Shown: one piece after another, positions 1 to 64,000 of the stretch
Position numbering within the stretch: the stretch's first letter is position 1
How the letters are laid out: each line of letters begins with the position of its first letter
Assembly: GCF_025150745.1 (NCBI RefSeq)
Contig: NZ_CP102282.1
Span: forward strand, 2,181,501 to 2,245,500
DNA from: Eubacterium ventriosum
Lineage (GTDB): Bacteria; Bacillota; Clostridia; Lachnospirales; Lachnospiraceae
DNA: 64,000 bases
Reading direction: 5' to 3'
Translations under genes and position numbers: made by a program
The notes under the pieces: generated by a model
Told to the model about the DNA's origin: nothing
Database searches by the model: none
Seen by the model: the letters and a program-made list of their open reading frames with translations, nothing else

Positions 1-555
1 TTTCAAATCATCTAAAATAGCTGATGCCTTAGCCATTGTTTCACCATCATAATTAGATAATCCTACATATAAAGCCTTTCCGCTTTTTACTGCCTGAGCC
101 AATGCCCCCATTGTTTCTTCCAATGGTGTTTCAGGATCCATTCTGTGATGATAAAAAATATCAACGTAATCAAGTCCCATTCTTTCAAGACTCTGATCTA
201 AACTTGCAAGAAGATACTTTCTGCTTCCACCGTCCCCATAAGGTCCGTCCCACATTCCATATCCTGCTTTTGTTGTGATGATTAGTTCATCACGATAGGC
301 ACTCATTTCTTCTTTCAAAATACGTCCTAAGTTCTTTTCTGCCGCACCTGATTCAGGACCATAATTGTTTGCCAAATCAAAATGTGTAATCCCATTATCA
401 AAAGCTGTGAAGCATAAATTCTTCATATTCTCATAAGGTGCAGTACTTCCAAAATTGTGCCAAAATCCTAACGACACTGCCGGAAGTTTTAATCCGCTTG
501 TTCCTACTCTGTTATACTTCATGTCCTTATAACGCGTTTGTGCTGCCTGATACAT
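1..555 (-). CDS. Aldo/keto reductase, YghZ-like (3' part outside window)
   Basis: The first 185 residues of an NADPH-dependent aldo/keto reductase are visible; the C-terminus lies beyond the left edge. The protein starts MYQAAQTRYKDMKYNRVG and continues with the substrate and cofactor barrel motifs: FDLANNYGP (catalytic Asp and Tyr), then TTKAGYGMWDGPYGD, then DYVDIFYHHRMDPETP. The YGPxxGxAE and HHRMDPETP motifs match the YghZ / Kv-beta-like subgroup, which reduces small aldehydes such as L-glyceraldehyde 3-phosphate. The start is set by AAGGAGG about 7 bases upstream. It lies only 14 bp after the sufB-type stop and may be co-transcribed with the suf genes. The exact substrate cannot be told from sequence. 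Confidence 0.88.
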   Translation of the reverse strand, partial: MYQAAQTRYKDMKYNRVGTSGLKLPAVSLGFWHNFGSTAPYENMKNLCFTAFDNGITHFDLANNYGPESGAAEKNLGRILKEEMSAYRDELIITTKAGYGMWDGPYGDGGSRKYLLASLDQSLERMGLDYVDIFYHHRMDPETPLEETMGALAQAVKSGKALYVGLSNYDGETMAKASAILDDLK

Positions 556-569
556 AAATTACATCCTCC

Positions 570-1487
570 TTATTTTAGGAAACCGTTAACAATTTGTTCT
601 TCGGCTTCCGCTTCTGTCAGACCTAAAGTTTGTAACTTAATAAGCTGTTCCCCTGCAATTTTTCCTATAGCTGCCTCATGAATAAGTGAAGCATCTAAAT
701 CATTAGCTGTAATTTCCGGTATGGCACTAATCTTTGCATTATCCATAATAATGGCATCGCACTCTGAATGACCATTACATCTTGCATTACCGTTAATTAC
801 AGAATAAAAAATCTGTTTTGAATTATCCCTTGCCACAGAACGGGAAATAACATTGGCACTTGAACCGTCACCATCCATGTCAACTTCAAAACGTGTTGTT
901 GCTGTCTGGTTTCCGTGAGTCATAATTCTCTCAGTAATTACAATCTTGGCATCCTTGTCAAGTTTTCCCTTTGTAACTCGGTTAGTGGAATCTATTCCCT
1001 TAATCTGAACAGTTTCCATTTCCATATATCCACCCTCTTCTATATTTACAATAGTTGTAGGGTTCATAACATTTTCACCATTCCCATCGCCTTTGCCATA
1101 ATGCTTTTCAACATATTTTACTCTGGCATTCTTACCAATGTAAAATGTATGAATTCCATCGTGTCTAGAAAGCTTGTCCCCACTATTGTGAATTCCGCAT
1201 CCTGCTACTATAAGTACATCTGCACCTTCACCAATATGGAAATCATTATATACACATTCCTCCAAACCTGTCTTGCTGATTACAACAGGGATGTGCACAC
1301 TTTCATTTTTTGTTCCCGGCTTAACATAAATATCAATGCCGTCTTTGTCTTCTTTAGTTACAATATCTATATTTGCAGTTGTATTTCTGCTATCCTTTTT
1401 GCTATTTGCCCTGATATTATAAGCACCGGCAGGAATCTCATGTAATCCTGTAAGTTGCTCAAATAATTCCATCTGTATTTTATCCAT
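570..1487 (-). CDS. sufB: SufB/SufD-family Fe-S cluster scaffold protein
   Basis: A 305-residue SufBD-family protein, the scaffold partner of the SufC ATPase in iron-sulfur cluster assembly in the cytoplasm. The beta-helical core is recognisable from about residue 60. The C-terminal family block contains GHSECDAI, then ANDLDASLIHEAAIG, and ends in EEQIVNGFLK. It is much shorter than E. coli SufB (about 495 aa) or SufD (about 420 aa), because the N-terminal extension is missing. With only one SufBD gene next to sufC and no sufS, sufU or sufD, it fits the reduced two-component SUF type (called SMS) found in anaerobic Clostridia and archaea. Called sufB because it must serve as scaffold on its own; sufD would be an equally family-level name. 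Confidence 0.87.
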   Translation of the reverse strand: MDKIQMELFEQLTGLHEIPAGAYNIRANSKKDSRNTTANIDIVTKEDKDGIDIYVKPGTKNESVHIPVVISKTGLEECVYNDFHIGEGADVLIVAGCGIHNSGDKLSRHDGIHTFYIGKNARVKYVEKHYGKGDGNGENVMNPTTIVNIEEGGYMEMETVQIKGIDSTNRVTKGKLDKDAKIVITERIMTHGNQTATTRFEVDMDGDGSSANVISRSVARDNSKQIFYSVINGNARCNGHSECDAIIMDNAKISAIPEITANDLDASLIHEAAIGKIAGEQLIKLQTLGLTEAEAEEQIVNGFLK

Positions 1488-1512
1488 AACAATTCTCCTT
1501 ACACAATTCCAT

Positions 1513-2241
1513 CTATGCTTTTAATTTCTTACATATGCCATCGCTATTAGTACCAAGTACCATTGGAAGAATCTCTTCCTTGTTACCGTGAGCCTTAATC
1601 AACCCATCTGCCAACAAAACAATGTCATCTGCTATGTTTAATATTCTTTCCTGATGTGAAATAATAAGAATAGAATTATTATTTTCAAGCTGCATCTTTT
1701 CAAACACTTTAATCAAACTATTAAAACTCCAAAGGTCAATTCCCGCTTCCGGTTCATCAAATACAGAAAGCTCTGTTCCCCTTGCAATAATAGTTGCTAT
1801 TTCAATTCGTTTTAGTTCTCCACCTGAAAGACTTGCATCCACTTCTCTGTTAATGTAATCTCTTGCACAAAGTCCAACCTCTGACAAATATTCACAGGCT
1901 TCACTAATAGTAAGCTGCTTTCCTGCTGCAATTCTTAAAAGGTCTAACACTTTAATTCCCTTAAAACGTACAGGCTGCTGAAATGCAAAACTTATTCCAA
2001 GCTTTGCTCTGTCTGTAATTGACATTTCCGTAATGTCCTGCCCATTATATAATATCTGACCTGATGTTGGCTTTATAATACCCACAATTAATTTTGCAAG
2101 TGTGGACTTACCTGAACCGTTTGGTCCTGTTATTGCAACAAATTTTCCTTCATCTATTTTAAGATTTATGCCATTAATTATATTCTTTAGCTGTCCCTTT
2201 TCATCAGTCACGCTAAATCTAACATCTTTTAACTCAAGCAT
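1513..2241 (-). CDS. sufC: SufC Fe-S assembly ATPase
   Basis: A 242-residue ABC-type ATPase without membrane segments, which powers Fe-S cluster assembly on the SufB-type scaffold encoded 25 bp downstream. Visible motifs are Walker A GPNGSGKST (about residues 40-48), the Q-loop in SFAFQQPVR, the ABC signature LSGGELKR, Walker B LSVFDEPEAGID and the switch histidine in LIISHQER. The EPEAGIDLW extension of Walker B is typical of SufC rather than of transporter ATPases. The first 8 bp overlap the end of the upstream LD-carboxypeptidase gene, so the two are probably translationally coupled. Confidence 0.93.
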   Translation of the reverse strand: MLELKDVRFSVTDEKGQLKNIINGINLKIDEGKFVAITGPNGSGKSTLAKLIVGIIKPTSGQILYNGQDITEMSITDRAKLGISFAFQQPVRFKGIKVLDLLRIAAGKQLTISEACEYLSEVGLCARDYINREVDASLSGGELKRIEIATIIARGTELSVFDEPEAGIDLWSFNSLIKVFEKMQLENNNSILIISHQERILNIADDIVLLADGLIKAHGNKEEILPMVLGTNSDGICKKLKA

Positions 2242-3244
2242 ATTCTAAAACTCCTTTTCCATTTTTGCTTGTAACTTTAGCCTTAGCTCCCATTATAACA
2301 GAAAACTGAGGTCCTTTGTGTCCTATATCACTATCAAAAATAATAGGCACGTTTAAATCCCCAAGTACAGACATAACTGCATCCTTATATGGTTGCTCTA
2401 TCCATGTATTATACATTAATGGGCGACCAAAAACAAACCCTGTTGCATTTTTAAAGTAACCTTTTTCCTTCATTTGCCATAAATGAGTTATAAGAACCAC
2501 GTCTTCCATGTTAAAACTTTCAAGAACCCATACAATTCCGTCATCTTTATACTTTTCAATAAACTGTTCTGTTCCGTCATATTTTGTTCCAATTAAGAAA
2601 GCCAATACATCAAGACAGCCTCCAACAAGTCTTCCTGAAATTTCAATTTTTTCCTCACCTCTGCCATTAACCCAGTTGACTTTCTCATCATTACAATATC
2701 CTTCAAAACCTGTTACATATTCGTGTCTGTCTGATTCATAAAAATCAAAAGATTCCTGTTTCTTTACAGTTCCTTCCAGAACACCTAACGCATTTTCAAC
2801 AGGTTTCTGCCATGGTTTCATTCCAAAATCACTTATATGACAACCATAAACTGCTGCCACGTCACATTTTGTAACAATTGGATAAATCAATGTTGTGTTA
2901 TCTGAAAATCCCTGAAACCATTTAGGATTATTCTTAATACTTTCAAAATCCACATATTCAAGCATCTCCATTAAATAATCCCCACCTGCTACTGAAAATA
3001 TACAGGAAACATCTTTATTTTTTACAAGTTCATTAAACTGCTCTCCTCTTTCTTTTCCTGTCGAGCTACAACCTCTCCAGTCAGACGTATATACATTGTC
3101 AGTAACCTTAACATTGTATCCTCTGTTTTCAAAATTCTTAATTGCATTCTTTATTCTTTTTTGTTTTAATTCATTTACAATACCGCTTGAAGTTGCAGTA
3201 ACTCCAATGGTATCACCTTTTTTAATGTATTTAGGAAAAATCAT
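2234..3244 (-). CDS. Peptidase S66 family LD-carboxypeptidase / MccF-like
   Basis: A 336-residue serine peptidase of family S66, which contains LdcA (removes the terminal D-Ala from muropeptide tetrapeptides during wall recycling) and MccF (microcin C immunity). The Ser-Glu-His triad is visible: S114 in GFSDNT, E242 in VLESFN and H309 in DIGHKG. No signal peptide is present, so it is cytoplasmic. The N-terminal GDTIGVTATSS block and the length, above the 300-aa LdcA type, lean toward the MccF-like branch, but substrate cannot be decided from sequence. It is first in a tight run with sufC and sufB, overlapping sufC by 8 bp; the functional link is not obvious. Confidence 0.85.
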   Translation of the reverse strand: MIFPKYIKKGDTIGVTATSSGIVNELKQKRIKNAIKNFENRGYNVKVTDNVYTSDWRGCSSTGKERGEQFNELVKNKDVSCIFSVAGGDYLMEMLEYVDFESIKNNPKWFQGFSDNTTLIYPIVTKCDVAAVYGCHISDFGMKPWQKPVENALGVLEGTVKKQESFDFYESDRHEYVTGFEGYCNDEKVNWVNGRGEEKIEISGRLVGGCLDVLAFLIGTKYDGTEQFIEKYKDDGIVWVLESFNMEDVVLITHLWQMKEKGYFKNATGFVFGRPLMYNTWIEQPYKDAVMSVLGDLNVPIIFDSDIGHKGPQFSVIMGAKAKVTSKNGKGVLEYA

Positions 3245-3257
3245 ATTGTACTCTCCA

Positions 3258-6200
3258 TTATTTTATAGTTATCTGCTGACCAAGATGAACTGAATAAATA
3301 ATCATTTCAGAAACCTTATTAACTCCCGGCTCACTGCCAAGTATCTGCTCAATTGCAAGTTTGTAGCATTCTAACTGAACATGATATCTTTCAACAAGTT
3401 CCTCCATTGTGTCAACTTTGTCTGTCTTGTAGTCTACAATAACATATTTATCATTTTCTACAAAGCATAAATCAATTATCCCCTGAATAATCATTGTTTC
3501 TTTTGATGTGGTATTGCTGTTAATTTCACAAGCCGGAACTCCCATTAAGAAATGCTGTTCCCTATATAGCTGATTATTAGCATATGCCTTCTTCATTCTT
3601 CTAAACAAATCAGACTTTGTAAAATCAATTATATCCTTTCGCATAACAGATGCTGCACCCATTCTGTCTATTAAACCTGCATCAACAAAACCGTCAATCA
3701 TCTTCTTCACTGTTTCCTGATTATATTCTTCAAGTTCCATATCGAGAAGTTCAAAAATTCTATGGTACGCTGTACCTCTCATTGCACCTGTAAGATATTG
3801 TGGCTCATCAATATCTTCTTTTTCAAAATCAGGTATAATTTCCGGTAATTCCACTTCTTCTCCAAAAGCCTGAAATGCATCCTGTTCTTCTTCCTGCTCC
3901 ATACCTTGGCTTTGCTTCTTAATTTCCGTAACGCTTGCCTTTGAATGAAGAGTAATATCTTCAATATATGGATACTGAAACTGAAACCTTTGGAAAAGTT
4001 TTTCAATTGATGTATTTTCTTTGTTTGCCAACTGCTTCATTTCCATAAGCATAGTTTCTTTTTTAATACTGTCTGTTATATCTTCTGCTGCAAGACCTAA
4101 TATAACATCCGGCTGTTCTTCCACTTTCACTTTAATAAAACTATCCTTATCATATAAAGGATTACCACATTCAGTTGCATCTTTATCTGTTCTTACACAG
4201 TCAAAAGCCTTATTTCTGCCAATTGTTTTTCCAATTAGCTCCATTATGGTTTTTGCACCAATAACATCATTATAAAGCATTAATTCACTATTATCATATA
4301 TCTGACTTTCAAATTCTCCAATCTGCTTTTCAGCATTCTTAACAAGCCCTGTAATATATAATTTCTCTTTTGCTCTTGTTAATGCAACATAAAGAATTCT
4401 CAATGTTTCTGCCACATCCTCTTCCTTATTAGACATTCTGATATATGTTTTTAAAAGAGGTGTCTGTTTAGTCTTTAATTTATTATTAATGCAGTCTATT
4501 CCTATGTTTCCATCTGCCCCTGACACAAGCTGATTTGCCTCATTCTTGCTTGTTCCATTAGTATTGCACAAGAATACTACAGGGAACTGTAATCCTTTAC
4601 TTTTATGAATGGACATTATTCTTACTATATTGTCATTCTCATTAACTGTTGATGCCTCACCGTCATCTTTTGCAAGATACTGAATCTTCTCAATATATCT
4701 TAAGAAGTTAAACAGACCCTTGTAACTTGTTTCATCATATGCCACAGCTTTCTCTTTTAATGCCTGAATATTTAAAAGACGTTTCTTTCCACCGGGCATT
4801 GATCTTATATAAAAAGCATAACCTGTTTCATCTAACAATGTATTAATTAAATCATATACAGTTGTATACGGAACCATATTTCTAAATTTTGTAAGTGTAT
4901 TCAGAAACTCTGTCAGTCTTGTTCTAAGTTCAACATCACTTCCTGATAAAGAATATTGTTCTACACAATCATAAAAACTTTCACAAACATTTTCTGTTTT
5001 TATAATTGCTAACTGATTTGAATCAAAACCAAACATTGGAGAAGTAAGTACTGCTGCCAAAGGTATGTCCTGTCTTGGATTATCTATAATTGACAACATA
5101 TTTGTAATAGTCATAACTTCCATTGTTTTATAATATCCTGTCTTTGATTCTGCAAAAACAGGTATTCCATTATTCTCCAACTGCTCTCTGTAAATATCAC
5201 TATTATCCTTCATACTTCTTAAAAGAATAACTATATCTCCATATCTTACAGGTCGCATGTCTTTACCTTTTTCAGTTATCTTTAACCCGGTTTCAGGATT
5301 AGTAATCTCTTTTATTTTTCTTGCAACATAAGCTGCCTCATCACTTTTATCTCCACCTTCAACCATTACAAATTCTGTTAAATTATCCTGTCCTGCAGGT
5401 GGCTCATCATAATCTGCTCCAAGTACAAGGCCATTGCCGTTTTTGTAATCAATGCCTCCCACTTCTTCATGCATTACAAAGTCAAATAAAAAGTTTACAC
5501 TCTCAATTACTTCCCTACGGCTTCTAAAATTCTTGTCAAGAACAATCTTCACACTGTCTGCACTAGGATCATCTGAAAAACTATTATATTTTTCAAGGAA
5601 AAGTTTAGGTTCTGCATTACGGAATCTGTAAATGCTCTGCTTCACATCGCCTACCATAAACATATTATTTATGCCAAAACCTTTAGTTATGGCTGACAAA
5701 ATAGCTTCCTGAATAATATTACTGTCCTGATATTCGTCAATCATTATTTCCTTAAACTGAGTTGCCATATTTTTTGCTGTTTCAGATGGTACAAGATTTC
5801 CATCCTTATCATATTCATTTAAAATATGTAAAGCAAAAAACGCCTGGTCGTTAAAATCCATTATGCCCTTTTCTTCTTTCTGCTCCTTAAGTCGCTTCAT
5901 AAATTCAAGGGTTAATTTTCCAATATATTCAACACTTGATTTTGTTTCACATATGCTTTCAAAAACCTGATTCAACGTTAAATTAAACTGTTTAGTTGTT
6001 AAATCTTTTATTGCCTTTGTGGCATCGTTTTTTATTGCCTTAACCTGCTCCTTCTTTCTCTCATTACAATCCTTCTTACCGGACACTCTTGTTGATGGAA
6101 TATTCTGAAGTTCACTTTGCATTGCGCTATAAGTTCTGCTTTCAGTTATCTCCTGTAACTTGTCAATAATAGGCGTAAGAGCTTTGGCGCACTTTGGTCC

Positions 6201-6920
6201 ATCCTCGCTTTCAGATATTGTAAGAGCTATGTTAAGCTGGCTTAATATTCCCTCTAACCTGTTTTTCTGCAATTCCAAATATCCCTGCATCCACTTGGAC
6301 TGCTCCATTTCTTCTTTAGATGAAACATCATATACACTTATGGCTTCTTTAATCCATTTCTCAGGCTCAATCTGACCTGAGGCAAACTTATACATTCTAA
6401 GAATCAGTTCACCTATACTGTCGCTGGTCTTTCCTGTTGAATATTTTTCGGCCAATTCCATAAACTCATCATCAGCCGCCAAATAATACTCTTCCAACAT
6501 TTCTTCCACAATATCAGATTGAAGCATTTCTATTTCGTTCTCGTCGGCAATTCTAAAATTAGGATCTAAGTCTATCTTATCAAAATTATCCTTTACAACT
6601 CTTGCACAAAAACTGTCAATTGTAGAAATATTGGCATTATGAATTAAGGATAACTGCTTCTGAACATTTAAGTCATTGGGATTATCCTCTTCCATCTTCT
6701 CCAATGCTTCGCGAATCCTCTCCTTCATTTCAGAAGCGGCTGCCCTTGTAAATGTAACAACCAAAAGCTGATTCACATCAGTAGGATTTTCTTCATCTGT
6801 TATCATTTTTATTATTCGTTCTACTAAAACTGCTGTTTTGCCTGAACCTGCTGCTGCTGAAACAAGTATGTTTCTATCTCTTGTATCAATAACTTTTTGC
6901 TGTTTATCTGTCCACTTCAT
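3258..6920 (-). CDS. addA: AddA ATP-dependent helicase/nuclease subunit A
   Basis: The 1220-residue AddA subunit of the AddAB helicase-nuclease, which processes DNA double-strand ends for RecA-mediated recombination in Firmicutes. UvrD/Rep-type helicase motifs are in order: Walker A AAAGSGKT at residues 22-29, Walker B in MIDEYQDSN, the GDVKQSIYRFR motif, LRILYVALTRAKEKL, and a C-terminal RecB-family nuclease core with IVDYKTDK. The start is placed at the ATG of MKWTDKQQ (6920), because GAGGAG sits 7 bases upstream. A longer frame to 6941 has no such site. It overlaps the addB stop by 17 bp. Confidence 0.95.
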   Translation of the reverse strand: MKWTDKQQKVIDTRDRNILVSAAAGSGKTAVLVERIIKMITDEENPTDVNQLLVVTFTRAAASEMKERIREALEKMEEDNPNDLNVQKQLSLIHNANISTIDSFCARVVKDNFDKIDLDPNFRIADENEIEMLQSDIVEEMLEEYYLAADDEFMELAEKYSTGKTSDSIGELILRMYKFASGQIEPEKWIKEAISVYDVSSKEEMEQSKWMQGYLELQKNRLEGILSQLNIALTISESEDGPKCAKALTPIIDKLQEITESRTYSAMQSELQNIPSTRVSGKKDCNERKKEQVKAIKNDATKAIKDLTTKQFNLTLNQVFESICETKSSVEYIGKLTLEFMKRLKEQKEEKGIMDFNDQAFFALHILNEYDKDGNLVPSETAKNMATQFKEIMIDEYQDSNIIQEAILSAITKGFGINNMFMVGDVKQSIYRFRNAEPKLFLEKYNSFSDDPSADSVKIVLDKNFRSRREVIESVNFLFDFVMHEEVGGIDYKNGNGLVLGADYDEPPAGQDNLTEFVMVEGGDKSDEAAYVARKIKEITNPETGLKITEKGKDMRPVRYGDIVILLRSMKDNSDIYREQLENNGIPVFAESKTGYYKTMEVMTITNMLSIIDNPRQDIPLAAVLTSPMFGFDSNQLAIIKTENVCESFYDCVEQYSLSGSDVELRTRLTEFLNTLTKFRNMVPYTTVYDLINTLLDETGYAFYIRSMPGGKKRLLNIQALKEKAVAYDETSYKGLFNFLRYIEKIQYLAKDDGEASTVNENDNIVRIMSIHKSKGLQFPVVFLCNTNGTSKNEANQLVSGADGNIGIDCINNKLKTKQTPLLKTYIRMSNKEEDVAETLRILYVALTRAKEKLYITGLVKNAEKQIGEFESQIYDNSELMLYNDVIGAKTIMELIGKTIGRNKAFDCVRTDKDATECGNPLYDKDSFIKVKVEEQPDVILGLAAEDITDSIKKETMLMEMKQLANKENTSIEKLFQRFQFQYPYIEDITLHSKASVTEIKKQSQGMEQEEEQDAFQAFGEEVELPEIIPDFEKEDIDEPQYLTGAMRGTAYHRIFELLDMELEEYNQETVKKMIDGFVDAGLIDRMGAASVMRKDIIDFTKSDLFRRMKKAYANNQLYREQHFLMGVPACEINSNTTSKETMIIQGIIDLCFVENDKYVIVDYKTDKVDTMEELVERYHVQLECYKLAIEQILGSEPGVNKVSEMIIYSVHLGQQITIK

Positions 6921-9900
6921 TACACTTCTCCTCAATATCACTTAGTGATACTTTTTCAACCTGACGGTATCTGCTTCCAAGTTTTCTGTCAAAATTACAT
7001 ATTCCACCAAAAGGACAATAATCACATGCACCTTCTACCGGATTAATGCTAATGTCCCCTTTTATAATCTTATCCTGCATTTCTCCTGCCATATTTGAAA
7101 CATGATTAATAAATTTAGAATAAGTTTTTGTTTCAATGGCTGTACTTCTTGCATCAACACCGCTTTTTGTAATATTAACCGGCAATATTGCTGAAGAACC
7201 TGTTTTTGTAATAGTGTTATGGTCCATTGCATTTACAATTTCAATCTCTTTTGCCACAAGACCTGACATTCTATATGCCTTAAAACGCTCCCCTTCTATA
7301 GCCATCTTTTTCAATTCTTCATCACTTAACTCACTGTCCGGATTATTTTTTCTAAAATCACTCACAGCTTTCTCACAGTCAATTTCCGAAACATATGGAT
7401 CATAAACATGAAAATACAAACCTGCTGCCGGATAAACATTCTTATCCGGATTATTTTTCTTAATGTAATCCACAGTGTCCTTTAAATAAACCATTAACTG
7501 CATCTGCAATCCCAAGAAAGTTTCCGTAACATTAAAAACTTTGTTTCCTGATTTATAGTCAATTACCTTAACATATATATTGTTTCCATCTTCAAAAGTG
7601 TCCACTCTGTCTACTCTTCCGTGGGCAATTCGCAGCTCGTATTCTCTTGGCAGGAAATTTCCTGATCTGATATGTTTAACCAATGCATTTACAGTTTCTG
7701 TTGATGTATCTTTAACCTGCTTCTTTATAAATGCAGACCTTGCAATATCATTTAAAGCATCATTTTCATATTGCTCCATTACTTTTTCAATGCTGTCATT
7801 TATAATATTTTCACTTTTTTTGTCATCCAAGTCTGCCCATTTAATATTATTCGTATTAATGGTATCAAAAAATTCCTTAATTGCTGAATGATATAAATTA
7901 CCTATGTCAAATGCGGCAAGTTCAAATTTCTTTCGCTCTCCTAATTTCAAGCCATTATTTAAAAACTGAGAATATGCACAGGCTGCAAAACGTTCCAATC
8001 TTGTAATTCCAATATTTTCTTTATTTCCGTACAACTGTCTTGCAACATTTTCATCCAGAATTGGATTCTTTGCTGAATAAAAAGCTCCGTCAAACATTAA
8101 GTTTATGACCTTGCTATATTCCTTATTCTTCATAACTGTTGCCATCAACTCTTTAAAGATTCCACTGTCACCTTCCTTCGAATATTCATATATATTCTGA
8201 GAAAGGTAATCCAAAGCTTTACTTCTTGTAGTAACCTGGTTTAAAGTTATTTCACTTTCATCCTCATCTATAATCTTAAGATTTTCAAAAAGATTCATTA
8301 AAGTACTTATTATATAAGACTTTCTTCTTGTTGCCCCGTCTGAACCCGACTTGCTGAAAGTAATGCACATCTTCTCCGTAGGCTTGGCAAATATTGTGTA
8401 CAAATAAAATTTCTGTTTAAAAACATTGTCCGTTGCCGTAGGAGCCAGAATATAATTATTCTTTTCTAAAAACTCTCTATCTGTATCCGTAATTATTCCC
8501 CCTGCCTGACCTGCTTTTGGAATAATTCCGTCATTAACTCCCATAAAGAAAATAATTCTCTTAGTATCTTTCAATCTTGTTCTTTCAATATCACCTACCA
8601 TAACTGTATCAAGTCCCGGAGGTATAATTCCCACTTTCACACTTTCAAAACCTGCTTGAAGAATCTGCTTATATTCCTTAATTGTTAAAACTTCATCTCC
8701 CATTAATTCAACTATTCTGTCTAAAAGAGTTATGATTGTCACATAAACCTGCTCATACTCTTTGGCTCTGCTAATCTCACCCTGATTCTGAAATTCAATT
8801 CTATAATCGTCAATCTGTCTTTGCATATTATTAGCCTGTACAAACTGATATACCGCCTTAGTATACTCTCTTACAGTAGCCTTTTTCTTTTTTAATTCTT
8901 CTCTTAAAGGTCTGATAATCTCAACTAGCTTCTCCCTTGCCTGATTAACCATATCAAGTTCTTCAGCAGTCATTCCTTTGTAAGCCTTCTCCCAAAGTCT
9001 GCCATAACTTTTAAAACCACGTCTTCCTGACTGCAAAACATAATTCTCCATTATGTCTACAGCCTCCCTGTCAATTGGAAGAAAACCTAATCTGATAAGA
9101 TGAAATACTGTTTCATAAGAAAAATCCTTTTCAACAATCTCAATTGCCGCCTTTATTCCGTCAACAAAAGGATTTGAAGCAATATTATGCTTGTGGTCAA
9201 TAAATGCAGGTATATTATTCTTGGAAAACTCTTCCTCAATATATCTGTAATAACCGTCCATATCACCTGTAATTACAGCAATATCATTATATCTATATCC
9301 TTTGTCCACAATAAGCTCCGAAATTCTGCCTGCAACATAAGCTGCCTCTTCTCTTGGATTGGACATACTGTGAACTTCCAACGCTTTACAGTTCTCTCTA
9401 TATTTAGATGAATTATTTCTAAACAGATTCTTTTCCAAAAAAGTTAACTCTTTATTATCTCTAATTCTATATGGAGCCTGTCCTTCTCCAACAATTACAG
9501 TTTCCTGTTGCTCAATATTGTTTCTGTTGATTATATCTTTAAGCTTCCATAAAGTATCCTTGCTTAGATTAAATAATTCATATTTGCTAATTGCATTATT
9601 TCCTTTGCTATACGCATTTCTCAATGACTGAAATTCATCTTCCGGCAATGTAATTGCAATCTTTACCCCTGCGCAATGTTTAATCAAAAGTTCAAGAACC
9701 TGATACTGAATAGGTGTAAATCCTGTAAATCCATCTATGTAAAAATAAGTATTTTTTATAAAATCAGAACTAGAAATATATTTGCAAAAAATAGTTAAAA
9801 CGTCCTCTGTTGTTATAACCTTCTCTTTAATATACTCATTAAAAGCATCACTTATAATTTCCACATCATTAAGCTTATGTCTGAGCAGTGGCTTAGAATC

Positions 9901-10338
9901 GCATTCTGCCTTCATATTATTTAAAACGTCATCAGTAATCCCGTACTGCTTAAATTCCGATACAATAGTCTTCATCTTCTCAGCAAATCCGGGCATTGAT
10001 GTCTTAGACTTATAGATTGTAAGTTTATCCTTACACTGTTCCATAACCTTTCTCATAATAAGAGTCTTGCCTAAGTCATCCATAACTTTGTATTCATTAA
10101 ACCCCTGCTCCTCAAAAACCGTATAGGCAAGTCTTGTCATGCTTGTAACTTCAATATTAAAACTTCCCCTATTAGGATGCATTGTAAGAATCTGCTTCTG
10201 TGTTTCCATAGAAAACTGCTCCGGTACAATTGCAATAAAATTCTTATTTCTATATTTCAAAGACTTCTCTATTAACTTTTCATATAAATAATGGGACTTT
10301 CCGGCTCCCGCTCTGCCAACAATAAATTGTACTGCCAT
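6904..10338 (-). CDS. addB: AddB helicase/nuclease subunit B
   Basis: The 1144-residue AddB subunit, partner of AddA. It has an N-terminal P-loop (GRAGAGKS, residues 8-15) over a degenerate helicase core that scans for the Chi-like sequence, and a C-terminal RecB-type nuclease domain (VIDYKSGNKVF). The four cysteines of the structural 4Fe-4S cluster are present: one in RFAACAYSQF and three in ACDYCPFGGICNF near the C-terminus. Length is close to that of B. subtilis AddB (1166 aa). It is the first gene of the addBA pair, with a good promoter at 10400-10429. Confidence 0.95.
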   Translation of the reverse strand: MAVQFIVGRAGAGKSHYLYEKLIEKSLKYRNKNFIAIVPEQFSMETQKQILTMHPNRGSFNIEVTSMTRLAYTVFEEQGFNEYKVMDDLGKTLIMRKVMEQCKDKLTIYKSKTSMPGFAEKMKTIVSEFKQYGITDDVLNNMKAECDSKPLLRHKLNDVEIISDAFNEYIKEKVITTEDVLTIFCKYISSSDFIKNTYFYIDGFTGFTPIQYQVLELLIKHCAGVKIAITLPEDEFQSLRNAYSKGNNAISKYELFNLSKDTLWKLKDIINRNNIEQQETVIVGEGQAPYRIRDNKELTFLEKNLFRNNSSKYRENCKALEVHSMSNPREEAAYVAGRISELIVDKGYRYNDIAVITGDMDGYYRYIEEEFSKNNIPAFIDHKHNIASNPFVDGIKAAIEIVEKDFSYETVFHLIRLGFLPIDREAVDIMENYVLQSGRRGFKSYGRLWEKAYKGMTAEELDMVNQAREKLVEIIRPLREELKKKKATVREYTKAVYQFVQANNMQRQIDDYRIEFQNQGEISRAKEYEQVYVTIITLLDRIVELMGDEVLTIKEYKQILQAGFESVKVGIIPPGLDTVMVGDIERTRLKDTKRIIFFMGVNDGIIPKAGQAGGIITDTDREFLEKNNYILAPTATDNVFKQKFYLYTIFAKPTEKMCITFSKSGSDGATRRKSYIISTLMNLFENLKIIDEDESEITLNQVTTRSKALDYLSQNIYEYSKEGDSGIFKELMATVMKNKEYSKVINLMFDGAFYSAKNPILDENVARQLYGNKENIGITRLERFAACAYSQFLNNGLKLGERKKFELAAFDIGNLYHSAIKEFFDTINTNNIKWADLDDKKSENIINDSIEKVMEQYENDALNDIARSAFIKKQVKDTSTETVNALVKHIRSGNFLPREYELRIAHGRVDRVDTFEDGNNIYVKVIDYKSGNKVFNVTETFLGLQMQLMVYLKDTVDYIKKNNPDKNVYPAAGLYFHVYDPYVSEIDCEKAVSDFRKNNPDSELSDEELKKMAIEGERFKAYRMSGLVAKEIEIVNAMDHNTITKTGSSAILPVNITKSGVDARSTAIETKTYSKFINHVSNMAGEMQDKIIKGDISINPVEGACDYCPFGGICNFDRKLGSRYRQVEKVSLSDIEEKCNEVDR

Positions 10339-10399
10339 TTATTCCTCTTTTCTTAAATCTTATTTACTATTATCCTACTAACTCTTTACCAATGCTACT

Positions 10400-10429
10400 A
10401 GTATATCAACTTTACTAATATAATATCAA
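10400..10429 (-). promoter_or_regulatory. Predicted sigma-A promoter of addBA
   Basis: On the minus strand a TTGATA -35 box (10424-10429) and a TATACT -10 box (10400-10405) are separated by 18 bp, about 60 bp ahead of the addB start. Each box differs from consensus at one position. Confidence 0.55.
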
Positions 10430-10437
10430 TATGCATA

Positions 10438-10451
10438 GGACAAAAATGTCC
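10438..10451. promoter_or_regulatory. Short palindrome in the divergent addB / 10530 interval
   Basis: GGACA-AAAA-TGTCC is a 5-bp-armed palindrome just upstream of the predicted addB -35 box, in the 191-bp interval between two divergent genes. It could be an operator, but only one copy is visible and no regulator is adjacent. Confidence 0.25.
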
Positions 10452-10529
10452 CATATATTTTTCTTTCATATTTTTTAATCTTTAATAATAAATTAGAATA
10501 TAAGAAATAAAATTTTTGAAGGAGTTTGT

Positions 10530-10970
10530 ATGGCAAAAAGTCCAAAATTTATGGTATTTCATCTAAGGGAGCTTATTTATACCTTAGTCTTCATACTCCT
10601 TGGTATAATCCTGATTATATCACTTGTAATAATGTTTTATAATAGAGGAAACAAGCAGGAAAAAGAGGAAAATACCGGAGTATACGAACCTGGAGTTTAC
10701 ACATCATGTGTCACACTTAACGGCAATCCCATGGATGTAAAAGTAACACTTGATGATAATCACATTAACTCCATAACGGTTGACAATGTTAGCAACACAA
10801 TCACAACAATGTATCCTTTAGTAGAACCTGCTTTCAACGATATAGCAAATCAAATAGTTACAAACCAATCACTTGAAAACATTAAGTTTGATGACAATAG
10901 CAAATATACATATACAATATTATATAATGCTATACTAGATACAATTGAGAAAGGGAAAGTTGGGGAATAG
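10530..10970 (+). CDS. Small membrane-anchored protein with FMN_bind-like domain
   Basis: A 146-residue protein with one membrane segment (about residues 14-36, LIYTLVFILLGIILIISLVI) and an outward domain of about 100 residues. That domain, with VYTSCVTLNGNPMDVKVTLDDN and a C-terminal KYTYTILYNAILDTIEKG, follows the pattern of FMN_bind domains (as in RnfG/NqrC), but the SGAT(Y/T)TS flavin-attachment motif is replaced by DNSKYTYT, so covalent FMN is unlikely. AAGGAG lies about 8 bases upstream of ATG. It is one of only three forward genes and is divergent from addB, so it is probably transcribed alone. Function unknown; the family assignment is my inference from the strand pattern. Confidence 0.6.
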   Translation: MAKSPKFMVFHLRELIYTLVFILLGIILIISLVIMFYNRGNKQEKEENTGVYEPGVYTSCVTLNGNPMDVKVTLDDNHINSITVDNVSNTITTMYPLVEPAFNDIANQIVTNQSLENIKFDDNSKYTYTILYNAILDTIEKGKVGE

Positions 10971-11011
10971 CAAAAATTTTTATAATCAATATTGGTTATT
11001 CTTATTTTTGC
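10970..11011 (+). terminator. Hairpin after the 10530 gene
   Basis: GCAAAAAT (10970-10977) pairs with ATTTTTGC (11004-11011), beginning at the stop codon, with an inner AATCAATATTGGTT symmetry. There is no clean U-tract, so termination is probable rather than certain. Confidence 0.4.
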
Positions 11012-11079
11012 TTCGTATGAATTAATGTTTTTGCGTGATTATTCACCCTAAAACAGTATGATGAATTGTTCATTTGGAT

Positions 11080-11393
11080 TTACGTGTCATATGAATTGTT
11101 TTTTGTATGACACGTAATTTATTTTGGGAATTACGGTCTATATGAAATTTTTGTCGTATGACACGTAATTTTTCTTTTTTATTTTACAATTTACGTGTCA
11201 TATTGAACTTTTCTTCATTTCACACGTAATTCATTTCTTCAATTACGGTCTATATGAAATTTTTGCTATATGACACGTAATTCAGCTTTTTCATTTTCTA
11301 TTTTACGTGTCATATTGAACTTTTCTTCATTTCACACGTAATTCATTTCTTCAATTACGGTCTATATGAAATTTTTGCTATATGACACGTAAT
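11080..11393. repeat. Three tandem 111-112-bp units made of inverted ACGTGT half-sites
   Basis: Three units begin at 11080, 11191 and 11303. Units 2 and 3 have the same 91-bp core (11191-11281 and 11303-11393). Unit 1 is a diverged version (11080-11169). Each core opens with TTACGTGTCAT, has ACACGTAATT then AATTACGG in the middle, and closes with ATGACACGTAAT, so it can form either one large inverted repeat or two consecutive hairpins. The stretch from 10971 to 11511 holds no convincing gene. It lies between converging 3' ends, that of the 10530 gene and that of nadE. Confidence 0.85.
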
Positions 11394-11511
11394 CACTTCA
11401 GGATATGATACTGAATTGTCTCAGGATATGCTAATTCCTTTTCTATGTGGCAACTCCTTCCAACTGATGTATGACAAAATCATAACAATTATCTCCACCA
11501 TAATTCTTCAA

Positions 11512-13425
11512 CTACTCTATGTTTTCCAACTGGTTCATCCATTCTCTTACACAGCCATCGCTTGGCATTCGCAAGTCTCCTCTTGGTGAAACTGCTACTG
11601 TTCCTACTTTTGGTCCGTCAGGAAGGCAGCTTCGTTTAAACTGCTGTGAGAAGAATCTTCTGTAGAATGTTTTTAACCACTTTAATATTGTTTCTTTGTG
11701 GTATATTCCTTTAAATGCCATTTTTGCAAGAAAATATATTTTTGTTGGTGTGTATCCAAATCTCAAAATATAGTAAAGGAAGAAATCGTGTAGCTCATAA
11801 GGGCCAACTAAATCTTCTGTTTTCTGAGCAATCTTGCCGTCTTTAGGTGGCAATAATTCAGGGCTTACAGGTGTATCCAAAACATCATTTAAAACATCTG
11901 AAAGTTCCTTGTCTTCACATGTATCTGAAAAATATTTTACAAGGTGTCTTACAAGTGTTTTTGGAACGCCTGCATTAACACCGTACATTGACATATGATC
12001 GCCATTATATGTTGCCCATCCAAGTGCAAGTTCTGACATATCTCCTGTACCAATTACCATTCCATTGTGTTCATTTGCAAAATCCATTAGCAAATATGTT
12101 CTCTGCCTTGCCTGTGCGTTTTCGTATGTTACATCGTGAATGTTAATATCATGTTCAATCTGGTTCATATGAAGAACTGTTGCTTCACTAATGTTTACTT
12201 CCTTAAAAGTACATCCCAACTTTTCAATCATTGAAACTGCGTTAGTATATGTTCTGTCAGTTGTTCCAAAACCGGGCATTGTAACTGCAATAATTCCCTT
12301 TCTGTCAAGATTTAACTTATCAAAAGCTCTTGCTGTAACCAACAATGCCAATGTTGAATCAAGGCCTCCTGAAATTCCCACAACTGCGTTTTTGCAATTA
12401 GTATGCTCCAATCTTTTCTTAAGTCCCATTGTCTGAATTGAAAGAATTTCCTCGCATCTTTTCTCTCTTTCATTAGTATTTGATGGGACGAAAGGTGCAT
12501 TATCTATCACTCTTTCCACTTCAAAATCTATTGGCTCCAATTCCACTTCAACTTCCTCATAAGACAATTCTTCATCAGGAATAAAAGTAGTCATTTTTGC
12601 TCTCTCCGCTGCTAATCTGTCAAGGTCAATATCTGCGTAAATAGTCTGATTTTCAAATCTCTTAGACTGTGACAAAATATTACCGTTTTCAGCTATAATA
12701 TTGTGCCCCGCAAAAACCAAGTCCGTTGTAGATTCACCCTCTCCTGCATCTGCATAAATATATGCGCTAAGAGTTCTTGCTGACTGACCGCTTACCAAAC
12801 CGGTTCTGTAAATATCTTTTCCTGTTGTTTCGTCACTTGCTGAAAGGTTTGCAATAACTGTGGCTCCTGCAAGAGCATGGCTTGTACTTGGTGGATTAGG
12901 AACCCACAAATCCTCGCAAATTTCGATTGCAAAACTAAAGTTTTCAAAATTAACACAATTAAACAAAATCTCTGTTCCAAAAGGTACTTCTTCTTCGCCA
13001 ATCATTACATATCCGTCTTTATTTTTGCCACTTGTAAAATGACGTGCCTCATAAAATTCAGAATAATTAGGTATATAAGTCTTTGGCACAAGACCTAAAA
13101 TCTCTCCATCATAAATAACTGCTGCCACGTTATAAAGCTTACTTCTATAAATCATTGGCAATCCAACAATTGCCACAATCTCCTTATCTTCGCAATGCTC
13201 TGAAATAAACTGCAAATGAGTTTTTGCCATATCAAGCATTGATTTCTGCCAAAATAAATCACTACAAGTGTACCCTGTAATGCACAACTCAGGAAAAACC
13301 ACAAGCTGAGCTCCATTATCATACACTTCATCTATAATCTTGCAAATCTGTGCTCCGTTATAACCACAGTCACCTACTTTTATTTTTGGTGTTGCCGCAG
13401 CAACCTTTACGAATCCATTGTTCAT
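11512..13425 (-). CDS. nadE: Glutamine-dependent NAD+ synthetase
   Basis: A 637-residue two-domain enzyme that makes NAD+ from deamido-NAD+, ATP and glutamine. The N-terminal nitrilase-type glutaminase domain (1-290) carries the Glu-Lys-Cys triad: E46 in FPELCITGY, K115 in VPKTYIPN and C170 in EICEDLW. The C-terminal synthetase domain has the PP-loop SGGLDS (352-357) and GTGDMSELALGW. Length fits the glutamine-using class of NadE; the ammonia-only class is about 270 aa. It appears to be a single-gene unit: the next upstream gene is more than 340 bp away and its own terminator intervenes. Confidence 0.96.
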   Translation of the reverse strand: MNNGFVKVAAATPKIKVGDCGYNGAQICKIIDEVYDNGAQLVVFPELCITGYTCSDLFWQKSMLDMAKTHLQFISEHCEDKEIVAIVGLPMIYRSKLYNVAAVIYDGEILGLVPKTYIPNYSEFYEARHFTSGKNKDGYVMIGEEEVPFGTEILFNCVNFENFSFAIEICEDLWVPNPPSTSHALAGATVIANLSASDETTGKDIYRTGLVSGQSARTLSAYIYADAGEGESTTDLVFAGHNIIAENGNILSQSKRFENQTIYADIDLDRLAAERAKMTTFIPDEELSYEEVEVELEPIDFEVERVIDNAPFVPSNTNEREKRCEEILSIQTMGLKKRLEHTNCKNAVVGISGGLDSTLALLVTARAFDKLNLDRKGIIAVTMPGFGTTDRTYTNAVSMIEKLGCTFKEVNISEATVLHMNQIEHDINIHDVTYENAQARQRTYLLMDFANEHNGMVIGTGDMSELALGWATYNGDHMSMYGVNAGVPKTLVRHLVKYFSDTCEDKELSDVLNDVLDTPVSPELLPPKDGKIAQKTEDLVGPYELHDFFLYYILRFGYTPTKIYFLAKMAFKGIYHKETILKWLKTFYRRFFSQQFKRSCLPDGPKVGTVAVSPRGDLRMPSDGCVREWMNQLENIE

Positions 13426-13621
13426 TTTATCTTTAATCCTTTCCGATTTGATATATACTGTTATGCCCTATTTTGTACACATTAGCATATTTCTATCTTA
13501 TATGTATCTTTACTTTTCAACTTATATTCTAGATTTATTCTATATTAAAATATTACATCTTCTTATTGTATCAACTTTGTTAAATCATTTCCACCTTCAT
13601 AGTTAATTTTTTTCATAAAAT

Positions 13622-13675
13622 AAAAGATAGTGTAATTATCGGTTTTCAACCATCCGAAAGTTACACTATCTTTTT
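13622..13675 (-). terminator. Terminator downstream of the amidase gene
   Basis: AAAGATAGTGTAA (13623-13635) pairs perfectly with TTACACTATCTTT (13661-13673). On the minus strand it is followed by TTTTATTTTATG. A matching T-run on the other side means it could work in both directions. The rest of the 13426-13768 interval is AT-rich with no gene that I can support. Confidence 0.8.
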
Positions 13676-13768
13676 CTGTATTTTTATTCCTAATATATTT
13701 TTCAATAATAAAATATATCAACTACAAAATATTCCGGCAACAGAGTACTCTTAATTATGATTCAAGCT

Positions 13769-14551
13769 TCAACTTACCACAAAAGTATTATATCCAAGCA
13801 ACCTTAGTTTCAATTCCATTGCCACCGCATTATCCAGTGTTCTGAAGTCTCCAACTCTTACTTTAAATAGATTGTCTTCCATTACAACTCTTGACGGGAA
13901 TCCCTGTCTTCTAAGCTGCAGGTTAAGGCTTTCAGCCAATTGTCTGTTTCTAAAAGCCCCCACCTGAACCGAATAGCTCTGACTATTGTTAGGTTTACAG
14001 TCATTTGCATGAATGCCTCTGTCATATAAAGTATCAATTATTGCATCGGCAATAGCCTGAGCAATTTCGTTTTGTTTATTATCGAAGATTTCATTATCCA
14101 CAGCCGAATTAATAAAACCTGCCTCAATCAAAACAGCGGGCATTTTTGTTCTTTTTAAAACTACAAGATTAGGTCTTTCCACTACTCCTTTGTCAGCAAA
14201 ACCAAGTGCCACAAGGTTCTCGTTAATATTTCTGGCAAGTTCAGCCTTTAATCCCTGGTCATTGTACACCAGTGTTTGCACTCCGTTGTACATGTCTGCG
14301 TTAGGTGCAGAATTTCTATGGAATGAAACAAATAAATCTCCCCCCATATTGTTGGCAATTGTTGCTTTTTCAAAAGGTGTATTATAAATATCTGTAGTTC
14401 TTGTATATGCAACATCAAAGCCTGCGTTTTCCAAAAGTTTTCCCACAGACATAGCAAGACCCAGGGCTTCATCCTTCTCCTGTCTTCCATTAAAAGTCGC
14501 TCCTGGGTCTGATCCGCCGTGTCCCGGATCTAAAATTATTTTATAAGCCAT
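13769..14551 (-). CDS. N-acetylmuramoyl-L-alanine amidase with SPOR domain
   Basis: A 260-residue peptidoglycan hydrolase that cleaves the MurNAc-L-Ala bond. Residues 1-175 form an Amidase_3 zinc domain: DPGHGG at 8-13 (H11), a Glu in RQEKDEA, H78 in VSFHRNSAP and the catalytic Glu in VLIEAGF. Residues 185-260 form a SPOR domain (SYSVQVGAFRN and VRVGDFRT), which binds denuded glycan strands at septa. No signal peptide or membrane segment is present, unlike most wall amidases, so release must be by a non-Sec route, by mother-cell lysis, or from an endolysin-like origin. Neighbours are ordinary chromosomal genes, and a role in sporulation or mother-cell lysis is plausible but unproven. Confidence 0.88.
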   Translation of the reverse strand: MAYKIILDPGHGGSDPGATFNGRQEKDEALGLAMSVGKLLENAGFDVAYTRTTDIYNTPFEKATIANNMGGDLFVSFHRNSAPNADMYNGVQTLVYNDQGLKAELARNINENLVALGFADKGVVERPNLVVLKRTKMPAVLIEAGFINSAVDNEIFDNKQNEIAQAIADAIIDTLYDRGIHANDCKPNNSQSYSVQVGAFRNRQLAESLNLQLRRQGFPSRVVMEDNLFKVRVGDFRTLDNAVAMELKLRLLGYNTFVVS

Positions 14552-14642
14552 AACAACCTACGATTATCATTATCATAATATGATATGCTAAAAGTCTAAA
14601 AATAGTACCAATTACGGCTGTTTTCGTTTGAAACTATATAAT

Positions 14643-14966
14643 CTACTTCTTTGTTGTAGTTGTCTTATTGTTGTTCTTTGTCTGATTCTGATTATTTGTT
14701 GTATCAGTTGTATTTTCATCATTGCCATCCCCAACAATATCATCTACACCCTCTTCTATATCGTCACCAATATCTCCTATAACACCATCATTTTTGTTGT
14801 CAACTTTTCCTGAATTTCCACCCTGTGTAGTATTTTCAGAAGATGACTCCTGATTTGTTGCTGTAGTTGTTTCGTTGTCTGTTGTGGTATTATTTCCACA
14901 AGCCACAAAACAAACTGACATTAATGCCATAGTAAATACAAGTAAGTAATTTCTTAAAGTGTTCAT
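14643..14966 (-). CDS. Small Thr/Asn-rich lipoprotein
   Basis: A 107-residue predicted lipoprotein with an N-terminal signal and lipobox FVAC (Cys about residue 22), which would be lipidated by Lgt and held on the outer face of the membrane. The mature part is low-complexity: a Thr/Asn/Ser-rich stretch, an acidic repeat-like block (DGVIGDIGDDIEEGVDDIVGDG) and a Thr/Lys tail. No enzymatic domain can be seen. AGGAGG about 9 bases upstream supports the start. It lies 91 bp ahead of the amidase gene and could be in the same transcript. Function unknown. Confidence 0.75.
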   Translation of the reverse strand: MNTLRNYLLVFTMALMSVCFVACGNNTTTDNETTTATNQESSSENTTQGGNSGKVDNKNDGVIGDIGDDIEEGVDDIVGDGNDENTTDTTNNQNQTKNNNKTTTTKK

Positions 14967-15070
14967 ACTATAAATCCTCCAACTTAATTTAAAATTTTGT
15001 TCGGTATAGGATTATTTTTTGCACTTTCAAAAAAAATATACATTTTTAAAATTTTTCCTCAAAAAAGAAA

Positions 15071-15105
15071 ATGCACAGAGAATACAAAAAGCATTTTCTG
15101 TGCAT
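15071..15105 (-). terminator. Terminator downstream of dapB
   Basis: ATGCACAGA (15071-15079) pairs with TCTGTGCAT (15097-15105). It lies about 65 bp past the dapB stop, in AT-rich flanks. Confidence 0.65.
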
Positions 15106-15168
15106 AAAAAAGTTTCAAATTTAAAATAATTTCCATATAAAATTCTAAAAAAACTTTCTATATTAATC

Positions 15169-15924
15169 TTATCCGATTACATCTGCCATATTGTACATTC
15201 CGGCTTCTTTTCCTGCAATATATTTTGCAGCATCAATAGCCCCCTTAGCAAAAATTGCCTTCGAGTATGCTGTATGTGAAATCTGGATTACTTCATCTGT
15301 TCCTGCAAAGATAACATCATGTTCACCAACAATTGTACCACCACGAACTGCTGAAATACCGATTTCATTATGTTTTCTCTTCTGTCTTACTGTACTTCTG
15401 TCATAAGTATAATCATATTCATTATCTAATACCTGATTCATACAATCTGCAAGAGCTAAAGCTGTTCCACTTGGAGCATCAAGCTTCTGATTATGATGTT
15501 TTTCAACTATTTCAATATCAAAACCTCTGTTAGCAAGAATATCTGCTGCTGTTCTAAGAAGCTTCATTAAAGTGTTAATTCCAAGTGACATATTGGCTGA
15601 CTTAAGAATTGCTACCTTTTTGCTTGCCTGATTAACTTTTTCAAGCTGTTCTGCACTAAGTCCCGTTGTACAAAGAACAACAGGTGTACCTGTTTCTACA
15701 GCATATTCAAGTAATCCGTCAACTGCCTGTGCTACTGCAAAATCTATAATAACATCAGCCTTAACTGTGCATTCCTTAATTGATGGAAATACAGGATACT
15801 CATTCTGAACGCCTGTGTAAGCATCAATACCTGCTACTATCTGAACATTCTCATCTTTTTCAATAAATTCTGTTACAACTCTTCCCATATGGCCATTGCA
15901 ACCATGCATTATTACATTTACCAT
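15169..15924 (-). CDS. dapB: 4-hydroxy-tetrahydrodipicolinate reductase
   Basis: A 251-residue NAD(P)H-dependent reductase, the second step of the branch from aspartate semialdehyde to diaminopimelate and lysine. The nucleotide-binding loop GCNGHMGR (8-15), IVEKHHNQKLDAPSGTA with the catalytic His pair H143/H144 and its Lys, and the substrate site RGGTIVGEHDV are all present. It lies 96 bp downstream of dapA, separated by a hairpin without a U-tract, so it probably shares the dapA transcript and thereby the lysine riboswitch. Confidence 0.96.
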   Translation of the reverse strand: MVNVIMHGCNGHMGRVVTEFIEKDENVQIVAGIDAYTGVQNEYPVFPSIKECTVKADVIIDFAVAQAVDGLLEYAVETGTPVVLCTTGLSAEQLEKVNQASKKVAILKSANMSLGINTLMKLLRTAADILANRGFDIEIVEKHHNQKLDAPSGTALALADCMNQVLDNEYDYTYDRSTVRQKRKHNEIGISAVRGGTIVGEHDVIFAGTDEVIQISHTAYSKAIFAKGAIDAAKYIAGKEAGMYNMADVIG

Positions 15925-15970
15925 TTTAACCTCCGTAAGTCTTTATTACACAGCGTGTCCTAAAGCTATT

Positions 15971-16000
15971 ATCCCACCATTGTGCATGCACCGGTGGGAT
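15971..16000 (-). other. Intercistronic hairpin between dapA and dapB
   Basis: ATCCCACC (15971-15978) pairs with GGTGGGAT (15993-16000). No U-run follows on the minus strand. It may therefore tune stability or partial read-through from dapA into dapB rather than terminate fully. Confidence 0.55.
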
Positions 16001-16020
16001 ATGACTTTTAACACTGTAAT

Positions 16021-16905
16021 TTATAAAATTCCGTATTCCTTCATAGCTTTCTTAAGACCTTCTTTATGTTCATCTGAACATTCTGTTAAAGGTGCTCTCA
16101 TAGGACCTGCCTTGTAGCCTAAAATGCTCATTGCAGCCTTAACAGGAATTGGGTTAACTTCGCTAAATAATGCACCAATTAAATCAATTGCTTCTAACTG
16201 CATCTTTGTTGCCTTTGCAATGTCACCATCCATAAATGACTGAACTGTATCATGAACCTGCTTTGGTGCAACGTTAGACCATACTGAAATAACACCCTTA
16301 CCACCTAATGATAAGATAGGTAATACCTGATCATCATTTCCTGAATAAATATCAATGCATCCGTCAGCTAAAGCTGCTAACTTAGCAACCTGTGAAATAT
16401 TACCTGATGCTTCCTTAATTGCAACTACGTTCTTAACTTCCTTTGCAATCTTAACAGCTGTTTCAGGAAGGATGTTTGTACCTGTTCTTGAAGGAACATT
16501 GTACATAATAATAGGAATATTTACAGCATCTGAAATAGCCTTGTAATATTCATATAAACCTGCCTGAGTTGCTTTATTATAATAAGGTGTTACACAAAGT
16601 AATCCGTCAACACCGATTTCTTCTGCTTTCTTAGATAAATTAATTGATTCTCTTGTACAGTTAGAACCTGTTCCTGCAATAACAGGAATTCTTCCTGCTA
16701 CCTTTTCTACACAATATTTGATAGTTGCAAGATGTTCATCATCATCCATAGTTGATGCTTCACCTGTTGTACCACATACGATAATTGCATCTGTATGTCC
16801 TGCAATCTGATCTTCAATAATCTTTCCAAATTCTTCAAAGTTAATTGATCCATCTTCATTAAATGGTGTAATAATTGCTACACCTGCGCCTGTAAAAATT
16901 GACAT
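16021..16905 (-). CDS. dapA: 4-hydroxy-tetrahydrodipicolinate synthase
   Basis: A 294-residue (beta/alpha)8 aldolase that condenses pyruvate with aspartate semialdehyde, the committed step to diaminopimelate (for peptidoglycan and spore dipicolinate) and lysine. The Schiff-base lysine is K164 in VAIKEASGN; Y135 (IIMYNVPSR) and the pyruvate loop CGTTGEAS (44-51) complete the site. GGAGGTTTTGTAA precedes ATG. The roughly 360-bp leader holds a promoter, a lysine riboswitch and a terminator, so expression should fall when lysine is abundant. Confidence 0.97.
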   Translation of the reverse strand: MSIFTGAGVAIITPFNEDGSINFEEFGKIIEDQIAGHTDAIIVCGTTGEASTMDDDEHLATIKYCVEKVAGRIPVIAGTGSNCTRESINLSKKAEEIGVDGLLCVTPYYNKATQAGLYEYYKAISDAVNIPIIMYNVPSRTGTNILPETAVKIAKEVKNVVAIKEASGNISQVAKLAALADGCIDIYSGNDDQVLPILSLGGKGVISVWSNVAPKQVHDTVQSFMDGDIAKATKMQLEAIDLIGALFSEVNPIPVKAAMSILGYKAGPMRAPLTECSDEHKEGLKKAMKEYGIL

Positions 16906-17020
16906 TTACAAAACCTCCTAAATTATATGTATTTCATTAAACTTTAGTATGCTATTTTAAGCCTGTGTGGTATTTTGAATTTCCATTAACCGGAGCATAT
17001 TTTGTAACTTTTTACAAAAC

Positions 17021-17043
17021 AAAAGGAGCTTTCATAGCTCCTT
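17021..17043 (-). terminator. Riboswitch-controlled terminator ahead of dapA
   Basis: AAGGAGCT (17023-17030) and AGCTCCTT (17036-17043) form an 8-bp stem. On the minus strand it is followed by TTGTTTTGTAAAAAG. It lies 20 bases past the riboswitch, where the expression platform is expected. Confidence 0.85.
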
Positions 17044-17062
17044 ATAAGTACCGCACCGAATG

Positions 17063-17260
17063 CTTATAAGTAGCTCTCCATCAATGTGATTGTCGATAAT
17101 GGCTCTCCATCAAATGATGACAGTCATACGGCTCTTAACCGTATGCCCAGGATAAATCTTCCGGTGGATTCTCCTTCGGCGCTACATCCTTTCCAACATA
17201 ATCATCTGCCTCCGGGGCATCTTATAATGTACTGATAGGTAGCGCAACCTCTACTATTAT
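17063..17260 (-). promoter_or_regulatory. Lysine riboswitch (L box)
   Basis: Read on the minus strand, this RNA shows the lysine aptamer signatures in order: GTAGAGGTTGCG at the 5' P1 strand, CAGTA, GGAAAGGATGTAGCGCCGAA, a stem-loop closing in ATACGG...CCGTAT, ACTGTCATC, and GATGGAGAGCTAC as the 3' P1 strand pairing with GTAG at the start. It lies directly between the dapA promoter and a terminator, as in known transcriptional OFF switches. Oddity: the 12-bp segment GATGGAGAGC with its flank occurs twice, 29 bases apart (17073-17084 and 17102-17113). Another repeated TACTTATAAG flanks the terminator entry. Confidence 0.9.
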
Positions 17261-17272
17261 TTAACTAAAGTA

Positions 17273-17301
17273 ATAATATCATTCATAGGCTTTAGTGTCA
17301 A
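17273..17301 (-). promoter_or_regulatory. Promoter of dapA-dapB
   Basis: A perfect TTGACA (17296-17301), a 17-bp spacer and TATTAT (17273-17278) lie on the minus strand. They place the transcript start within a few bases of the riboswitch 5' edge. The 17302-17423 stretch behind it is AT-rich, without a clear terminator for the glucanase gene ending at 17424. Confidence 0.8.
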
Positions 17302-17423
17302 CACGCCTTTATATATTTTATTCTGAAATGCCATAAATGATACTATGTATTAATATTTTAACTAAGTTAATCAATGCCTGATTATTTGTAATAATTTTCT
17401 TATTTAACATCTAATATGTCTGA

Positions 17424-18701
17424 TTATTTTACCGTAATATAATACTTCTTTATTACATCTTCCTTCGGATTAGCTTTAGCCTTAACAGGATTGTTTCTAT
17501 CATATCCTTTAGGCATTCCTAATTTCTGATATAAATATCCTAAATCAGTGATTTTGCCTTCATAATGATTAAGCAAACCTGAACCGCCGTTTTTGTAATC
17601 CGTTGGACTAAACGAGAACCACGCGTAACGTTCCACATAATCTCTTTTATCAAGTCCGGCAATAACTTTTTTCATATATCGCATTACTACTTTTCTCTGG
17701 AATTTAGTTTTACCCGGATCTCCACTAATGGCAAATTCAGTAATCCAAATAGGCTTATGGTACATTTCCCATGTTTCATCAACAAGGTCGAGAAATGCCT
17801 GTGCCCCTTCATCTGCATACCAGTTCCAATAATGATGTATTGGTATAAAATCCACATCCATGTTCTGTTCTTTCATCTTCTTCATAAAAGGCACAAACCA
17901 ATTATCTGACCATGGCGGACACAAAGATGTTGCAGGTGCTCCAACACGTATTCCTTTATTCTGAAAAGCTTTCATTCCCTTAACTGCCGTATCAACATCC
18001 AAGTTTGCCTGATCCTCTCTGTCAGGCTCGTTGAAAGCTAACACTGACTTATACCCCATCTTTGGAAATACTGCAATCTGGTCTTTATCTCCCGGAAATG
18101 ACGACCACATCATAGGTACAAATTCCATCTCCTGAAATGAGTCATAACTAAAAGGTGTCATGTCCCAATTATAATACCAAGATGTACCCCAATCTGTTGC
18201 TGTTACATTCATAGACATATCTTTATTAAGACAAAAGCCTTTCTTATTTACAAAGAAAGTGTAAATATCAGAATAAACAACTGATCCATACTGCATATCA
18301 GCTTCCACATATATTTCATGGGATTGTATCTTCGTTGTGTAATATTCAAAAGATGTAGTCTTTGAATCTGTTTCTGCCACTTTTTCATTATCTATATATA
18401 ACTTATAGCCTTCAACCTTTCCCATATTCTTGGCTGATTTCCATTCAATTGTTATATATCCTGCTGCTTTAAGTGAACCTGATGTCGGTGTAATGAAGGC
18501 ATCACTTTTCCACTTATCCTTTTCTTTTACAATCTTCTCTGCTGCAGAGATTCTGGCTTTCTGCTCTCTTTTTGCAGCCTCTACATTTTGATGCTTTATT
18601 ATTGCAACAATACACGCTGCAAGAACAGTGGCTCCCAAAATCAATATTAATATAATTTGAAATATTCCTTTTAATGATATTCTTTTATTTTTAGAAGTCA
18701 T
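17424..18701 (-). CDS. Membrane-anchored GH128-family glycoside hydrolase
   Basis: A 425-residue enzyme of the Glyco_hydro_cc / GH128 type, whose characterised members are endo-beta-1,3-glucanases. Residues 13-35 form a single membrane anchor after a basic start (MTSKNKRISLKG), so the catalytic part faces outward. An Ig/Fn3-like domain (about 66-150) precedes the barrel (about 160-400). Clan GH-A catalytic glutamates are E225 in FNEPD (acid/base) and E322 in WITEF (nucleophile). Unlike its three paralogues it lacks the C-terminal Fn3 module, so anchoring probably replaces it. Last gene of the island; 138 bp and a terminator separate it from the previous one. Substrate is inferred from family only. 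Confidence 0.85.
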   Translation of the reverse strand: MTSKNKRISLKGIFQIILILILGATVLAACIVAIIKHQNVEAAKREQKARISAAEKIVKEKDKWKSDAFITPTSGSLKAAGYITIEWKSAKNMGKVEGYKLYIDNEKVAETDSKTTSFEYYTTKIQSHEIYVEADMQYGSVVYSDIYTFFVNKKGFCLNKDMSMNVTATDWGTSWYYNWDMTPFSYDSFQEMEFVPMMWSSFPGDKDQIAVFPKMGYKSVLAFNEPDREDQANLDVDTAVKGMKAFQNKGIRVGAPATSLCPPWSDNWFVPFMKKMKEQNMDVDFIPIHHYWNWYADEGAQAFLDLVDETWEMYHKPIWITEFAISGDPGKTKFQRKVVMRYMKKVIAGLDKRDYVERYAWFSFSPTDYKNGGSGLLNHYEGKITDLGYLYQKLGMPKGYDRNNPVKAKANPKEDVIKKYYITVK

Positions 18702-18775
18702 AATCTATCCTCTCTACATTTGCTAATGACACAATTTCAGATTTTTATTTTAATGTCACATACGTAAATAATATC

Positions 18776-18807
18776 AAAAAGAAGAGGCTATTAAAACCCC
18801 TTCTTTT
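18776..18807 (-). terminator. Terminator after the GH128 gene at 18840
   Basis: AAAAAGAAG (18777-18785) pairs with CTTCTTTT (18800-18807), with GG/CC extending the stem. A TTTTTGATATT tail follows on the minus strand. Confidence 0.65.
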
Positions 18808-18839
18808 AATATGCTGCCATTTTAGGCTACTTAATCTAA

Positions 18840-20333
18840 TTACTTTTTAACTGTAATTGATTTTACTTTGCTGTAAGAACCATATAACTTCTTGTTTCCA
18901 TTTATTACATAAGCTCTTACTTTAAAGTAATATTTAGTCTTCTTATCTAATTTCTTAACTGTATATGTATTCTTCTTTGAATTCTTCTGCCAGTATCCGT
19001 TAAACTTCTTGTTATCAGAATATTTAATCTGGTATCCCTTAACTTTCTTGATTTTCTTAATAGATACTTTAACTTTTCTGCCTTTTACATTTTTAAGTTT
19101 AGAAATCTTTGCTCTTGCAGGCTTATTAACCTGTGGCTGAGTATTGTTGTTATTATTGCTACTATTGTTTGAGCCATTGTCTGATGAAGGCTGATACTTA
19201 TTAACTGCACTTCCCTGAGCTGCAAGCTCTGTTGGGTTACCGTTATTTACATAAATATTGCCTAAATCTGTAAGCTTACCTGTTGAATTAGTCCATAATG
19301 CTGATGCACCGTTACTATTGTCTGTAGTGTTAAATGAGAACCATGAATATCTTTCAACATAACTTCTCTTATTTAAACCTTCAATAGCTGTTTTTAGGAA
19401 TGCTTCAACCTGTTTTCTATTTGAAGCATTGCTATACCCCCAACCACTTACTGCAAACTCAGTAATCCAAATAGGTTTATGATACATATTATAAGTTGCG
19501 TCTACCACTTCTTTAAGGAATGTATTTGCTCCTGCTGCACCACCATATGTTCCGTAATAGCAATGTAATGGAATAAAATCAATAGTACTCTTGTCAACCA
19601 AATCACTATCCATAAATGTTCTAAACCACGTTCCGCTATTCCATGCCGGACAAAGAGCCGGTGCCGGTGCTCCTAAGTAGTCACTTTTTCCTGTTAATTT
19701 TGCCCAATGAGAAGCTGCTACATTAACATTAATATTACTGCCACCAACATCACCTTTCATATCTGGCTCATTGTACCCAAGTAAATATTTGTAATTTTTC
19801 TTAGCAATTGCATCTAACTGAGACTCACTACCTGTTCCCCAAATCATAGGAACAAACTCAATTTGCTTATATGTTGTGTAAGAAAATGGTGTGGTTCCCC
19901 AAGTATAATACCATCCCATATTCATAGCTACAGGATCAAGTCTTCTACCCATATCATTATTAACTGCTAAACCTTTCTTAGAAACACCAAACTTAACTGT
20001 TTTAGTATATTCCTTACTACCATTTGACAGTACAGCTTCAATCCATGTTGTATGATATTTCACACTTGTTGTGTAATAATCATATCTGTTTGTATTAGTT
20101 GAAGTTACATAATTTCCGTCAATGTATATATTATATTTTGAAACAGTTCCACTAGTAGGATTATTCCAATCAATGTAAACATGACCTGCCCCAACAATAC
20201 TTTCATTTGTAGGACTTGTTATCTGAAATTCTGTAGCTGCCTTGACGCTTTCAGTGAATGTACCTGTTACATTCACTGAAAATGCCATAGCTACTACCAA
20301 AACTAAAATTGTTATTTTTTTTAATACCTTCAT
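18840..20333 (-). CDS. Secreted GH128-family glycoside hydrolase with Fn3 tail
   Basis: A 497-residue secreted enzyme with signal peptide (1-32, cleavage near VKA-ATEF), an Ig/Fn3-like domain (37-118), a GH128 barrel (about 125-375), an Asn/Ser-rich linker (382-404) and a lysine-rich Fn3 module (405-497). Catalytic glutamates are E189 in YNEPD and E292 in WITEF. The barrel has conserved WYYTWGTTPF and FIPLHCYYG. Known family members cut beta-1,3-glucan internally. It starts only 14 bp after the stop of the next paralogue upstream, so the two form one transcript. The basic Fn3 tail probably holds it in the wall or on glycans; that is inference. Confidence 0.87.
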   Translation of the reverse strand: MKVLKKITILVLVVAMAFSVNVTGTFTESVKAATEFQITSPTNESIVGAGHVYIDWNNPTSGTVSKYNIYIDGNYVTSTNTNRYDYYTTSVKYHTTWIEAVLSNGSKEYTKTVKFGVSKKGLAVNNDMGRRLDPVAMNMGWYYTWGTTPFSYTTYKQIEFVPMIWGTGSESQLDAIAKKNYKYLLGYNEPDMKGDVGGSNINVNVAASHWAKLTGKSDYLGAPAPALCPAWNSGTWFRTFMDSDLVDKSTIDFIPLHCYYGTYGGAAGANTFLKEVVDATYNMYHKPIWITEFAVSGWGYSNASNRKQVEAFLKTAIEGLNKRSYVERYSWFSFNTTDNSNGASALWTNSTGKLTDLGNIYVNNGNPTELAAQGSAVNKYQPSSDNGSNNSSNNNNNTQPQVNKPARAKISKLKNVKGRKVKVSIKKIKKVKGYQIKYSDNKKFNGYWQKNSKKNTYTVKKLDKKTKYYFKVRAYVINGNKKLYGSYSKVKSITVKK

Positions 20334-20347
20334 ATTTATGTCCTCTT

Positions 20348-21892
20348 CTATCTAGTCTTAACTTTAACTTTATCTTTGCTGCTCCATGCGCAATATAATC
20401 TCTTTCCATCAAGAGTCTTATATGCTCTTACACGTACATAATATTTAATTCTCTTAAGCTTTTTCTTCTTAATCTGTTTTTTCTGTTTCTTTGTGAACTT
20501 AATCTTAATTGTTCCGTTTAATTTCTTAACATATTTGCTCTTTGAGCCTTTCATGTTCTTCTTAACACCATACTGTACCTGGTATCCTGCTGCTTTTGAA
20601 ACAGCTTTAATCTGATACTTGAAAGCTTTCTTTTTAGCTTTTGCACTATATAATGTTGTTGGCATGGCTAATGCACAAGCTGCTGGTGATGTATTAGTTG
20701 AAATGTAAGAACTTACACCATACGTTTTTGCATTATATCCTAAAGGATTTCCAATCTGTGCATAAATCTTTCCTAATGTTGTTAATTCACCAGTCTTGTA
20801 ATTAAAGATACTTGATGAGCTTGCTGCATCTTCTTCTATATTTGGACAGAACCATGAATATCTTTCAACATAGCTTCTTTCATTAAGACCTTTAATAACG
20901 ATCTTCATAAATTCCTGTACTTTTGCACATCCTGCTGCATCGTTAATGCTGAATTTCCAGAAAGCAAATTCTGTAATCCAGATTGGCTTATGATAAGTTT
21001 CCCAGCATTCATCAATTGCCTGAAGGTACTGAAGTGCTGACTTAGCTCCATCATAGCTTTTCTGGTATGAATGAACTGCTATAAATGACATAGCATTCTT
21101 CTTGTCTGCTGCCATTGAGTTCCAGAATGGTGTCCACCAATCGTTTGACCATGTAGGGAAAACTGAAACTGCTGGTGAACCAAGTCTTACATTACCTTTG
21201 TTATTTACACAGTCATTCCATCTATACTGCATAACATCAGGTCTTACATTTGATTCCCATGTTAAATCAGGTTCATTATAAGCTAATAAATACTTATAAC
21301 CTTTGCTCTTAACATTATCAAAAATCTCGCTTGTTTCTGTCATGCTGTCGCCCCAAATCATTGGTACAAATTCCAAATCATCAAACTTCTTGTTTGAGAA
21401 GTTCATATCTTTAAATGACTTCCAATCCCAGTTGTAATACCAACCAACATTCATTGAGGCTGGATCTACTGCTGTACCCATATCTTTAGTGTTTACACAA
21501 ACACCTTTCTTTGTTACATAAAAACGTCTGTTAGCTGTCTGAACGTTTGAACCGTTCTTTAATGTTGCAACTACATATACATTATGTTCACTTACCTGTG
21601 TTGTATAGAACTCTGTACTCATAGTCTTGTCTGATGAAGGTGATACTGTTACTTTTAAATCACCATCAACATAAACTTTATACTGTGATACGTCTGTTAA
21701 TGTGTTATCCCATTTAACATCAATGTATCCTGCGCCAATTAACTTGTCCTGTTTAGGACTTACAATGCCATTAGCCTTCCAATTGTCTGTTGCTGTATCA
21801 GCTTTTACTGTAGTAGGTCCGCTTATTGCAATACCTGTTGCAAACATTGCCAATGCCAAAACAATTGAAGTGATTCTTTTAAATCCTTTCAT
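20348..21892 (-). CDS. Secreted GH128-family glycoside hydrolase with basic C-terminal module
   Basis: A 514-residue secreted paralogue: signal peptide (1-31, VKA-DT), Ig/Fn3-like domain (about 44-128), GH128 barrel (about 135-395) and a very basic Fn3-like tail (about 415-514) rich in Lys/Tyr (YYVRVRAYKT). Catalytic glutamates are E207 in YNEPD and E308 in WITEF. WYYNWDWKSF and FVPMIWGD match the barrel strands of its neighbours. AGGAAGGAG lies 7 bases from the start. First gene of a two-gene unit with the 18840 paralogue. Substrate preference within beta-1,3-glucans (linear, branched, mixed) cannot be read from sequence. Confidence 0.87.
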   Translation of the reverse strand: MKGFKRITSIVLALAMFATGIAISGPTTVKADTATDNWKANGIVSPKQDKLIGAGYIDVKWDNTLTDVSQYKVYVDGDLKVTVSPSSDKTMSTEFYTTQVSEHNVYVVATLKNGSNVQTANRRFYVTKKGVCVNTKDMGTAVDPASMNVGWYYNWDWKSFKDMNFSNKKFDDLEFVPMIWGDSMTETSEIFDNVKSKGYKYLLAYNEPDLTWESNVRPDVMQYRWNDCVNNKGNVRLGSPAVSVFPTWSNDWWTPFWNSMAADKKNAMSFIAVHSYQKSYDGAKSALQYLQAIDECWETYHKPIWITEFAFWKFSINDAAGCAKVQEFMKIVIKGLNERSYVERYSWFCPNIEEDAASSSSIFNYKTGELTTLGKIYAQIGNPLGYNAKTYGVSSYISTNTSPAACALAMPTTLYSAKAKKKAFKYQIKAVSKAAGYQVQYGVKKNMKGSKSKYVKKLNGTIKIKFTKKQKKQIKKKKLKRIKYYVRVRAYKTLDGKRLYCAWSSKDKVKVKTR

Positions 21893-22006
21893 ATTGTAAT
21901 CTCCTTCCTATAAAAAGTACCCTCTTTGTTATATATATTTTACAATTTATATTTGATAATAAATTGTTTGTTTTTAATTTTATTATTTTCTTTTTAAAAG
22001 AAAATA

Positions 22007-22054
22007 AAAGGGCGAAAAATACTGCATACACCATACAATATCTTTTCACCCTTT
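22007..22054 (-). terminator. Terminator after the CBM protein at 22095
   Basis: AAAGGG-GAAAA (22007-22017, one mismatch) pairs with TTTTC-CCCTTT (22043-22054). A TTTTCTTTTAAAAAG tail follows on the minus strand. Confidence 0.7.
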
Positions 22055-22094
22055 CACCTGCTCTAAGATTAATATTATGTTATCTAAAAATTAA

Positions 22095-23360
22095 TTACTT
22101 TATGAATACTTTCTTCTTAGCTGAGAACTTACCGTATACCTTCTGTCCTGTAGAATCTTTTGCAAAAGCTCTAACCTGAACATATGTGAACTTTCTTGAT
22201 TTAAGTTTCTTAATAGTATACTTAACCTTAGTAGTTGTCTTAGTCTTAGCACCCTTCATGTTCTTCTTTGCAGAATACTTAATCTGGTAACCTGCTGCAT
22301 TCTTAACCTTCTTATATCTAACTGTTGCTTTCTTCTTAGCACCTTTAACCTTAATTGATGGTTTTCCAGGCTTAGCTGTCTTATTAAATACAGCAACAAG
22401 TTCTAAATCACTGTTAACTGCTGAACCAAAGTTGTACATAGCACCTGTAGCTTTGTTCTTGAATCCTGCTAATGTGTAGCCTTTCTTTGAAAAGCTTGCT
22501 GGTGTAACCTGGCTTCCTGCATTAACATACTTAGCCTGTGACTGGCTTCCGTCAGTAAACTTAACTGTATACTGATCACCTGCAATAACCTTTAAATCCT
22601 TAACATAAACTGTTCCCTTCATGTTAACTTCTTCTGGGAATGTTTTGATGAATGCACCTAAAGCGAACTTAAGTCCCATAACATCTCCGCCAAATGCCTT
22701 TCTTGTATCTGGAATCTTAACTGTAGCTGTTACTGTCTTATAATCATCACCATTCTTTACTGTGATATAACCACCACTAGTAGCACCTGAAACTGATGTG
22801 AAGTTTACACTTGGTTCACCCTTAGATTTCTGATCATATGCTTTGAATAAGATATGTTTTGAATCTATTGTCTTTTCTTCCTTTGTTTCTTCGTTTGTAA
22901 CAGTACCCTTTAATGTACTTTTAATCTTGAAAGAAATTGTATAATTACGACCTAATTCAACCGGAATGTCACTAACTGTCATTGTTAATCCCCATGGATT
23001 ATCTCCAACTAAAGCGCTTGTGAACTTGTTGTACTCTCCATCCCATCCTGTGTTCTTAACAAACATTTCCATATTAGATGTTGATATTTTACCATTCTGA
23101 TCTGTAAGCCATCCTTCTGTTACGAAATCTTTTCCGGCAACCTGTCCATTAGGATATTTGTCTGTTCTGATATTTTCTAATGCTTTCTTCCAAACTCCAC
23201 CATCTTCTTCTGTTAAGATAGAAAATGAACTAACCTTAGCATTTGTTGCAACATCTGCTCCATTAGAAGCATGTGCTGCTGAAACAACTCCTGTCATTCC
23301 AACAACCATTGTTAATGACATTGCTACTGCTGTAGCTTTCTTTAAAATACTCTTTCTCAC
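22095..23360 (-). CDS. Secreted CBM4/9-like protein with Flg_new repeat and Fn3 tail
   Basis: A 421-residue secreted protein without a catalytic domain. It has a signal peptide (1-29), a beta-sandwich (about 45-260) resembling CBM4/9 carbohydrate-binding modules (RNYTISFKIKS and a closing VYVKDLKVIAG strand), one Listeria-Bacteroides/InlB-type repeat (Flg_new, about 262-326, KKGYTLAGFKNKATG) and a lysine-rich Fn3 module (330-421). GGGAGGACTTAAA supports the start. It lies inside the GH128 island and follows another CBM-Fn3 gene by 94 bp. A role in binding glucan at the cell surface is inferred from context; the CBM family is assigned from pattern only and could be a different beta-sandwich. 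Confidence 0.75.
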   Translation of the reverse strand: MRKSILKKATAVAMSLTMVVGMTGVVSAAHASNGADVATNAKVSSFSILTEEDGGVWKKALENIRTDKYPNGQVAGKDFVTEGWLTDQNGKISTSNMEMFVKNTGWDGEYNKFTSALVGDNPWGLTMTVSDIPVELGRNYTISFKIKSTLKGTVTNEETKEEKTIDSKHILFKAYDQKSKGEPSVNFTSVSGATSGGYITVKNGDDYKTVTATVKIPDTRKAFGGDVMGLKFALGAFIKTFPEEVNMKGTVYVKDLKVIAGDQYTVKFTDGSQSQAKYVNAGSQVTPASFSKKGYTLAGFKNKATGAMYNFGSAVNSDLELVAVFNKTAKPGKPSIKVKGAKKKATVRYKKVKNAAGYQIKYSAKKNMKGAKTKTTTKVKYTIKKLKSRKFTYVQVRAFAKDSTGQKVYGKFSAKKKVFIK

Positions 23361-23402
23361 TTTAAGTCCTCCCGACTAACATAAACTCTTCTTATTGTTA
23401 CA

Positions 23403-23430
23403 GTTACCCAATGCATACGCATTGGGTAAC
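23403..23430 (-). terminator. 12-bp perfect hairpin between two CBM-protein genes
   Basis: GTTACCCAATGC (23403-23414) and GCATTGGGTAAC (23419-23430) pair perfectly around ATAC. The T-tract on the minus strand is weak, so read-through from the 24612 gene into the 23360 gene is likely. Confidence 0.5.
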
Positions 23431-23454
23431 CTAATAGTTTATAAATTTTATGTA

Positions 23455-24612
23455 TTATTTTTTAATTTTAACTTTTACAGTCTTGCTCCAAGCACCTGTT
23501 TTGAATCCTGTTGCTTTAGCACGAACTTTAATCTTGTATGTCTTGCCCTTCTTTAACTTCTTAACTGTTAAAGTAGCTTTCTTTGCTGTATAAGTTTTAT
23601 TTCCAACCTTAACTTCGTACTTCTTAGCGTTTGCTACTTTTCTCCAAGTAACCTTAACTGTTTTAGCCTTGTTATTCTTAGCCTTAACTTTAGCTACTCT
23701 TGCAAGTTTTTTAGCTGCTGGCTGTGCTGGCTGTGCTGGCTGTGCTGGCTGTGCTGGCTGTGATGGCTGTGATGGCTGTGATGGCTGTGATGGCTTTGTT
23801 GGCTGTGTTGGCTGTGTTGGCTTAGGTGGTTCTACTATAAAATCTGGATTCTGACCCTTATCTGTAATAGTGAAATCACTTACACTAACAGTTCCTTTCC
23901 AACACTTTTCTACTTCTGTAATAATGTTTGAAACATCTGCGCCAGCGAAATCTGCCTGTGCATCAAATGCACCTAACATCAATGTTGTTTTAAGTGTGCT
24001 AGCAGATACCCAGTTTGTAAATGTAAATGTAAATGTCTTATCCTTTGTTCCTAATGTAATAATCTGATTTGAAGCATCATTTGCAAATTCAACTGGAGCC
24101 TGATCATATGGTGCCAAGTCTTTTGTTTCAGTTCCAAATGCAACATAAGCATGTTTTTTCTTATCTGCATGAGCCTTAAATGAAACTGTATAAATATGTC
24201 CCGGTGTCATAGATGTCTGATTTATCGCCTGAATTGACCATGGATTAATTCTGTCTGTTGGAAAACCTGTATTAACCTTCCACTGGCAATCCCAACCATT
24301 ATTGTTGATTACCATATCAAAACCTGTTGCTGACTTTGTTGCTGACTTTTCCTGATTAACACTTTCTTCTCCTTTTGTTAACCAGCCATCAATTTTTTCA
24401 CCAGTTCCGTTCATTGTAACTGAACCAATGTATCCTTCATTGCCTTCTTCAGTTGGACTGTACTGTCCTCCCTGAACAAATGACCAATTTGAAAGTGCAA
24501 CTGCTGTATCAGCAGCCTTTACACTACTTGAAACACCAACGCCAATAGCCAATGATGCTACAAGTGTTGTTGCTGTAATTCCAGCTAAAACTTTGTTGAA
24601 AACTTTTCTCAT
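23455..24612 (-). CDS. Secreted CBM-like protein with Pro/Gln linker and Fn3 tail
   Basis: A 385-residue secreted protein: signal peptide (1-33), CBM4/9-like beta-sandwich (about 40-258; GHIYTVSFKAHAD and a closing GTVSVSDFTITD strand), a linker of repeated QPT/QPS/QPA triplets (about 264-297), and a lysine-rich Fn3 module (299-385). No hydrolase motif is present. The start is placed at MRKVFNKVLAG (24612), because AAGGAGG lies 8 bases ahead; an in-frame ATG at 24663 has no such site. A promoter with a perfect TATAAT is at 24682. Probably a glucan-binding surface protein working with the neighbouring GH128 enzymes; this is inference. Confidence 0.77.
   Translation of the reverse strand: MRKVFNKVLAGITATTLVASLAIGVGVSSSVKAADTAVALSNWSFVQGGQYSPTEEGNEGYIGSVTMNGTGEKIDGWLTKGEESVNQEKSATKSATGFDMVINNNGWDCQWKVNTGFPTDRINPWSIQAINQTSMTPGHIYTVSFKAHADKKKHAYVAFGTETKDLAPYDQAPVEFANDASNQIITLGTKDKTFTFTFTNWVSASTLKTTLMLGAFDAQADFAGADVSNIITEVEKCWKGTVSVSDFTITDKGQNPDFIVEPPKPTQPTQPTKPSQPSQPSQPSQPAQPAQPAQPAQPAAKKLARVAKVKAKNNKAKTVKVTWRKVANAKKYEVKVGNKTYTAKKATLTVKKLKKGKTYKIKVRAKATGFKTGAWSKTVKVKIKK
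23720..23820. repeat. 9-bp tandem repeat coding for the Pro/Gln linker
   Basis: On the plus strand GGCTGTGCT repeats four times, then GGCTGTGAT four times, then three GGCTNTGTT variants, all in frame. They encode QPA, QPS and QPT/QPK steps. Such arrays slip easily, so linker length probably varies between strains. Confidence 0.85.
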
Positions 24613-24681
24613 TTTCAATTCCTCCTTAATTTTTAATTGTTTTAAATATTGCTTGAAATTCATCCCATTTCAATTGTTTTG

Positions 24682-24710
24682 ATTATATCATAAACGTTTT
24701 TATTCTACAA
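24682..24710 (-). promoter_or_regulatory. Promoter of the CBM gene at 24612
   Basis: A perfect TATAAT (24682-24687) with a 17-bp spacer to a weak TTGTAG (24705-24710) lies on the minus strand, about 70 bp ahead of the start codon. The remaining AT-rich bases between 24613 and 24918 hold the glucanase terminator and no gene. Confidence 0.55.
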
Positions 24711-24886
24711 CACTTAAATGTTTATTTTTGCCAATAAAAAAAGTTTTATCATAATTTCTATGTGTATTTTCACTTATAAACAAATACTTCTATGCTATTG
24801 TAAAAGATTTTACTTGTGTAATTTATTTAAAAAAAATAAATATCAAAAAAATATTTCTACATATATTATATATTATTTTGTTTTTA

Positions 24887-24917
24887 AAAGGAACAGCCTT
24901 ATAACTGTTCCTCTTTT
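24887..24917 (-). terminator. Terminator after the GH128 gene at 24919
   Basis: AAAGGAACAG (24887-24896) pairs with CTGTTCC-TTTT (24905-24916). It begins right at the stop codon and is followed on the minus strand by AAAAACAAAA. The stem is clear but the T-tract is short. Confidence 0.6.
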
Positions 24918-24918
24918 A

Positions 24919-26631
24919 CTATTTGCGTATAACTATTTTTTTAACATTTGACCATTTGCCGATTCCCGCACTATTAATTGCTCTAATTCTAAAATAGTAT
25001 TTTTTCTTTTTTGACAATCTGTTTATTTTTATATTTGGCTTTGTTGTTTTCTTTGTTTTAACACCTTTCCTAAACTTCTTATTTAAAGAATACTGTATCT
25101 GATATTTTGTCTTTCCGCTTACTTTTTTCCATGTTAGTTTCACTGTTTTCTTTTTCACATTTCTAGCTGAAATTATTTTAACCTTATCGGGTTTATTTAT
25201 TTTTTTACCTGTGGTCTGATTATTTTTTCCGGTAGTTGGTGAAACTGATGTTGGATTGTTTGTTGTTTCTGTAATTTTTTCTGTAGTCTCTGGTGTTGTC
25301 TGTGGAACATACACATACATTTCGTTATCAGATATAGTTTCTGCATTGTAACCTTCAGGGTTACCTAAATTGCAATAGATTCTTCCTAGATTTGTATACA
25401 AACCTGTTGCATATTCAAACATAGCTGTTCCGCCTGATCCGTTATATATATCTATATCATTTGTACTGTCTATGTCATATGGGAACCAACAATATCTTTC
25501 TACATAAGGTACTTTGTCAAGTCCTTCAACTAATTTTGTCACGTATTCTTCTACCTGCTTACGTCTTTCTTCATTCTCATAACTAAAATCTGTGTATGTT
25601 CCCTTTACACCAAATAAAGACATTTCAGTAATCCATATTGGTTTATGATATGTATTCCATAGTCTTTCCACAGCATCAAACAATCCTTGAGGATTTATTT
25701 GATTTCTGTAGTAATGAAGAACTACAGCATCTACATCTTCTCCAATTCCTTCTGACCATTTTTTTGTAGCATCATCTTCATAATCCTTATATAATCCCCA
25801 CTCTCCCTTTGGTGTCTTACATATGTAATCACCGTTCATAAATCTTTTCAGCCACATAGAATCACCACCCGGTGCTGCAGGTGCCGGTGATACTTTTCTT
25901 AATTTAAGTGGTGATATATATTGTTTCCACACACTTACTGCATCAAAAAACATTGGTATATTTGCCTGTTTTTCAATATCAGGTTCATTAAATCCCAATA
26001 TATAATTGGATGTTGTTTTTAAATTTTCCATATTTTCTTTATTGTCGTCACCAATTCCCCACATCATAGGAATATGTGCAACATTGGCATCTACATTGTT
26101 GTTAAATGATTCTGTTGACCAATTGTAGTACCATGAACAATTTAACTTACTTAATGTGATTTTATCACTCATGTCACCGCCAAGTGCAAGTCCTTTTTTT
26201 GAAACATAAAATGTTCTTGGTTCTGATGTTATAGTCTGACCATCCTTTTTTGCCTCTACAGTAATTTCATGTTTGCTAACTGTATTGGTGTAGACTTCTG
26301 TCTTTCCTTCATCACTTGATGTAAAAGACTTTGTTTTTGATACAGCTGAAACTTTTTCTCCCAGTTCAGATCTTACTATACTATTTCCATCCCAGTATAC
26401 AGGTTGTCCATCAAGGTATACTGAGTATGTATATCCTTCCATGGAATTGTCAAATTCAACATCAATATAACCTGCTCCAATCAACTTTCCTTCTGCAGGC
26501 GTTTTCACAGCGTTTGCTTTCCATTCATCTTCCCGTGTAACAGCACTGACATTTTTTGTGATTCCAAGACCACTTACTACTAATGTTAATGAAAGTACTG
26601 TAGCCACAAATGACTTAAGCATTTTTTTCAT
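24919..26631 (-). CDS. Secreted GH128-family glycoside hydrolase, longest paralogue
   Basis: A 570-residue secreted enzyme: signal peptide (about 1-30), an Ig/Fn3-like domain (about 40-150) larger than in its paralogues, a GH128 barrel (about 160-440), a Thr-rich linker and a lysine-rich Fn3 module (last 90 residues). Catalytic glutamates, counted from the first ATG at 26637, are E218 in FNEPD and E338 in WITEM. The usual WITEF is changed after the glutamate, and there is an insertion (about 280-300) ahead of VLHYYRNQ, so its cleft may differ. The second ATG (26631) is preferred because AGGAGA then lies 8 bases away, against 2 for the first. The C-terminal module is of the same family as in the neighbours. 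Confidence 0.85.
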   Translation of the reverse strand: MKKMLKSFVATVLSLTLVVSGLGITKNVSAVTREDEWKANAVKTPAEGKLIGAGYIDVEFDNSMEGYTYSVYLDGQPVYWDGNSIVRSELGEKVSAVSKTKSFTSSDEGKTEVYTNTVSKHEITVEAKKDGQTITSEPRTFYVSKKGLALGGDMSDKITLSKLNCSWYYNWSTESFNNNVDANVAHIPMMWGIGDDNKENMENLKTTSNYILGFNEPDIEKQANIPMFFDAVSVWKQYISPLKLRKVSPAPAAPGGDSMWLKRFMNGDYICKTPKGEWGLYKDYEDDATKKWSEGIGEDVDAVVLHYYRNQINPQGLFDAVERLWNTYHKPIWITEMSLFGVKGTYTDFSYENEERRKQVEEYVTKLVEGLDKVPYVERYCWFPYDIDSTNDIDIYNGSGGTAMFEYATGLYTNLGRIYCNLGNPEGYNAETISDNEMYVYVPQTTPETTEKITETTNNPTSVSPTTGKNNQTTGKKINKPDKVKIISARNVKKKTVKLTWKKVSGKTKYQIQYSLNKKFRKGVKTKKTTKPNIKINRLSKKKKYYFRIRAINSAGIGKWSNVKKIVIRK

Positions 26632-26818
26632 GTTCATTCTCTCCTTCTTTAATTATAATCTTTTATTCAATATTACGACATGGAAGTATAAAAGTCAAAG
26701 TCTTTTAGATGTTTTGCCCAAATATTTGTATCGATTTTATTTTTCCATAAGTATGTATTCATAGTAGAACATTTTTATGTAATAAAAATGTTGAAGCAAT
26801 ATTCTATCACATAAAAAC

Positions 26819-26852
26819 AATGCTGTAGCACCACTTAGGTTACTACAGCATT
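26819..26852 (-). terminator. Terminator of the SSB-like gene
   Basis: AATGCTGTAG (26819-26828) pairs perfectly with CTACAGCATT (26843-26852), 5 bp past the stop. On the minus strand it is followed by GTTTTTATG. Confidence 0.8.
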
Positions 26853-26856
26853 ATTT

Positions 26857-27486
26857 TTAATCGTCAATATATTCAAGTTTGCTTACAGAAACTTCGTAAG
26901 CAACATGCTTTTCGCTTTCCTCTTCGTTTATTTTTTTCACATACTCGCGACTCTGTACTCTTCCCCAGATTTGAATATGACCACCCACTTCAAAAGTTGA
27001 TGCATATCTTGCATTTCGTCCCCATGCAATACAAGGTATGTAATCTGACTTGCCATAAGGTCGATTAACTGCAACTAATAAATCTGCTATCTCTCTTCCA
27101 AGAGGTGTTTTTCTATAAATAGGTGCTTTGCAGATATAACCATCTAAGAATATCTGATTAGTTTTGCCTGATTCAAGGTTTTCTTCTACTTCTTCCCATT
27201 CCCTTACAAAAATCGATAGAACTAACTTGTTTTTTGTTCCTTCATGACGATTATAAGATCTGAACTGACCTGATACTTCAACAAGCCTTCCCTGATAGTC
27301 TTCGCTAACATCAACAAGTCTTTCTGACACCATTAACGGAATTACATCTGTTAATTCACTTAATCTGTCCACCGACACGTCAACTGTGTAGAAACCTTCG
27401 CCAAAAACTTCATGACTGAATTTAAACTCAGAAACTATCTCTCCTATAATACTTACTCTGTTGTTTTCAATAACTTTGTCAATCAT
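26857..27486 (-). CDS. Double OB-fold single-stranded DNA-binding-like protein
   Basis: A 209-residue protein that looks like two SSB-type OB folds in tandem. The first (about 1-100) has NRVSIIGEIVSEFKFSHEVFGE and GRLVEVSGQFRSYN; the second (about 105-209) has IFLDGYICKAPIYRKTPLG, YIPCIAWGRNARYAST and GHIQIWGRVQSREY, the typical SSB strands. The acidic SSB C-terminal tip (DDIPF-like) is absent; the protein ends KLEYIDD. It is therefore unlikely to be the replicative SSB and more likely a clostridial accessory SSB. Good GGGGGAAATACA site. It sits between two glucan-island genes with its own terminator and no evident functional link. Confidence 0.75.
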   Translation of the reverse strand: MIDKVIENNRVSIIGEIVSEFKFSHEVFGEGFYTVDVSVDRLSELTDVIPLMVSERLVDVSEDYQGRLVEVSGQFRSYNRHEGTKNKLVLSIFVREWEEVEENLESGKTNQIFLDGYICKAPIYRKTPLGREIADLLVAVNRPYGKSDYIPCIAWGRNARYASTFEVGGHIQIWGRVQSREYVKKINEEESEKHVAYEVSVSKLEYIDD

Positions 27487-27628
27487 TGTATTTCCCCCTT
27501 TACCATACTTTGGTTTATTATTTTTTTATCATTACTATTATATGTAAAAAAATACCAAATATGTAAAAAATCGTTCGACTTATAACGACTTTCTACTTAG
27601 AAACGTTTTTTGATTGATTAAAAGAAAC

Positions 27629-27652
27629 CCCTCATATCAAAGGATATGAGGG
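27629..27652 (-). terminator. Terminator of the 27672 CBM gene
   Basis: CCCTCATATC (27629-27638) and GATATGAGGG (27643-27652) pair perfectly with a 4-base loop. GTTTCTTTTAATC follows on the minus strand. Confidence 0.85.
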
Positions 27653-27671
27653 ATAACAAAATTATTCTTTA

Positions 27672-28541
27672 TTATTTAACCTTAACAGCTTTCTTATTGC
27701 TCCAATCGCCGTAAGCTTTCTTACCTTTGTTGTAAGCTCTAACTCTTACATAATATTTTTTACCTTTTTTAAGTTTTGAAATTGTGTAAGTAGCCTTTTT
27801 TGTTGTTTTGCTCTTAGCTGACTTCATGTTGCTCTTTAATGAGTACTGAATCTGATATCCTGCTGCTCCTGAAACTTTCTTATATTTAACTTTAACTTTG
27901 CCCTTTTTAGCAGCCTTAACACTCTTTAAGCTAACCTTAGCCGGCTTAGCAGCTCCTAAATAGAAATTAGTAAGTTTAACTGTTGTTGAGAATGTTGGAT
28001 CAACATCTGTAAGCTGTGAAAGAGCACCCTTTGTTGATGTGAATACACCATATCTGATTGCTGCATCCTTATCTGTGTCAACGCCCTGTCTATCACCAAA
28101 TTCTCCACCAATACCGAAGTATACTGATTTAGCATTAGCCTTAGCTGTAAATGTTGTTGAATACTTAGTTGTGCTACCTTTCTTTAATTGAACCCAATCT
28201 GAGAAAGCTAATGTTTCATCTGTTGAAACCTTAATGTATACCCACTTATCACATGTTGATGACTGTGCATCAAATGAAAGTTTATACTGCTGTCCCTTCT
28301 TAACACTGATTCCGTTCTTATAAACCTGAGCACCCCAAGCTCCACCGTATCCGATAGATGCCATCTGTGCTGTCCAAGCCTTATCTGTGTTAGATGTTAA
28401 AGTTCCTTCAGCTCCTTCAGACCATCCTTGTGAGCCTCCGAAATAGCTACCCCAGTTTGCAGCAAAACACTGTGTTCCCATAGTAAATACGAGAGAAAGT
28501 GCTAAAGCAGATGCTGCAATCTTCTTTGTCAATCTTCTCAT
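27672..28541 (-). CDS. Secreted CBM4/9-like protein with Fn3 tail
   Basis: A 289-residue secreted protein: signal peptide (1-28, CFA-AN), a CBM4/9-like beta-sandwich (about 29-198) with aromatic residues suited to sugar stacking (NWGSYFGGSQGWSEG, YGGAWGAQVY, GQQYKLSFDAQS), and a lysine-rich Fn3 module (200-289). It has no catalytic domain. Compared with the two other CBM proteins of the island it is the most compact, with no linker or extra repeat. GGAGGAACAGTC precedes ATG. It is the first gene of the island, 114 bp after the dehydrogenase stop, with its own strong terminator. Ligand (beta-1,3-glucan or related) is inferred from neighbours. Confidence 0.78.
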   Translation of the reverse strand: MRRLTKKIAASALALSLVFTMGTQCFAANWGSYFGGSQGWSEGAEGTLTSNTDKAWTAQMASIGYGGAWGAQVYKNGISVKKGQQYKLSFDAQSSTCDKWVYIKVSTDETLAFSDWVQLKKGSTTKYSTTFTAKANAKSVYFGIGGEFGDRQGVDTDKDAAIRYGVFTSTKGALSQLTDVDPTFSTTVKLTNFYLGAAKPAKVSLKSVKAAKKGKVKVKYKKVSGAAGYQIQYSLKSNMKSAKSKTTKKATYTISKLKKGKKYYVRVRAYNKGKKAYGDWSNKKAVKVK

Positions 28542-28655
28542 GACTGTTCCTCCTTAAAAAATTAATCTGCTGAGAACATAATAATTTCAATCACTGTTCC
28601 CGCCACTTTTTTAGATTAGATTAACATTAATCCGTTCTAAACACCTTTCGTAATG

Positions 28656-29615
28656 CTATTCTATAACATTTATAGGGGTTCCTGCAACCCATTTTTGCAA
28701 ATTTTTTGAAACAATTTTAATAAGTCGTGTTCTAGCCTCGATTGGAGCCCACGCAATATGTGGTGTAATAATAATGTTCTTAGCCTTAAGTAATACATTA
28801 TCCTTTTCCATAGGTTCTTTTGAAACTACGTCTACTGCTGCATGAGCAATAATGTCATTGTTAAGTGCCCAAGCCAAAGCTTCTTCATCTACTACGTTTC
28901 CTCGTGATGTGTTAATGAATAAGGCATCTTTTTTCATTTTCTTAAAAAACTCTTTATTGCACATATATTTTGAATCTTCATTAAGAGGACAGTGCATTGT
29001 TACAATATCTGAATTAGCAAGAATATCATCAATTGATGCATATTCTAATATTCTAAAGTTAGGATCTTTCTTTTCCTGACTTCTACTATATGCCATAACC
29101 TTCATTCCAAAAACTCTTGCTACGTCGGCAACTTTTCTTCCGATTGATCCATAACCGATAACCCCAATAGTCTTCCCCTGTAATTCTCTCATGGCAAAGA
29201 ATGGAGAAAATGTTTCAGCATTAACCCAACCTTCATTCTTAACGAATGTATTATACTTGTCTACTGTGTTATATTCATGCAAAATAAATGCAAATACATG
29301 CTGGGCAACTGCTTCTGTTGAATAATCGCCTGCATTACATACAGTTATGCCATAAGCTCTTGTATAATCAATGTCAATATTGTTATATCCTGTTGCGAAT
29401 AATCCGATATATTTTAAATTAGGTGCCTTGCTTAACTTGTCTGCGTTCAAAACTGTCTTGTTACACAAAACAACTTCTGCATCTTTAATTCTTTCCCCTA
29501 CTTCTTCATCAGTGCTTGACTGATATATCGTTACATTCCCATACTGGTTAAACACTGAAAAATCAATGTCGTTATCTAATGTTAGTGTGTTGGCATCTAA
29601 AATAACTATATTCAT
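28656..29615 (-). CDS. D-isomer-specific 2-hydroxyacid dehydrogenase
   Basis: A 319-residue NAD-dependent dehydrogenase of the formate/glycerate family. The Rossmann loop GVIGYGSIGRKVADVA, the catalytic Arg in INTSRGNVVDEEAL, Glu in VVSKEP and His in ITPHIAWAP are all present. FATGYNNIDIDYTRAYGI and the overall pattern resemble clostridial glycerate dehydrogenase / hydroxypyruvate reductase (HprA-like). Other substrates such as D-lactate or 2-oxo acids are possible, and the substrate cannot be settled from the sequence. AAGGAGGATGGACAT gives a clear ribosome site. It lies downstream of efp, behind the efp terminator. Confidence 0.9.
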   Translation of the reverse strand: MNIVILDANTLTLDNDIDFSVFNQYGNVTIYQSSTDEEVGERIKDAEVVLCNKTVLNADKLSKAPNLKYIGLFATGYNNIDIDYTRAYGITVCNAGDYSTEAVAQHVFAFILHEYNTVDKYNTFVKNEGWVNAETFSPFFAMRELQGKTIGVIGYGSIGRKVADVARVFGMKVMAYSRSQEKKDPNFRILEYASIDDILANSDIVTMHCPLNEDSKYMCNKEFFKKMKKDALFINTSRGNVVDEEALAWALNNDIIAHAAVDVVSKEPMEKDNVLLKAKNIIITPHIAWAPIEARTRLIKIVSKNLQKWVAGTPINVIE

Positions 29616-29725
29616 ATGTCCATCCTCCTTATATCCCTTTTATTTTGTTAATTTTTTAACAAAATAATATAAAAAAAGAATTTCTTTCCACTTTTGAATT
29701 TTTGTAAAAAGATTCTATATTATAT

Positions 29726-29753
29726 AAAAAGCTGCGCATCAGCGCAGCTTTTT
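29726..29753 (-). terminator. Terminator of efp
   Basis: AAAAAGCTGCGC (29726-29737) pairs with GCGCAGCTTTTT (29742-29753) around ATCA. It is perfect, with A/T tracts on both sides, and lies 17 bp past the efp stop. Confidence 0.92.
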
Positions 29754-29769
29754 ATCAGCTTACTATGCA

Positions 29770-30327
29770 TTAAACACGCTTTGAATATTCTCCTGTACGT
29801 GTATCAATAACAATTGTTTCACCCTGTTCAACAAACAATGGAACATATACTGTTGCTCCTGTTTCAACAACTGCAGGCTTAGTAGCATTAGTTGCTGTGT
29901 TACCCTTAAATCCAGGTTCTGTTTCTGTAATCTGAAGTTCAACTGTAATAGGTGGTTCAATTGCAAAAATATCACCCTTACATGAACAAATCTTAACTGT
30001 TTCATTCTCTTTTACAAACTTAAGTGAATCGCCTACCTTTTCAGCACTTACTGCTATCTGGTCATATGTCTCACCATCCATAAAGTAGTATAAATCACCA
30101 TCGTTATATAAATACTGCATATCCTTTCTATCGATATGTGCATTTTCGAATTTTTCTGTTGGTCTGAATGTTGTTTCTACAACACCACCACTCTTGATAT
30201 CTTTTAATTTTGTTCTAACGAACGCTGCGCCTTTTCCCGGTTTAACATGCTGGAATTCAATAATCTGACAAATCTTTCCATCATATTCAATAGTAATACC
30301 ATTCTTGAAATCGCCTGCTGTTACCAT
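29770..30327 (-). CDS. efp: Translation elongation factor P
   Basis: A 185-residue EF-P, which enters the ribosomal E site and relieves stalling at polyproline stretches. Three OB-type domains are seen. The exposed loop of the first, [14 protein letters not shown], has lysine K32 at the tip, the position modified in other bacteria. Neither EpmA/EpmB-type nor YmfI-type modification genes are in the window. AGGAGGAATAATT lies before ATG. The surface proteins with Pro-rich linkers nearby would be natural clients, although this is general to the cell. A palindrome GTGACTAAGTCAC (30352-30364) lies just upstream. Confidence 0.96.
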
Positions 30328-30410
30328 AATTATTCCTCCTAAAGTTCGTCTGTGACTAAGTCACGCTAAAAAATATTATAAATTATATTTATATTTATTT
30401 CAACCACTTT

Positions 30411-31715
30411 TTATTCTACACTAAAATGACCTGTTTTTTCAAGTTCTTTAAGTATGTAATAACAAGTTTCTACTCTGTCTCCCTTATCAACATTAACCTG
30501 TATGTCCGCAACTGAATTATATCTTGGTTCTCTCTGATTCATTAATTCAGTAATGTGTCTTACACTCATGTCATTATTTAAAATAGGTCTGTGTGTATGG
30601 TCTTTTACTCTTTCAAATACTGTTTCAGGTGTAGCCTTAAGCTGTACAATAACACTTCCAGTATTTAGTATTTCCACATTTTCATCTCTTAAAACAGCTC
30701 CTCCGCCGCAGGAAATAATTGTTTCTTTTTCTTCCTGTAAATCTCTTAAAGCCTGAGTTTCCAAATCTCTAAAATATTGCTCGCCATTTTCTGCAAAAAT
30801 ATCTTTTATTGCCATGCCTTCTTTTTCAACAATATACTGATCCACATCTACTTCCTTAAAACCTGTTATTCTTGATAAGGCATTGGATATTGTTGTTTTT
30901 CCTGTTCCCATAAAACCTATTAAAGCCACGTTGCAATCTATCTTTCCACTTTCTGAAGCTTTCAAAAGGAATCTAACCATTTCACATGGTGGCTGTCCCG
31001 GTGCAGATGCATTAACTCCTGCCCCAAATGTAACGACTGATTCTGTCATTCTTGTACAAATTCTTGTTACCGCTCCAAGCTCTCCCATTGACATTGTTAT
31101 AATCGGCGCATTTAATTCTTTATTAGCTTTCTTTGAAGCATTTATTAATGTTTTAACATCAACTTTTTCTTTAGGCATTACTGCAATCTTGCAAATATCT
31201 GCCCCTGCTTCTTCCATTGTTTTCAATACATTGAATATATCTTTTTCTGATGGTGTGCCCTCAAAATGATGATTAGAACCAATAACCTTAACTCCGGTGC
31301 TTTTAATATCTAAAAGCAACTTGCCAATGTCCTTCTGGTCTTTATTTTCATATAACTCCACATCAATCATTGCCACATTGTATTTCTCAGATATTTCTGA
31401 AACATACTTGCAAAGTCTGCAATAATCATCAACATCAATACTCTTTTCTCCACCTTCATTTGATGTTCTATATGTATAAATAATTGGGATGTTTTTTAGA
31501 TTATCATTGATAGCCTTAAGACACTGTTCAAACTCAGTTTCGTCATTGTTCTTTACATCATAGAAGTCTGCTCTCCATTCCACAACGTCAGGATTCATAT
31601 TAGCAATCTTCTCTGCCTGTTCTTTTATTTCTTCTAAATCAGTTCCTGTTATCGGAACGCAAATCTTAGTTTGCTTATCACTTAATGTGATTCCTCTACA
31701 CTCTAAAGTCTTCAT
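30411..31715 (-). CDS. aroDK: Fused 3-dehydroquinate dehydratase (type I) and shikimate kinase
   Basis: A 434-residue bifunctional protein covering steps three and five of the shikimate pathway. Residues 1-255 are type I dehydroquinase: WRADFYD, H149 in GSNHHFEGTP and Schiff-base lysine K176 in ICKIAVMP. Residues about 262-434 are shikimate kinase: P-loop GFMGTGKT (267-274), DVDQYIVEKEG, EQYFRDLE, SCGGGAVLR and HRPIL. The start is set at MKTLECRG, with GGGAGG 11 bases upstream; the longer frame to 31763 would place that site inside the gene. The missing step between them, shikimate dehydrogenase, is encoded divergently at 31992. A separate-gene arrangement is usual; the fusion appears intact. 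Confidence 0.93.
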   Translation of the reverse strand: MKTLECRGITLSDKQTKICVPITGTDLEEIKEQAEKIANMNPDVVEWRADFYDVKNNDETEFEQCLKAINDNLKNIPIIYTYRTSNEGGEKSIDVDDYCRLCKYVSEISEKYNVAMIDVELYENKDQKDIGKLLLDIKSTGVKVIGSNHHFEGTPSEKDIFNVLKTMEEAGADICKIAVMPKEKVDVKTLINASKKANKELNAPIITMSMGELGAVTRICTRMTESVVTFGAGVNASAPGQPPCEMVRFLLKASESGKIDCNVALIGFMGTGKTTISNALSRITGFKEVDVDQYIVEKEGMAIKDIFAENGEQYFRDLETQALRDLQEEKETIISCGGGAVLRDENVEILNTGSVIVQLKATPETVFERVKDHTHRPILNNDMSVRHITELMNQREPRYNSVADIQVNVDKGDRVETCYYILKELEKTGHFSVE

Positions 31716-31838
31716 TGGTACAAAGTCCTCCCTTTTTCGCATATACAAAGTATAAATTAGCAAAAGTTCTAAGTCAACCTTAGGGCCTTGGCTAATTTGT
31801 TTTATTGAGAAATTTTTCCTTGTTATTTCAAAAAAATT

Positions 31839-31867
31839 TTGACCATATTATATTTGTGTTGTATTAT
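31839..31867 (+). promoter_or_regulatory. Promoter of aroE
   Basis: TTGACC (31839-31844), a 17-bp spacer and TATTAT (31862-31867) lie on the plus strand, about 125 bp ahead of the aroE start. The long leader could hold a control element; I see none that I recognise. Confidence 0.65.
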
Positions 31868-31991
31868 TTAAACAGATATGATTACAGTAGGTTGTGAAAG
31901 TGAAAAACGAAACACAATCCGTATAATCTAAATGTCGACTTTTTTTACGTGTCGGCTTTATTTTTACATATTAGGAAAGGCGGATACAATT

Positions 31992-32861
31992 ATGGGTTGT
32001 ATATCAGAAATTACAGGACAGACTAGACTTACCGGACTTCTTGGAAGCCCTGTTTCACACAGCAAATCTCCTTTAATGCATAACGAGGCATATAGACTTT
32101 TAGGTCTTGATTACGTTTATTTATGTTTTGATGTACCTGAAAATAATCTTCAGGTTGCTTTTGAAGGTCTTAAGAAATTAAATGTTGCAGGTTTTAACTG
32201 CACTATGCCTGACAAAACATTAATGAGCAAATTAGTTGATGAATTATCACCTGCCGCAAAAATAATCGGCGCAGTTAACACTGTTGTAAATGATAATGGC
32301 AAATTCGTCGGTCACAACACTGACGGAACAGGCTATATCCGTTCACTTCAGGATTGCGGTCACAATATTGTTGGCAAAAAAATGACACTTTTAGGTTCAG
32401 GCGGTGCTGCTTCATCTATTTGTGTTCAGGCAGCTTTAGACGGTGCCCGTGAAATTGATGTTTTAAGCATAAAAGATAACTTCTGGAGCAAAGCAGAAAA
32501 ACTTGTAAGCGACATCAACGACAACACAGACTGTAAAGTAAACTTAATTGAAATGAACGACGATTCAATTGGTGAATCAGTTTTTTCAAGCGATATTCTT
32601 ACAAATGCCACACCAATCGGAATGGCACCAAATACAGACGGATGCCTAGTAAAGGATTCTTCAATCTTAAGACCTGAATTAATAGTTTCAGACATAATCT
32701 ATAATCCTTTAGAAACAAAACTATACAAGATGGCAAAAGAAAAAGGCTGTTCAGTATTCAACGGATTATATATGTTACTCTACCAAGGTGCAGAAGCATT
32801 CTTTCTTTGGACAGGCAAGGAAATGCCTACTGAAGAAATCAAAGCAAAGTACTTTGATTAG
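31992..32861 (+). CDS. aroE: Shikimate dehydrogenase
   Basis: A 289-residue NADPH-dependent enzyme reducing 3-dehydroshikimate to shikimate. The substrate site GSPVSHSKSPLMHN, catalytic lysine K75 in CTMPDKTL, D111 in NTDGTGY, and the nucleotide loop LLGSGGAAS are present. The start is taken at MGCISEITGQ (31992), after AAAGGCGG; an ATG at 31932 has no ribosome site and would add 20 unrelated residues. It supplies the step between the two activities of the divergent aroDK fusion, 276 bp away. It ends 28 bp before a structured repeated element that carries T-runs on both strands. Confidence 0.95.
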   Translation: MGCISEITGQTRLTGLLGSPVSHSKSPLMHNEAYRLLGLDYVYLCFDVPENNLQVAFEGLKKLNVAGFNCTMPDKTLMSKLVDELSPAAKIIGAVNTVVNDNGKFVGHNTDGTGYIRSLQDCGHNIVGKKMTLLGSGGAASSICVQAALDGAREIDVLSIKDNFWSKAEKLVSDINDNTDCKVNLIEMNDDSIGESVFSSDILTNATPIGMAPNTDGCLVKDSSILRPELIVSDIIYNPLETKLYKMAKEKGCSVFNGLYMLLYQGAEAFFLWTGKEMPTEEIKAKYFD

Positions 32862-32889
32862 TGCAATAAAAACTTACTAAAAGTTTTTC

Positions 32890-33034
32890 AAAAAAGAACA
32901 ACCAGCTCAACGAAAACACGCTCCCGCTGCCCTCAGTTCATATTGGTACTAAGAATCTGTGACAGCTACACTGCCCCATCTTCTAAGGGCCTACGGCTTC
33001 AGAGTACTTTCTTTAGAGTTGGTTGTTCTTTTTT
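32890..33034 (-). repeat. Structured repeated element, copy A (also convergent terminator)
   Basis: A 145-bp element closed by a 19-bp stem: AAAAAAGAACAACC + AGCTC (32890-32908) with GAGTT + GGTTGTTCTTTTTT (33016-33034), one G-U pair. The core shares blocks with copy B at 59031: ctcccgctgcc, ggtactaagaa, gtgacagct, cttctaagg, acggcttcagag, in the same order and spacing. It lies between aroE and yqeG, which converge, and its A6/T6 ends would terminate both. Orientation is given as minus because both copies follow a minus-strand stop codon. No RNA family that I can name with confidence. Confidence 0.75.
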
Positions 33035-33053
33035 ATATACTATTTCCAAGTTT

Positions 33054-33560
33054 TTACTGTGTTTTTTGAAGTTTCTTTCGCCATCTCCACAAAACAAATT
33101 TTTCCGGGATTCGTTTTAAGACTATCTGTATTTCTTCTTTTTTGTCTATTTTTTTGAGCATTACTGTTTGCACTCCTGCTCTATTAGCTCCCCATATGTC
33201 TGTGAAGATTTGATCGCCTAAAAATAGCGTGTTCTTAGGTGTTGTTCCCATAAGTTCCATTGCTTTCCTGTAGTTTTTTGTGCTTGGCTTATGAGCATCA
33301 AATATGTATTTTGACTTCACTGCATATGCAAATGGCTCAACTCTTGGCTCTTGATTATTTGATATAAGACATGTATCTATTCCTAATTTATGTATTTTGT
33401 CAAACAATGCCACTATTTCTTCCGTGGCAGGTGCTCCGTGAGGAACCAATGTGTTGTCTATGTCTGAGATTATTCCTCTGATTCCCTGTTTGTAATACAT
33501 TTCAAAATCAATATCATAAACTGAATCCAGATACTCATTTGGGTAAAATCTTTCCAGCAT
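33054..33560 (-). CDS. yqeG: YqeG family HAD IIIA-type phosphatase
   Basis: A 168-residue HAD-superfamily phosphatase of the YqeG type, found in most Firmicutes. Nucleophile motif I is DIDNTLVPHG (about 32-41), motif II Ser is in CLISNNQE, and motif III/IV Lys and Asp are in KPSTKNYRKAM and FLGDQIFTDIWGANRAG. No membrane segment is seen. The physiological substrate is unknown. It is the last gene of the run reading from sigG through ylmC and nrdR, 16 bp after nrdR, and ends just before the structured element. Confidence 0.9.
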   Translation of the reverse strand: MLERFYPNEYLDSVYDIDFEMYYKQGIRGIISDIDNTLVPHGAPATEEIVALFDKIHKLGIDTCLISNNQEPRVEPFAYAVKSKYIFDAHKPSTKNYRKAMELMGTTPKNTLFLGDQIFTDIWGANRAGVQTVMLKKIDKKEEIQIVLKRIPEKFVLWRWRKKLQKTQ

Positions 33561-33576
33561 TTTGTCTCCTTAAGTT

Positions 33577-34026
33577 TTATTTTAGTAATTTTTTCAATTC
33601 ATCCATAAAGGTATTTACGTCCTTAAATTCCCTATATACAGATGCAAAACGCACATAGGCTACCTGATCAAGCTGTTTTAGTCTCTCCATTACAATCTCG
33701 CCAATAACCTGACTTGGAATTTCTTTCTTTTCCATGTTAAAAATAGTATTTTCAACATCTTCCACAGCCTGCACTATCTGGTCATATGATACCGGTCTTT
33801 TATGGCATGAGCGAAGTATTCCTGCCTCTATTTTTCCTCTGTCATATGGCTCTCTTATGTTTTCTTTTTTGATTACTATTAAAGGTATTGTTTCTACTTT
33901 TTCATATGTTGTAAAACGCTTGTTGCATTTCTCGCACTGACGTCTTCTTCTAATGGCATTGTTCTCTTCCGCCGGTCTTGAGTCTATAACTTTTGTATCA
34001 TCTGTTCCACAATATGGACACTTCAT
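33577..34026 (-). CDS. nrdR: NrdR transcriptional repressor of ribonucleotide reductase genes
   Basis: A 149-residue regulator with an N-terminal zinc ribbon (CPYCGTDDTKVIDSRP, then RRQCEKC) and an ATP-cone domain (about 48-138; PLIVIKKENIREPYDRGKI). It senses ATP/dATP and represses nrd genes through NrdR boxes. No nrd gene is in the window, so its targets lie elsewhere. Length is standard. GGAGGATTGAA precedes ATG. Confidence 0.96.
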   Translation of the reverse strand: MKCPYCGTDDTKVIDSRPAEENNAIRRRRQCEKCNKRFTTYEKVETIPLIVIKKENIREPYDRGKIEAGILRSCHKRPVSYDQIVQAVEDVENTIFNMEKKEIPSQVIGEIVMERLKQLDQVAYVRFASVYREFKDVNTFMDELKKLLK

Positions 34027-34152
34027 TTCAATCCTCCGTACTTGTTAGTTCTTATAAGTTTTTACATATTTTCTTTTTAACTATTACATTCTTCTAACTA
34101 AAATGTTTTTACTACTAGATTATATGGAACTTTTATCCATAGGTCAAGAAAT

Positions 34153-34413
34153 TTACACTTTTATTTTGTTTCTCACTTCTTTTTCATCAACTTTTACAAG
34201 AATTATGTCAGGTCCCACCTGAACAATACATTTAAATGGAATTACATATTCAAAATCACTGCACACAAGACCACACCATTTTCCCGGTCCCGGAACTATT
34301 ATTGCTTCAATACAGCCTGTACAAATATCAAACTCTATGTCATCTGCACAACCTAATATTTTGCAGTTGCAAGTATTTATAACTTCTTTTTGTTTCAATT
34401 CTTCTATACGCAT
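34153..34413 (-). CDS. YlmC/YmxH family PRC-barrel sporulation protein
   Basis: An 86-residue small protein of the YlmC/YmxH type, a PRC-barrel family associated with sporulation in Firmicutes. MRIEELKQKEVINTCNCKILGCADDIEFD and VPGPGKWCGLVCSDFEYVIPF show the two-sheet barrel. It lies directly downstream of sigG, as YlmC-type genes often do in Clostridia, and is probably part of the same late-sporulation unit. Its exact job is unknown. Confidence 0.88.
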   Translation of the reverse strand: MRIEELKQKEVINTCNCKILGCADDIEFDICTGCIEAIIVPGPGKWCGLVCSDFEYVIPFKCIVQVGPDIILVKVDEKEVRNKIKV

Positions 34414-34479
34414 TATGATTGAACAATTTCACCCTTTTCTTTAGTATATACAGATTCTTATAATTGGTTCCTGATTTTA

Positions 34480-35256
34480 TTACTCCATATATTTCTTCAT
34501 TGCCTTCAGTGCGTTCTTTTCAAGTCTGCTAACCTGTGCCTGGCTTATGCCAATTTCATCTGCTATTTCCATTTGTGTTTTTCCATTAAAGAATCTCATA
34601 TCTATTATTTTTCGTTCTCTTTCACTTAAACCTTTTAATGCCTCATTTAAAACTATATTCTCTACCCATTTTTCTTCTTTATTCTTTTTGTCACTTATCT
34701 GGTCCATTACATATAAGGTATCCCCACCCTGGTCGTATACAGGATCATATAAAGACACCGGGCTTTGGATTGCGTCAAGGGCATACACCACATCTTCAGG
34801 TTCCACTCCTATCTCTTTTGCAATTTCTACCACAGTAGGCTCCCTGTGAGTAGTTTTTATTATATTTTCTTTACAATATATTGCTTTGTAGGCAATGTCC
34901 TTTATGGAACGACTTACCCTGATTGCTGCATTATCTCTTAAATATCTTTTTAATTCGCCCGAAATCATCGGAACGGCATAAGTAGAAAATTTCACATTTA
35001 ATGTATCGTCAAAATTGTCTACTGCCTTAATCAAACCTATGCAGCCTATCTGGAACAGGTCATCCACATTCTCATTGCTATTAGAAAATCTTTGCAAAAT
35101 GCTTAAAACCAGTCTTAAATTTCCTCTTATATATTTTTCTCTCGCAACTTCATTTCCTTTCTTTATTTCTTTAAATAATTCCTTCTTCTCGTCCTCTGTT
35201 AACAAAGGTAATTTTGATGTATTTACTCCGCATATTTCTACTTTAAAAAGAGCCAT
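34480..35256 (-). CDS. sigG: RNA polymerase sporulation sigma factor SigG
   Basis: A 258-residue sigma-70 family factor directing forespore gene expression after engulfment. Region 2 (DDLFQIGCIGLIKAVDNFD and TYAVPMISGELKRYLRDN), region 3 and region 4 with its helix-turn-helix (KTQMEIADEIGISQAQVSRLEKNAL) are complete. The N-terminus MALFKVEICGVNTSKLPLLT matches SigG. It follows sigE by 157 bp in the conserved spoIIGA-sigE-sigG order. The gap may hold its own promoter; none is clear to me. Confidence 0.95.
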   Translation of the reverse strand: MALFKVEICGVNTSKLPLLTEDEKKELFKEIKKGNEVAREKYIRGNLRLVLSILQRFSNSNENVDDLFQIGCIGLIKAVDNFDDTLNVKFSTYAVPMISGELKRYLRDNAAIRVSRSIKDIAYKAIYCKENIIKTTHREPTVVEIAKEIGVEPEDVVYALDAIQSPVSLYDPVYDQGGDTLYVMDQISDKKNKEEKWVENIVLNEALKGLSERERKIIDMRFFNGKTQMEIADEIGISQAQVSRLEKNALKAMKKYME

Positions 35257-35413
35257 ATATTCCCCCGCAATTACAAATCTATAGATATTTATTTTTTATT
35301 AAAAACCCGATTATTTTCATTTTTAAAAATAATCCACTTTTCAAAAATCTAATAATTATATTTATATCTATCTTTTATAATTGCCTAAAATATGGCTCTT
35401 TATTCAAAAACTT

Positions 35414-36148
35414 CTATTCGAATTTTAAAATTTCTCTTTTCAAACGTTTTATTATTTTCTTTTCAAGTCGTGAAATATATGATTGAGATATACCTAGGGA
35501 GTCTGCAACTTCTTTTTGTGTCATTTCTTCCCCATCTTTGTTGTTTAACCCATAACGCATTTCAACTATGACTTTTTCCCTATGGTTTAGCTTTTCTATG
35601 GCTTTGTATAAAAGTTTCTTTTCCACTTCACTTTCAATCCCTTTAGAAATCACATCTTCGTCTGTTCCCAAAATATCTGAAAGCAGTAATTCATTGCCGT
35701 CCCAGTCCACATTTAAAGGCTCATCAATTGATACTTCAAGCTTTGTTTTGTTGTTTTTTCGTAAATACATTAATATTTCATTTTCAATACATCTTGAAGC
35801 ATAAGTTGCAAGTTTTATGTTTTTGTCCGGCTTAAAAGTGTTTATTCCCTTAATCAAACCTATTGTACCTATGGAGATTAAATCTTCCACTCCAACTCCT
35901 GTATTGTCGAATTTCTTTGCTATGTACACTACAAGTCTTAGATTATGTTCAATAAGCATAGACTTGGCTTCCTCATCATTGTTTTCTATTAAATTCTTTA
36001 TGCACTCTCCCTCTCTGTCCGTGCTAAGTGGTGCAGGAAGAATATCATTACCTCCTATATAATGTATTCCACCCTCCCTTTTTATAATCATTCCCTGCAA
36101 AAAGGAAAATTTCATTTCATTTGTTTTCATTTCACGATTAATTAACAT
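35414..36148 (-). CDS. sigE: RNA polymerase sporulation sigma factor SigE (pro-form)
   Basis: A 244-residue mother-cell sigma factor made as an inactive precursor. The N-terminal segment before [12 protein letters not shown] is the expected pro-sequence, cut by SpoIIGA encoded just upstream. Regions 2 ([36 protein letters not shown]) and 4 ([25 protein letters not shown]) are complete. GGGGAG lies 6 bases before ATG, and the gap to spoIIGA is 3 bp, so the two are coupled. Confidence 0.95.
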
Positions 36149-36151
36149 ACC

Positions 36152-36982
36152 TTACTCCCCTTTTAATATTTTAGGATGCAATATTAACTGATACCGGTTA
36201 TTTCCACCAAAACTTCCTTTATGGATTCCTATTATGGGCTTTTCCACCGTTCTGCCATTTACAATCATATTGTCTGCCACAAAAGCCCTCATTAGTCCTC
36301 TCTCTTTTCCAACAGAATTATAAGGTACAAGCAAAATTTTATCCGGAATCTTTTTCAATTCTTCTGCCTGTATAACTGACACCGGTTTTCCTGTTATGGG
36401 TTCCGTAAGACTGTTCCCCGTGTCTGCCAGACCTATTACATTAATTCTGTTTCCATCAACCAATAATGTTACCTGATAAAGAGATGTAATTGATACATCT
36501 TTCTGACTTCTTTTAACCAAAACAACTAAAAATACTTCTATAAAAAACACAAGCAAAATAGTTTTTGTTACATTTATACCATCTACCCTGTTTTCACAGT
36601 AATATGCATTGACAGCACCGCTTAAAATAAAGGTAATTATGTATATAATAATCATGTTTCTTGTCATTGTAACTGCATTGTATTTTCCATATGCAATTAG
36701 CTCCATAACATAAACTATCACAACATAAGTTAAAACTATTTTTAACGGTTTTGTAAGGTCTTCCCCTATACCTTTTTGAAATATTCCTATACTTTTTTGA
36801 TATATTTCCATGCCTTCCGTAATCATAACTATTGTTGCATATGTTGCCCCAATTATGGCCGATACAATGGTTCTATATATTTTTTTGTTGTTTTTTATAA
36901 TTATTCCTGTCAAAAAAAGCACAAAAAAATCCATAAGGAAATTAAAGCTGAAATAAACATCTAAATAAATGTCTTGTTCCAT
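36152..36982 (-). CDS. spoIIGA: SpoIIGA pro-SigE processing protease
   Basis: A 276-residue membrane protease that activates SigE in the mother cell. The N-terminal half (1-150) has five hydrophobic segments. The C-terminal half is an aspartic-protease-like domain with the motif LADTGNSLTEPITGKPVSV (catalytic Asp-Thr-Gly). It is known to need a forespore signal from SpoIIR, which is not in the window. Position between ftsZ and sigE is as in B. subtilis and relatives. The length is slightly under the B. subtilis protein (309 aa). Confidence 0.93.
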   Translation of the reverse strand: MEQDIYLDVYFSFNFLMDFFVLFLTGIIIKNNKKIYRTIVSAIIGATYATIVMITEGMEIYQKSIGIFQKGIGEDLTKPLKIVLTYVVIVYVMELIAYGKYNAVTMTRNMIIIYIITFILSGAVNAYYCENRVDGINVTKTILLVFFIEVFLVVLVKRSQKDVSITSLYQVTLLVDGNRINVIGLADTGNSLTEPITGKPVSVIQAEELKKIPDKILLVPYNSVGKERGLMRAFVADNMIVNGRTVEKPIIGIHKGSFGGNNRYQLILHPKILKGE

Positions 36983-37031
36983 TGCTTACTCCTTATGGAT
37001 TTTATTATAGTTATTCTGTTATAAAAAGTCC

Positions 37032-37068
37032 GTCGAAGTATGTTTAGAATACTTCAAAATTGTTCGAC
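37032..37068 (-). other. Hairpin between ftsZ and spoIIGA genes
   Basis: GTCGA-GAAGTAT style stem: GAAGTAT (37035-37041) pairs with ATACTTC (37049-37055), and GTCGA (37032-37036) can alternatively pair with TCGAC (37064-37068). There is no strong U-run. It lies just after the ftsZ stop and could separate division from sporulation expression. Confidence 0.4.
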
Positions 37069-37074
37069 AGCCTA

Positions 37075-38205
37075 TTACTTTTTCTGTAAAAATTCAGGAA
37101 TCTTAATAGGTCTTTCTTCAACTGTACCATGAGGTGCTGTTGCTACATTTCTTGTGTAGTCAGTCATTGGTGTTGTTGATGTTTTAGGCTTTGCTACTGT
37201 TGATGCAAATGGGTTTGTCTTCATCTTTGTTGAGAATGAAGTCTTTTCTGTTGCAGGTTCACCTATACCTGTAGCCATAACTGTAATAGAACATTCATCA
37301 GGATATGTATCCTCATATCTAACACCGAAGATAATATTTGCATCTTCACCTGCAAGTTCCTGTACATAGCTTGCTGCTTCATTAGCTTCAAATAAGCTTA
37401 CATCACCTGTAATGTTAATGATAACGTTCTTAGCTCCGTTAATTGTTGTTTCAAGAAGTGGAGATGTAACAGCCTGCTGAACTGCTTCTGCTGCCTTCTC
37501 GTCACCGCTTGCTTCACCAATACCAATATGAGCGATTCCTGCATCTCTCATTACTGTCTGAACGTCAGCAAAGTCAAGGTTAATTAATGCTGGTACGTTA
37601 ATTAAGTCTGTAATACCCTGAACTGACTGCTGTAAAACTTCATCAGCCTTCTTTAAAGCTTCCGGCATAGTTGTTCTCTTATCTACGATTTCAAGTAACT
37701 TATCATTTGGAATTACAATAAGTGTATCTACGTTTTCTTTTAATCTTTCAATACCTGAAATGGCATTGTTCATACGTGTCTTTGCTTCAAATCTGAAAGG
37801 CTTAGTAACAACACCTACTGTAAGAGCTCCCTGTTCCTTAGCAACACGTGCTACTACAGGAGCTGCACCTGTTCCTGTTCCGCCTCCCATACCGCAAGTT
37901 ACGAATACCATGTCAGCACCCTTTAATAACTGTGCGATTTCTTCTACGTTCTCTTCTGCTGCAGCTTCACCAACTTCAGGCTTAGCTCCTGCTCCAAGAC
38001 CTTTAGTAATCTTTTCACCAATCTGTAATGTTGATGGTGCTTTACTTCTCTTAAGCACCTGAGCATCTGAGTTAACTGAAATAAATTCAACTCCTCCGAT
38101 ATTCTCATCTATCATTCTATTAACGGCATTATTTCCTGCTCCACCTACACCTACAACTATAATCTTTGCAACTGCTTCACTTTCGTTTGTAGTAATCTCT
38201 AACAA
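37075..38205 (-). CDS. ftsZ: Cell division protein FtsZ
   Basis: A 376-residue tubulin-like GTPase forming the Z ring. The signature [10 protein letters not shown], the nucleotide loops [14 protein letters not shown] and NSDAQVL, the T7 loop [11 protein letters not shown] and the C-terminal tail [10 protein letters not shown], which docks membrane anchors, are all present. No ftsA lies upstream, so the membrane tether (FtsA elsewhere or SepF) is encoded outside this window. It follows divIB by about 130 bp in the mraZ-led cluster. Confidence 0.98.
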
Positions 38206-38334
38206 GGTTTTATCCTCCTTTGTCCATATTCTTTCTTAATTTATTTTACATATTTTCATACTGAGATATAGTATTACTTATTTACATATAGTAATATAAT
38301 ATAATTCTTTGAGAAAAATATCAACAGTAAATTT

Positions 38335-39111
38335 TTATTTTTTGTTATTTTTTGTTTTAGTATTTTTAGATTTTGTAGTTTCCTGCTCTTTTTTCAGTGT
38401 ATAACTTCCATCTGTACTAACCCATTTCATATTAAGTGTTCCCTTATATTTGGAAGCATTCTTATACAAATCATTAAAGTCGCTCAATTTTTTATCAAGA
38501 TTGTTATTTTTTCCCAATTGAACTTTAAGGTCTTTGATATACATTGTTATTTCGCAGTTCCTGTTAATATCTATTTTCTTAGGCTTTAACTTATATGCAT
38601 CTAATTCCTTAAACATATTAGTAAGTGCCGGTATGTCACCTTTGTTTCCAGTTTCAAGTACATTGTACATTGAAGCTTTCTTAATATCCAAACCTGTTAT
38701 TATGGGAATGTCTTTAGGTTTTACGGCTGTTATCTTTAGAACTTTTCCATCTTCGTCAACCTGATAGAAGCTATTATATATCTTAATGTATCCTTTTAGT
38801 TTCTTTTCGTAAGAAATTATTTTAACTTTCATTGGATTTTGCATTTTTACAGTGTATTCTTCAAACAAGTCAATGTTTTCACTTTTTCCTATTTTGTTTT
38901 TTATCCAAAACAAAAGTGTATTATCTATTTTTTTTGCATTAAGATATGCCTTTACTTCTTCTGCCGAATATTGTTGTAAATCAGAAGAATAGCTTACATC
39001 TTTTAATGCAAAGCCATAAATACATACGATAGCTATCACCGCTATAATCGGAATCAATATTAGAAGTTTTTTAACACTTTTTTTCAGTTTTCTCTTCTTT
39101 TTTCTTTTCAT
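38335..39111 (-). CDS. ftsQ: Cell division protein DivIB/FtsQ
   Basis: A 258-residue bitopic division protein. A very basic cytoplasmic tail (MKRKKKRKLKKSVKK) is followed by one membrane helix (about 18-38) and a POTRA domain (VSYSSDLQQYSAEEVKAYL), then the beta domain. It joins FtsL/DivIC at the septum. The start at 39111 is chosen because AAAGGAG lies 7 bases upstream; the longer frame to 39135 would place that site inside the coding region. The extracellular part ends in a Lys/Thr-rich tail. Confidence 0.87.
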   Translation of the reverse strand: MKRKKKRKLKKSVKKLLILIPIIAVIAIVCIYGFALKDVSYSSDLQQYSAEEVKAYLNAKKIDNTLLFWIKNKIGKSENIDLFEEYTVKMQNPMKVKIISYEKKLKGYIKIYNSFYQVDEDGKVLKITAVKPKDIPIITGLDIKKASMYNVLETGNKGDIPALTNMFKELDAYKLKPKKIDINRNCEITMYIKDLKVQLGKNNNLDKKLSDFNDLYKNASKYKGTLNMKWVSTDGSYTLKKEQETTKSKNTKTKNNKK

Positions 39112-39143
39112 ATAATTTCTCCTTTGATAATACATTTTTTATA

Positions 39144-40319
39144 TTATCGGATTTTCTTTACACTTTTTGAAACCGAAAAAACCAATCCCATTTCTGCCAT
39201 CAGAAATACAAGGGACGTACCTCCGTAACTTATAAACGGCAATGACACACCTGTGTTAGGCATACTGTTTGTTACAACTGCAATGTTTAAAACTACCTGC
39301 ATTGAAATCTGAGCCATAACCCCAATTACAATCATTGAACCGAAAAGGTTAGGTGCATTACACGCTACCACTCTCATTCTTCTAATCATAAATATAAACA
39401 GAAGAATGATACATATCGCTCCAAAAATTCCTAACTCTTCACATATAATTGAAAAAATCATATCATTAGTTGCTTCTGGAACAAATCCAAGCTTCTGTGC
39501 ACTATTTCCAAGTCCCTTTCCAAAAAGTCCACCTGAACCTATGGCATACAAGCCCTGCATTACCTGATATCCACCGGAATCTGCATATTCTTCAGGATTA
39601 AGCCATACCATAATACGGGAAAATCTAAAGCCTTTTCCCATCGCGGCTCCCGCAATCAGAATAACCACAAGGAAAAGTCCTCCAAGTGCCACAAGGGATA
39701 AAGCAAACTTCTTATCTGCTCCGGCAATAATTATCATTATAGCTCCGATGCCAAAAATAATAATTGCAGAACTTAGGTTAGAAGTTATTCCCACAATCAA
39801 AACACCGCCTATAATTGCAGGTGCATAAATTTGATAACATATTCTCACATTTCTAAGAGCATGAGCGCCACATTTAGAAAGCATATATGCAGTCATAAGA
39901 ATAACTCCAATTTTGACTACTTCTGCCGGCTGGAACTGTAACGATCCAACACCTACCCATCTTTTGGCGCCATGATTTTCAATTCCAATAGGTGACAAAA
40001 CCAAAAATACTGTAATCAATGAGCCCATATATGCGTATTTTGCAAAGTTCCTCCAACGTCTGTAATCTATAATTGTACAAAATCCCATTGGAAGTAAACC
40101 TACGGCTGTGGAAAATACCTGTTTTCTCAGAAAATAAAATGAGTTTCCATAAGAAGTTAACGCCACATACGAGCTTGCGCTATAAAGTAAAACATATCCC
40201 AACAGCATAATAAAAATCCATACAAACAACAGGCTATAATCAAAATAACCTCTTGCTCTTCTTACCGGCTTTTTTTCAGGTTCAGTTTTTGTTGTTTCCA
40301 ATTCTTCCATTGTTGCCAC
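39144..40319 (-). CDS. ftsW: Septal peptidoglycan polymerase FtsW
   Basis: A 391-residue SEDS-family glycosyltransferase with ten predicted membrane segments. Family motifs include HGAKRWVGVGSLQFQPAEVVKIG, GLGNSAQKLGFVPEATNDMIFSIICEELG and GVSLPFISYGGTSL. It polymerises lipid II at the septum together with a class B PBP such as those encoded 3 kb upstream. The start is GTG (MATMEELE) with GGAGA 7 bases ahead. In many relatives murG follows here; it does not in this window. Confidence 0.95.
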   Translation of the reverse strand: MATMEELETTKTEPEKKPVRRARGYFDYSLLFVWIFIMLLGYVLLYSASSYVALTSYGNSFYFLRKQVFSTAVGLLPMGFCTIIDYRRWRNFAKYAYMGSLITVFLVLSPIGIENHGAKRWVGVGSLQFQPAEVVKIGVILMTAYMLSKCGAHALRNVRICYQIYAPAIIGGVLIVGITSNLSSAIIIFGIGAIMIIIAGADKKFALSLVALGGLFLVVILIAGAAMGKGFRFSRIMVWLNPEEYADSGGYQVMQGLYAIGSGGLFGKGLGNSAQKLGFVPEATNDMIFSIICEELGIFGAICIILLFIFMIRRMRVVACNAPNLFGSMIVIGVMAQISMQVVLNIAVVTNSMPNTGVSLPFISYGGTSLVFLMAEMGLVFSVSKSVKKIR

Positions 40320-40364
40320 AGCAAAATCTCCTTTCTTTTTATGTCAGGATATCTTCTAAATTCA

Positions 40365-41729
40365 TTATTTTTCACACATTGCTCTTACATATTCCTTGAA
40401 CATATCTCCACGCTGTTCATAATTGTCAAACATTCCCCAGCTTGCACATGCAGGTGACAATAATACTGCATCTCCCGGTTTTGCATTCTTAGCACATTCA
40501 TCAACTGCTTCTTTAAGTGATTCAGTAAATATAATGTTAGTAAATCCGTGTTTTTTAACTGTATCCGCAATCTGTTCTGCCGTTTGACCAAGTAAAACAA
40601 GGCACTTAACCTTATCTCCAAAAGCTTCTGCCCAATCATCAAATGAAACCTTCTTGTCATATCCTCCTGCAATAAGAATTGTAGGTCTTGACATAGCTTC
40701 AATAGCCTTAATTGACGCATCTGTGTTTGTACCCTTTGAGTCATTATAATAAATTACATCATTTATTGTTTCCACATATTCTATTCTATGTGGTACAGCC
40801 TTAAACTTTCTAATTGTTTCTCTTATAATATCAACAGGTACATCCATATTAATAGAAATAGCAATTGCTGCCATAATATTTTCAACATTATGAATTCCAA
40901 CAAGTGTAGTATCTTCTGTTGTTGTTACAAATGTTTCTTTTTTTCCATCTGCATAAATTATGTTCTTTCCTTCAAGATAAACACCAGGATTAACTTTCTG
41001 CTTACTGCTAAACCAAATAATTCTGTTAGTAAGTTTTCCTGCATATTCTCTCAAAATAGGATCTTCATAATTTAAAACTATAGGCTGATTGCTGTCCTGA
41101 TTCTTTGCAATACTCATTTTTACATCTGTATAACATTCCATTGTATAATGTCTGTTAAGATGATCAGGTGTAATATTTAAAACAGCACTTACATCAGGCT
41201 TAAATGTATGTATTGTTTCTAACTGAAAGCTACTGATTTCGGCAACTGTAACTGTATCATCAGTTGAATCAAATGCTGTTGTTGTATATGGATTTCCAAT
41301 GTTTCCAACAACATCAACCTTATCATAATAATTAGCCATAATCTCGCCAACTAAAGCTGTTGTGGTTGTCTTTCCGTTAGTTCCTGTAATTGCTGCAAGC
41401 TTTCCTTTTCCAATTACATAAGCAAGTTCAATTTCACCCCAAATTGGAACTCCTGCCTCTTTTACTCTTAAAACAAAAGGTGCATCAATAGCTATTCCCG
41501 GGCTTAAAACCATCATATCTATTTCATTAATAACGCTATCTTCAAGTTCTCCTAAAATAACTTTTACATCTTCTTTATTTTCAAGTTTGTTTAAAACATC
41601 CTCTTCTTTAAGCTTATCGTTACCATCATAAATAATAACTTCTGCTCCAACTTTCTTTAATAAATCAGTTGCTCCTATTCCGCTTTTTCCTGAACCTGCA
41701 ACTAAAACCTTTTGTGTTTTCCAATCCAT
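40365..41729 (-). CDS. murD: UDP-N-acetylmuramoylalanine--D-glutamate ligase
   Basis: A 454-residue Mur ligase adding D-Glu to UDP-MurNAc-L-Ala. The ATP loop ITGTNGKTTTTALVG, the central ligase motif HNVENIMAAIAI, the VPHRIEYV substrate loop and YNDSKGTNTDAS with the conserved Asp and Lys are visible. Length matches the family (about 450 aa). It lies 19 bp upstream of ftsW's leader and downstream of mraY, and is the only Mur ligase of the cluster. Confidence 0.97.
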   Translation of the reverse strand: MDWKTQKVLVAGSGKSGIGATDLLKKVGAEVIIYDGNDKLKEEDVLNKLENKEDVKVILGELEDSVINEIDMMVLSPGIAIDAPFVLRVKEAGVPIWGEIELAYVIGKGKLAAITGTNGKTTTTALVGEIMANYYDKVDVVGNIGNPYTTTAFDSTDDTVTVAEISSFQLETIHTFKPDVSAVLNITPDHLNRHYTMECYTDVKMSIAKNQDSNQPIVLNYEDPILREYAGKLTNRIIWFSSKQKVNPGVYLEGKNIIYADGKKETFVTTTEDTTLVGIHNVENIMAAIAISINMDVPVDIIRETIRKFKAVPHRIEYVETINDVIYYNDSKGTNTDASIKAIEAMSRPTILIAGGYDKKVSFDDWAEAFGDKVKCLVLLGQTAEQIADTVKKHGFTNIIFTESLKEAVDECAKNAKPGDAVLLSPACASWGMFDNYEQRGDMFKEYVRAMCEK

Positions 41730-41748
41730 GACTTGTTCGACCTTTCTT

Positions 41749-42723
41749 TTATAATCCTAAATATCCAATTAAACACAATATTGCTGTTACAACAGCAAAT
41801 GCTGCAACAACCTGTGTTTCTGTGTAACCACTTTCCTGGAAGTGATGATGAAGAGGTGCCATCTTAAATATTCTTCTTCCCTCTCCATATTTTTTCTTTG
41901 TATATTTAAACCATGTTACCTGCATCATAACTGAAATAACTTCAATTAAATAAATGAATGCCACAATAACAATAAATATAGGCATTTTTAATACAAATGC
42001 AATGGCTGCAACATATCCACCCAGTGCTAATGAACCTGTATCTCCCATAAATACTCTTGCCGGATATACATTATATAAGAAAAATCCCATTAACGCCCCT
42101 ACAAAAGCCGCTGAAATAGGTTCTAACCCGGTTCCAATTGAAACCATTGTAAAGAATACTGCAATAATAATTGTTACGCTTGTTGCAAGTCCATCAAGTC
42201 CGTCTGTAAAGTTTGCTCCGTTAACAGTTCCAATAACTGCAATAAATAAGAATATTACAAATAACCATGTTGGCATTGTAATTTCATATCCGCCTGTAAA
42301 CGGAATTATTGTTGATGTACCAATATATTTTATCATATATACACAAAAAACTGCTGTTACAACAACCTGCAATGAAAATTTTTGTATTTCCGTAAGTCCA
42401 AGATTTCTCTTTTTTACGACTTTTATATAATCATCTATAAAACCAATAAGACCAAATCCAACTGTCATAAAAAGAACAGGTGCTATCTTAGTATTCTTTT
42501 CCACTATCATGAAAATCAAAGATGTTACAATAACTCCTGCCAATATAATCATTCCACCCATTGTAGGTGTTCCTGTTTTGCTCTGGTGAGATTTTGGTCC
42601 TACCTCTCTAATATACTGTCCAAATTTCATTTTTTTCAAAATCGGAATTACTATCGGACATAATATTACGCTTACTGCAAATGAAATAATAATTGCCATA
42701 ATAATTGTTGTACTTGTACTCAT
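41749..42723 (-). CDS. mraY: Phospho-N-acetylmuramoyl-pentapeptide transferase MraY
   Basis: A 324-residue polytopic enzyme making lipid I from UDP-MurNAc-pentapeptide and undecaprenyl phosphate. Ten membrane segments, the active-site stretches GFIDDYIKVVKKRNLGL and NFTDGLDGLA, and the MAPLHHHFQ motif are present. The start MSTSTTIIMA at 42723 is preferred, because GGAGAATAAA precedes it and the upstream PBP stop ends 1 bp away; a longer frame to 42837 would overlap that gene heavily. Confidence 0.96.
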   Translation of the reverse strand: MSTSTTIIMAIIISFAVSVILCPIVIPILKKMKFGQYIREVGPKSHQSKTGTPTMGGMIILAGVIVTSLIFMIVEKNTKIAPVLFMTVGFGLIGFIDDYIKVVKKRNLGLTEIQKFSLQVVVTAVFCVYMIKYIGTSTIIPFTGGYEITMPTWLFVIFLFIAVIGTVNGANFTDGLDGLATSVTIIIAVFFTMVSIGTGLEPISAAFVGALMGFFLYNVYPARVFMGDTGSLALGGYVAAIAFVLKMPIFIVIVAFIYLIEVISVMMQVTWFKYTKKKYGEGRRIFKMAPLHHHFQESGYTETQVVAAFAVVTAILCLIGYLGL

Positions 42724-42724
42724 T

Positions 42725-44458
42725 TTATTCTCCTTGTTTCTCTCCTTCCAATAAATAAGGAAGTATATTTTTGTATAACTGACTGATAAGTGGCGCTGCC
42801 ACCTGTCCGCCATAATAAATACCTTTTGGTTCATCAATAATAGCCATTGCTATTACTTTTGGCTTATCTGCCGGAGCAAAACTCATATATGAAGCTATGT
42901 ATCTGCCTGAACCTCTTGGTAATTTTTGTGATGTTGCTGTTTTTCCACCAACCTTAAAACCGGGAACCTGACCTTTACTTCCGGTTCCTTCTGAAACAAC
43001 TTTTTCAAGTATAAACTTCATTGTTTCTGATGTGTTTTTGGAAATAACATTACTCTGACTTTTATATTGAAACTTTTCAACTAATTTATTGTCAGCATTT
43101 TCAGCCTTTACGGCAAAATGAGGTGTTACCAATGTTCCTCCATTTACCACCGCACTTGCAGCAACTAAATACTGCATTGGTGTTATCTGAAAAGACTGTC
43201 CAAAAGACATTGTGGCAAGTTCCACTTCTCCCACATTCTGAATCTTGTGGATTATTGTGGATGCCTCACCCGGAATATCTATTCCTGTTCTATTTAAAAG
43301 CCCTAGTTTTCCAAGATATTTGTAGAAGTTCTTTGCTCCTACTTTTAAGCCAACCTCTATGAAAACCGGATTACAGGAGTTCATTGTTCCATGTAAAAAA
43401 TCCTCACTTCCATGACCTGTGATTTTGTGGCATCTAATCTTTCTGTCCTCTACTATCTTGAATCCCGGGCAGTTAAACTTTGAGTCTATTGTTACGGCTC
43501 CTTCTTCCAAAGCTGCTGTTGCGGTTACAACTTTAAAAGTTGAACCTGGTTCATAAGTGTCATTGATGCACTGATTTCTCCACATCTTATTTAACAGCTT
43601 CTGCTTTTCTTTAGCCGATATATTATTATCTGTTTCATAAATTAACTTATATGGATTATTCAAATCAAATTCCGGAACATTAACCATTGCCAAAATCTCT
43701 CCATTGTTAGGATTCATTACAATTATTGATACATAATTGGCCTGCTTGGCTTTTAAGGCATTGTAAGCTATCTGCTCTGAATACTTTTGAATATTTACAT
43801 CTATGCTTGTTGTCAGACTGTTTCCGCTTACAGGTTCAACTCTTTGTTCCAAAGCCTTCTCCTGTTCAACACCTCTGGAATCTGTTGGTGTAAGAATCAG
43901 TCCGTCTGTTCCCTTTAAGTATTTGTCATATTTAATTTCAAGTCCAATTATACCTTGATTATCGGCTCCTGTAAAACCCAAAACTTTAGATGCCAGACTT
44001 GAATAAGGATAATACCTTTTATAATCTTCGTCAACCTTTACCCCTGAAAGATTATAATTTCTTATGGCATCGCCTTTTTCTTTAGGCACATTGGATTTTA
44101 TTTTTTCCCTTGAACTTCTTTTTGTGACTTTCTTACGCACCTCTTTGTCGGTCATTTCCAGCTCTTTTGCAAGAATTTCAATAACCTTTTCAGTTTCCTT
44201 AACCTGATTATATATAACGGATATTGTGCAAACAGTCTTGTTACTTGCTATAACCTTTCCGTTTCTATCAAGTATCTCTCCACGTGGTGCTTTAATCTTT
44301 CTTTCTCTTTCCTGAATTTCAAGAGCCTTAGCTCCGTAATATTCTGACTTGTATACCATTAAATATATTAGCTTTCCTATTACAATAATGCAAATAGAAA
44401 TTATAAAAGCCATATATATCATAAGCATTTTTCGGTTTATTGTTTTAACTGTATGCAC
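42725..44458 (-). CDS. Class B penicillin-binding protein, SpoVD/FtsI-like, second of a pair
   Basis: A 577-residue transpeptidase with one N-terminal membrane helix (about 10-32), a PBP dimer domain (RGEILDRNGKVIA) and a transpeptidase domain. Active-site motifs are STFK in YEPGSTFKVV, SCN in MNSCNPVF and KTA in VGGKTATS, where KTG is usual. No C-terminal PASTA domain is present, unlike B. subtilis SpoVD. The start is GTG (44456-44458). The ribosome site AGAGG, 7 bases ahead, lies inside a 55-nt hairpin. Whether this or its neighbour is the vegetative or the sporulation PBP cannot be decided from sequence. Confidence 0.88.
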   Translation of the reverse strand: MHTVKTINRKMLMIYMAFIISICIIVIGKLIYLMVYKSEYYGAKALEIQERERKIKAPRGEILDRNGKVIASNKTVCTISVIYNQVKETEKVIEILAKELEMTDKEVRKKVTKRSSREKIKSNVPKEKGDAIRNYNLSGVKVDEDYKRYYPYSSLASKVLGFTGADNQGIIGLEIKYDKYLKGTDGLILTPTDSRGVEQEKALEQRVEPVSGNSLTTSIDVNIQKYSEQIAYNALKAKQANYVSIIVMNPNNGEILAMVNVPEFDLNNPYKLIYETDNNISAKEKQKLLNKMWRNQCINDTYEPGSTFKVVTATAALEEGAVTIDSKFNCPGFKIVEDRKIRCHKITGHGSEDFLHGTMNSCNPVFIEVGLKVGAKNFYKYLGKLGLLNRTGIDIPGEASTIIHKIQNVGEVELATMSFGQSFQITPMQYLVAASAVVNGGTLVTPHFAVKAENADNKLVEKFQYKSQSNVISKNTSETMKFILEKVVSEGTGSKGQVPGFKVGGKTATSQKLPRGSGRYIASYMSFAPADKPKVIAMAIIDEPKGIYYGGQVAAPLISQLYKNILPYLLEGEKQGE

Positions 44459-44513
44459 TTGTGGGCCTCTATAAAGACATTTATTATAACTTATTCTTTA
44501 TAGCTGCCCACAA
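44459..44513 (-). promoter_or_regulatory. Hairpin covering the ribosome site of the downstream PBP gene
   Basis: On the minus strand TTGTGGGC-AG-CTATAAAG pairs with CTTTATAG-AG-GCCCACAA: two perfect 8-bp stems separated by a tandem A-G mismatch, with a 19-base loop. The 3' arm ends directly at the GTG start codon, and its AGAGG is the only plausible ribosome site, so folding would block translation. No U-tract follows, so it is not a typical terminator. Confidence 0.65.
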
Positions 44514-44538
44514 TTACACTTTAAATATATTAACTTAA

Positions 44539-46491
44539 TTAATCTTCTTTGCTCTTCTTCACTAATGAACCATCATCGCCTTCTATTATTCCATCTGAAT
44601 AAAATTCTGTTTCAAGGTTCTGTTTCTTAGCTTTCTTTTCTATCTTTTCAGTTTTTTCAACACCTAAGTATGGTAAAACCTGTTTCATTATGTCGGTCCA
44701 CAATTCCGTGTTATAAGCTGTTGCCTGTGGATCTTTTTTAGGTGTATCCATAAGTGTATAACATACTACCTGTGGATTTTCACAAGGTACACAACCTAAG
44801 AACGACAAAATATATTGGTTCTTTAATCTTCCTTTGCCTTTTCCCGATGTATCAACCTTTTCGGCAGTTCCTGTTTTACCACCGACTGTATATCCACTTA
44901 TTGCGGCTGTTGAACCTGTACCATCAGTTACAACAGATCTTAAACATTCTTTTATATAATCAGATGTTTCTTTTGTAATTGTCTGCTTAACCAAAGTCTT
45001 TGAGTAGTTCTTTACAAGCTGATTGTCTGATGTTACAACCTGCTTTACCACTCTTGGTTCGTAGTAATAACCACCATTAATTAATGATGAAAATCCTGAA
45101 ACCATCTGAATCATATTTACTGTAAAGTTCTGTCCAAATGAGTTAGTTGCAAGTGTTGACGAACCCATATCTGTTCCATATACCAGTCCTCTTGTTTCAT
45201 TTGGAAGATCAATTCCTGTCTTTGTGCCAAAGCCAAATCTTTCCTGATATTTGACAAATTTCTTTGCGCCAAGTAATTTTCCTATATGCATCATATAGTC
45301 GTTACATGATTCTGCAATGGCTTCCTTAACTGTTATTGTTCCGTGCCCGTCAACTTTATGGCATTTAATTGTAAAGCCACCAACTTTTTCCTGACCATCA
45401 CAGGTAAATGTTGATTTTCTGTTTATTTTTCCTTCCTCAAAAGCTGCCGCCACTGTAAAAGGCTTAGCAGTTGAACCCGGTTCGTAAGAGTCTGTTATAC
45501 AGTAGTTATTCCATATGCTGTTTAATTTTTCTGACTGTTTCTTTTGTGACATTGACGAAATCTGTGCTTCTGTATAATAATCTTCTAAATTATATGGATC
45601 ATTCAAATCAAAAGTAGTATCATCTGCCATTGCCAAAATTTCCCCATTGTTAGGATTTGCAATAACAACTGAAATTCTCTTTGGACTGTATTTTTTCATA
45701 TATTTCTTTATAGATTTCTGAACAATACGCTGAATGTTCATATCTATCGAAGAAACAATATTGTCTCCATCTTTTGCATCCTTAATTACTGTTTCCATAT
45801 TATTATCGGAATCCATATAACCGTACTCTCTTCCATCTGTCCCCTGAAGAAAGCTGTTATAGCTGCTTTCAATTCCGATTGTGGCACTATTATCACTGTT
45901 TGCAAAACCTAATAGCGAACATGCCAGATTATTATACGGATACATTCTCTTGTATTTCTTTTCAAACCAAATACCTTTGGTATTCTGAACTGTGGTTTCC
46001 TCTTCTTTTGTATCTGCATATTCGTAATTAAGATAACTTTCAAACTTTTGAATATCCTTATACTCAAGGTTCTTCTTTGCAACCCAATAGCTGTTATTTT
46101 TTCTTTCTTTGATTGCTGTTCGAAGGTCATCTTCATTAAAATCAAAATACTTTACCAATGCATTAACTGTTGGCGTAAGGTATTTTTCATTGCTCATTAC
46201 TACTTTAGAGTCTATTATAAGATTGTATACCATAACGCTTGTTGCCAATACATTGCCGTTTCTGTCCTTTATGTCTCCTCTTTTATAAGGAATGGTCTTG
46301 CTTGTAAAGCTTTGCTGTTCTAAAACTTTTATTGAATAGTTATCTCCCTTTGCCACATTAAGGTAAGCTATTCTTGTACACAATGCAAATAAAGCTAGTA
46401 CTACAATCCAAAATAGTATTCCTAGCTTTTTGTACATTTGCTTATCAAATTTTAACCTTGGTTTTCTTCTTCTAACTCTTCTCTCACTCAT
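44539..46491 (-). CDS. Class B penicillin-binding protein, first of a pair
   Basis: A 650-residue division transpeptidase following ftsL: a basic cytoplasmic start (MSERRVRRRKPRLKF), one membrane helix (about 27-47), the dimer domain (KRGDIKDRNGNVLATSV), and a transpeptidase domain with STAK in YEPGSTAKPF, SCN in AESCNDYM and a standard KTGTA in VGGKTGTAEK. The C-terminal extension is acidic and lysine-rich (EKIEKKAKKQNLE and so on) without PASTA repeats. Position 2 bp after ftsL argues that this is the main FtsI/PBP2B partner of FtsW. Confidence 0.88.
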   Translation of the reverse strand: MSERRVRRRKPRLKFDKQMYKKLGILFWIVVLALFALCTRIAYLNVAKGDNYSIKVLEQQSFTSKTIPYKRGDIKDRNGNVLATSVMVYNLIIDSKVVMSNEKYLTPTVNALVKYFDFNEDDLRTAIKERKNNSYWVAKKNLEYKDIQKFESYLNYEYADTKEEETTVQNTKGIWFEKKYKRMYPYNNLACSLLGFANSDNSATIGIESSYNSFLQGTDGREYGYMDSDNNMETVIKDAKDGDNIVSSIDMNIQRIVQKSIKKYMKKYSPKRISVVIANPNNGEILAMADDTTFDLNDPYNLEDYYTEAQISSMSQKKQSEKLNSIWNNYCITDSYEPGSTAKPFTVAAAFEEGKINRKSTFTCDGQEKVGGFTIKCHKVDGHGTITVKEAIAESCNDYMMHIGKLLGAKKFVKYQERFGFGTKTGIDLPNETRGLVYGTDMGSSTLATNSFGQNFTVNMIQMVSGFSSLINGGYYYEPRVVKQVVTSDNQLVKNYSKTLVKQTITKETSDYIKECLRSVVTDGTGSTAAISGYTVGGKTGTAEKVDTSGKGKGRLKNQYILSFLGCVPCENPQVVCYTLMDTPKKDPQATAYNTELWTDIMKQVLPYLGVEKTEKIEKKAKKQNLETEFYSDGIIEGDDGSLVKKSKED

Positions 46492-46493
46492 AA

Positions 46494-46967
46494 CTATTTA
46501 TTAGGTATATCCCCATACTGAACTGTATAACCTCCATCACTTAATTTGTACTTGGAGATTTGGTCATCTGTAGCCTGCTTCATTCCTAACTTATTTGTAG
46601 CCATCTTGTAAATATTGTCAGTATCTATGTAGCTGTTAATTGAGTAATTTAAAGCATCATTCTGTGACTGAACTGTACTAATCTGACCTTTTAATGTTGC
46701 TATGTTTGTTCTTGTTTCTGATATGTCTGACTGAATATTTAAGTAACATACGCACATTATAAGGCAAACTGCTGATACGATTGCAAGGAATGCTACATAT
46801 GGTGCATTCATTATTTTTGCGTATTCTCTTGCTCTTATCTGTCTTTCATTTTCCTGTACTCTTTTTCCGTCAACATATACTCTTCTATCTCTATCCGGAT
46901 TAAGTTTTCTTACGGTATTTCCGTCCACATATTCTCTTCCGTAATTACTTCTTCTTACCTGATTCAT
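46494..46967 (-). CDS. ftsL: FtsL-like cell division protein
   Basis: A 157-residue bitopic protein: a basic, Arg-rich cytoplasmic part (1-62), one membrane helix (about 63-83, FLAIVSAVCLIMCVCYL) and a short heptad-patterned extracellular coiled coil (ISETRTNIATLKGQISTVQSQNDAL). That layout and the position between rsmH and the PBP gene mark FtsL, although sequence identity in this family is always low. It starts 3 bp after the rsmH stop. The cytoplasmic part is longer than in B. subtilis FtsL. Confidence 0.85.
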   Translation of the reverse strand: MNQVRRSNYGREYVDGNTVRKLNPDRDRRVYVDGKRVQENERQIRAREYAKIMNAPYVAFLAIVSAVCLIMCVCYLNIQSDISETRTNIATLKGQISTVQSQNDALNYSINSYIDTDNIYKMATNKLGMKQATDDQISKYKLSDGGYTVQYGDIPNK

Positions 46968-46970
46968 TTT

Positions 46971-47906
46971 TTAACGCCTTTCAAAAATTCTTAATTTTGA
47001 ACTCTTTGATCTCTTATTCTCTGTCATTTCTTCTTCTGAAGGAATAATTGGTTTTCTTGTTATTACTTTTCCTTTTGAAACTTTTCCACATACACAAACC
47101 GGAAAATCAGGTGGACATGTACAAGGATTCTCATTCTCCCTAAATTTAATCTTTGTAATCCTATCCTCTAATGAGTGGAATGTTATCACACAGATTCTTC
47201 CACCCGGATTCAAATGATCAATCATTGTATCCAAAGATTCTTTTAAAACTGTAAGTTCCTGATTTACTTCTATTCTGATAGCCTGAAAAGTCTTCTTTGC
47301 AGGATGTCCGCCTTTAGCCTGAAACTTCATTGGTATTGAAGCCTTTATAATCTCGCTTAGTTCTGCTGTTGTCTCCAATGGTTTTTCTTTTCTTGCCATA
47401 ACTATATGCTTAGCTATATTCTTTGCAAACTTATCCTCGCCATAATCTCTTATTATTCTAAAAAGTTCGTTTTCGCTATAATTATTAACAACATCTGCTG
47501 CTGTTTTGTTCTGTCTCTGATCCATTCTCATATCAAGAGGAGCGTCTGACTTGTATGAAAAACCTCTCTCCAAATTGTCCAACTGATATGAAGAAACTCC
47601 TAAATCTAATACGATTCCATCGACTTTCTCTATTTCCAAATCCTTTAGGATTGTGTCAATCTCACAATAGTTACTTCTAACTAATGTAATCTTGTCCTCA
47701 AATTCCTTTAAGCGTTCTCTGGCAGCTTCTAATGCTTCTCCGTCCTGATCTATTCCGATTAATCTGCCCTTGTCTGACAATCTCTTACATATTTCGTAAG
47801 AATGTCCGCCACCGCCTAATGTTCCGTCTACATATATTCCATCAGGATTTATATTTAAGCCATCAATGGTTTCGTTTAATAATACTGATACATGTTTGAA
47901 ATCCAT
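46971..47906 (-). CDS. rsmH: 16S rRNA (cytosine1402-N4)-methyltransferase
   Basis: A 311-residue SAM-dependent methyltransferase (MraW) modifying C1402 of 16S rRNA in the P site. The SAM loop [34 protein letters not shown] and the family signature [17 protein letters not shown] are present, as is [14 protein letters not shown]. Second gene of the mraZ operon, 148 bp after mraZ. Confidence 0.97.
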
Positions 47907-48054
47907 GTTTGACCTTCTTTCTTTTTTATTATTCTTAACTCTCGCGCCTTTATGCTGTTACACTTCTAATTCGGCCTCAAAACTAAATGTTATCTTAAAT
48001 GCAATTTTAAAATGCTATTTTTAAGTTTATCTTCTTTTTATTCTTTATTGGTCT

Positions 48055-48504
48055 TTAAATTCCCAACTCTGCCATATAAGATGCAAGGTCTTCTATCTTC
48101 TCTTCTACGTCGTCTCCTTCAAGGTATGACATCATCTGTTCATTCCACTTATCACTGTTCCAAATTTCAAGTCTGTCGCCAACACCAACCCAAACAACTT
48201 CTTTGTCTAAGTTTCCAAACTTTCTTAAAACTGCCGGCATAAGCACTCGTCCCAACTTATCTGTCTCTAATTCCGATGCTCCTGCAAGAAAGAAACGGTT
48301 AAAATCTCTAACTTTTCTGTCTGCAAATGGTAAACTGCTAAGTTTCTCTTCCAAAGCATGCCAAGCTTCTTTTGAGTACGCAAAAAGACAGCCATCGAGT
48401 CCCCTGGTTACAACTACGCTTGTACCAAGTTCTTCTCTGAACTTTGCAGGGACGATTGTTCTTCCCTTAGTATCCATTTTTTGTGTGTACTCTCCTGTAA
48501 ACAA
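48055..48504 (-). CDS. mraZ: Transcriptional regulator MraZ
   Basis: A 149-residue AbrB-like regulator with two swapped-hairpin DNA-binding repeats: GEYTQKMDTKGRTIVPAKFRE and ASELETDKLGRVLMPAVLRK. It represses its own operon in other bacteria by binding repeated boxes at the promoter. The start is placed at a TTG (48504) giving MFTGEY, which aligns with the MF-GEY start of Firmicutes MraZ and has AGGTG about 6 bases upstream. A GTG at 48513 is possible but would overlap its own ribosome site. First gene of the division cluster. Confidence 0.92.
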   Translation of the reverse strand: MFTGEYTQKMDTKGRTIVPAKFREELGTSVVVTRGLDGCLFAYSKEAWHALEEKLSSLPFADRKVRDFNRFFLAGASELETDKLGRVLMPAVLRKFGNLDKEVVWVGVGDRLEIWNSDKWNEQMMSYLEGDDVEEKIEDLASYMAELGI

Positions 48505-48541
48505 AAAACTCACCTACTTTTTTTCGAAAAGCAGTAATTTT

Positions 48542-48577
48542 TACCACTTTTTACCACTAATTGACATCAATTTACCA
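48542..48577 (-). promoter_or_regulatory. MraZ operator: 10-bp-spaced GTGGTAAA boxes
   Basis: On the minus strand GTGGTAAA boxes occur with TACCAC cores at 48542, 48552 and 48572 on the plus strand, that is, spaced 10 and 20 bp; the intermediate 48562 position is degenerate. They lie between the predicted transcript start and mraZ. Direct repeats of about 10-bp period next to mraZ are known MraZ targets, although the exact box differs between phyla. Confidence 0.75.
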
Positions 48578-48588
48578 CTCATAAGGAA

Positions 48589-48617
48589 ATTTTATACTAT
48601 TTCAGGGATTATTGCAA
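48589..48617 (-). promoter_or_regulatory. Promoter of the mraZ cluster
   Basis: TTGCAA (48612-48617), a 17-bp spacer and TAAAAT (48589-48594) lie on the minus strand, with the predicted start of transcription immediately ahead of the MraZ boxes. Confidence 0.6.
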
Positions 48618-48688
48618 CCCCTTTTTTGATGGTTTTACACTGTTCTTTTCCTTGTTTTATGGGAGTATTGGGATTTTCTTGATATTTG

Positions 48689-48714
48689 GTGGTAAAAGGT
48701 GGTAATGATGTGGT
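48689..48714 (+). promoter_or_regulatory. Second, inverted cluster of MraZ-like boxes
   Basis: On the plus strand GTGGT occurs at 48689, 48699 and 48710, giving GTGGTAAAAG, GTGGTAATGA and TGTGGTTGG at about 10-bp steps. The boxes match those at 48542-48577 but face the other way, about 75-100 bp upstream of the mraZ -35 box. Confidence 0.6.
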
Positions 48715-48759
48715 TGGATTGTAAACTACACAACAACTTGTTCTCTTCCTAACAACAAA

Positions 48760-48797
48760 AAGAATGGGAACCTTGATTCTTCAAAGCTCCCATTCTT
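48760..48797 (-). terminator. Terminator of lgt
   Basis: AAGAATGGGA (48760-48769) pairs with TCCCATTCTT (48788-48797). TTTGTTGTTAG follows on the minus strand. It separates lgt from the mraZ control region. Confidence 0.8.
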
Positions 48798-48874
48798 CTT
48801 CCTTAGAAAAACTTGTTATCTATAACTTGTCTTATATTTAATTTACTATTTTCGTTTTAACTTTTCTGCTTCTT

Positions 48875-49786
48875 CTACGCCATCTTTTCCTGCCTGCTTA
48901 TCTTTACTCTTTTAACTACGACTACTACTGCTGCAACCACTGCCAACACCAGTGACAATGCCTGAGATACTGGCCAGCCTGTTACCGGCATTATAAGTTG
49001 GTCTGTTCTAAAGCCTTCTATTACAAATCTGCCGATTCCGTATCCAAAGAGATACCAGAGAAAGACTTCTCCATCAAACTTTTTCTTTTTTCTGAATATT
49101 AGCATTAATATTAATACCATCAGGTTCCACACTGATTCGTAAAGAAATGTTGGCTGTACCTGAATATAACCAATCTCTGACAAATCCATTCCCTTAAGGT
49201 TTTCCATTCCGATTCTTACAGCATCAGGTACCTGATTTATGCTATAATTATCGTCAAAAAATATCCTCATCATAAAAGGATTCTTGCTTGTGGCAACCTG
49301 ACCGAACGCTTCTCTGTTAAAGAAGTTTCCCCATCTTCCAATTATCTGACCAATAATCAATCCTAAAACTGCTGAGTCAGCCACCTTGAAAAATGAGATT
49401 TTTTTAATCTTTGTATAAACAATACATGTAATTATTCCGGTTATTACTCCGCCATAGATTGCAAGTCCACCTTCTCTAATGTTAATAATCTCTGAAGGAT
49501 GTGCACTGTAATAATCCCAACTAAAAACTACGTAGTATAATCTTGCACCAATCACGCTTAAAATAATTGCATACATTGCAAAATCTATATACAAATTATA
49601 ATCCTGACCTGATGACTTGGCATCATAACATACAAGTGCAATTCCTGCTAACATTCCAAATGCAATAATAACTCCATAAAAAGCTATATCAACGCCAAAT
49701 AAACTAAATGACTTTGGAAGGTTATTTAATGAAATATGCAAATTAGGAAATTCAATTGATGTTGTTGCTAACAAATTTAAATTCAT
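48875..49786 (-). CDS. lgt: Prolipoprotein diacylglyceryl transferase
   Basis: A 303-residue membrane enzyme with seven predicted helices that attaches diacylglycerol to the lipobox cysteine of prolipoproteins, such as the one encoded at 14643. The family signature GRWGNFFNREAFG (about 150-162) and the essential His-Gly region in IREGGLAIYGGVI are present, as is FLYESVWN. The C-terminus is basic. It has its own terminator and is separated from the divergent ychF by a 311-bp AT-rich interval (49787-50097), in which I see only the ychF promoter. Confidence 0.95.
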   Translation of the reverse strand: MNLNLLATTSIEFPNLHISLNNLPKSFSLFGVDIAFYGVIIAFGMLAGIALVCYDAKSSGQDYNLYIDFAMYAIILSVIGARLYYVVFSWDYYSAHPSEIINIREGGLAIYGGVITGIITCIVYTKIKKISFFKVADSAVLGLIIGQIIGRWGNFFNREAFGQVATSKNPFMMRIFFDDNYSINQVPDAVRIGMENLKGMDLSEIGYIQVQPTFLYESVWNLMVLILMLIFRKKKKFDGEVFLWYLFGYGIGRFVIEGFRTDQLIMPVTGWPVSQALSLVLAVVAAVVVVVKRVKISRQEKMA

Positions 49787-49988
49787 TATTGTGTCCTCTC
49801 TTTATACGCTCATTTACTTTAACTATGAAATTATACCACATTTATTTTTATAATAATACAGCCTTATGAGATACTTATTGAATTTATTTTATTTTTTATA
49901 ATTTTCTTCGCAATGCTTTTTTGACTTTAATTTTTGTAACATATTACTTTTTGCGGAAATACTTTGTTAGAAATACTTCTTTATTTTA

Positions 49989-50017
49989 TTGAGGGTTTTT
50001 CAAAAATATGTTAAACT
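49989..50017 (+). promoter_or_regulatory. Possible promoter of ychF
   Basis: TTGAGG (49989-49994), a 17-bp spacer and TAAACT (50012-50017) lie on the plus strand, 80 bp ahead of the ychF start. Both boxes deviate from consensus at two positions. Confidence 0.4.
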
Positions 50018-50097
50018 ATCATTTGGTATTTACAATTGATTTATGTATAGCCAATAATAATTTTATATATATAACTAAAGATTGGAGGATTCTAATT

Positions 50098-51195
50098 ATG
50101 AAATTAGGTATTGTTGGACTACCAAATGTAGGAAAAAGTACTTTATTTAATTCACTAACTAAAGCAGGTGCTGAATCTGCTAACTATCCATTCTGTACAA
50201 TTGATCCTAACGTAGGCGTTGTTGCAGTTCCGGATGAAAGAATCGATAAGCTCACAGCTTTATATAATTCAAAAAAAACTATCCCTGCTGTTATCGAATT
50301 TGTTGACATTGCAGGTTTAGTCAAGGGTGCATCTAAGGGTGAAGGTTTAGGAAACCAGTTTCTTGCCAACATTCGTGAAGTTGATGCAATTGTACATGTT
50401 GTAAGATGTTTTGAGGACACTAATGTTATCCACGTTGATGGAAGCATTGATCCTATTAGAGATATTGAAACAATTAACTATGAATTAATTTTCTCTGATG
50501 TTGAAATTCTTGAAAGACGTATTGCAAAAACAACACGTGGTGCAAGAAATGACAAAGCTTTGGCTAAAGAATTAGATTTCCAACAGAGAATGAAGGCTTT
50601 CCTTGAAGAAGGAAACCTTGCAATCAAATATGAAACAGAAGATGAAGACGAATTAGCTTGGCTTGCTGAATACAATCTTTTAACATACAAGCCTGTTATT
50701 TTTGCAGCTAATGTTTCAGAAGATGATTTGGCTGACGATGGCAATTCTAACCCACACGTTGAAGCAGTTAGAAAGTTTGCTGCTGAAAACGGAAGTGAAG
50801 TTTTTGTTATCAGTGCTGAAATTGAACAGGAAATTTCTGAATTAGACGATGATGAAAAGCAGATGTTCTTAGAAGACTTAGGTATCAGCGAATCAGGTCT
50901 TGATAAATTAATCAAGGCTAGCTACTCTCTTCTTGGTTTAATCAGCTACCTTACATCAGGTGAAGCTGAAACAAGAGCTTGGACAATTAAGAAAGGTACT
51001 AAGGCTCCACAGGCTGCCGGAAAGATTCACACAGACTTTGAACGTGGATTTATCTGTGCCGAAGTTGTTGCTTACAAAGACTTAATTGAATGTGGTTCTT
51101 TAGCAAAGGCTAAAGAAAAAGGTCTTGTTGGATTACAGGGTAAGGACTATGTTGTTCAGGACGGAGATGTAATTACATTTAGATTTAATGTTTAA
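50098..51195 (+). CDS. ychF: Redox/ribosome-associated ATPase YchF (Obg family)
   Basis: A 365-residue Obg-type P-loop protein. Walker [13 protein letters not shown] (about 7-18), G3 [20 protein letters not shown], and NVSE in place of the guanine-specific NKxD, which is the reason YchF prefers ATP over GTP, are visible. A C-terminal TGS domain follows (about 280-365; [17 protein letters not shown]). The start is set at MKLGIVGLP (50098) with TTGGAGG 9 bases upstream, not at the earlier ATG at 50008. Single-gene unit with its own promoter and terminator. Confidence 0.96.
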
Positions 51196-51243
51196 ATTAA
51201 TAATATCATTTTTCTAAAATAAATATTAAATAATTTTAGTAAC

Positions 51244-51283
51244 AAAAAAAGGTGTCCCGGCAGTTTTGTCAGGATACCTTTTT
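51244..51283 (+). terminator. Terminator between convergent ychF and rpe
   Basis: AAAAAAAGGTGTCC (51244-51257) pairs with GGATACCTTTTT (51272-51283) using G-U pairs. T/A tracts on both sides suit both converging genes. Confidence 0.8.
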
Positions 51284-51317
51284 ATATTATGTATAATTCT
51301 TCTCATTTTTTCAATTA

Positions 51318-51980
51318 TTAGTCTTCAAAATTCTGAAACTGTTCTTTAAAGTTTTTAACATTTTCTTCCACATTTCCGCCAAATACTGCTGAGCCTGCAA
51401 CAATTACATTAGCTCCGGCATCTAAAGGAATGCATACGTTATCCACTTTAATTCCACCATCAACTTCTATCAATGTTTTAAGATTGTATTCATGTACAAT
51501 TGCGTTTACAATCTCAATCTTTTCTGTACACTCGTCAATATATGACTGTCCGCCAAATCCCGGATGAACTGTCATTATCAAAATCATTTCAACCTTATCA
51601 ATAAAAGGAACTATATCTTCTACCGGTGTTTCAGGATTGCAAGCCAGACCTGCATCCATTCCCTCTGCGTGAATTGCATCAATCGTAGCCTGAACATCTT
51701 CACATGCTTCCACATGTACTGTAAGCATATCTGCTCCTACTGCCTTGAATTCCTTTACATAACGAATTGGTTCCTGAATCATTAAATGTACATCAAAGTA
51801 TTTTTTTGTGTATGCTCTTGCAGCTTTGGTTACAGGCATTCCAAATGAGATGTTTGGAACGAACATTCCGTCCATTATGTCTACATGTATCCAGTCACAG
51901 CCTGCCTGGTCTATTCTTTTGATGTCGTTGCCAAGATTGGCAAAGTCTGCTGATAAAATTGAAGGTGCTAGTTTAATCAT
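51318..51980 (-). CDS. rpe: Ribulose-phosphate 3-epimerase
   Basis: A 220-residue TIM-barrel epimerase of the pentose phosphate pathway. APSILSADFANLG, WIHVDIMDGMFVPN with the metal-binding His and Asp, MTVHPGFGGQ and EVDGGI are all present. AAAGGAG lies ahead of ATG. It follows rsgA across a gap that contains a 70-nt hairpin; the rsgA-rpe order is common in Firmicutes. Confidence 0.96.
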   Translation of the reverse strand: MIKLAPSILSADFANLGNDIKRIDQAGCDWIHVDIMDGMFVPNISFGMPVTKAARAYTKKYFDVHLMIQEPIRYVKEFKAVGADMLTVHVEACEDVQATIDAIHAEGMDAGLACNPETPVEDIVPFIDKVEMILIMTVHPGFGGQSYIDECTEKIEIVNAIVHEYNLKTLIEVDGGIKVDNVCIPLDAGANVIVAGSAVFGGNVEENVKNFKEQFQNFED

Positions 51981-52021
51981 TTTCTTTCTCCTTTAAATGT
52001 TCTTTTACTTTTTCCACGTAG

Positions 52022-52091
52022 AATTTTCTATTGCAAACACGTTGTCTTTCTTATTTTGCTCCGCCGTCTATTGTTTGCTGAATAGAAAATT
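52022..52091 (-). other. 70-nt intercistronic hairpin between rsgA and rpe
   Basis: AATTTTCTAT (52022-52031) + GCAAACA (52033-52039) pair with TGTTTGC (52072-52078) + ATAGAAAATT (52082-52091), 17 pairs with a small bulge around a 32-base loop. There is no U-run after it on the minus strand, and rpe starts about 40 bases later, so a processing or stability role is more likely than termination. Confidence 0.6.
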
Positions 52092-52136
52092 TTATGCGGC
52101 AAATATATGTATTACATTTTTATTATATTTTTATAT

Positions 52137-53021
52137 TTAGTATTTATTTTTTTCTAATTGTTCTAGTTCTTTGTATAACAGTACGTAGTTTTCGTACCTT
52201 TCCCGGGCTATTTTGCCTTGTTCTAAGGCGTTTTTGATGCCGCAGTCCGGTTCGTTTATGTGGGCGCAGCCTGTGAAACGACATTCCGGTTCGTATTGTG
52301 GCATTTCAGGAAAGCAGTACTGTAATTTTTCTTTGGTCATTCCCGGTACGAATAGTGAGCTAAAGCCGGGTGTGTCAAAAACGTATGAGTTGCTGTCTAT
52401 GTTGAATATTTCTGAGTGTCTTGTTGTATGTTTTCCACGACCGATTTTTTCACTTATTGCACCTGTTTCCATTTTGTAGTCTTTGGTTAGTGCATTAAGC
52501 ATTGATGATTTTCCAACTCCTGAAGGTCCGGCAAACACGGTACTTTTGCCTTTTAGCATTTTTTTGATTTTATCTACCCCTTGTTCTTTTGTGGCACTGG
52601 CAAACATTACTTTGTAGCCTGCCTTTTGATAGATGGTCTGCAATTGGTTCATATAGTCATCATCGCCTATGTCTATTTTGTTGAAGCATATTATTGTTTC
52701 TATATTTTGAAACTCCATCATTACAAGAAATCTATCTAAAAGATTCAAATTTGGATTTGGTTTTTTCACGGCAAACACTATCATTGCCTGATCTACATTT
52801 GCCACAGCCGGTCTTATAAGCTGGTTCTTTCTCTCCAAAATTTCTGATATGTTTCCTTTTTTCTTTTCTTCATCAATAATGTCCACCATTACATTGTCCC
52901 CAACTAATGGTTTTATGCTTTTGTTTCTAAATTTTCCTTTTGCCTTGCATTCATATATGCCTTTGTTTTCAACATAAACATAATAAAATCCTGCAATTCC
53001 TTTTATTATTTTTCCCTGCAT
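52137..53021 (-). CDS. rsgA: Ribosome small subunit-dependent GTPase RsgA
   Basis: A 294-residue circularly permuted GTPase that checks 30S subunit assembly. An N-terminal OB fold (1-65) is followed by the permuted GTPase domain with NKID (G4), then FAGPSGVGKSSMLN (P-loop) and DTPGF (G3), then a zinc-binding C-terminus (CRFTGCAHINEPDCGIK). The G4-before-G1 order is diagnostic. It lies 60 bp downstream of prkC, as in many Firmicutes (prpC-prkC-rsgA-rpe). Confidence 0.96.
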   Translation of the reverse strand: MQGKIIKGIAGFYYVYVENKGIYECKAKGKFRNKSIKPLVGDNVMVDIIDEEKKKGNISEILERKNQLIRPAVANVDQAMIVFAVKKPNPNLNLLDRFLVMMEFQNIETIICFNKIDIGDDDYMNQLQTIYQKAGYKVMFASATKEQGVDKIKKMLKGKSTVFAGPSGVGKSSMLNALTKDYKMETGAISEKIGRGKHTTRHSEIFNIDSNSYVFDTPGFSSLFVPGMTKEKLQYCFPEMPQYEPECRFTGCAHINEPDCGIKNALEQGKIARERYENYVLLYKELEQLEKNKY

Positions 53022-53050
53022 ACCTTCTTATTCCACTTAACTTCATTAAA

Positions 53051-53076
53051 GGTGCCGTAGCATTTACCACGGCACC
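53051..53076 (-). terminator. Hairpin between prkC and rsgA
   Basis: GGTGCCGT (53051-53058) and ACGGCACC (53069-53076) form an 8-bp GC-rich stem just past the prkC stop. The following TTTAATG is a weak T-run, so partial read-through into rsgA is expected. Confidence 0.5.
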
Positions 53077-53081
53077 TGATT

Positions 53082-55106
53082 TTATTTTAGTTTAACCTTA
53101 TCTGTTTTTACAACTTTTCCGTCTATTAACAGTTCAATTGTTGCCTTGCCCTTTGTATCACTTGTAAGTGTCATTGTGTAATCTCCCGGCCACTTTGATA
53201 CATCTGAATATTCAGGATCAATTCCCTGTGATGAGCCGTTTAATAAAACAACTACTGTTCCACTTTTAATAGGATTGCCCTCTTCATCCATTAAGTCCTC
53301 TTTTGCAAAAGTATATGTTCCCTTATACTTCTTGTCAGCATCTTTTGAGCCTTTACTTACAACAAGGCTTATTGTTGTTCCCTTTGGTGCATAGCCTGAC
53401 TTTATTGTCTGTCTGATTACAATACCCTTTTCTATTTCTTCATCGTAAACTTCCCTTGTGTCGCCAACAGAATATCCTGCATTACTAATAAGCTGCTGTG
53501 CCTTGTCAAGCTTCTTTCCTTCAACATTTGGTATTGTACCAATATTGCTGTTTTCGACTGTCTTCTGCCCCCTGCTTACAGTAAGCTTAATTGTATCTCC
53601 CTTGGAAACCAAAGCCTGTTCTATTGGATAACATGAAATAACTCTGTTAATCTCACTACTACTGTATTCATAAACCAATTCCCATTTAAGGTCTTTATCT
53701 TCAAGTTTTGAAATTGCAGTGTCAAGGTCTGAGCCCTTTATTCCTGATGGAACTTCGATCTTTTCGGCTCCCTTACTTACAGTAAGTAAAATAGTTTCAT
53801 TCTTATCAATTACTTTTCCTTTTGCAACTGACTGTTTAATAATATAACCACTCTGATACTGATCATTGTATTCATAAGCTTCATATTTTACACCTAATTC
53901 TTTTTCATGAAGTGTTTTTTCTGCTTCATCTTCACTCATTCCAACTACGTTAGGAACTTCTGTCTTCTTAGGATCAATAGTTGTTTCCACATCACTGCCT
54001 GTAACTGTATTCTGCAACTTAATCTTGTTGCTGTTAACCATTGAAAATACAAAACTTGTAACTATTGCAGCCACAATAATTAACGCCACAATGCCTGCAA
54101 CAACACTACCAATTGTCACTGCATTGCCTACTTTAGGTGGTAAATAATCAATGTCATCGTCAGGTTTGCCATTATCATCCTTTACTTTCTTATTACTTCC
54201 ACTTCTAAGCTGGTTAATTTCATCATCTGTAATCATTACTGTTGAGCCATTGTCTACTCTCTGTTCAAGCTGAACAAAATCAACATTTGGTTCAGACAAA
54301 GCTCTCTTTAAATCAGATATAAGCAATGAGATTTTTGGATATCTTCTGTCTGCTCTGTTCTGTGTACATTTCAGAATTATTTTTTCAATGCTTACAGGTA
54401 CGTTAGGCAAATATTCCCTAACACTAGGTACATTGCTTTTAATATGCTTTAAGGCTATTGTTACTGTTGATTCACCGTCAAAAGGAACTCTGCCTGTAAG
54501 CATTTCAAACATTGTAATGCCAAGTGAATATATGTCACTTTTCTCGTCAACATACTGTCCACCTGCCTGTTCAGGTGAAATATAATGAACGGACCCCATT
54601 GCACTGCCGTTAATAGTATTGGCTGATGCAGCCCTTGCAATACCAAAGTCTGTCACCTTGACTTTTCCTTCTCTTGAAATCATAATGTTCTGAGGCTTTA
54701 TGTCTCTATGAACAATCTGATTATTGTGGGCACATTCAATACCATTGGCAATCTGGATTGCTATACTTATTGTTTCTTTAACAGAAAGCTTGCCTTTCTT
54801 GTCAATATAGCTTTTTAATGTGATTCCCTCTATCAATTCCATAACAATATAATAAAGACCCGCATCCTCACCTACATCATATACATTTACAATATTAGGA
54901 TGAATAAGGCTTGCCGCTGACTGTGCTTCAACCCTAAATTTGGACACAAAATTTTTATCCTTGCTAAATTCATTTTTTAGCACCTTAATTGCTACGTTTC
55001 TATTTAATTTATGATCCTTAGCTTTATAAACATCAGACATTCCGCCTGCCCCTACTCTGCTAAGAATTTCATAACGGTTATTAATAAAAAATCCTCTTTC
55101 CAACAT
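53082..55106 (-). CDS. prkC: PASTA-domain serine/threonine protein kinase PrkC (Stk)
   Basis: A 674-residue membrane kinase that senses muropeptides or lipid II in related bacteria. The kinase domain (about 10-270) has GAGGMSDVY, VAIKVL with K41, HRDIKPQN and DFGIA. A membrane helix follows at about 330-355, then three PASTA repeats (opening EVPNVVGMS, EVPSGIKGS and TIPNVEGKK, about 385-590), then an unusual C-terminal beta-rich domain of about 85 residues. The ATG at 55106 is preferred over a GTG at 55118, which would coincide with its ribosome site. It is paired with its phosphatase gene, 14 bp upstream. Confidence 0.95.
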   Translation of the reverse strand: MLERGFFINNRYEILSRVGAGGMSDVYKAKDHKLNRNVAIKVLKNEFSKDKNFVSKFRVEAQSAASLIHPNIVNVYDVGEDAGLYYIVMELIEGITLKSYIDKKGKLSVKETISIAIQIANGIECAHNNQIVHRDIKPQNIMISREGKVKVTDFGIARAASANTINGSAMGSVHYISPEQAGGQYVDEKSDIYSLGITMFEMLTGRVPFDGESTVTIALKHIKSNVPSVREYLPNVPVSIEKIILKCTQNRADRRYPKISLLISDLKRALSEPNVDFVQLEQRVDNGSTVMITDDEINQLRSGSNKKVKDDNGKPDDDIDYLPPKVGNAVTIGSVVAGIVALIIVAAIVTSFVFSMVNSNKIKLQNTVTGSDVETTIDPKKTEVPNVVGMSEDEAEKTLHEKELGVKYEAYEYNDQYQSGYIIKQSVAKGKVIDKNETILLTVSKGAEKIEVPSGIKGSDLDTAISKLEDKDLKWELVYEYSSSEINRVISCYPIEQALVSKGDTIKLTVSRGQKTVENSNIGTIPNVEGKKLDKAQQLISNAGYSVGDTREVYDEEIEKGIVIRQTIKSGYAPKGTTISLVVSKGSKDADKKYKGTYTFAKEDLMDEEGNPIKSGTVVVLLNGSSQGIDPEYSDVSKWPGDYTMTLTSDTKGKATIELLIDGKVVKTDKVKLK

Positions 55107-55120
55107 AAACTTTCTCACTC

Positions 55121-55900
55121 CTATTGTTCAGATAGCAGACTATCCTGATTTTCCGTATATTCTGCACTAATAAGAATTGCTGATATATTATCTTTCCCGC
55201 CATTTTCGTTTGCAGTATTAATTAAAGTTCTCACCGCATCCTCAATTGACTCACTTTTCCTGATAATCTTATTAATGTCATAGTCAATTACCATGTTAGT
55301 TAATCCGTCTGAACACAATAATAATTTGTCCCCATTATCTATTTCTATCTCAAATATATCAGGTGTTGCTGTTTTGTCCTCAGCAACGCCAATGGCTTTT
55401 GTAATTACATTTTTCTTGTAATGAGTTCTTGCCTCTTCTTTCTCCAAAAGTCCCATTCTAACCATATCCTCAACCAAGGAATGATCCCTTGTTATTTGTT
55501 GTATATCTTTTCCAATATAATATAATCTGCTGTCTCCAACATTGGCAATATAAACATGACCTTCTGCAATAACAGCGGCAACAAAAGTTGTTCCCATTCC
55601 GCTATAATCCCTGTTGGAATTAGCCATATCGTATATTTCCTTATTAATGGACATAATACCGGCATCCAATATGTTAGCCGGATCTGTCATATGTGTTGTG
55701 CAGGCATATTTAACAAACTTCTCGATTGCTACTCTTGATGCCACATCTCCAGCTTTATGTCCCCCCATTCCATCGGCTACAATGAAAAGGTTTGGGAGTT
55801 TACCCACCGGCTTAGTGGAAACAAAAATGCTATCCTGATTAATGGTTCTCATTAACCCTACATCAGTTTTCCCAAATGCATTTATTTTGTAATTATTCAC
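55121..55900 (-). CDS. prpC: PP2C-family protein phosphatase (PrpC/Stp)
   Basis: A 259-residue metal-dependent phosphatase that reverses PrkC phosphorylation. The metal-binding motifs NQDS, ADGMGGHKAGDVAS, NVGDSRLY, LLCSDGLTNMV and GGKDNISAI are present. The start is placed at a GTG (MNNYKINAFG, 55900), because GGGAGG lies 6 bases upstream; the longer frame to 55957 runs deep into rlmN. With this start the gene overlaps the rlmN stop by 8 bp, so translation is probably coupled. Confidence 0.94.
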   Translation of the reverse strand: MNNYKINAFGKTDVGLMRTINQDSIFVSTKPVGKLPNLFIVADGMGGHKAGDVASRVAIEKFVKYACTTHMTDPANILDAGIMSINKEIYDMANSNRDYSGMGTTFVAAVIAEGHVYIANVGDSRLYYIGKDIQQITRDHSLVEDMVRMGLLEKEEARTHYKKNVITKAIGVAEDKTATPDIFEIEIDNGDKLLLCSDGLTNMVIDYDINKIIRKSESIEDAVRTLINTANENGGKDNISAILISAEYTENQDSLLSEQ

Positions 55901-56951
55901 CTGATTCCTCCCTTTCTTCCCGCATAGCGTCATTTCTAAGCTGTCCGCAGGCACCATTAATGTCTCGTCCCATTTCTCTTCTTATAGTAACATTTATCCT
56001 ATTTTTTTCAAGTACCCTTTTAAATCGTTCAACAGCCTTCTTTCCCGTCTGAACGAAATCTCTTTCTTTAATAGGATTAACCGGTATAAGATTTACGTGA
56101 CAGTTAAGATTCTTAACCAGTGCTGAAAGCTTCTCTGCTTCTTCCACTGTGTCATTTACACCTGCCACAAGACTGTATTCAAAAGTTATACGTCTGCCCG
56201 TCTTGTCGAAATAATACTTGCAGGCATCCAAAACTTCAGCTATGGTATATTTTCTTGCTATAGGTAAAAGTTCCCTTCTTGTATCATCATCTGAAGCGTG
56301 AAGTGACAATGCCAACGTAATCTGAGGATGCATATTTGCCAATTCCTTCATTCTTGGAACCAAGCCACAGGTTGACAACGTTATATTTCTCTGGCTTATG
56401 TTTAACCCATTTTCATCGCTTATTAATTCAAGAAACTTTGTCACATTTTCAAAATTATCAAGAGGCTCTCCACTTCCCATTAAAACAATGTTGGAAACTC
56501 TCTCTCCTATGTTCTTTTCTATTTCATATATCTGTTCTAACAATTCAGAAGGTCTTAAGTTTCTATCCAGTCCGTTAAGAGTTGAGGCACAAAATCTACA
56601 GCCCATTCGACATCCTGATTGTGTTGAAATACATACGGAATTACCGTGATGGTATCTCATAAGTACACTTTCGATTACTGCTCCACCTTTTATTCTAAAC
56701 AAATACTTTCTTGTTCCGTCAATCTTTGAAATCAACACCCTTACAGGCTCTAATGTGACAATTTCAAACTGCTCATCTAATGTTTCTCTTAGGTTTTTTG
56801 AAATATTAGTCATTTCATCAAAAGACTGAACCTTTTCAATATGTATCCATTTATATATTTGTCCTGCCCTAAAAGGCTTTTCGCCCATATTAGCTAATTC
56901 CTGTTTTAATTCATCTAAATTATATGATTTAATATCCTTCTTTTCTGTCAT
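55893..56951 (-). CDS. rlmN: Dual-specificity 23S rRNA/tRNA adenine-C2 methyltransferase RlmN
   Basis: A 352-residue radical-SAM enzyme that methylates A2503 of 23S rRNA (and A37 of some tRNAs). The cluster motif is CRMGCRFC (C114, C118, C121), preceded by SVCISTQSG; GSGEPLDN binds SAM, and a C-terminal Cys in NGACGQL is the methyl-carrying residue. The start at MTEKKDIKSY (56951) uses AAAGG, 8 bases upstream, and falls just after the rsmB stop. A longer frame to 57032 overlaps rsmB and carries no family residues. Confidence 0.95.
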   Translation of the reverse strand: MTEKKDIKSYNLDELKQELANMGEKPFRAGQIYKWIHIEKVQSFDEMTNISKNLRETLDEQFEIVTLEPVRVLISKIDGTRKYLFRIKGGAVIESVLMRYHHGNSVCISTQSGCRMGCRFCASTLNGLDRNLRPSELLEQIYEIEKNIGERVSNIVLMGSGEPLDNFENVTKFLELISDENGLNISQRNITLSTCGLVPRMKELANMHPQITLALSLHASDDDTRRELLPIARKYTIAEVLDACKYYFDKTGRRITFEYSLVAGVNDTVEEAEKLSALVKNLNCHVNLIPVNPIKERDFVQTGKKAVERFKRVLEKNRINVTIRREMGRDINGACGQLRNDAMREEREESGE

Positions 56952-56962
56952 AACCATAACCT

Positions 56963-58309
56963 TTATTCTCTTATAAATAATGACACGAAAAATCCATCCA
57001 TGCCATATTGTCCCGGATAAATCTGAAGACAACCCTTTTCACATTTAAGCTGCTCCGGCACAATTCCATTTAATGATTGTAATTTAAAAGGAAGATTGTC
57101 CTGTATCCATTTAACATTACTATCATTTTCCTGTCTGTTTACCGTGCAGGTACTATACAAAAGCTTTCCACCTTGCTTAACATATTTGCTTACCTGCTTT
57201 AGTATCTTTCTTTGTAATTCTACTAATTCATCGATCTGATTCTGTGTTACATTATACTTTATATCACTTTTATTGCCAATAACTCCAAGTCCTGAGCATG
57301 GAAGATCAGCAATAACAATATCCGCTTTCTCAATTGCTTCTTTATCTAATACTGTGGCATCACTTACTTTTGTTATTATGTTTTCATTACCTACTCTGGC
57401 AACATTTTCTTCTATAAGCCCTATCTTATACTCTGTTAAATCTCTCGCCTCAACAGTTCCTGTTCCATTAAGAAGTTCTGAAACGTGAAGACTCTTTCCT
57501 CCCGGTGCAGCACACACATCAATTATATAGTCTTTTTCTTTAGGATTTGCTGCAATTCCTACCATCATTGAGCTTTCATCCTGAACGGTAATCATTCCTG
57601 CCTTAAAAACATCAAGATTTTCTAACTTGTCATAGCCTGATATTTTAAGTGCCTTATCATAAAGTTTAGATTTTTCAACTGTTGTTCCCTGATATTCAAG
57701 ACTTTTAACAATTTCTTCTACAGTTGCCCTTGATGTATTGCATCTAACAGAAGTTGCTTTCGGCTTATATAACCCTTCAAGCATCTCTTCTGTTTTTGAA
57801 ATTCCATACTCTTTTGTCCATTTTTCAATTATCCACTTAGGAACAGAATAAATAACCGACAGTCTTTCTTTCTGTTCCTTTGGATATTCTATTTTTTCAA
57901 TATTTCGTGCGATATTTCTTAAAACTCCATTTACAAATCCCTTAAGATTTCTAAATTTTCTTTTTTCAGCCAGCTTCACCCCTTCGTTGCAAACTGCCGA
58001 AACAGGTACATTATCCATATACTTAATTTGATAAACACCCATTCTCAAAATCTCCCTTATTACAGGTTTCATCTTATTAACCGGAGTTTTTGAAAACTGA
58101 TTTATAATAAAGTCAATCTCAATTCTTCTCTCTAATGTTCCCTGAAAAAGTCTTGTAATAAAAGATCGTTGATGTTTGTCAAGGCTAACATTTTTGTCTA
58201 ATGTGCTTTTTAATGCAACGTGACTTTTTTCTCCTTTATTAACCTGCAAAAGCATTTCCAAAACTATATTTCTTAAATTTACCTGATTTACCGGCTTACT
58301 AGTCGTCAT
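56963..58309 (-). CDS. rsmB: 16S rRNA (cytosine967-C5)-methyltransferase RsmB
   Basis: A 448-residue methyltransferase: an N-terminal NusB-like RNA-binding domain (about 10-140), then a SAM domain with DVCAAPGGKSLHVSELL, ADLPCSGLG (catalytic Cys) and LLYSTCTVNRQEND (second Cys). The start is set at the ATG of MTTSKPVNQ (58309), with GGAGG 5 bases upstream. It overlaps the zinc-peptidase stop by 11 bp. The fmt...rsmB-rlmN-prpC-prkC order is widely conserved in Firmicutes. Confidence 0.95.
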   Translation of the reverse strand: MTTSKPVNQVNLRNIVLEMLLQVNKGEKSHVALKSTLDKNVSLDKHQRSFITRLFQGTLERRIEIDFIINQFSKTPVNKMKPVIREILRMGVYQIKYMDNVPVSAVCNEGVKLAEKRKFRNLKGFVNGVLRNIARNIEKIEYPKEQKERLSVIYSVPKWIIEKWTKEYGISKTEEMLEGLYKPKATSVRCNTSRATVEEIVKSLEYQGTTVEKSKLYDKALKISGYDKLENLDVFKAGMITVQDESSMMVGIAANPKEKDYIIDVCAAPGGKSLHVSELLNGTGTVEARDLTEYKIGLIEENVARVGNENIITKVSDATVLDKEAIEKADIVIADLPCSGLGVIGNKSDIKYNVTQNQIDELVELQRKILKQVSKYVKQGGKLLYSTCTVNRQENDSNVKWIQDNLPFKLQSLNGIVPEQLKCEKGCLQIYPGQYGMDGFFVSLFIRE

Positions 58310-59006
58310 TTCTTCCTCCAAAAAGAATTCCCAATCTTAATAACTGTAAAATCGATGAAGCTGCTGCTGCAACATAAGTTAAAGCTGCTGCTCCCAAAAC
58401 TTTTTTAGTATACTTTAATTCAGTATTTCCAAATATTCCTGTGCTTTCCAAAACTCTAATTGCTCTTCCTGATGCATTAAATTCTACAGGCAATGTTACT
58501 AACTGGAACAATACTGCCAATGAAAAAGCAATAATACCAAGGTCAAGCAATGTCTGTCCTGTCCCATTACCATAAAATAATATTCCTACAATAATCAAAA
58601 TCCATGATAATCTTGAGCCCCAGTTTGCAAAAGGAACAAGGGCGTTTCTAACACTTATAGGTGCATATCCTTTTGCATGCTGCATTGCGTGACCGCATTC
58701 GTGAGCCGCAACACCAATTGCCGCAACATTAGTCTGATTATATGTTGCATCTGAAAGGCTTAAAACCTTGTTTGAAGGATTATAGTTATCTGTTAAATCT
58801 CCACCTATATGCTGAATTGTAACATCATAAATACCCTGTGATTCAAGAATCATCTTAGCCGCCTGGGCACCTGTTAATCCTGAATTACTTCTGTATTTAG
58901 AATATTTTCTAAAAGTAGAATTTACATGGGCTGATGCAGCCATGCAAATAACCATACCGATTACAATAAGTACATAGGTTGGATCAAAATAATATCCGTA
59001 AAGCAT
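58299..59006 (-). CDS. yugP: YugP-type neutral zinc metallopeptidase
   Basis: A 235-residue membrane-embedded zinc peptidase. A first helix at about 11-27 is followed by a cytoplasmic or loop domain (GLTGAQAAKMIL), the zinc motif HECGH (102-106), a third ligand in LPVEFNASGRA, and two to three further helices including WILIIVGILFY. The substrate is unknown. GGAGACG precedes ATG. The gene sits between fmt and rsmB in many Firmicutes; here the structured repeated element, copy B, lies directly upstream. Confidence 0.9.
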   Translation of the reverse strand: MLYGYYFDPTYVLIVIGMVICMAASAHVNSTFRKYSKYRSNSGLTGAQAAKMILESQGIYDVTIQHIGGDLTDNYNPSNKVLSLSDATYNQTNVAAIGVAAHECGHAMQHAKGYAPISVRNALVPFANWGSRLSWILIIVGILFYGNGTGQTLLDLGIIAFSLAVLFQLVTLPVEFNASGRAIRVLESTGIFGNTELKYTKKVLGAAALTYVAAAASSILQLLRLGILFGGRNDD

Positions 59007-59030
59007 AATATCGTCTCCTTTCTACTATGC

Positions 59031-59167
59031 CATATGAAAACTATAACGCAAGCACGCTCCCGCTGCCTTCAGCTCGTAGCGGTACTAAGAAGCCGGTGAC
59101 AGCTTCGCTATCCCCACCTTCTAAGGACCGACGGCTTCAGAGCACTTGCTAATATAGTTTTCATATG
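59031..59167 (-). repeat. Structured repeated element, copy B (fmt-yugP interval)
   Basis: A 137-bp element closed by a perfect 15-bp stem: CATATGAAAACTATA (59031-59045) with TATAGTTTTCATATG (59153-59167), followed inward by GCAAG/CTTGC and GCTC/GAGC. Inside, GAAGCCG pairs with CGGCTTC, and GATAGC with GCTGTC around a GAA loop. Core blocks match copy A at 32890-33034, but the outer arms are unrelated in sequence. It starts 6 bp past the fmt stop and ends about 25 bp before the yugP start, without a U-tract. Confidence 0.75.
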
Positions 59168-59172
59168 TCACA

Positions 59173-60099
59173 TTACAAGCCTAATATATTTTCTTTAATA
59201 GTGTAACCATTCAAGAACGCATCCATTGGCATTCGCTTTTTGCCTGCAAGTTGAATTTCGTTTATCTTTAAATAATTCTCTCCTGTGGCTACTTTTATAT
59301 AGTGTTTTGCGATTTCTACGATTTCGCCGGGTTGTTCTGTTACGTTTCCTTCCTCTACTGTTGCATCCCATACTTTCATGGCCTTGCCATCTAGTGTTGT
59401 GTATGCACTTGGCCAAGGGTTTAGTCCTCTAATTAATCTTTCTATTGTAACTGCCGGTTTTGTAAAATCGATTTGCCCTAATTCTTTTGTTATCTTTCCT
59501 GCATATGATGATTTTTCATCATCCTGTGGGGTTCTTGTAGCTGTTCCATTTTCAAGTTTTGATAATGTTTCAACTATTAATTTTCCACCTTCTATTGCAA
59601 GCTTGTCGAAAAGACTTCCACCTGTTTCTTTTTCATCTAATTTTATGACTGCTGTGTCTATTACGTCTCCTGTGTCAAGTCCTTCTGCCATGTACATTGT
59701 TGTAACGCCTGTTTCTTCTTCGCCATCTATTACAGCCCACTGAATTGGTGCTGCTCCTCTATATTTAGGTAATAATGAAGCGTGAACGTTGATACAGCCG
59801 TACTTTGGAAGGTCTAATATTTCTTTTGAAAGTATCTGTCCAAAAGCTATTACAACTATAACGTCAGGATTTATCTCTCTTAGTATATCCACAAACTCAG
59901 GATTTTTTACTTTTTCAGGCTGATAAACAGGAATATTCAATTCTAATGCTTTCTCCTTAACAGGTGTATACTGCATCTTGTGACCTCTACCCTTTGGTCT
60001 ATCCTGCTGTGTTATAACTGCTACCACCTGATGTACTTTTGCAAGTTCTTCTAATGCCGGAACTGAAAAATCAGGTGTTCCCATAAATACTATTTTCAT
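59173..60099 (-). CDS. fmt: Methionyl-tRNA formyltransferase
   Basis: A 308-residue enzyme formylating initiator Met-tRNA with 10-formyl-THF. VFMGTPDFSVPALEEL at the start, the catalytic block NVHASLLPKYRGAAPIQWA (Asn, His), EGLDTGDV with the catalytic Asp, and the C-terminal tRNA-binding OB domain (RGLNPWPSAYTTLDGK) are all present. It begins 2 bp after the def stop, so the two initiator-methionine genes are coupled. folD and fhs upstream supply its one-carbon donor. Confidence 0.97.
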   Translation of the reverse strand: MKIVFMGTPDFSVPALEELAKVHQVVAVITQQDRPKGRGHKMQYTPVKEKALELNIPVYQPEKVKNPEFVDILREINPDVIVVIAFGQILSKEILDLPKYGCINVHASLLPKYRGAAPIQWAVIDGEEETGVTTMYMAEGLDTGDVIDTAVIKLDEKETGGSLFDKLAIEGGKLIVETLSKLENGTATRTPQDDEKSSYAGKITKELGQIDFTKPAVTIERLIRGLNPWPSAYTTLDGKAMKVWDATVEEGNVTEQPGEIVEIAKHYIKVATGENYLKINEIQLAGKKRMPMDAFLNGYTIKENILGL

Positions 60100-60101
60100 T
60101 C

Positions 60102-60599
60102 TTACTGTTCCTCCTCAGGATACAATTCTGAATTATCATAAAGTTTTCCTTCAACTTTGTCTACATAAACAATTCCATCTAAGTGGTCATTTTCGTGAAG
60201 AATACATCTTGCAAGTAAACCTTCTGCTTCCATTTCGAATTCTTCCATATTTTCATTAAAAGCCTTAACCTTTACTTTCTGTGCTCTTGGAACCATACCT
60301 GACTTGCCCGGTACGCTAAGACAGCCTTCGTATCCTGTCTGAACACCTTCTCTATCAATAATTTCAGGATTGATAAATACATATGGTACTGAATTACCTT
60401 CTTCATCTCCACAGTCAACTACAAATATTCTTTTTAAGATTCCCACCTGAGGTGCTGCAAGTCCTACTCCGTTAGCCTCATACATTGTATCAAACATATC
60501 CCCAATTAAGATTTTCGTTCTTAGATTAACTTCCTTAACAGGTTTACAAATCTTTCTTAAACATGGTTCTCCTAATTCTCTAATATTTCTTATTGCCAT
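60102..60599 (-). CDS. def: Peptide deformylase
   Basis: A 165-residue metalloenzyme removing the N-formyl group from nascent proteins. The three family motifs are GVGLAAPQVG, EGCLSVPG (metal ligand C93) and HENDH (ligands H135 and H139, catalytic E136). Both length and the EGCLSVPG form fit type 1 enzymes of the clostridial kind. It lies 21 bp after priA and 2 bp before fmt. Confidence 0.97.
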   Translation of the reverse strand: MAIRNIRELGEPCLRKICKPVKEVNLRTKILIGDMFDTMYEANGVGLAAPQVGILKRIFVVDCGDEEGNSVPYVFINPEIIDREGVQTGYEGCLSVPGKSGMVPRAQKVKVKAFNENMEEFEMEAEGLLARCILHENDHLDGIVYVDKVEGKLYDNSELYPEEEQ

Positions 60600-60620
60600 T
60601 TTATCTTCCTTTCTGCATAT

Positions 60621-62852
60621 CTATGCTTTAAAATCAAATTGTACATTAATATTTTTGAAATTCTGTGAACTATTTATTACATATTCTAAATAATCCTTTA
60701 ATCTTATAAGATGTACTCTATTATCACTTTTTAAATATATGATTTTTCTATATATGTCATTTATTTTTGAAACGGGTGGATCAGCCGGTCCGATTACGAA
60801 CAGTTCATTATATTTCTGCTCTTTTACTTTTCTAATTAATTGAACCACTGATTCTGTAGCCATTTCAAGCTCTGATTCCCCGGAACATTGTAACAAAACC
60901 GATACCATGTTTGCAACCGGCGGATATCCCATAAGCTTTCTATAAACTATTTCCTGCTCAAAAAACTCATCATAATCCTGGTGACTTGCAGCTATTATAC
61001 TGTAATTATCCGGTGCATAAGTCTGTATTACTACCTCTCCCGGATTTTTACCACGGCCTGCCCTTCCTGCTGCCTGACATAAAAGCTGAAATGTTTTTTC
61101 TGCCGCAGTATAATCTGATGCATACAAAGACATATCTGCTGCAAGCACTCCAACTAAAGTAACATCAGGAAAATCATGCCCTTTTACTATCATCTGCGTT
61201 CCAACCAAAATATCTGCCTGATGGTTGGCAAAGGCTGACAGGATTTCATCGTGACTACCCTTAGTTGATGTTGTATCCGCATCCATTCTGAGAACTCTTG
61301 CTGTAGGACATAACTGTTTTATAAGCATTTCTATTTTTTGAGTTCCTATTCCAAATCCTCCTAAGTATGTTGAACCACATTCAGGACATTTGGTTGGAAG
61401 CTTTGTTGTGTAGCCACAATAATGGCACACTAGCTTCTTGTTATTATGAAGTTTCAGTGTAACATCACAATGAGGACATTTTATTGCTTTTCCACAATCC
61501 CTGCAGGAAACAAATCCCGCAAATCCTCTTCTATTAATAAAAAGCATTGTCTGCTCTTTTTTCTCTAATCTGTCATTAATTAATGTTTGAAGTTTATTAC
61601 TGAAAATAGATTTATTTCCCTGCTGTAACTCTTCCCTTAAATCTACAATTGATACTGATGGAAGATTGCCTTTCTCTCTTGTTGTTAACTTATGAAGAAT
61701 ATAGGTTCCATTCTTAGCCTTATAATAAGATTCAAGAGATGGCGTTGCCGAGCCTAAAACCACTGTTGCACCTGTGTCATATGCTCTCTTCTGCGCCACT
61801 TCAATAGCATGATATTTAGGAACCGATTCACTTTTGTAAGCACTTTCGTGTTCTTCGTCTATTACTATTAATCCCAAATTGGAAAAAGGCGTAAACAAAG
61901 CTGATCTTGGACCTATCATTATGGTTACGTCACCATTTTTCGCTCTTTCAAACTGGTCGTAACGCTCTCCTGATGACAGCCTTGAATTTATTATTGATAC
62001 CTTTTCTTTAAATCTTCTTGTAAATCTCATTACAGTCTGATATGTAAGGGCAATTTCAGGAATCAGAACAATTACTGATTTGCCTTTTTTAATAGTATAA
62101 TCTATTAAATCCATATAAACTTCTGTTTTTCCACTTCCTGTAATTCCATGAATAAGATGCACATTCACTTTGTCTTTTTTCTTAAAATCCATTGTTTCCT
62201 TAATTGCTTCTGAAACTTTTCTCTGATTTTCATTAAGAACTATGTCATATTCAGGCTGTTCTTTTAATTCAATAGGATTTCTGTAATTAATTGTTTTCTC
62301 AATTACAATGTCCCCTAACTGTTCCATTGACTTAAGAGTACTTGGTGAAACATTTAATTTATCTACCACAAGCTCTCTTGCCATTCTGTTGTTTATCTTT
62401 AATTCTTCTAACAACCTAAGTCTTGCTTTTGCATTTTTCTTTTTATATTGTTTTATTTTTTCTTCCAGTTGTTCACTGTTCAAATTTAATACTATTGTCT
62501 TTTTTTCAATATTTCTAATCTTATTCTTTACCGGTATTACAGTTTTTAATGCCTGATTCATTGTGGAGCCGTAATTTTCTTTAATCCAATAAGCCAAATT
62601 AATTAACTGACTTTCAACCTTGGCTGCTCCCTCTTCAACTGCCATAATCTCTTTCATTTTTGATATGTCAAAAGATGGCTGGTCTGTTATTTCAATTACA
62701 TAGCCTTTTATATGTCTGTTGCCTTTACCAAATGGTATGGTAACAGCGGTTCCTACCGTAATCTCTTTTTCCAATTCATCAGGTATAATATATCCAAAGG
62801 GTCGATCTAACTTTTCGTGTGAAATGTCTACAATGACATTGGCAAACTTCAT
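60621..62852 (-). CDS. priA: Primosomal helicase PriA
   Basis: A 743-residue superfamily 2 helicase that reloads the replisome at collapsed forks. It has an N-terminal 3'-end-binding domain (1-105), Walker A in GITGSGKTEVYMD, DEEH in IVIDEEHESAYK, a zinc-binding insertion with paired cysteines (CRDCGKAIKCPHC, then CHYCGY and CPECGS), and QAAGRAGRGKNPGEVVIQT. Length matches the family. GGGAGG lies 12 bases from the ATG, a little far. Confidence 0.96.
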   Translation of the reverse strand: MKFANVIVDISHEKLDRPFGYIIPDELEKEITVGTAVTIPFGKGNRHIKGYVIEITDQPSFDISKMKEIMAVEEGAAKVESQLINLAYWIKENYGSTMNQALKTVIPVKNKIRNIEKKTIVLNLNSEQLEEKIKQYKKKNAKARLRLLEELKINNRMARELVVDKLNVSPSTLKSMEQLGDIVIEKTINYRNPIELKEQPEYDIVLNENQRKVSEAIKETMDFKKKDKVNVHLIHGITGSGKTEVYMDLIDYTIKKGKSVIVLIPEIALTYQTVMRFTRRFKEKVSIINSRLSSGERYDQFERAKNGDVTIMIGPRSALFTPFSNLGLIVIDEEHESAYKSESVPKYHAIEVAQKRAYDTGATVVLGSATPSLESYYKAKNGTYILHKLTTREKGNLPSVSIVDLREELQQGNKSIFSNKLQTLINDRLEKKEQTMLFINRRGFAGFVSCRDCGKAIKCPHCDVTLKLHNNKKLVCHYCGYTTKLPTKCPECGSTYLGGFGIGTQKIEMLIKQLCPTARVLRMDADTTSTKGSHDEILSAFANHQADILVGTQMIVKGHDFPDVTLVGVLAADMSLYASDYTAAEKTFQLLCQAAGRAGRGKNPGEVVIQTYAPDNYSIIAASHQDYDEFFEQEIVYRKLMGYPPVANMVSVLLQCSGESELEMATESVVQLIRKVKEQKYNELFVIGPADPPVSKINDIYRKIIYLKSDNRVHLIRLKDYLEYVINSSQNFKNINVQFDFKA

Positions 62853-62900
62853 ATTCTCATTAAACCTCCCTTCAAATATTTTTAATCTTGTATAAGCTAT

Positions 62901-62928
62901 TTGAGCCTATCATATTCGACAGGCTCAA
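62901..62928 (-). other. Hairpin between folD and priA
   Basis: TTGAGCCT (62901-62908) pairs with AGGCTCAA (62921-62928), 6 bp past the folD stop. There is no U-run on the minus strand, so it is probably a leaky terminator or a stability element. Confidence 0.45.
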
Positions 62929-62933
62929 AAATT

Positions 62934-63779
62934 TTATTTGTTTAATTCAACGCTTCTTAAGCAGTTTACCAAAAGCATTGTTACTGTCATTGGTCCTACG
63001 CCACCAGGTACAGGTGTAATGGCTGATGCCACTTTTGAAACTGATTCAAAATCAACATCACCACATAACTTACCATTTTCATCTCTGTCCATTCCAACAT
63101 CGATTACAACAGCGCCTTCTTTCACGTAATCTGCTGTTACAAACTTAGCTTTTCCTATTGCTGCCACAATAATGTCTGCTCTCTTTGTAACCTCTTTTAA
63201 ATCTTTAGTTCTTGAATGTGCAATAGTAACTGTTGCATTTTCCTTAAGCATTAACATAGCCATTGGTTTTCCAACAATATTGCTTCTTCCAATAACCACA
63301 CATTCCTTACCTTCAATATCAATATCTGTTCTTTTAATCATTTCAATAATTCCAGCAGGTGTACAAGGTAAAAATGTATCTTCACCTATTACCATCTTTC
63401 CAACATTTACAGGATGAAAACCATCCACATCTTTTGTGCTGTCAATTGTAAGAAGAACCTTGCTTTCATCAATATGTTTAGGAAGTGGTAACTGAACTAA
63501 AATACCGTTAACATTTTTGTCTTCATTTAATTCCTTAACAACATTTAAAAGCTCTTCTTCTGTTGTTTCTTCAGGTAATGCTAAAGTCTTTGAGTTTATG
63601 CCAACATATTCACAAGCTTTCTCTTTGTTTCTAACATAAACTGCTGATGCAGGATCATTTCCTACTTTTACTACTGCAAGAGTAATCTCAATTCCCTGCT
63701 CTTTGTATTTTGCAACCTTTTCTTTTAATTCATTCTTAATGTCTAATGAAATCTGTTTTCCGTCTATAATTTTTGCCAT
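62934..63779 (-). CDS. folD: Bifunctional methylene-THF dehydrogenase/cyclohydrolase FolD
   Basis: A 281-residue enzyme interconverting 5,10-methylene- and 10-formyl-THF. The catalytic Tyr/Lys block [31 protein letters not shown], the nucleotide loop [17 protein letters not shown] and the signature [14 protein letters not shown] are present. It directly follows fhs (formate-THF ligase) with a 39-bp gap, making a formate-to-methylene-THF pair as in acetogens and other Clostridia, and feeding fmt downstream. Confidence 0.97.
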
Positions 63780-63818
63780 TTCTTTATTGCCTAAAAGGCT
63801 CCTCCACTTTTGTATACT

Positions 63819-64000
63819 TTAGAATAATCCTGTGATTTTTCCATCGTCTGTTAAGTCTATTCCAAATGCTGCAGGAGACTTTGATAAGCCAGGCATTGTC
63901 ATAATGCTACCTGTCAATGCAACTACAAATCCTGCACCTGCTGAAACATAAACGTCACGAATATTAATCTTAAATCCTGTAGGTCTTCCTAACTTAGTCT
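63819..64000 (-). CDS. fhs: Formate--tetrahydrofolate ligase (C-terminal 60 residues)
   Basis: Only the last 60 residues are inside the window; the start lies beyond the right edge. The translated end includes [20 protein letters not shown], then [20 protein letters not shown] and DDGKITGLF, the typical C-terminus of formate-THF ligase, which makes 10-formyl-THF from formate, THF and ATP. It is first in the run leading to folD, priA, def and fmt. Confidence 0.93.

Follow-up and report, generated by a model that had tools for sequence, protein, structure and literature searches.

A GH128 and CBM4 gene island of Eubacterium ventriosum and a distant operon as likely halves of a beta-1,3-glucan feeding system

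Described systems resemble parts of the locus reported here. AmGH128_I of Amycolatopsis mediterranei (PDB 6uaq, 6ufl, 6ufz) is a GH128 subgroup I endo-beta-1,3-glucanase similar to the enzymes of this locus. In Saccharophagus degradans a GH128 enzyme is likewise paired with a binding module, CBM6E of a GH128-CBM6 protein (8j3x); this CBM is reported to disrupt curdlan gel and is fused to an enzyme nearest subgroup II (PMC10956234). Laminarinase 16A carries a CBM4 (1gui). In the GH94-GH161 tandem loci of Gram-positive bacteria the two genes are neighbours and ABC transporter genes accompany them (PMC6484121), and a mixed-linkage glucan locus of Blautia producta, also of the Lachnospiraceae, has a GH16 with CBM4 modules, a GH94 and an ABC transporter (PMC10318527); GH128 is not mentioned in either paper. 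The locus studied here lies in a 64,000-nucleotide stretch of the E. ventriosum chromosome (the window). Its GH128 genes come as a group of four, and compared with AmGH128_I the proteins have an extra Ig-like domain at the N-terminus and, in all but one (A), an extra Lys-rich domain at the C-terminus. Whereas the S. degradans CBM is fused to its enzyme, the CBM4-type proteins here are separate gene products, and unlike laminarinase 16A they lack a catalytic domain and bear fn3 tails. GH161 and GH94 genes stand next to ABC transporter genes here too, but ~0.94 Mb from the GH128/CBM4 island. The component families are known; what is new is that the arrangement belongs to the genus core, is divided between two sites and includes CBM4 proteins as products in their own right. 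A literature search found no GH128 system in Lachnospiraceae in titles or abstract openings among the matches listed, and the use of insoluble beta-1,3-glucan (fungal wall, callose) by Gram-positive gut bacteria seems little described.

The island and its limits

Four GH128 (PF11790) genes and three genes for secreted CBM4-type companions occupy positions 17424-28541 of the window on the minus strand. The features are as follows.

17063..17261, minus strand: lysine riboswitch of dapA (RF00168, 107.7 bits)
17301-17273: promoter-like site beside the dapA riboswitch (sequence scan)
17424..18701, minus strand: GH_A (A), GH128, 425 aa (PF11790 153 bits, 1.3e-44)
18840..20333, minus strand: GH_B (B), secreted GH128, 497 aa (PF11790 169.7 bits, 1e-49)
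20348..21892, minus strand: GH_C (C), secreted GH128, 514 aa (PF11790 146.6 bits, 1.2e-42)
22095..23360, minus strand: CB1, secreted CBM4-fold protein with a Listeria-Bacteroides-repeat-like middle (below cut-off) and a Lys-rich fn3 tail
23455..24663, minus strand: CB2, secreted CBM_4_9 protein with fn3 tail (PF02018 34.4 bits, fn3 33.5 bits)
24692..24699, no strand assigned: palindrome AAACGTTT in the CB2 promoter region, a tentative operator
24919..26637, minus strand: GH_D (D), secreted GH128, 572 aa, with an insertion and an fn3 tail (PF11790 129 bits, 2.7e-37)
26857..27486, minus strand: SSB-like gene (NF004476 338.8 bits, cut-off 171)
27672..28541, minus strand: CB3, secreted CBM_4_9 protein with Lys-rich fn3 tail (PF02018 29.9 bits, fn3 30.6 bits)

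The dapA riboswitch marks the downstream limit of the island. Apart from the site named beside it, promoter-like sites were not relied on; the window holds 41 of them compared with a mean of 60 in shuffles, fewer than expected by chance. Terminator-like hairpins lie within the island, in the CB3/SSB and B/A gaps, suggesting that it is probably made as several transcripts. The SSB-like protein has no obvious part in island function. An earlier reading of the sequence alone had listed four GH128 and three CBM-like proteins, which agrees with our inventory, but had left the embedded SSB-like gene unmentioned.

Enzymes, companions and their age in the genus

A profile search of the 2.86 Mb genome returned four PF11790 matches only, all in the island and, at 129-169.7 bits, far above the cut-off of 21. 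Alignment showed the catalytic glutamates, in NEPD and WITE, in all four proteins, and both are kept in each of the 76 island copies in our tree. By sequence, the nearest solved relatives of A, B, C and D are GH128 subgroup I endo-beta-1,3-glucanases (for C, the top PDB match is 6uaq, 1.7e-23). The AlphaFold2 model of B, the sole GH128 protein modelled, has a pLDDT of 89.2 and a barrel that matches GH128 structures, with AmGH128_I as the top fold match; the titles of the GH128 entries among its fold matches name beta-1,3-glucanases or, in the case of subgroup VII, oligosaccharide-binding proteins. Evidence for an Ig-like domain at the N-terminus comes from the alignment of the four proteins and from strands at residues 38-118 of the B model; Pfam gave sub-cut-off matches to Big_7 in A and B and none in C or D.

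The four proteins diverge toward the C-terminus. D has an fn3 domain (36.7 bits) and an insertion visible in the alignment of the paralogues, and B a Lys-rich fn3 at 24.8 bits, just below the cut-off of 25. Because a crude tail motif was patchy (A 0/14, B 8/17, C 18/21, D 8/21, CB1 6/30, CB2 7/23, CB3 4/19), the tails were compared by K+R content and, in the proteins of the window itself, by Pfam. Over the final 95 residues the K+R fraction is 0.16 in the 14 complete copies of A (0.22 in the window's own) versus 0.32-0.39 in the other classes, and the A N-terminus is more hydrophobic (mean hydropathy 2.95 in the same 14 copies versus 1.84-2.20). On these sequence features, the N-terminus of A probably anchors it in the membrane, and A lacks the fn3 tail; a signal-peptidase-like site behind the hydrophobic core in 9 of the 14 copies means that cleavage of A is still possible. 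The Lys-rich fn3 tail was also considered as an island-specific tag, and this was ruled out by 47 matches genome-wide, which show that the tail is not specific to the glucan system.

Among the companions, CB2 and CB3 pass the PF02018 (CBM_4_9) cut-off of 25.9 bits. CB1, the only companion modelled, has no CBM_4_9 match in Pfam; its assignment to CBM4 rests on a second structure aligner, by which the N-terminal domain of the AlphaFold2 model matches CBM4 structures (laminarinase 16A CBM4, 1gui, with 3k4z and 3p6b inside 1 Z), and not on Foldseek, which returned for the whole model mainly fn3 and receptor entries with low TM-scores. Judged by eye, the true start of CB2 is probably the internal ATG of MRKVFNKV.

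PF11790 is present in all 23 genus genomes searched, and in every one the island lies beside dapA and/or efp, including nine assemblies of 1.1-1.7 Mb. CB2 occurs in 23/23 islands, CB3 in 19/23 and the SSB-like gene, at the same place, in 12/23. In a FastTree phylogeny of 245 columns, the copies of A from the whole genus form a clade (support 1.0), as do those of C (0.997) and those of D (0.939), while B-slot genes are not monophyletic and are intermixed with copies from elsewhere, suggesting from the sequences that this slot was probably replaced or converted over time. The rooting sequences formed no single clean outgroup, and L045 (a translated match with 11 stops) and three island ORFs of <330 aa were left out. 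B, C and D share 36-41% identity with A, implying that the set of four is ancient; together with the genus-wide clades, this rules out a recent tandem expansion.

These data bear on much of the sequence-only reading. Its GH128-type barrels with both glutamates hold for all four proteins by profile and motif, and for B also in the structure prediction it had proposed; its CBM-like companions were borne out by Pfam for CB2 and CB3 and by the model for CB1; and the synteny comparison, another of its proposals, placed the island at the dapA/efp site throughout the genus. The architecture it called shared extends over the Ig-like domain and barrel but not to the C-terminus, since A is without the fn3 tail, and its "strong local expansion" is real as four paralogues, but old and genus-wide, with no recent burst.

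The distant operon and the feeding model

The ORF lists covering the entire window, read by eye, show neither a transporter nor a regulator for sugars next to the island, and no phosphorylase there either. About 0.94 Mb away, the same genome encodes binding proteins, ABC permeases, GH16, a LacI regulator, GH161, GH94 and GH17. The enzymes (loci L173, L183) include a GH161 beta-1,3-oligoglucan phosphorylase, a secreted GH16 and a GH94 by far nearest to laminaribiose phosphorylase; of the four permease-like genes, the Pfam analysis covered one. The parts of a GH94-GH161-type locus are absent as a single cluster at the island and present at the distant operon, and genome-wide, GH161 and laminaribiose phosphorylase occur with ABC importer genes.

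We consider it likely that island and distant operon are two halves of one system for feeding on beta-1,3-glucan, the island acting outside the cell, at its surface, and the operon in uptake and breakdown. The secreted B, C and D, with Ig-like and Lys-rich C-terminal domains, and the probably membrane-held A are all predicted endo-beta-1,3-glucanases, presumably retained at the surface. The three free CBM4-type proteins would bind, and probably loosen, insoluble or gel-like beta-1,3-glucan, their putative ligand, which may come from the walls of fungi or plants; the GH128 enzymes would cut the bound glucan to oligosaccharides, which may be imported via the ABC transporter of the distant operon and phosphorolysed by GH161 and GH94 to glucose 1-phosphate and glucose as food. 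This agrees with the beta-1,3-glucan system proposed in the sequence-only reading, given the subgroup I relatives of all four enzymes. That reading was also right that no transporter or regulator is adjacent, but its suggestions that products may be shared, or that fungal walls are a target rather than food, are weakened by the uptake and beta-1,3-type phosphorolysis operon in the same genome and in most of the genus.

Of the 23 genus genomes, 21 have GH161 and 20 have laminaribiose phosphorylase; GH16 and the phosphorylases accompany the island in the majority. G311 (91% complete) has the island, with neither phosphorylase found, G314 (59%) has neither at threshold and a short GH94 fragment, and G313 (79%) is without laminaribiose phosphorylase; in the family sample, two of the eight strong GH128 carriers, G011 (86%) and G036 (99%), are without both. 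We counted the carriers that miss one or both phosphorylases (G311, G314, G313, G011, G036) against the feeding model, as we did the lack of linkage between island and operon in the chromosome, the weakness of the candidate operator described below, the wide spread of the Lys-rich tail in the genome and the hairpins that divide the island.

Competing readings and a candidate operator

The natural source of the presumed glucan separates several readings. The island may mainly open chitin-bound beta-1,3-glucan of fungal walls, with chitinases as partners, for food or competition; its substrate overlaps that of the feeding model, and we regard it as possible, at somewhat less than an even chance. 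Three GH18 stretches and a CBM5/12 occur in one 2089-aa protein of the genome, yet GH18 above 200 bits occurs in 10 of the 23 genus genomes compared with PF11790 in all 23, and a purely killing role has no need for a cytosolic phosphorylase pair. In PMC12538532, the "Eubacterium ventriosum group" is reported to have risen on chitin-glucan from 0.349 to 1.564 (p 0.008), but the control arm also rose, from 0.285 to 0.549 (p 0.021), with a between-arm difference of p 0.014. A mixed-linkage (cereal) beta-1,3/1,4-glucan target, as in the B. producta locus, seems unlikely to us. According to PMC10318527, B. producta uses similar building blocks on barley glucan and its GH16 also cuts laminarin and yeast glucan, and four genus genomes (G305, G306, G307, G308) have an additional strong GH94 match (585-593 bits). 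However, the B. producta GH94, a predicted cellodextrin phosphorylase, is described there as inactive on laminaribiose, whereas the GH94 here is closest to laminaribiose phosphorylase; characterised GH161 acts on beta-1,3 oligomers of DP at least 3 (PMC6484121), and the titles of the GH128 fold matches also point away from this target.

Remodelling of a putative self-made beta-1,3-glucan (capsule or biofilm) would explain the core status of the island even in small genomes, and the fixed place by dapA and efp, the nine small assemblies and the probable membrane attachment of A are consistent with it; we nevertheless think it quite improbable, as retention of the phosphorylases and GH16 with the island in most of the genus fits feeding. 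Subgroup VII structures 6ubd and 6ubc among the fold matches raise the idea that some paralogues are non-catalytic or oligosaccharide-binding, which is very improbable given both glutamates in 76/76 island copies and subgroup I ranking first by sequence for all four.

For the preferred feeding model, the genus-wide island and its named partner operon would provide a concrete mechanism behind the reported change of this group's abundance with chitin-glucan feeding, and the seven island proteins are available as candidates for enzyme and binding study. A bolder extension, which we find doubtful, is that the genus specialises in beta-1,3-glucan and has in its core genome a fixed surface machine: free CBM4-fn3 proteins would unwind or loosen triple-helical glucan and pass its chains to GH128 paralogues with distinct roles, one of them sitting in the membrane close to the transporter, which would explain the response of the "Eubacterium ventriosum group" to fungal chitin-glucan in people.

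Any joint regulation of island and operon would be conjectural. The palindrome AAACGTTT has three copies in the window, a number reached in 23 of 100 shuffles. AACGTT, a motif picked after being seen and counted in related genomes, occurs in 13 of 23 CB2 upstream regions versus ~2 expected from base shuffles, and is not enriched upstream of CB3 (3/19), SSB (1/11), GH_A (1/14), GH_B (0/17), GH_C (0/21), GH_D (1/22) or CB1 (1/30); upstream of dapB it occurs in 4/20. We dropped shared control by a LacI protein, since the motif is weak, with its enrichment confined to CB2 and none upstream of the GH128 genes. The AACGTT at CB2 could equally be a catabolite-repression site.

Gene content and boundaries of the island

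The host genome is a single contig of 2.86 Mb, of which the window covers positions 2181501-2245500, and the eight island genes lie on its minus strand in the order CB3, SSB-like, GH_D, CB2, CB1, GH_C, GH_B and GH_A. The four GH128 genes (GH_A to GH_D) match PF11790 with scores of 129-169.7 bits (cut-off 21), and beyond these four no PF11790 match was found elsewhere in the genome. Two of the three CBM4-type companion proteins, CB2 and CB3, score above the CBM_4_9 cut-off, unlike CB1. The lysine-rich fn3 tail of CB3 has 47 matches across the genome (G000:C1), one of them with an internal stop, and seems to be a C-terminal domain used widely in this secretome. The island is flanked by dapA/dapB on one side; on the other come a gene resembling a hydroxyacid dehydrogenase and then efp (names assigned by eye). 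Two features inside or beside it are:

window 17063-17261, between GH_A and dapA, a lysine riboswitch (RF00168, 107.7 bits) that lies upstream of the latter gene
window 26857-27486, minus strand, SSB-like gene, NF004476 member of the PRK05813 type

The riboswitch, beside which a promoter-like site lies at window 17301-17273, marks the downstream island boundary. Because terminator-like hairpins are located within the island, one in the CB3/SSB interval and one in the B/A interval, the genes are likely carried on several transcripts. We also noticed a 450-aa ORF (window 30411-31763) in which, judged by eye, 3-dehydroquinate dehydratase looks to be fused to shikimate kinase.

Conservation of the island and its GH128 paralogues

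PF11790 is present in all 23 genus genomes searched, with 1-9 matches per genome, and we retrieved the island regions from the 22 other genomes for comparison with the window, some of the assemblies being split over contigs. CB1 and CB2 were seen in 23/23 islands, GH_D in 22 (it was not seen in the G318 stretch and reads as two pieces in G311), GH_C in 22 (the G313 contig stops before its position), CB3 in 19, a gene in the GH_B slot in 18, and GH_A in 14. The SSB-like gene lies within the island in 12 genomes and was unseen at that place in the other 11. dapA adjoins the island in 22/23 and efp in 18/23, with at least one of them in every genome, and the relatives that share the window's island order include records titled as sheep, yak and goat gut (L037, L038, L043). 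Nine small assemblies (1.1-1.7 Mb, completeness 59-96) all keep GH_D, CB1 and CB2, and eight keep GH_C and GH_B; GH_A was seen in none of the nine, G313 being not assessable. Identity to the window is 33-64% for the island proteins (best segment) and higher for neighbouring genes (dapA 77-88%, SSB 84-95%, efp 85-98%), while aroDK (44-70%) and nadE (33-73%) are similar to the island proteins.

In a FastTree of the catalytic domains, A (support 1.0), C (0.997) and D (0.939) form clades and the B copies form none. Among 299 Lachnospiraceae genomes, 27 match PF11790 at E 0.001, 22 score over its cut-off and 8 exceed 100 bits. Other genus genomes carry more tandem GH_B-type arrays away from dapA (L018, L020, L021, L024, L124), and some of their GH128 open frames reach 1400-1650 aa.

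A distant, probable partner operon

Searching the genus genomes with a GH94 profile pointed to G000:C1:1230000-1257000, where the following genes run in one direction:

laminaribiose phosphorylase (6ggy, 1045.7 bits)
GH161 (9qqk, 1.6e-234)
GH16, secreted
GH17
LacI regulator
1043-aa protein carrying SBP_bac_1
558-aa gene, binding-protein-like by eye, no Pfam match
four permease-like genes, one of them tested
discoidin-domain protein
two further large genes

GH16, GH161 and GH94 are clustered in 8/8 stretches from other genus genomes, some of the stretches being truncated; LacI and GH17 were found in 4/8 and permeases 3 and 4 in 5/8. Across the genus, the laminaribiose phosphorylase (GH94) occurs in 20/23 genomes and GH161 in 21/23, a few as pieces, GH16 in 23/23 (4-13 matches each) and GH3 in 19/23. 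A second GH161-like protein (L174 8382-11525), 42% identical to the first, adjoins GH31-looking genes and an AraC-type regulator (both by eye).

Among the 299 genomes sampled from the family, 6/8 strong GH128 carriers have both phosphorylases versus 24/291 others (Fisher 1.5e-5, ignoring kinship), and without the genus genomes in 4/6 versus 24/291 (p 8e-4, likewise ignoring kinship). G311 (91% complete) has the island and lacks both phosphorylases, which counts against strict coupling of the two loci. The tandem arrangement is the same as that of the GH94-GH161 loci known in other Gram-positive bacteria, for which sequential action on beta-1,3-oligomers is proposed (PMC6484121).

Proposed function and glucan source

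At the cell surface, beta-1,3-glucan is most likely the target of the island proteins. The CBM4 proteins would most likely serve there as free binding factors, much as the CBM6 of a GH128 enzyme is reported to loosen curdlan (PMC10956234), and the partner operon most likely imports and then phosphorolyses the products. Every component belongs to an already described family, and among the matches listed from the open-licence literature none was seen to describe a GH128/CBM4 island for Lachnospiraceae. What we rate as new is the arrangement of a probable beta-1,3-glucan utilisation system: two separate sites, with up to four differentiated GH128 enzymes plus free CBM4 proteins fixed in the core of the genus.

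The fungal wall would fit as the glucan source, since the host genome also encodes a GH18-CBM5/12 protein:

L188 2931-9200, 2089-aa protein with three GH18 stretches, CBM5/12 and a lysine-rich fn3 tail

An increase of the 'Eubacterium ventriosum group', to which the host probably belongs, with chitin-glucan is also reported (PMC9132890), but the control arm of the trial increased as well, and GH18 matches above 200 bits occur in 10/23 genus genomes.
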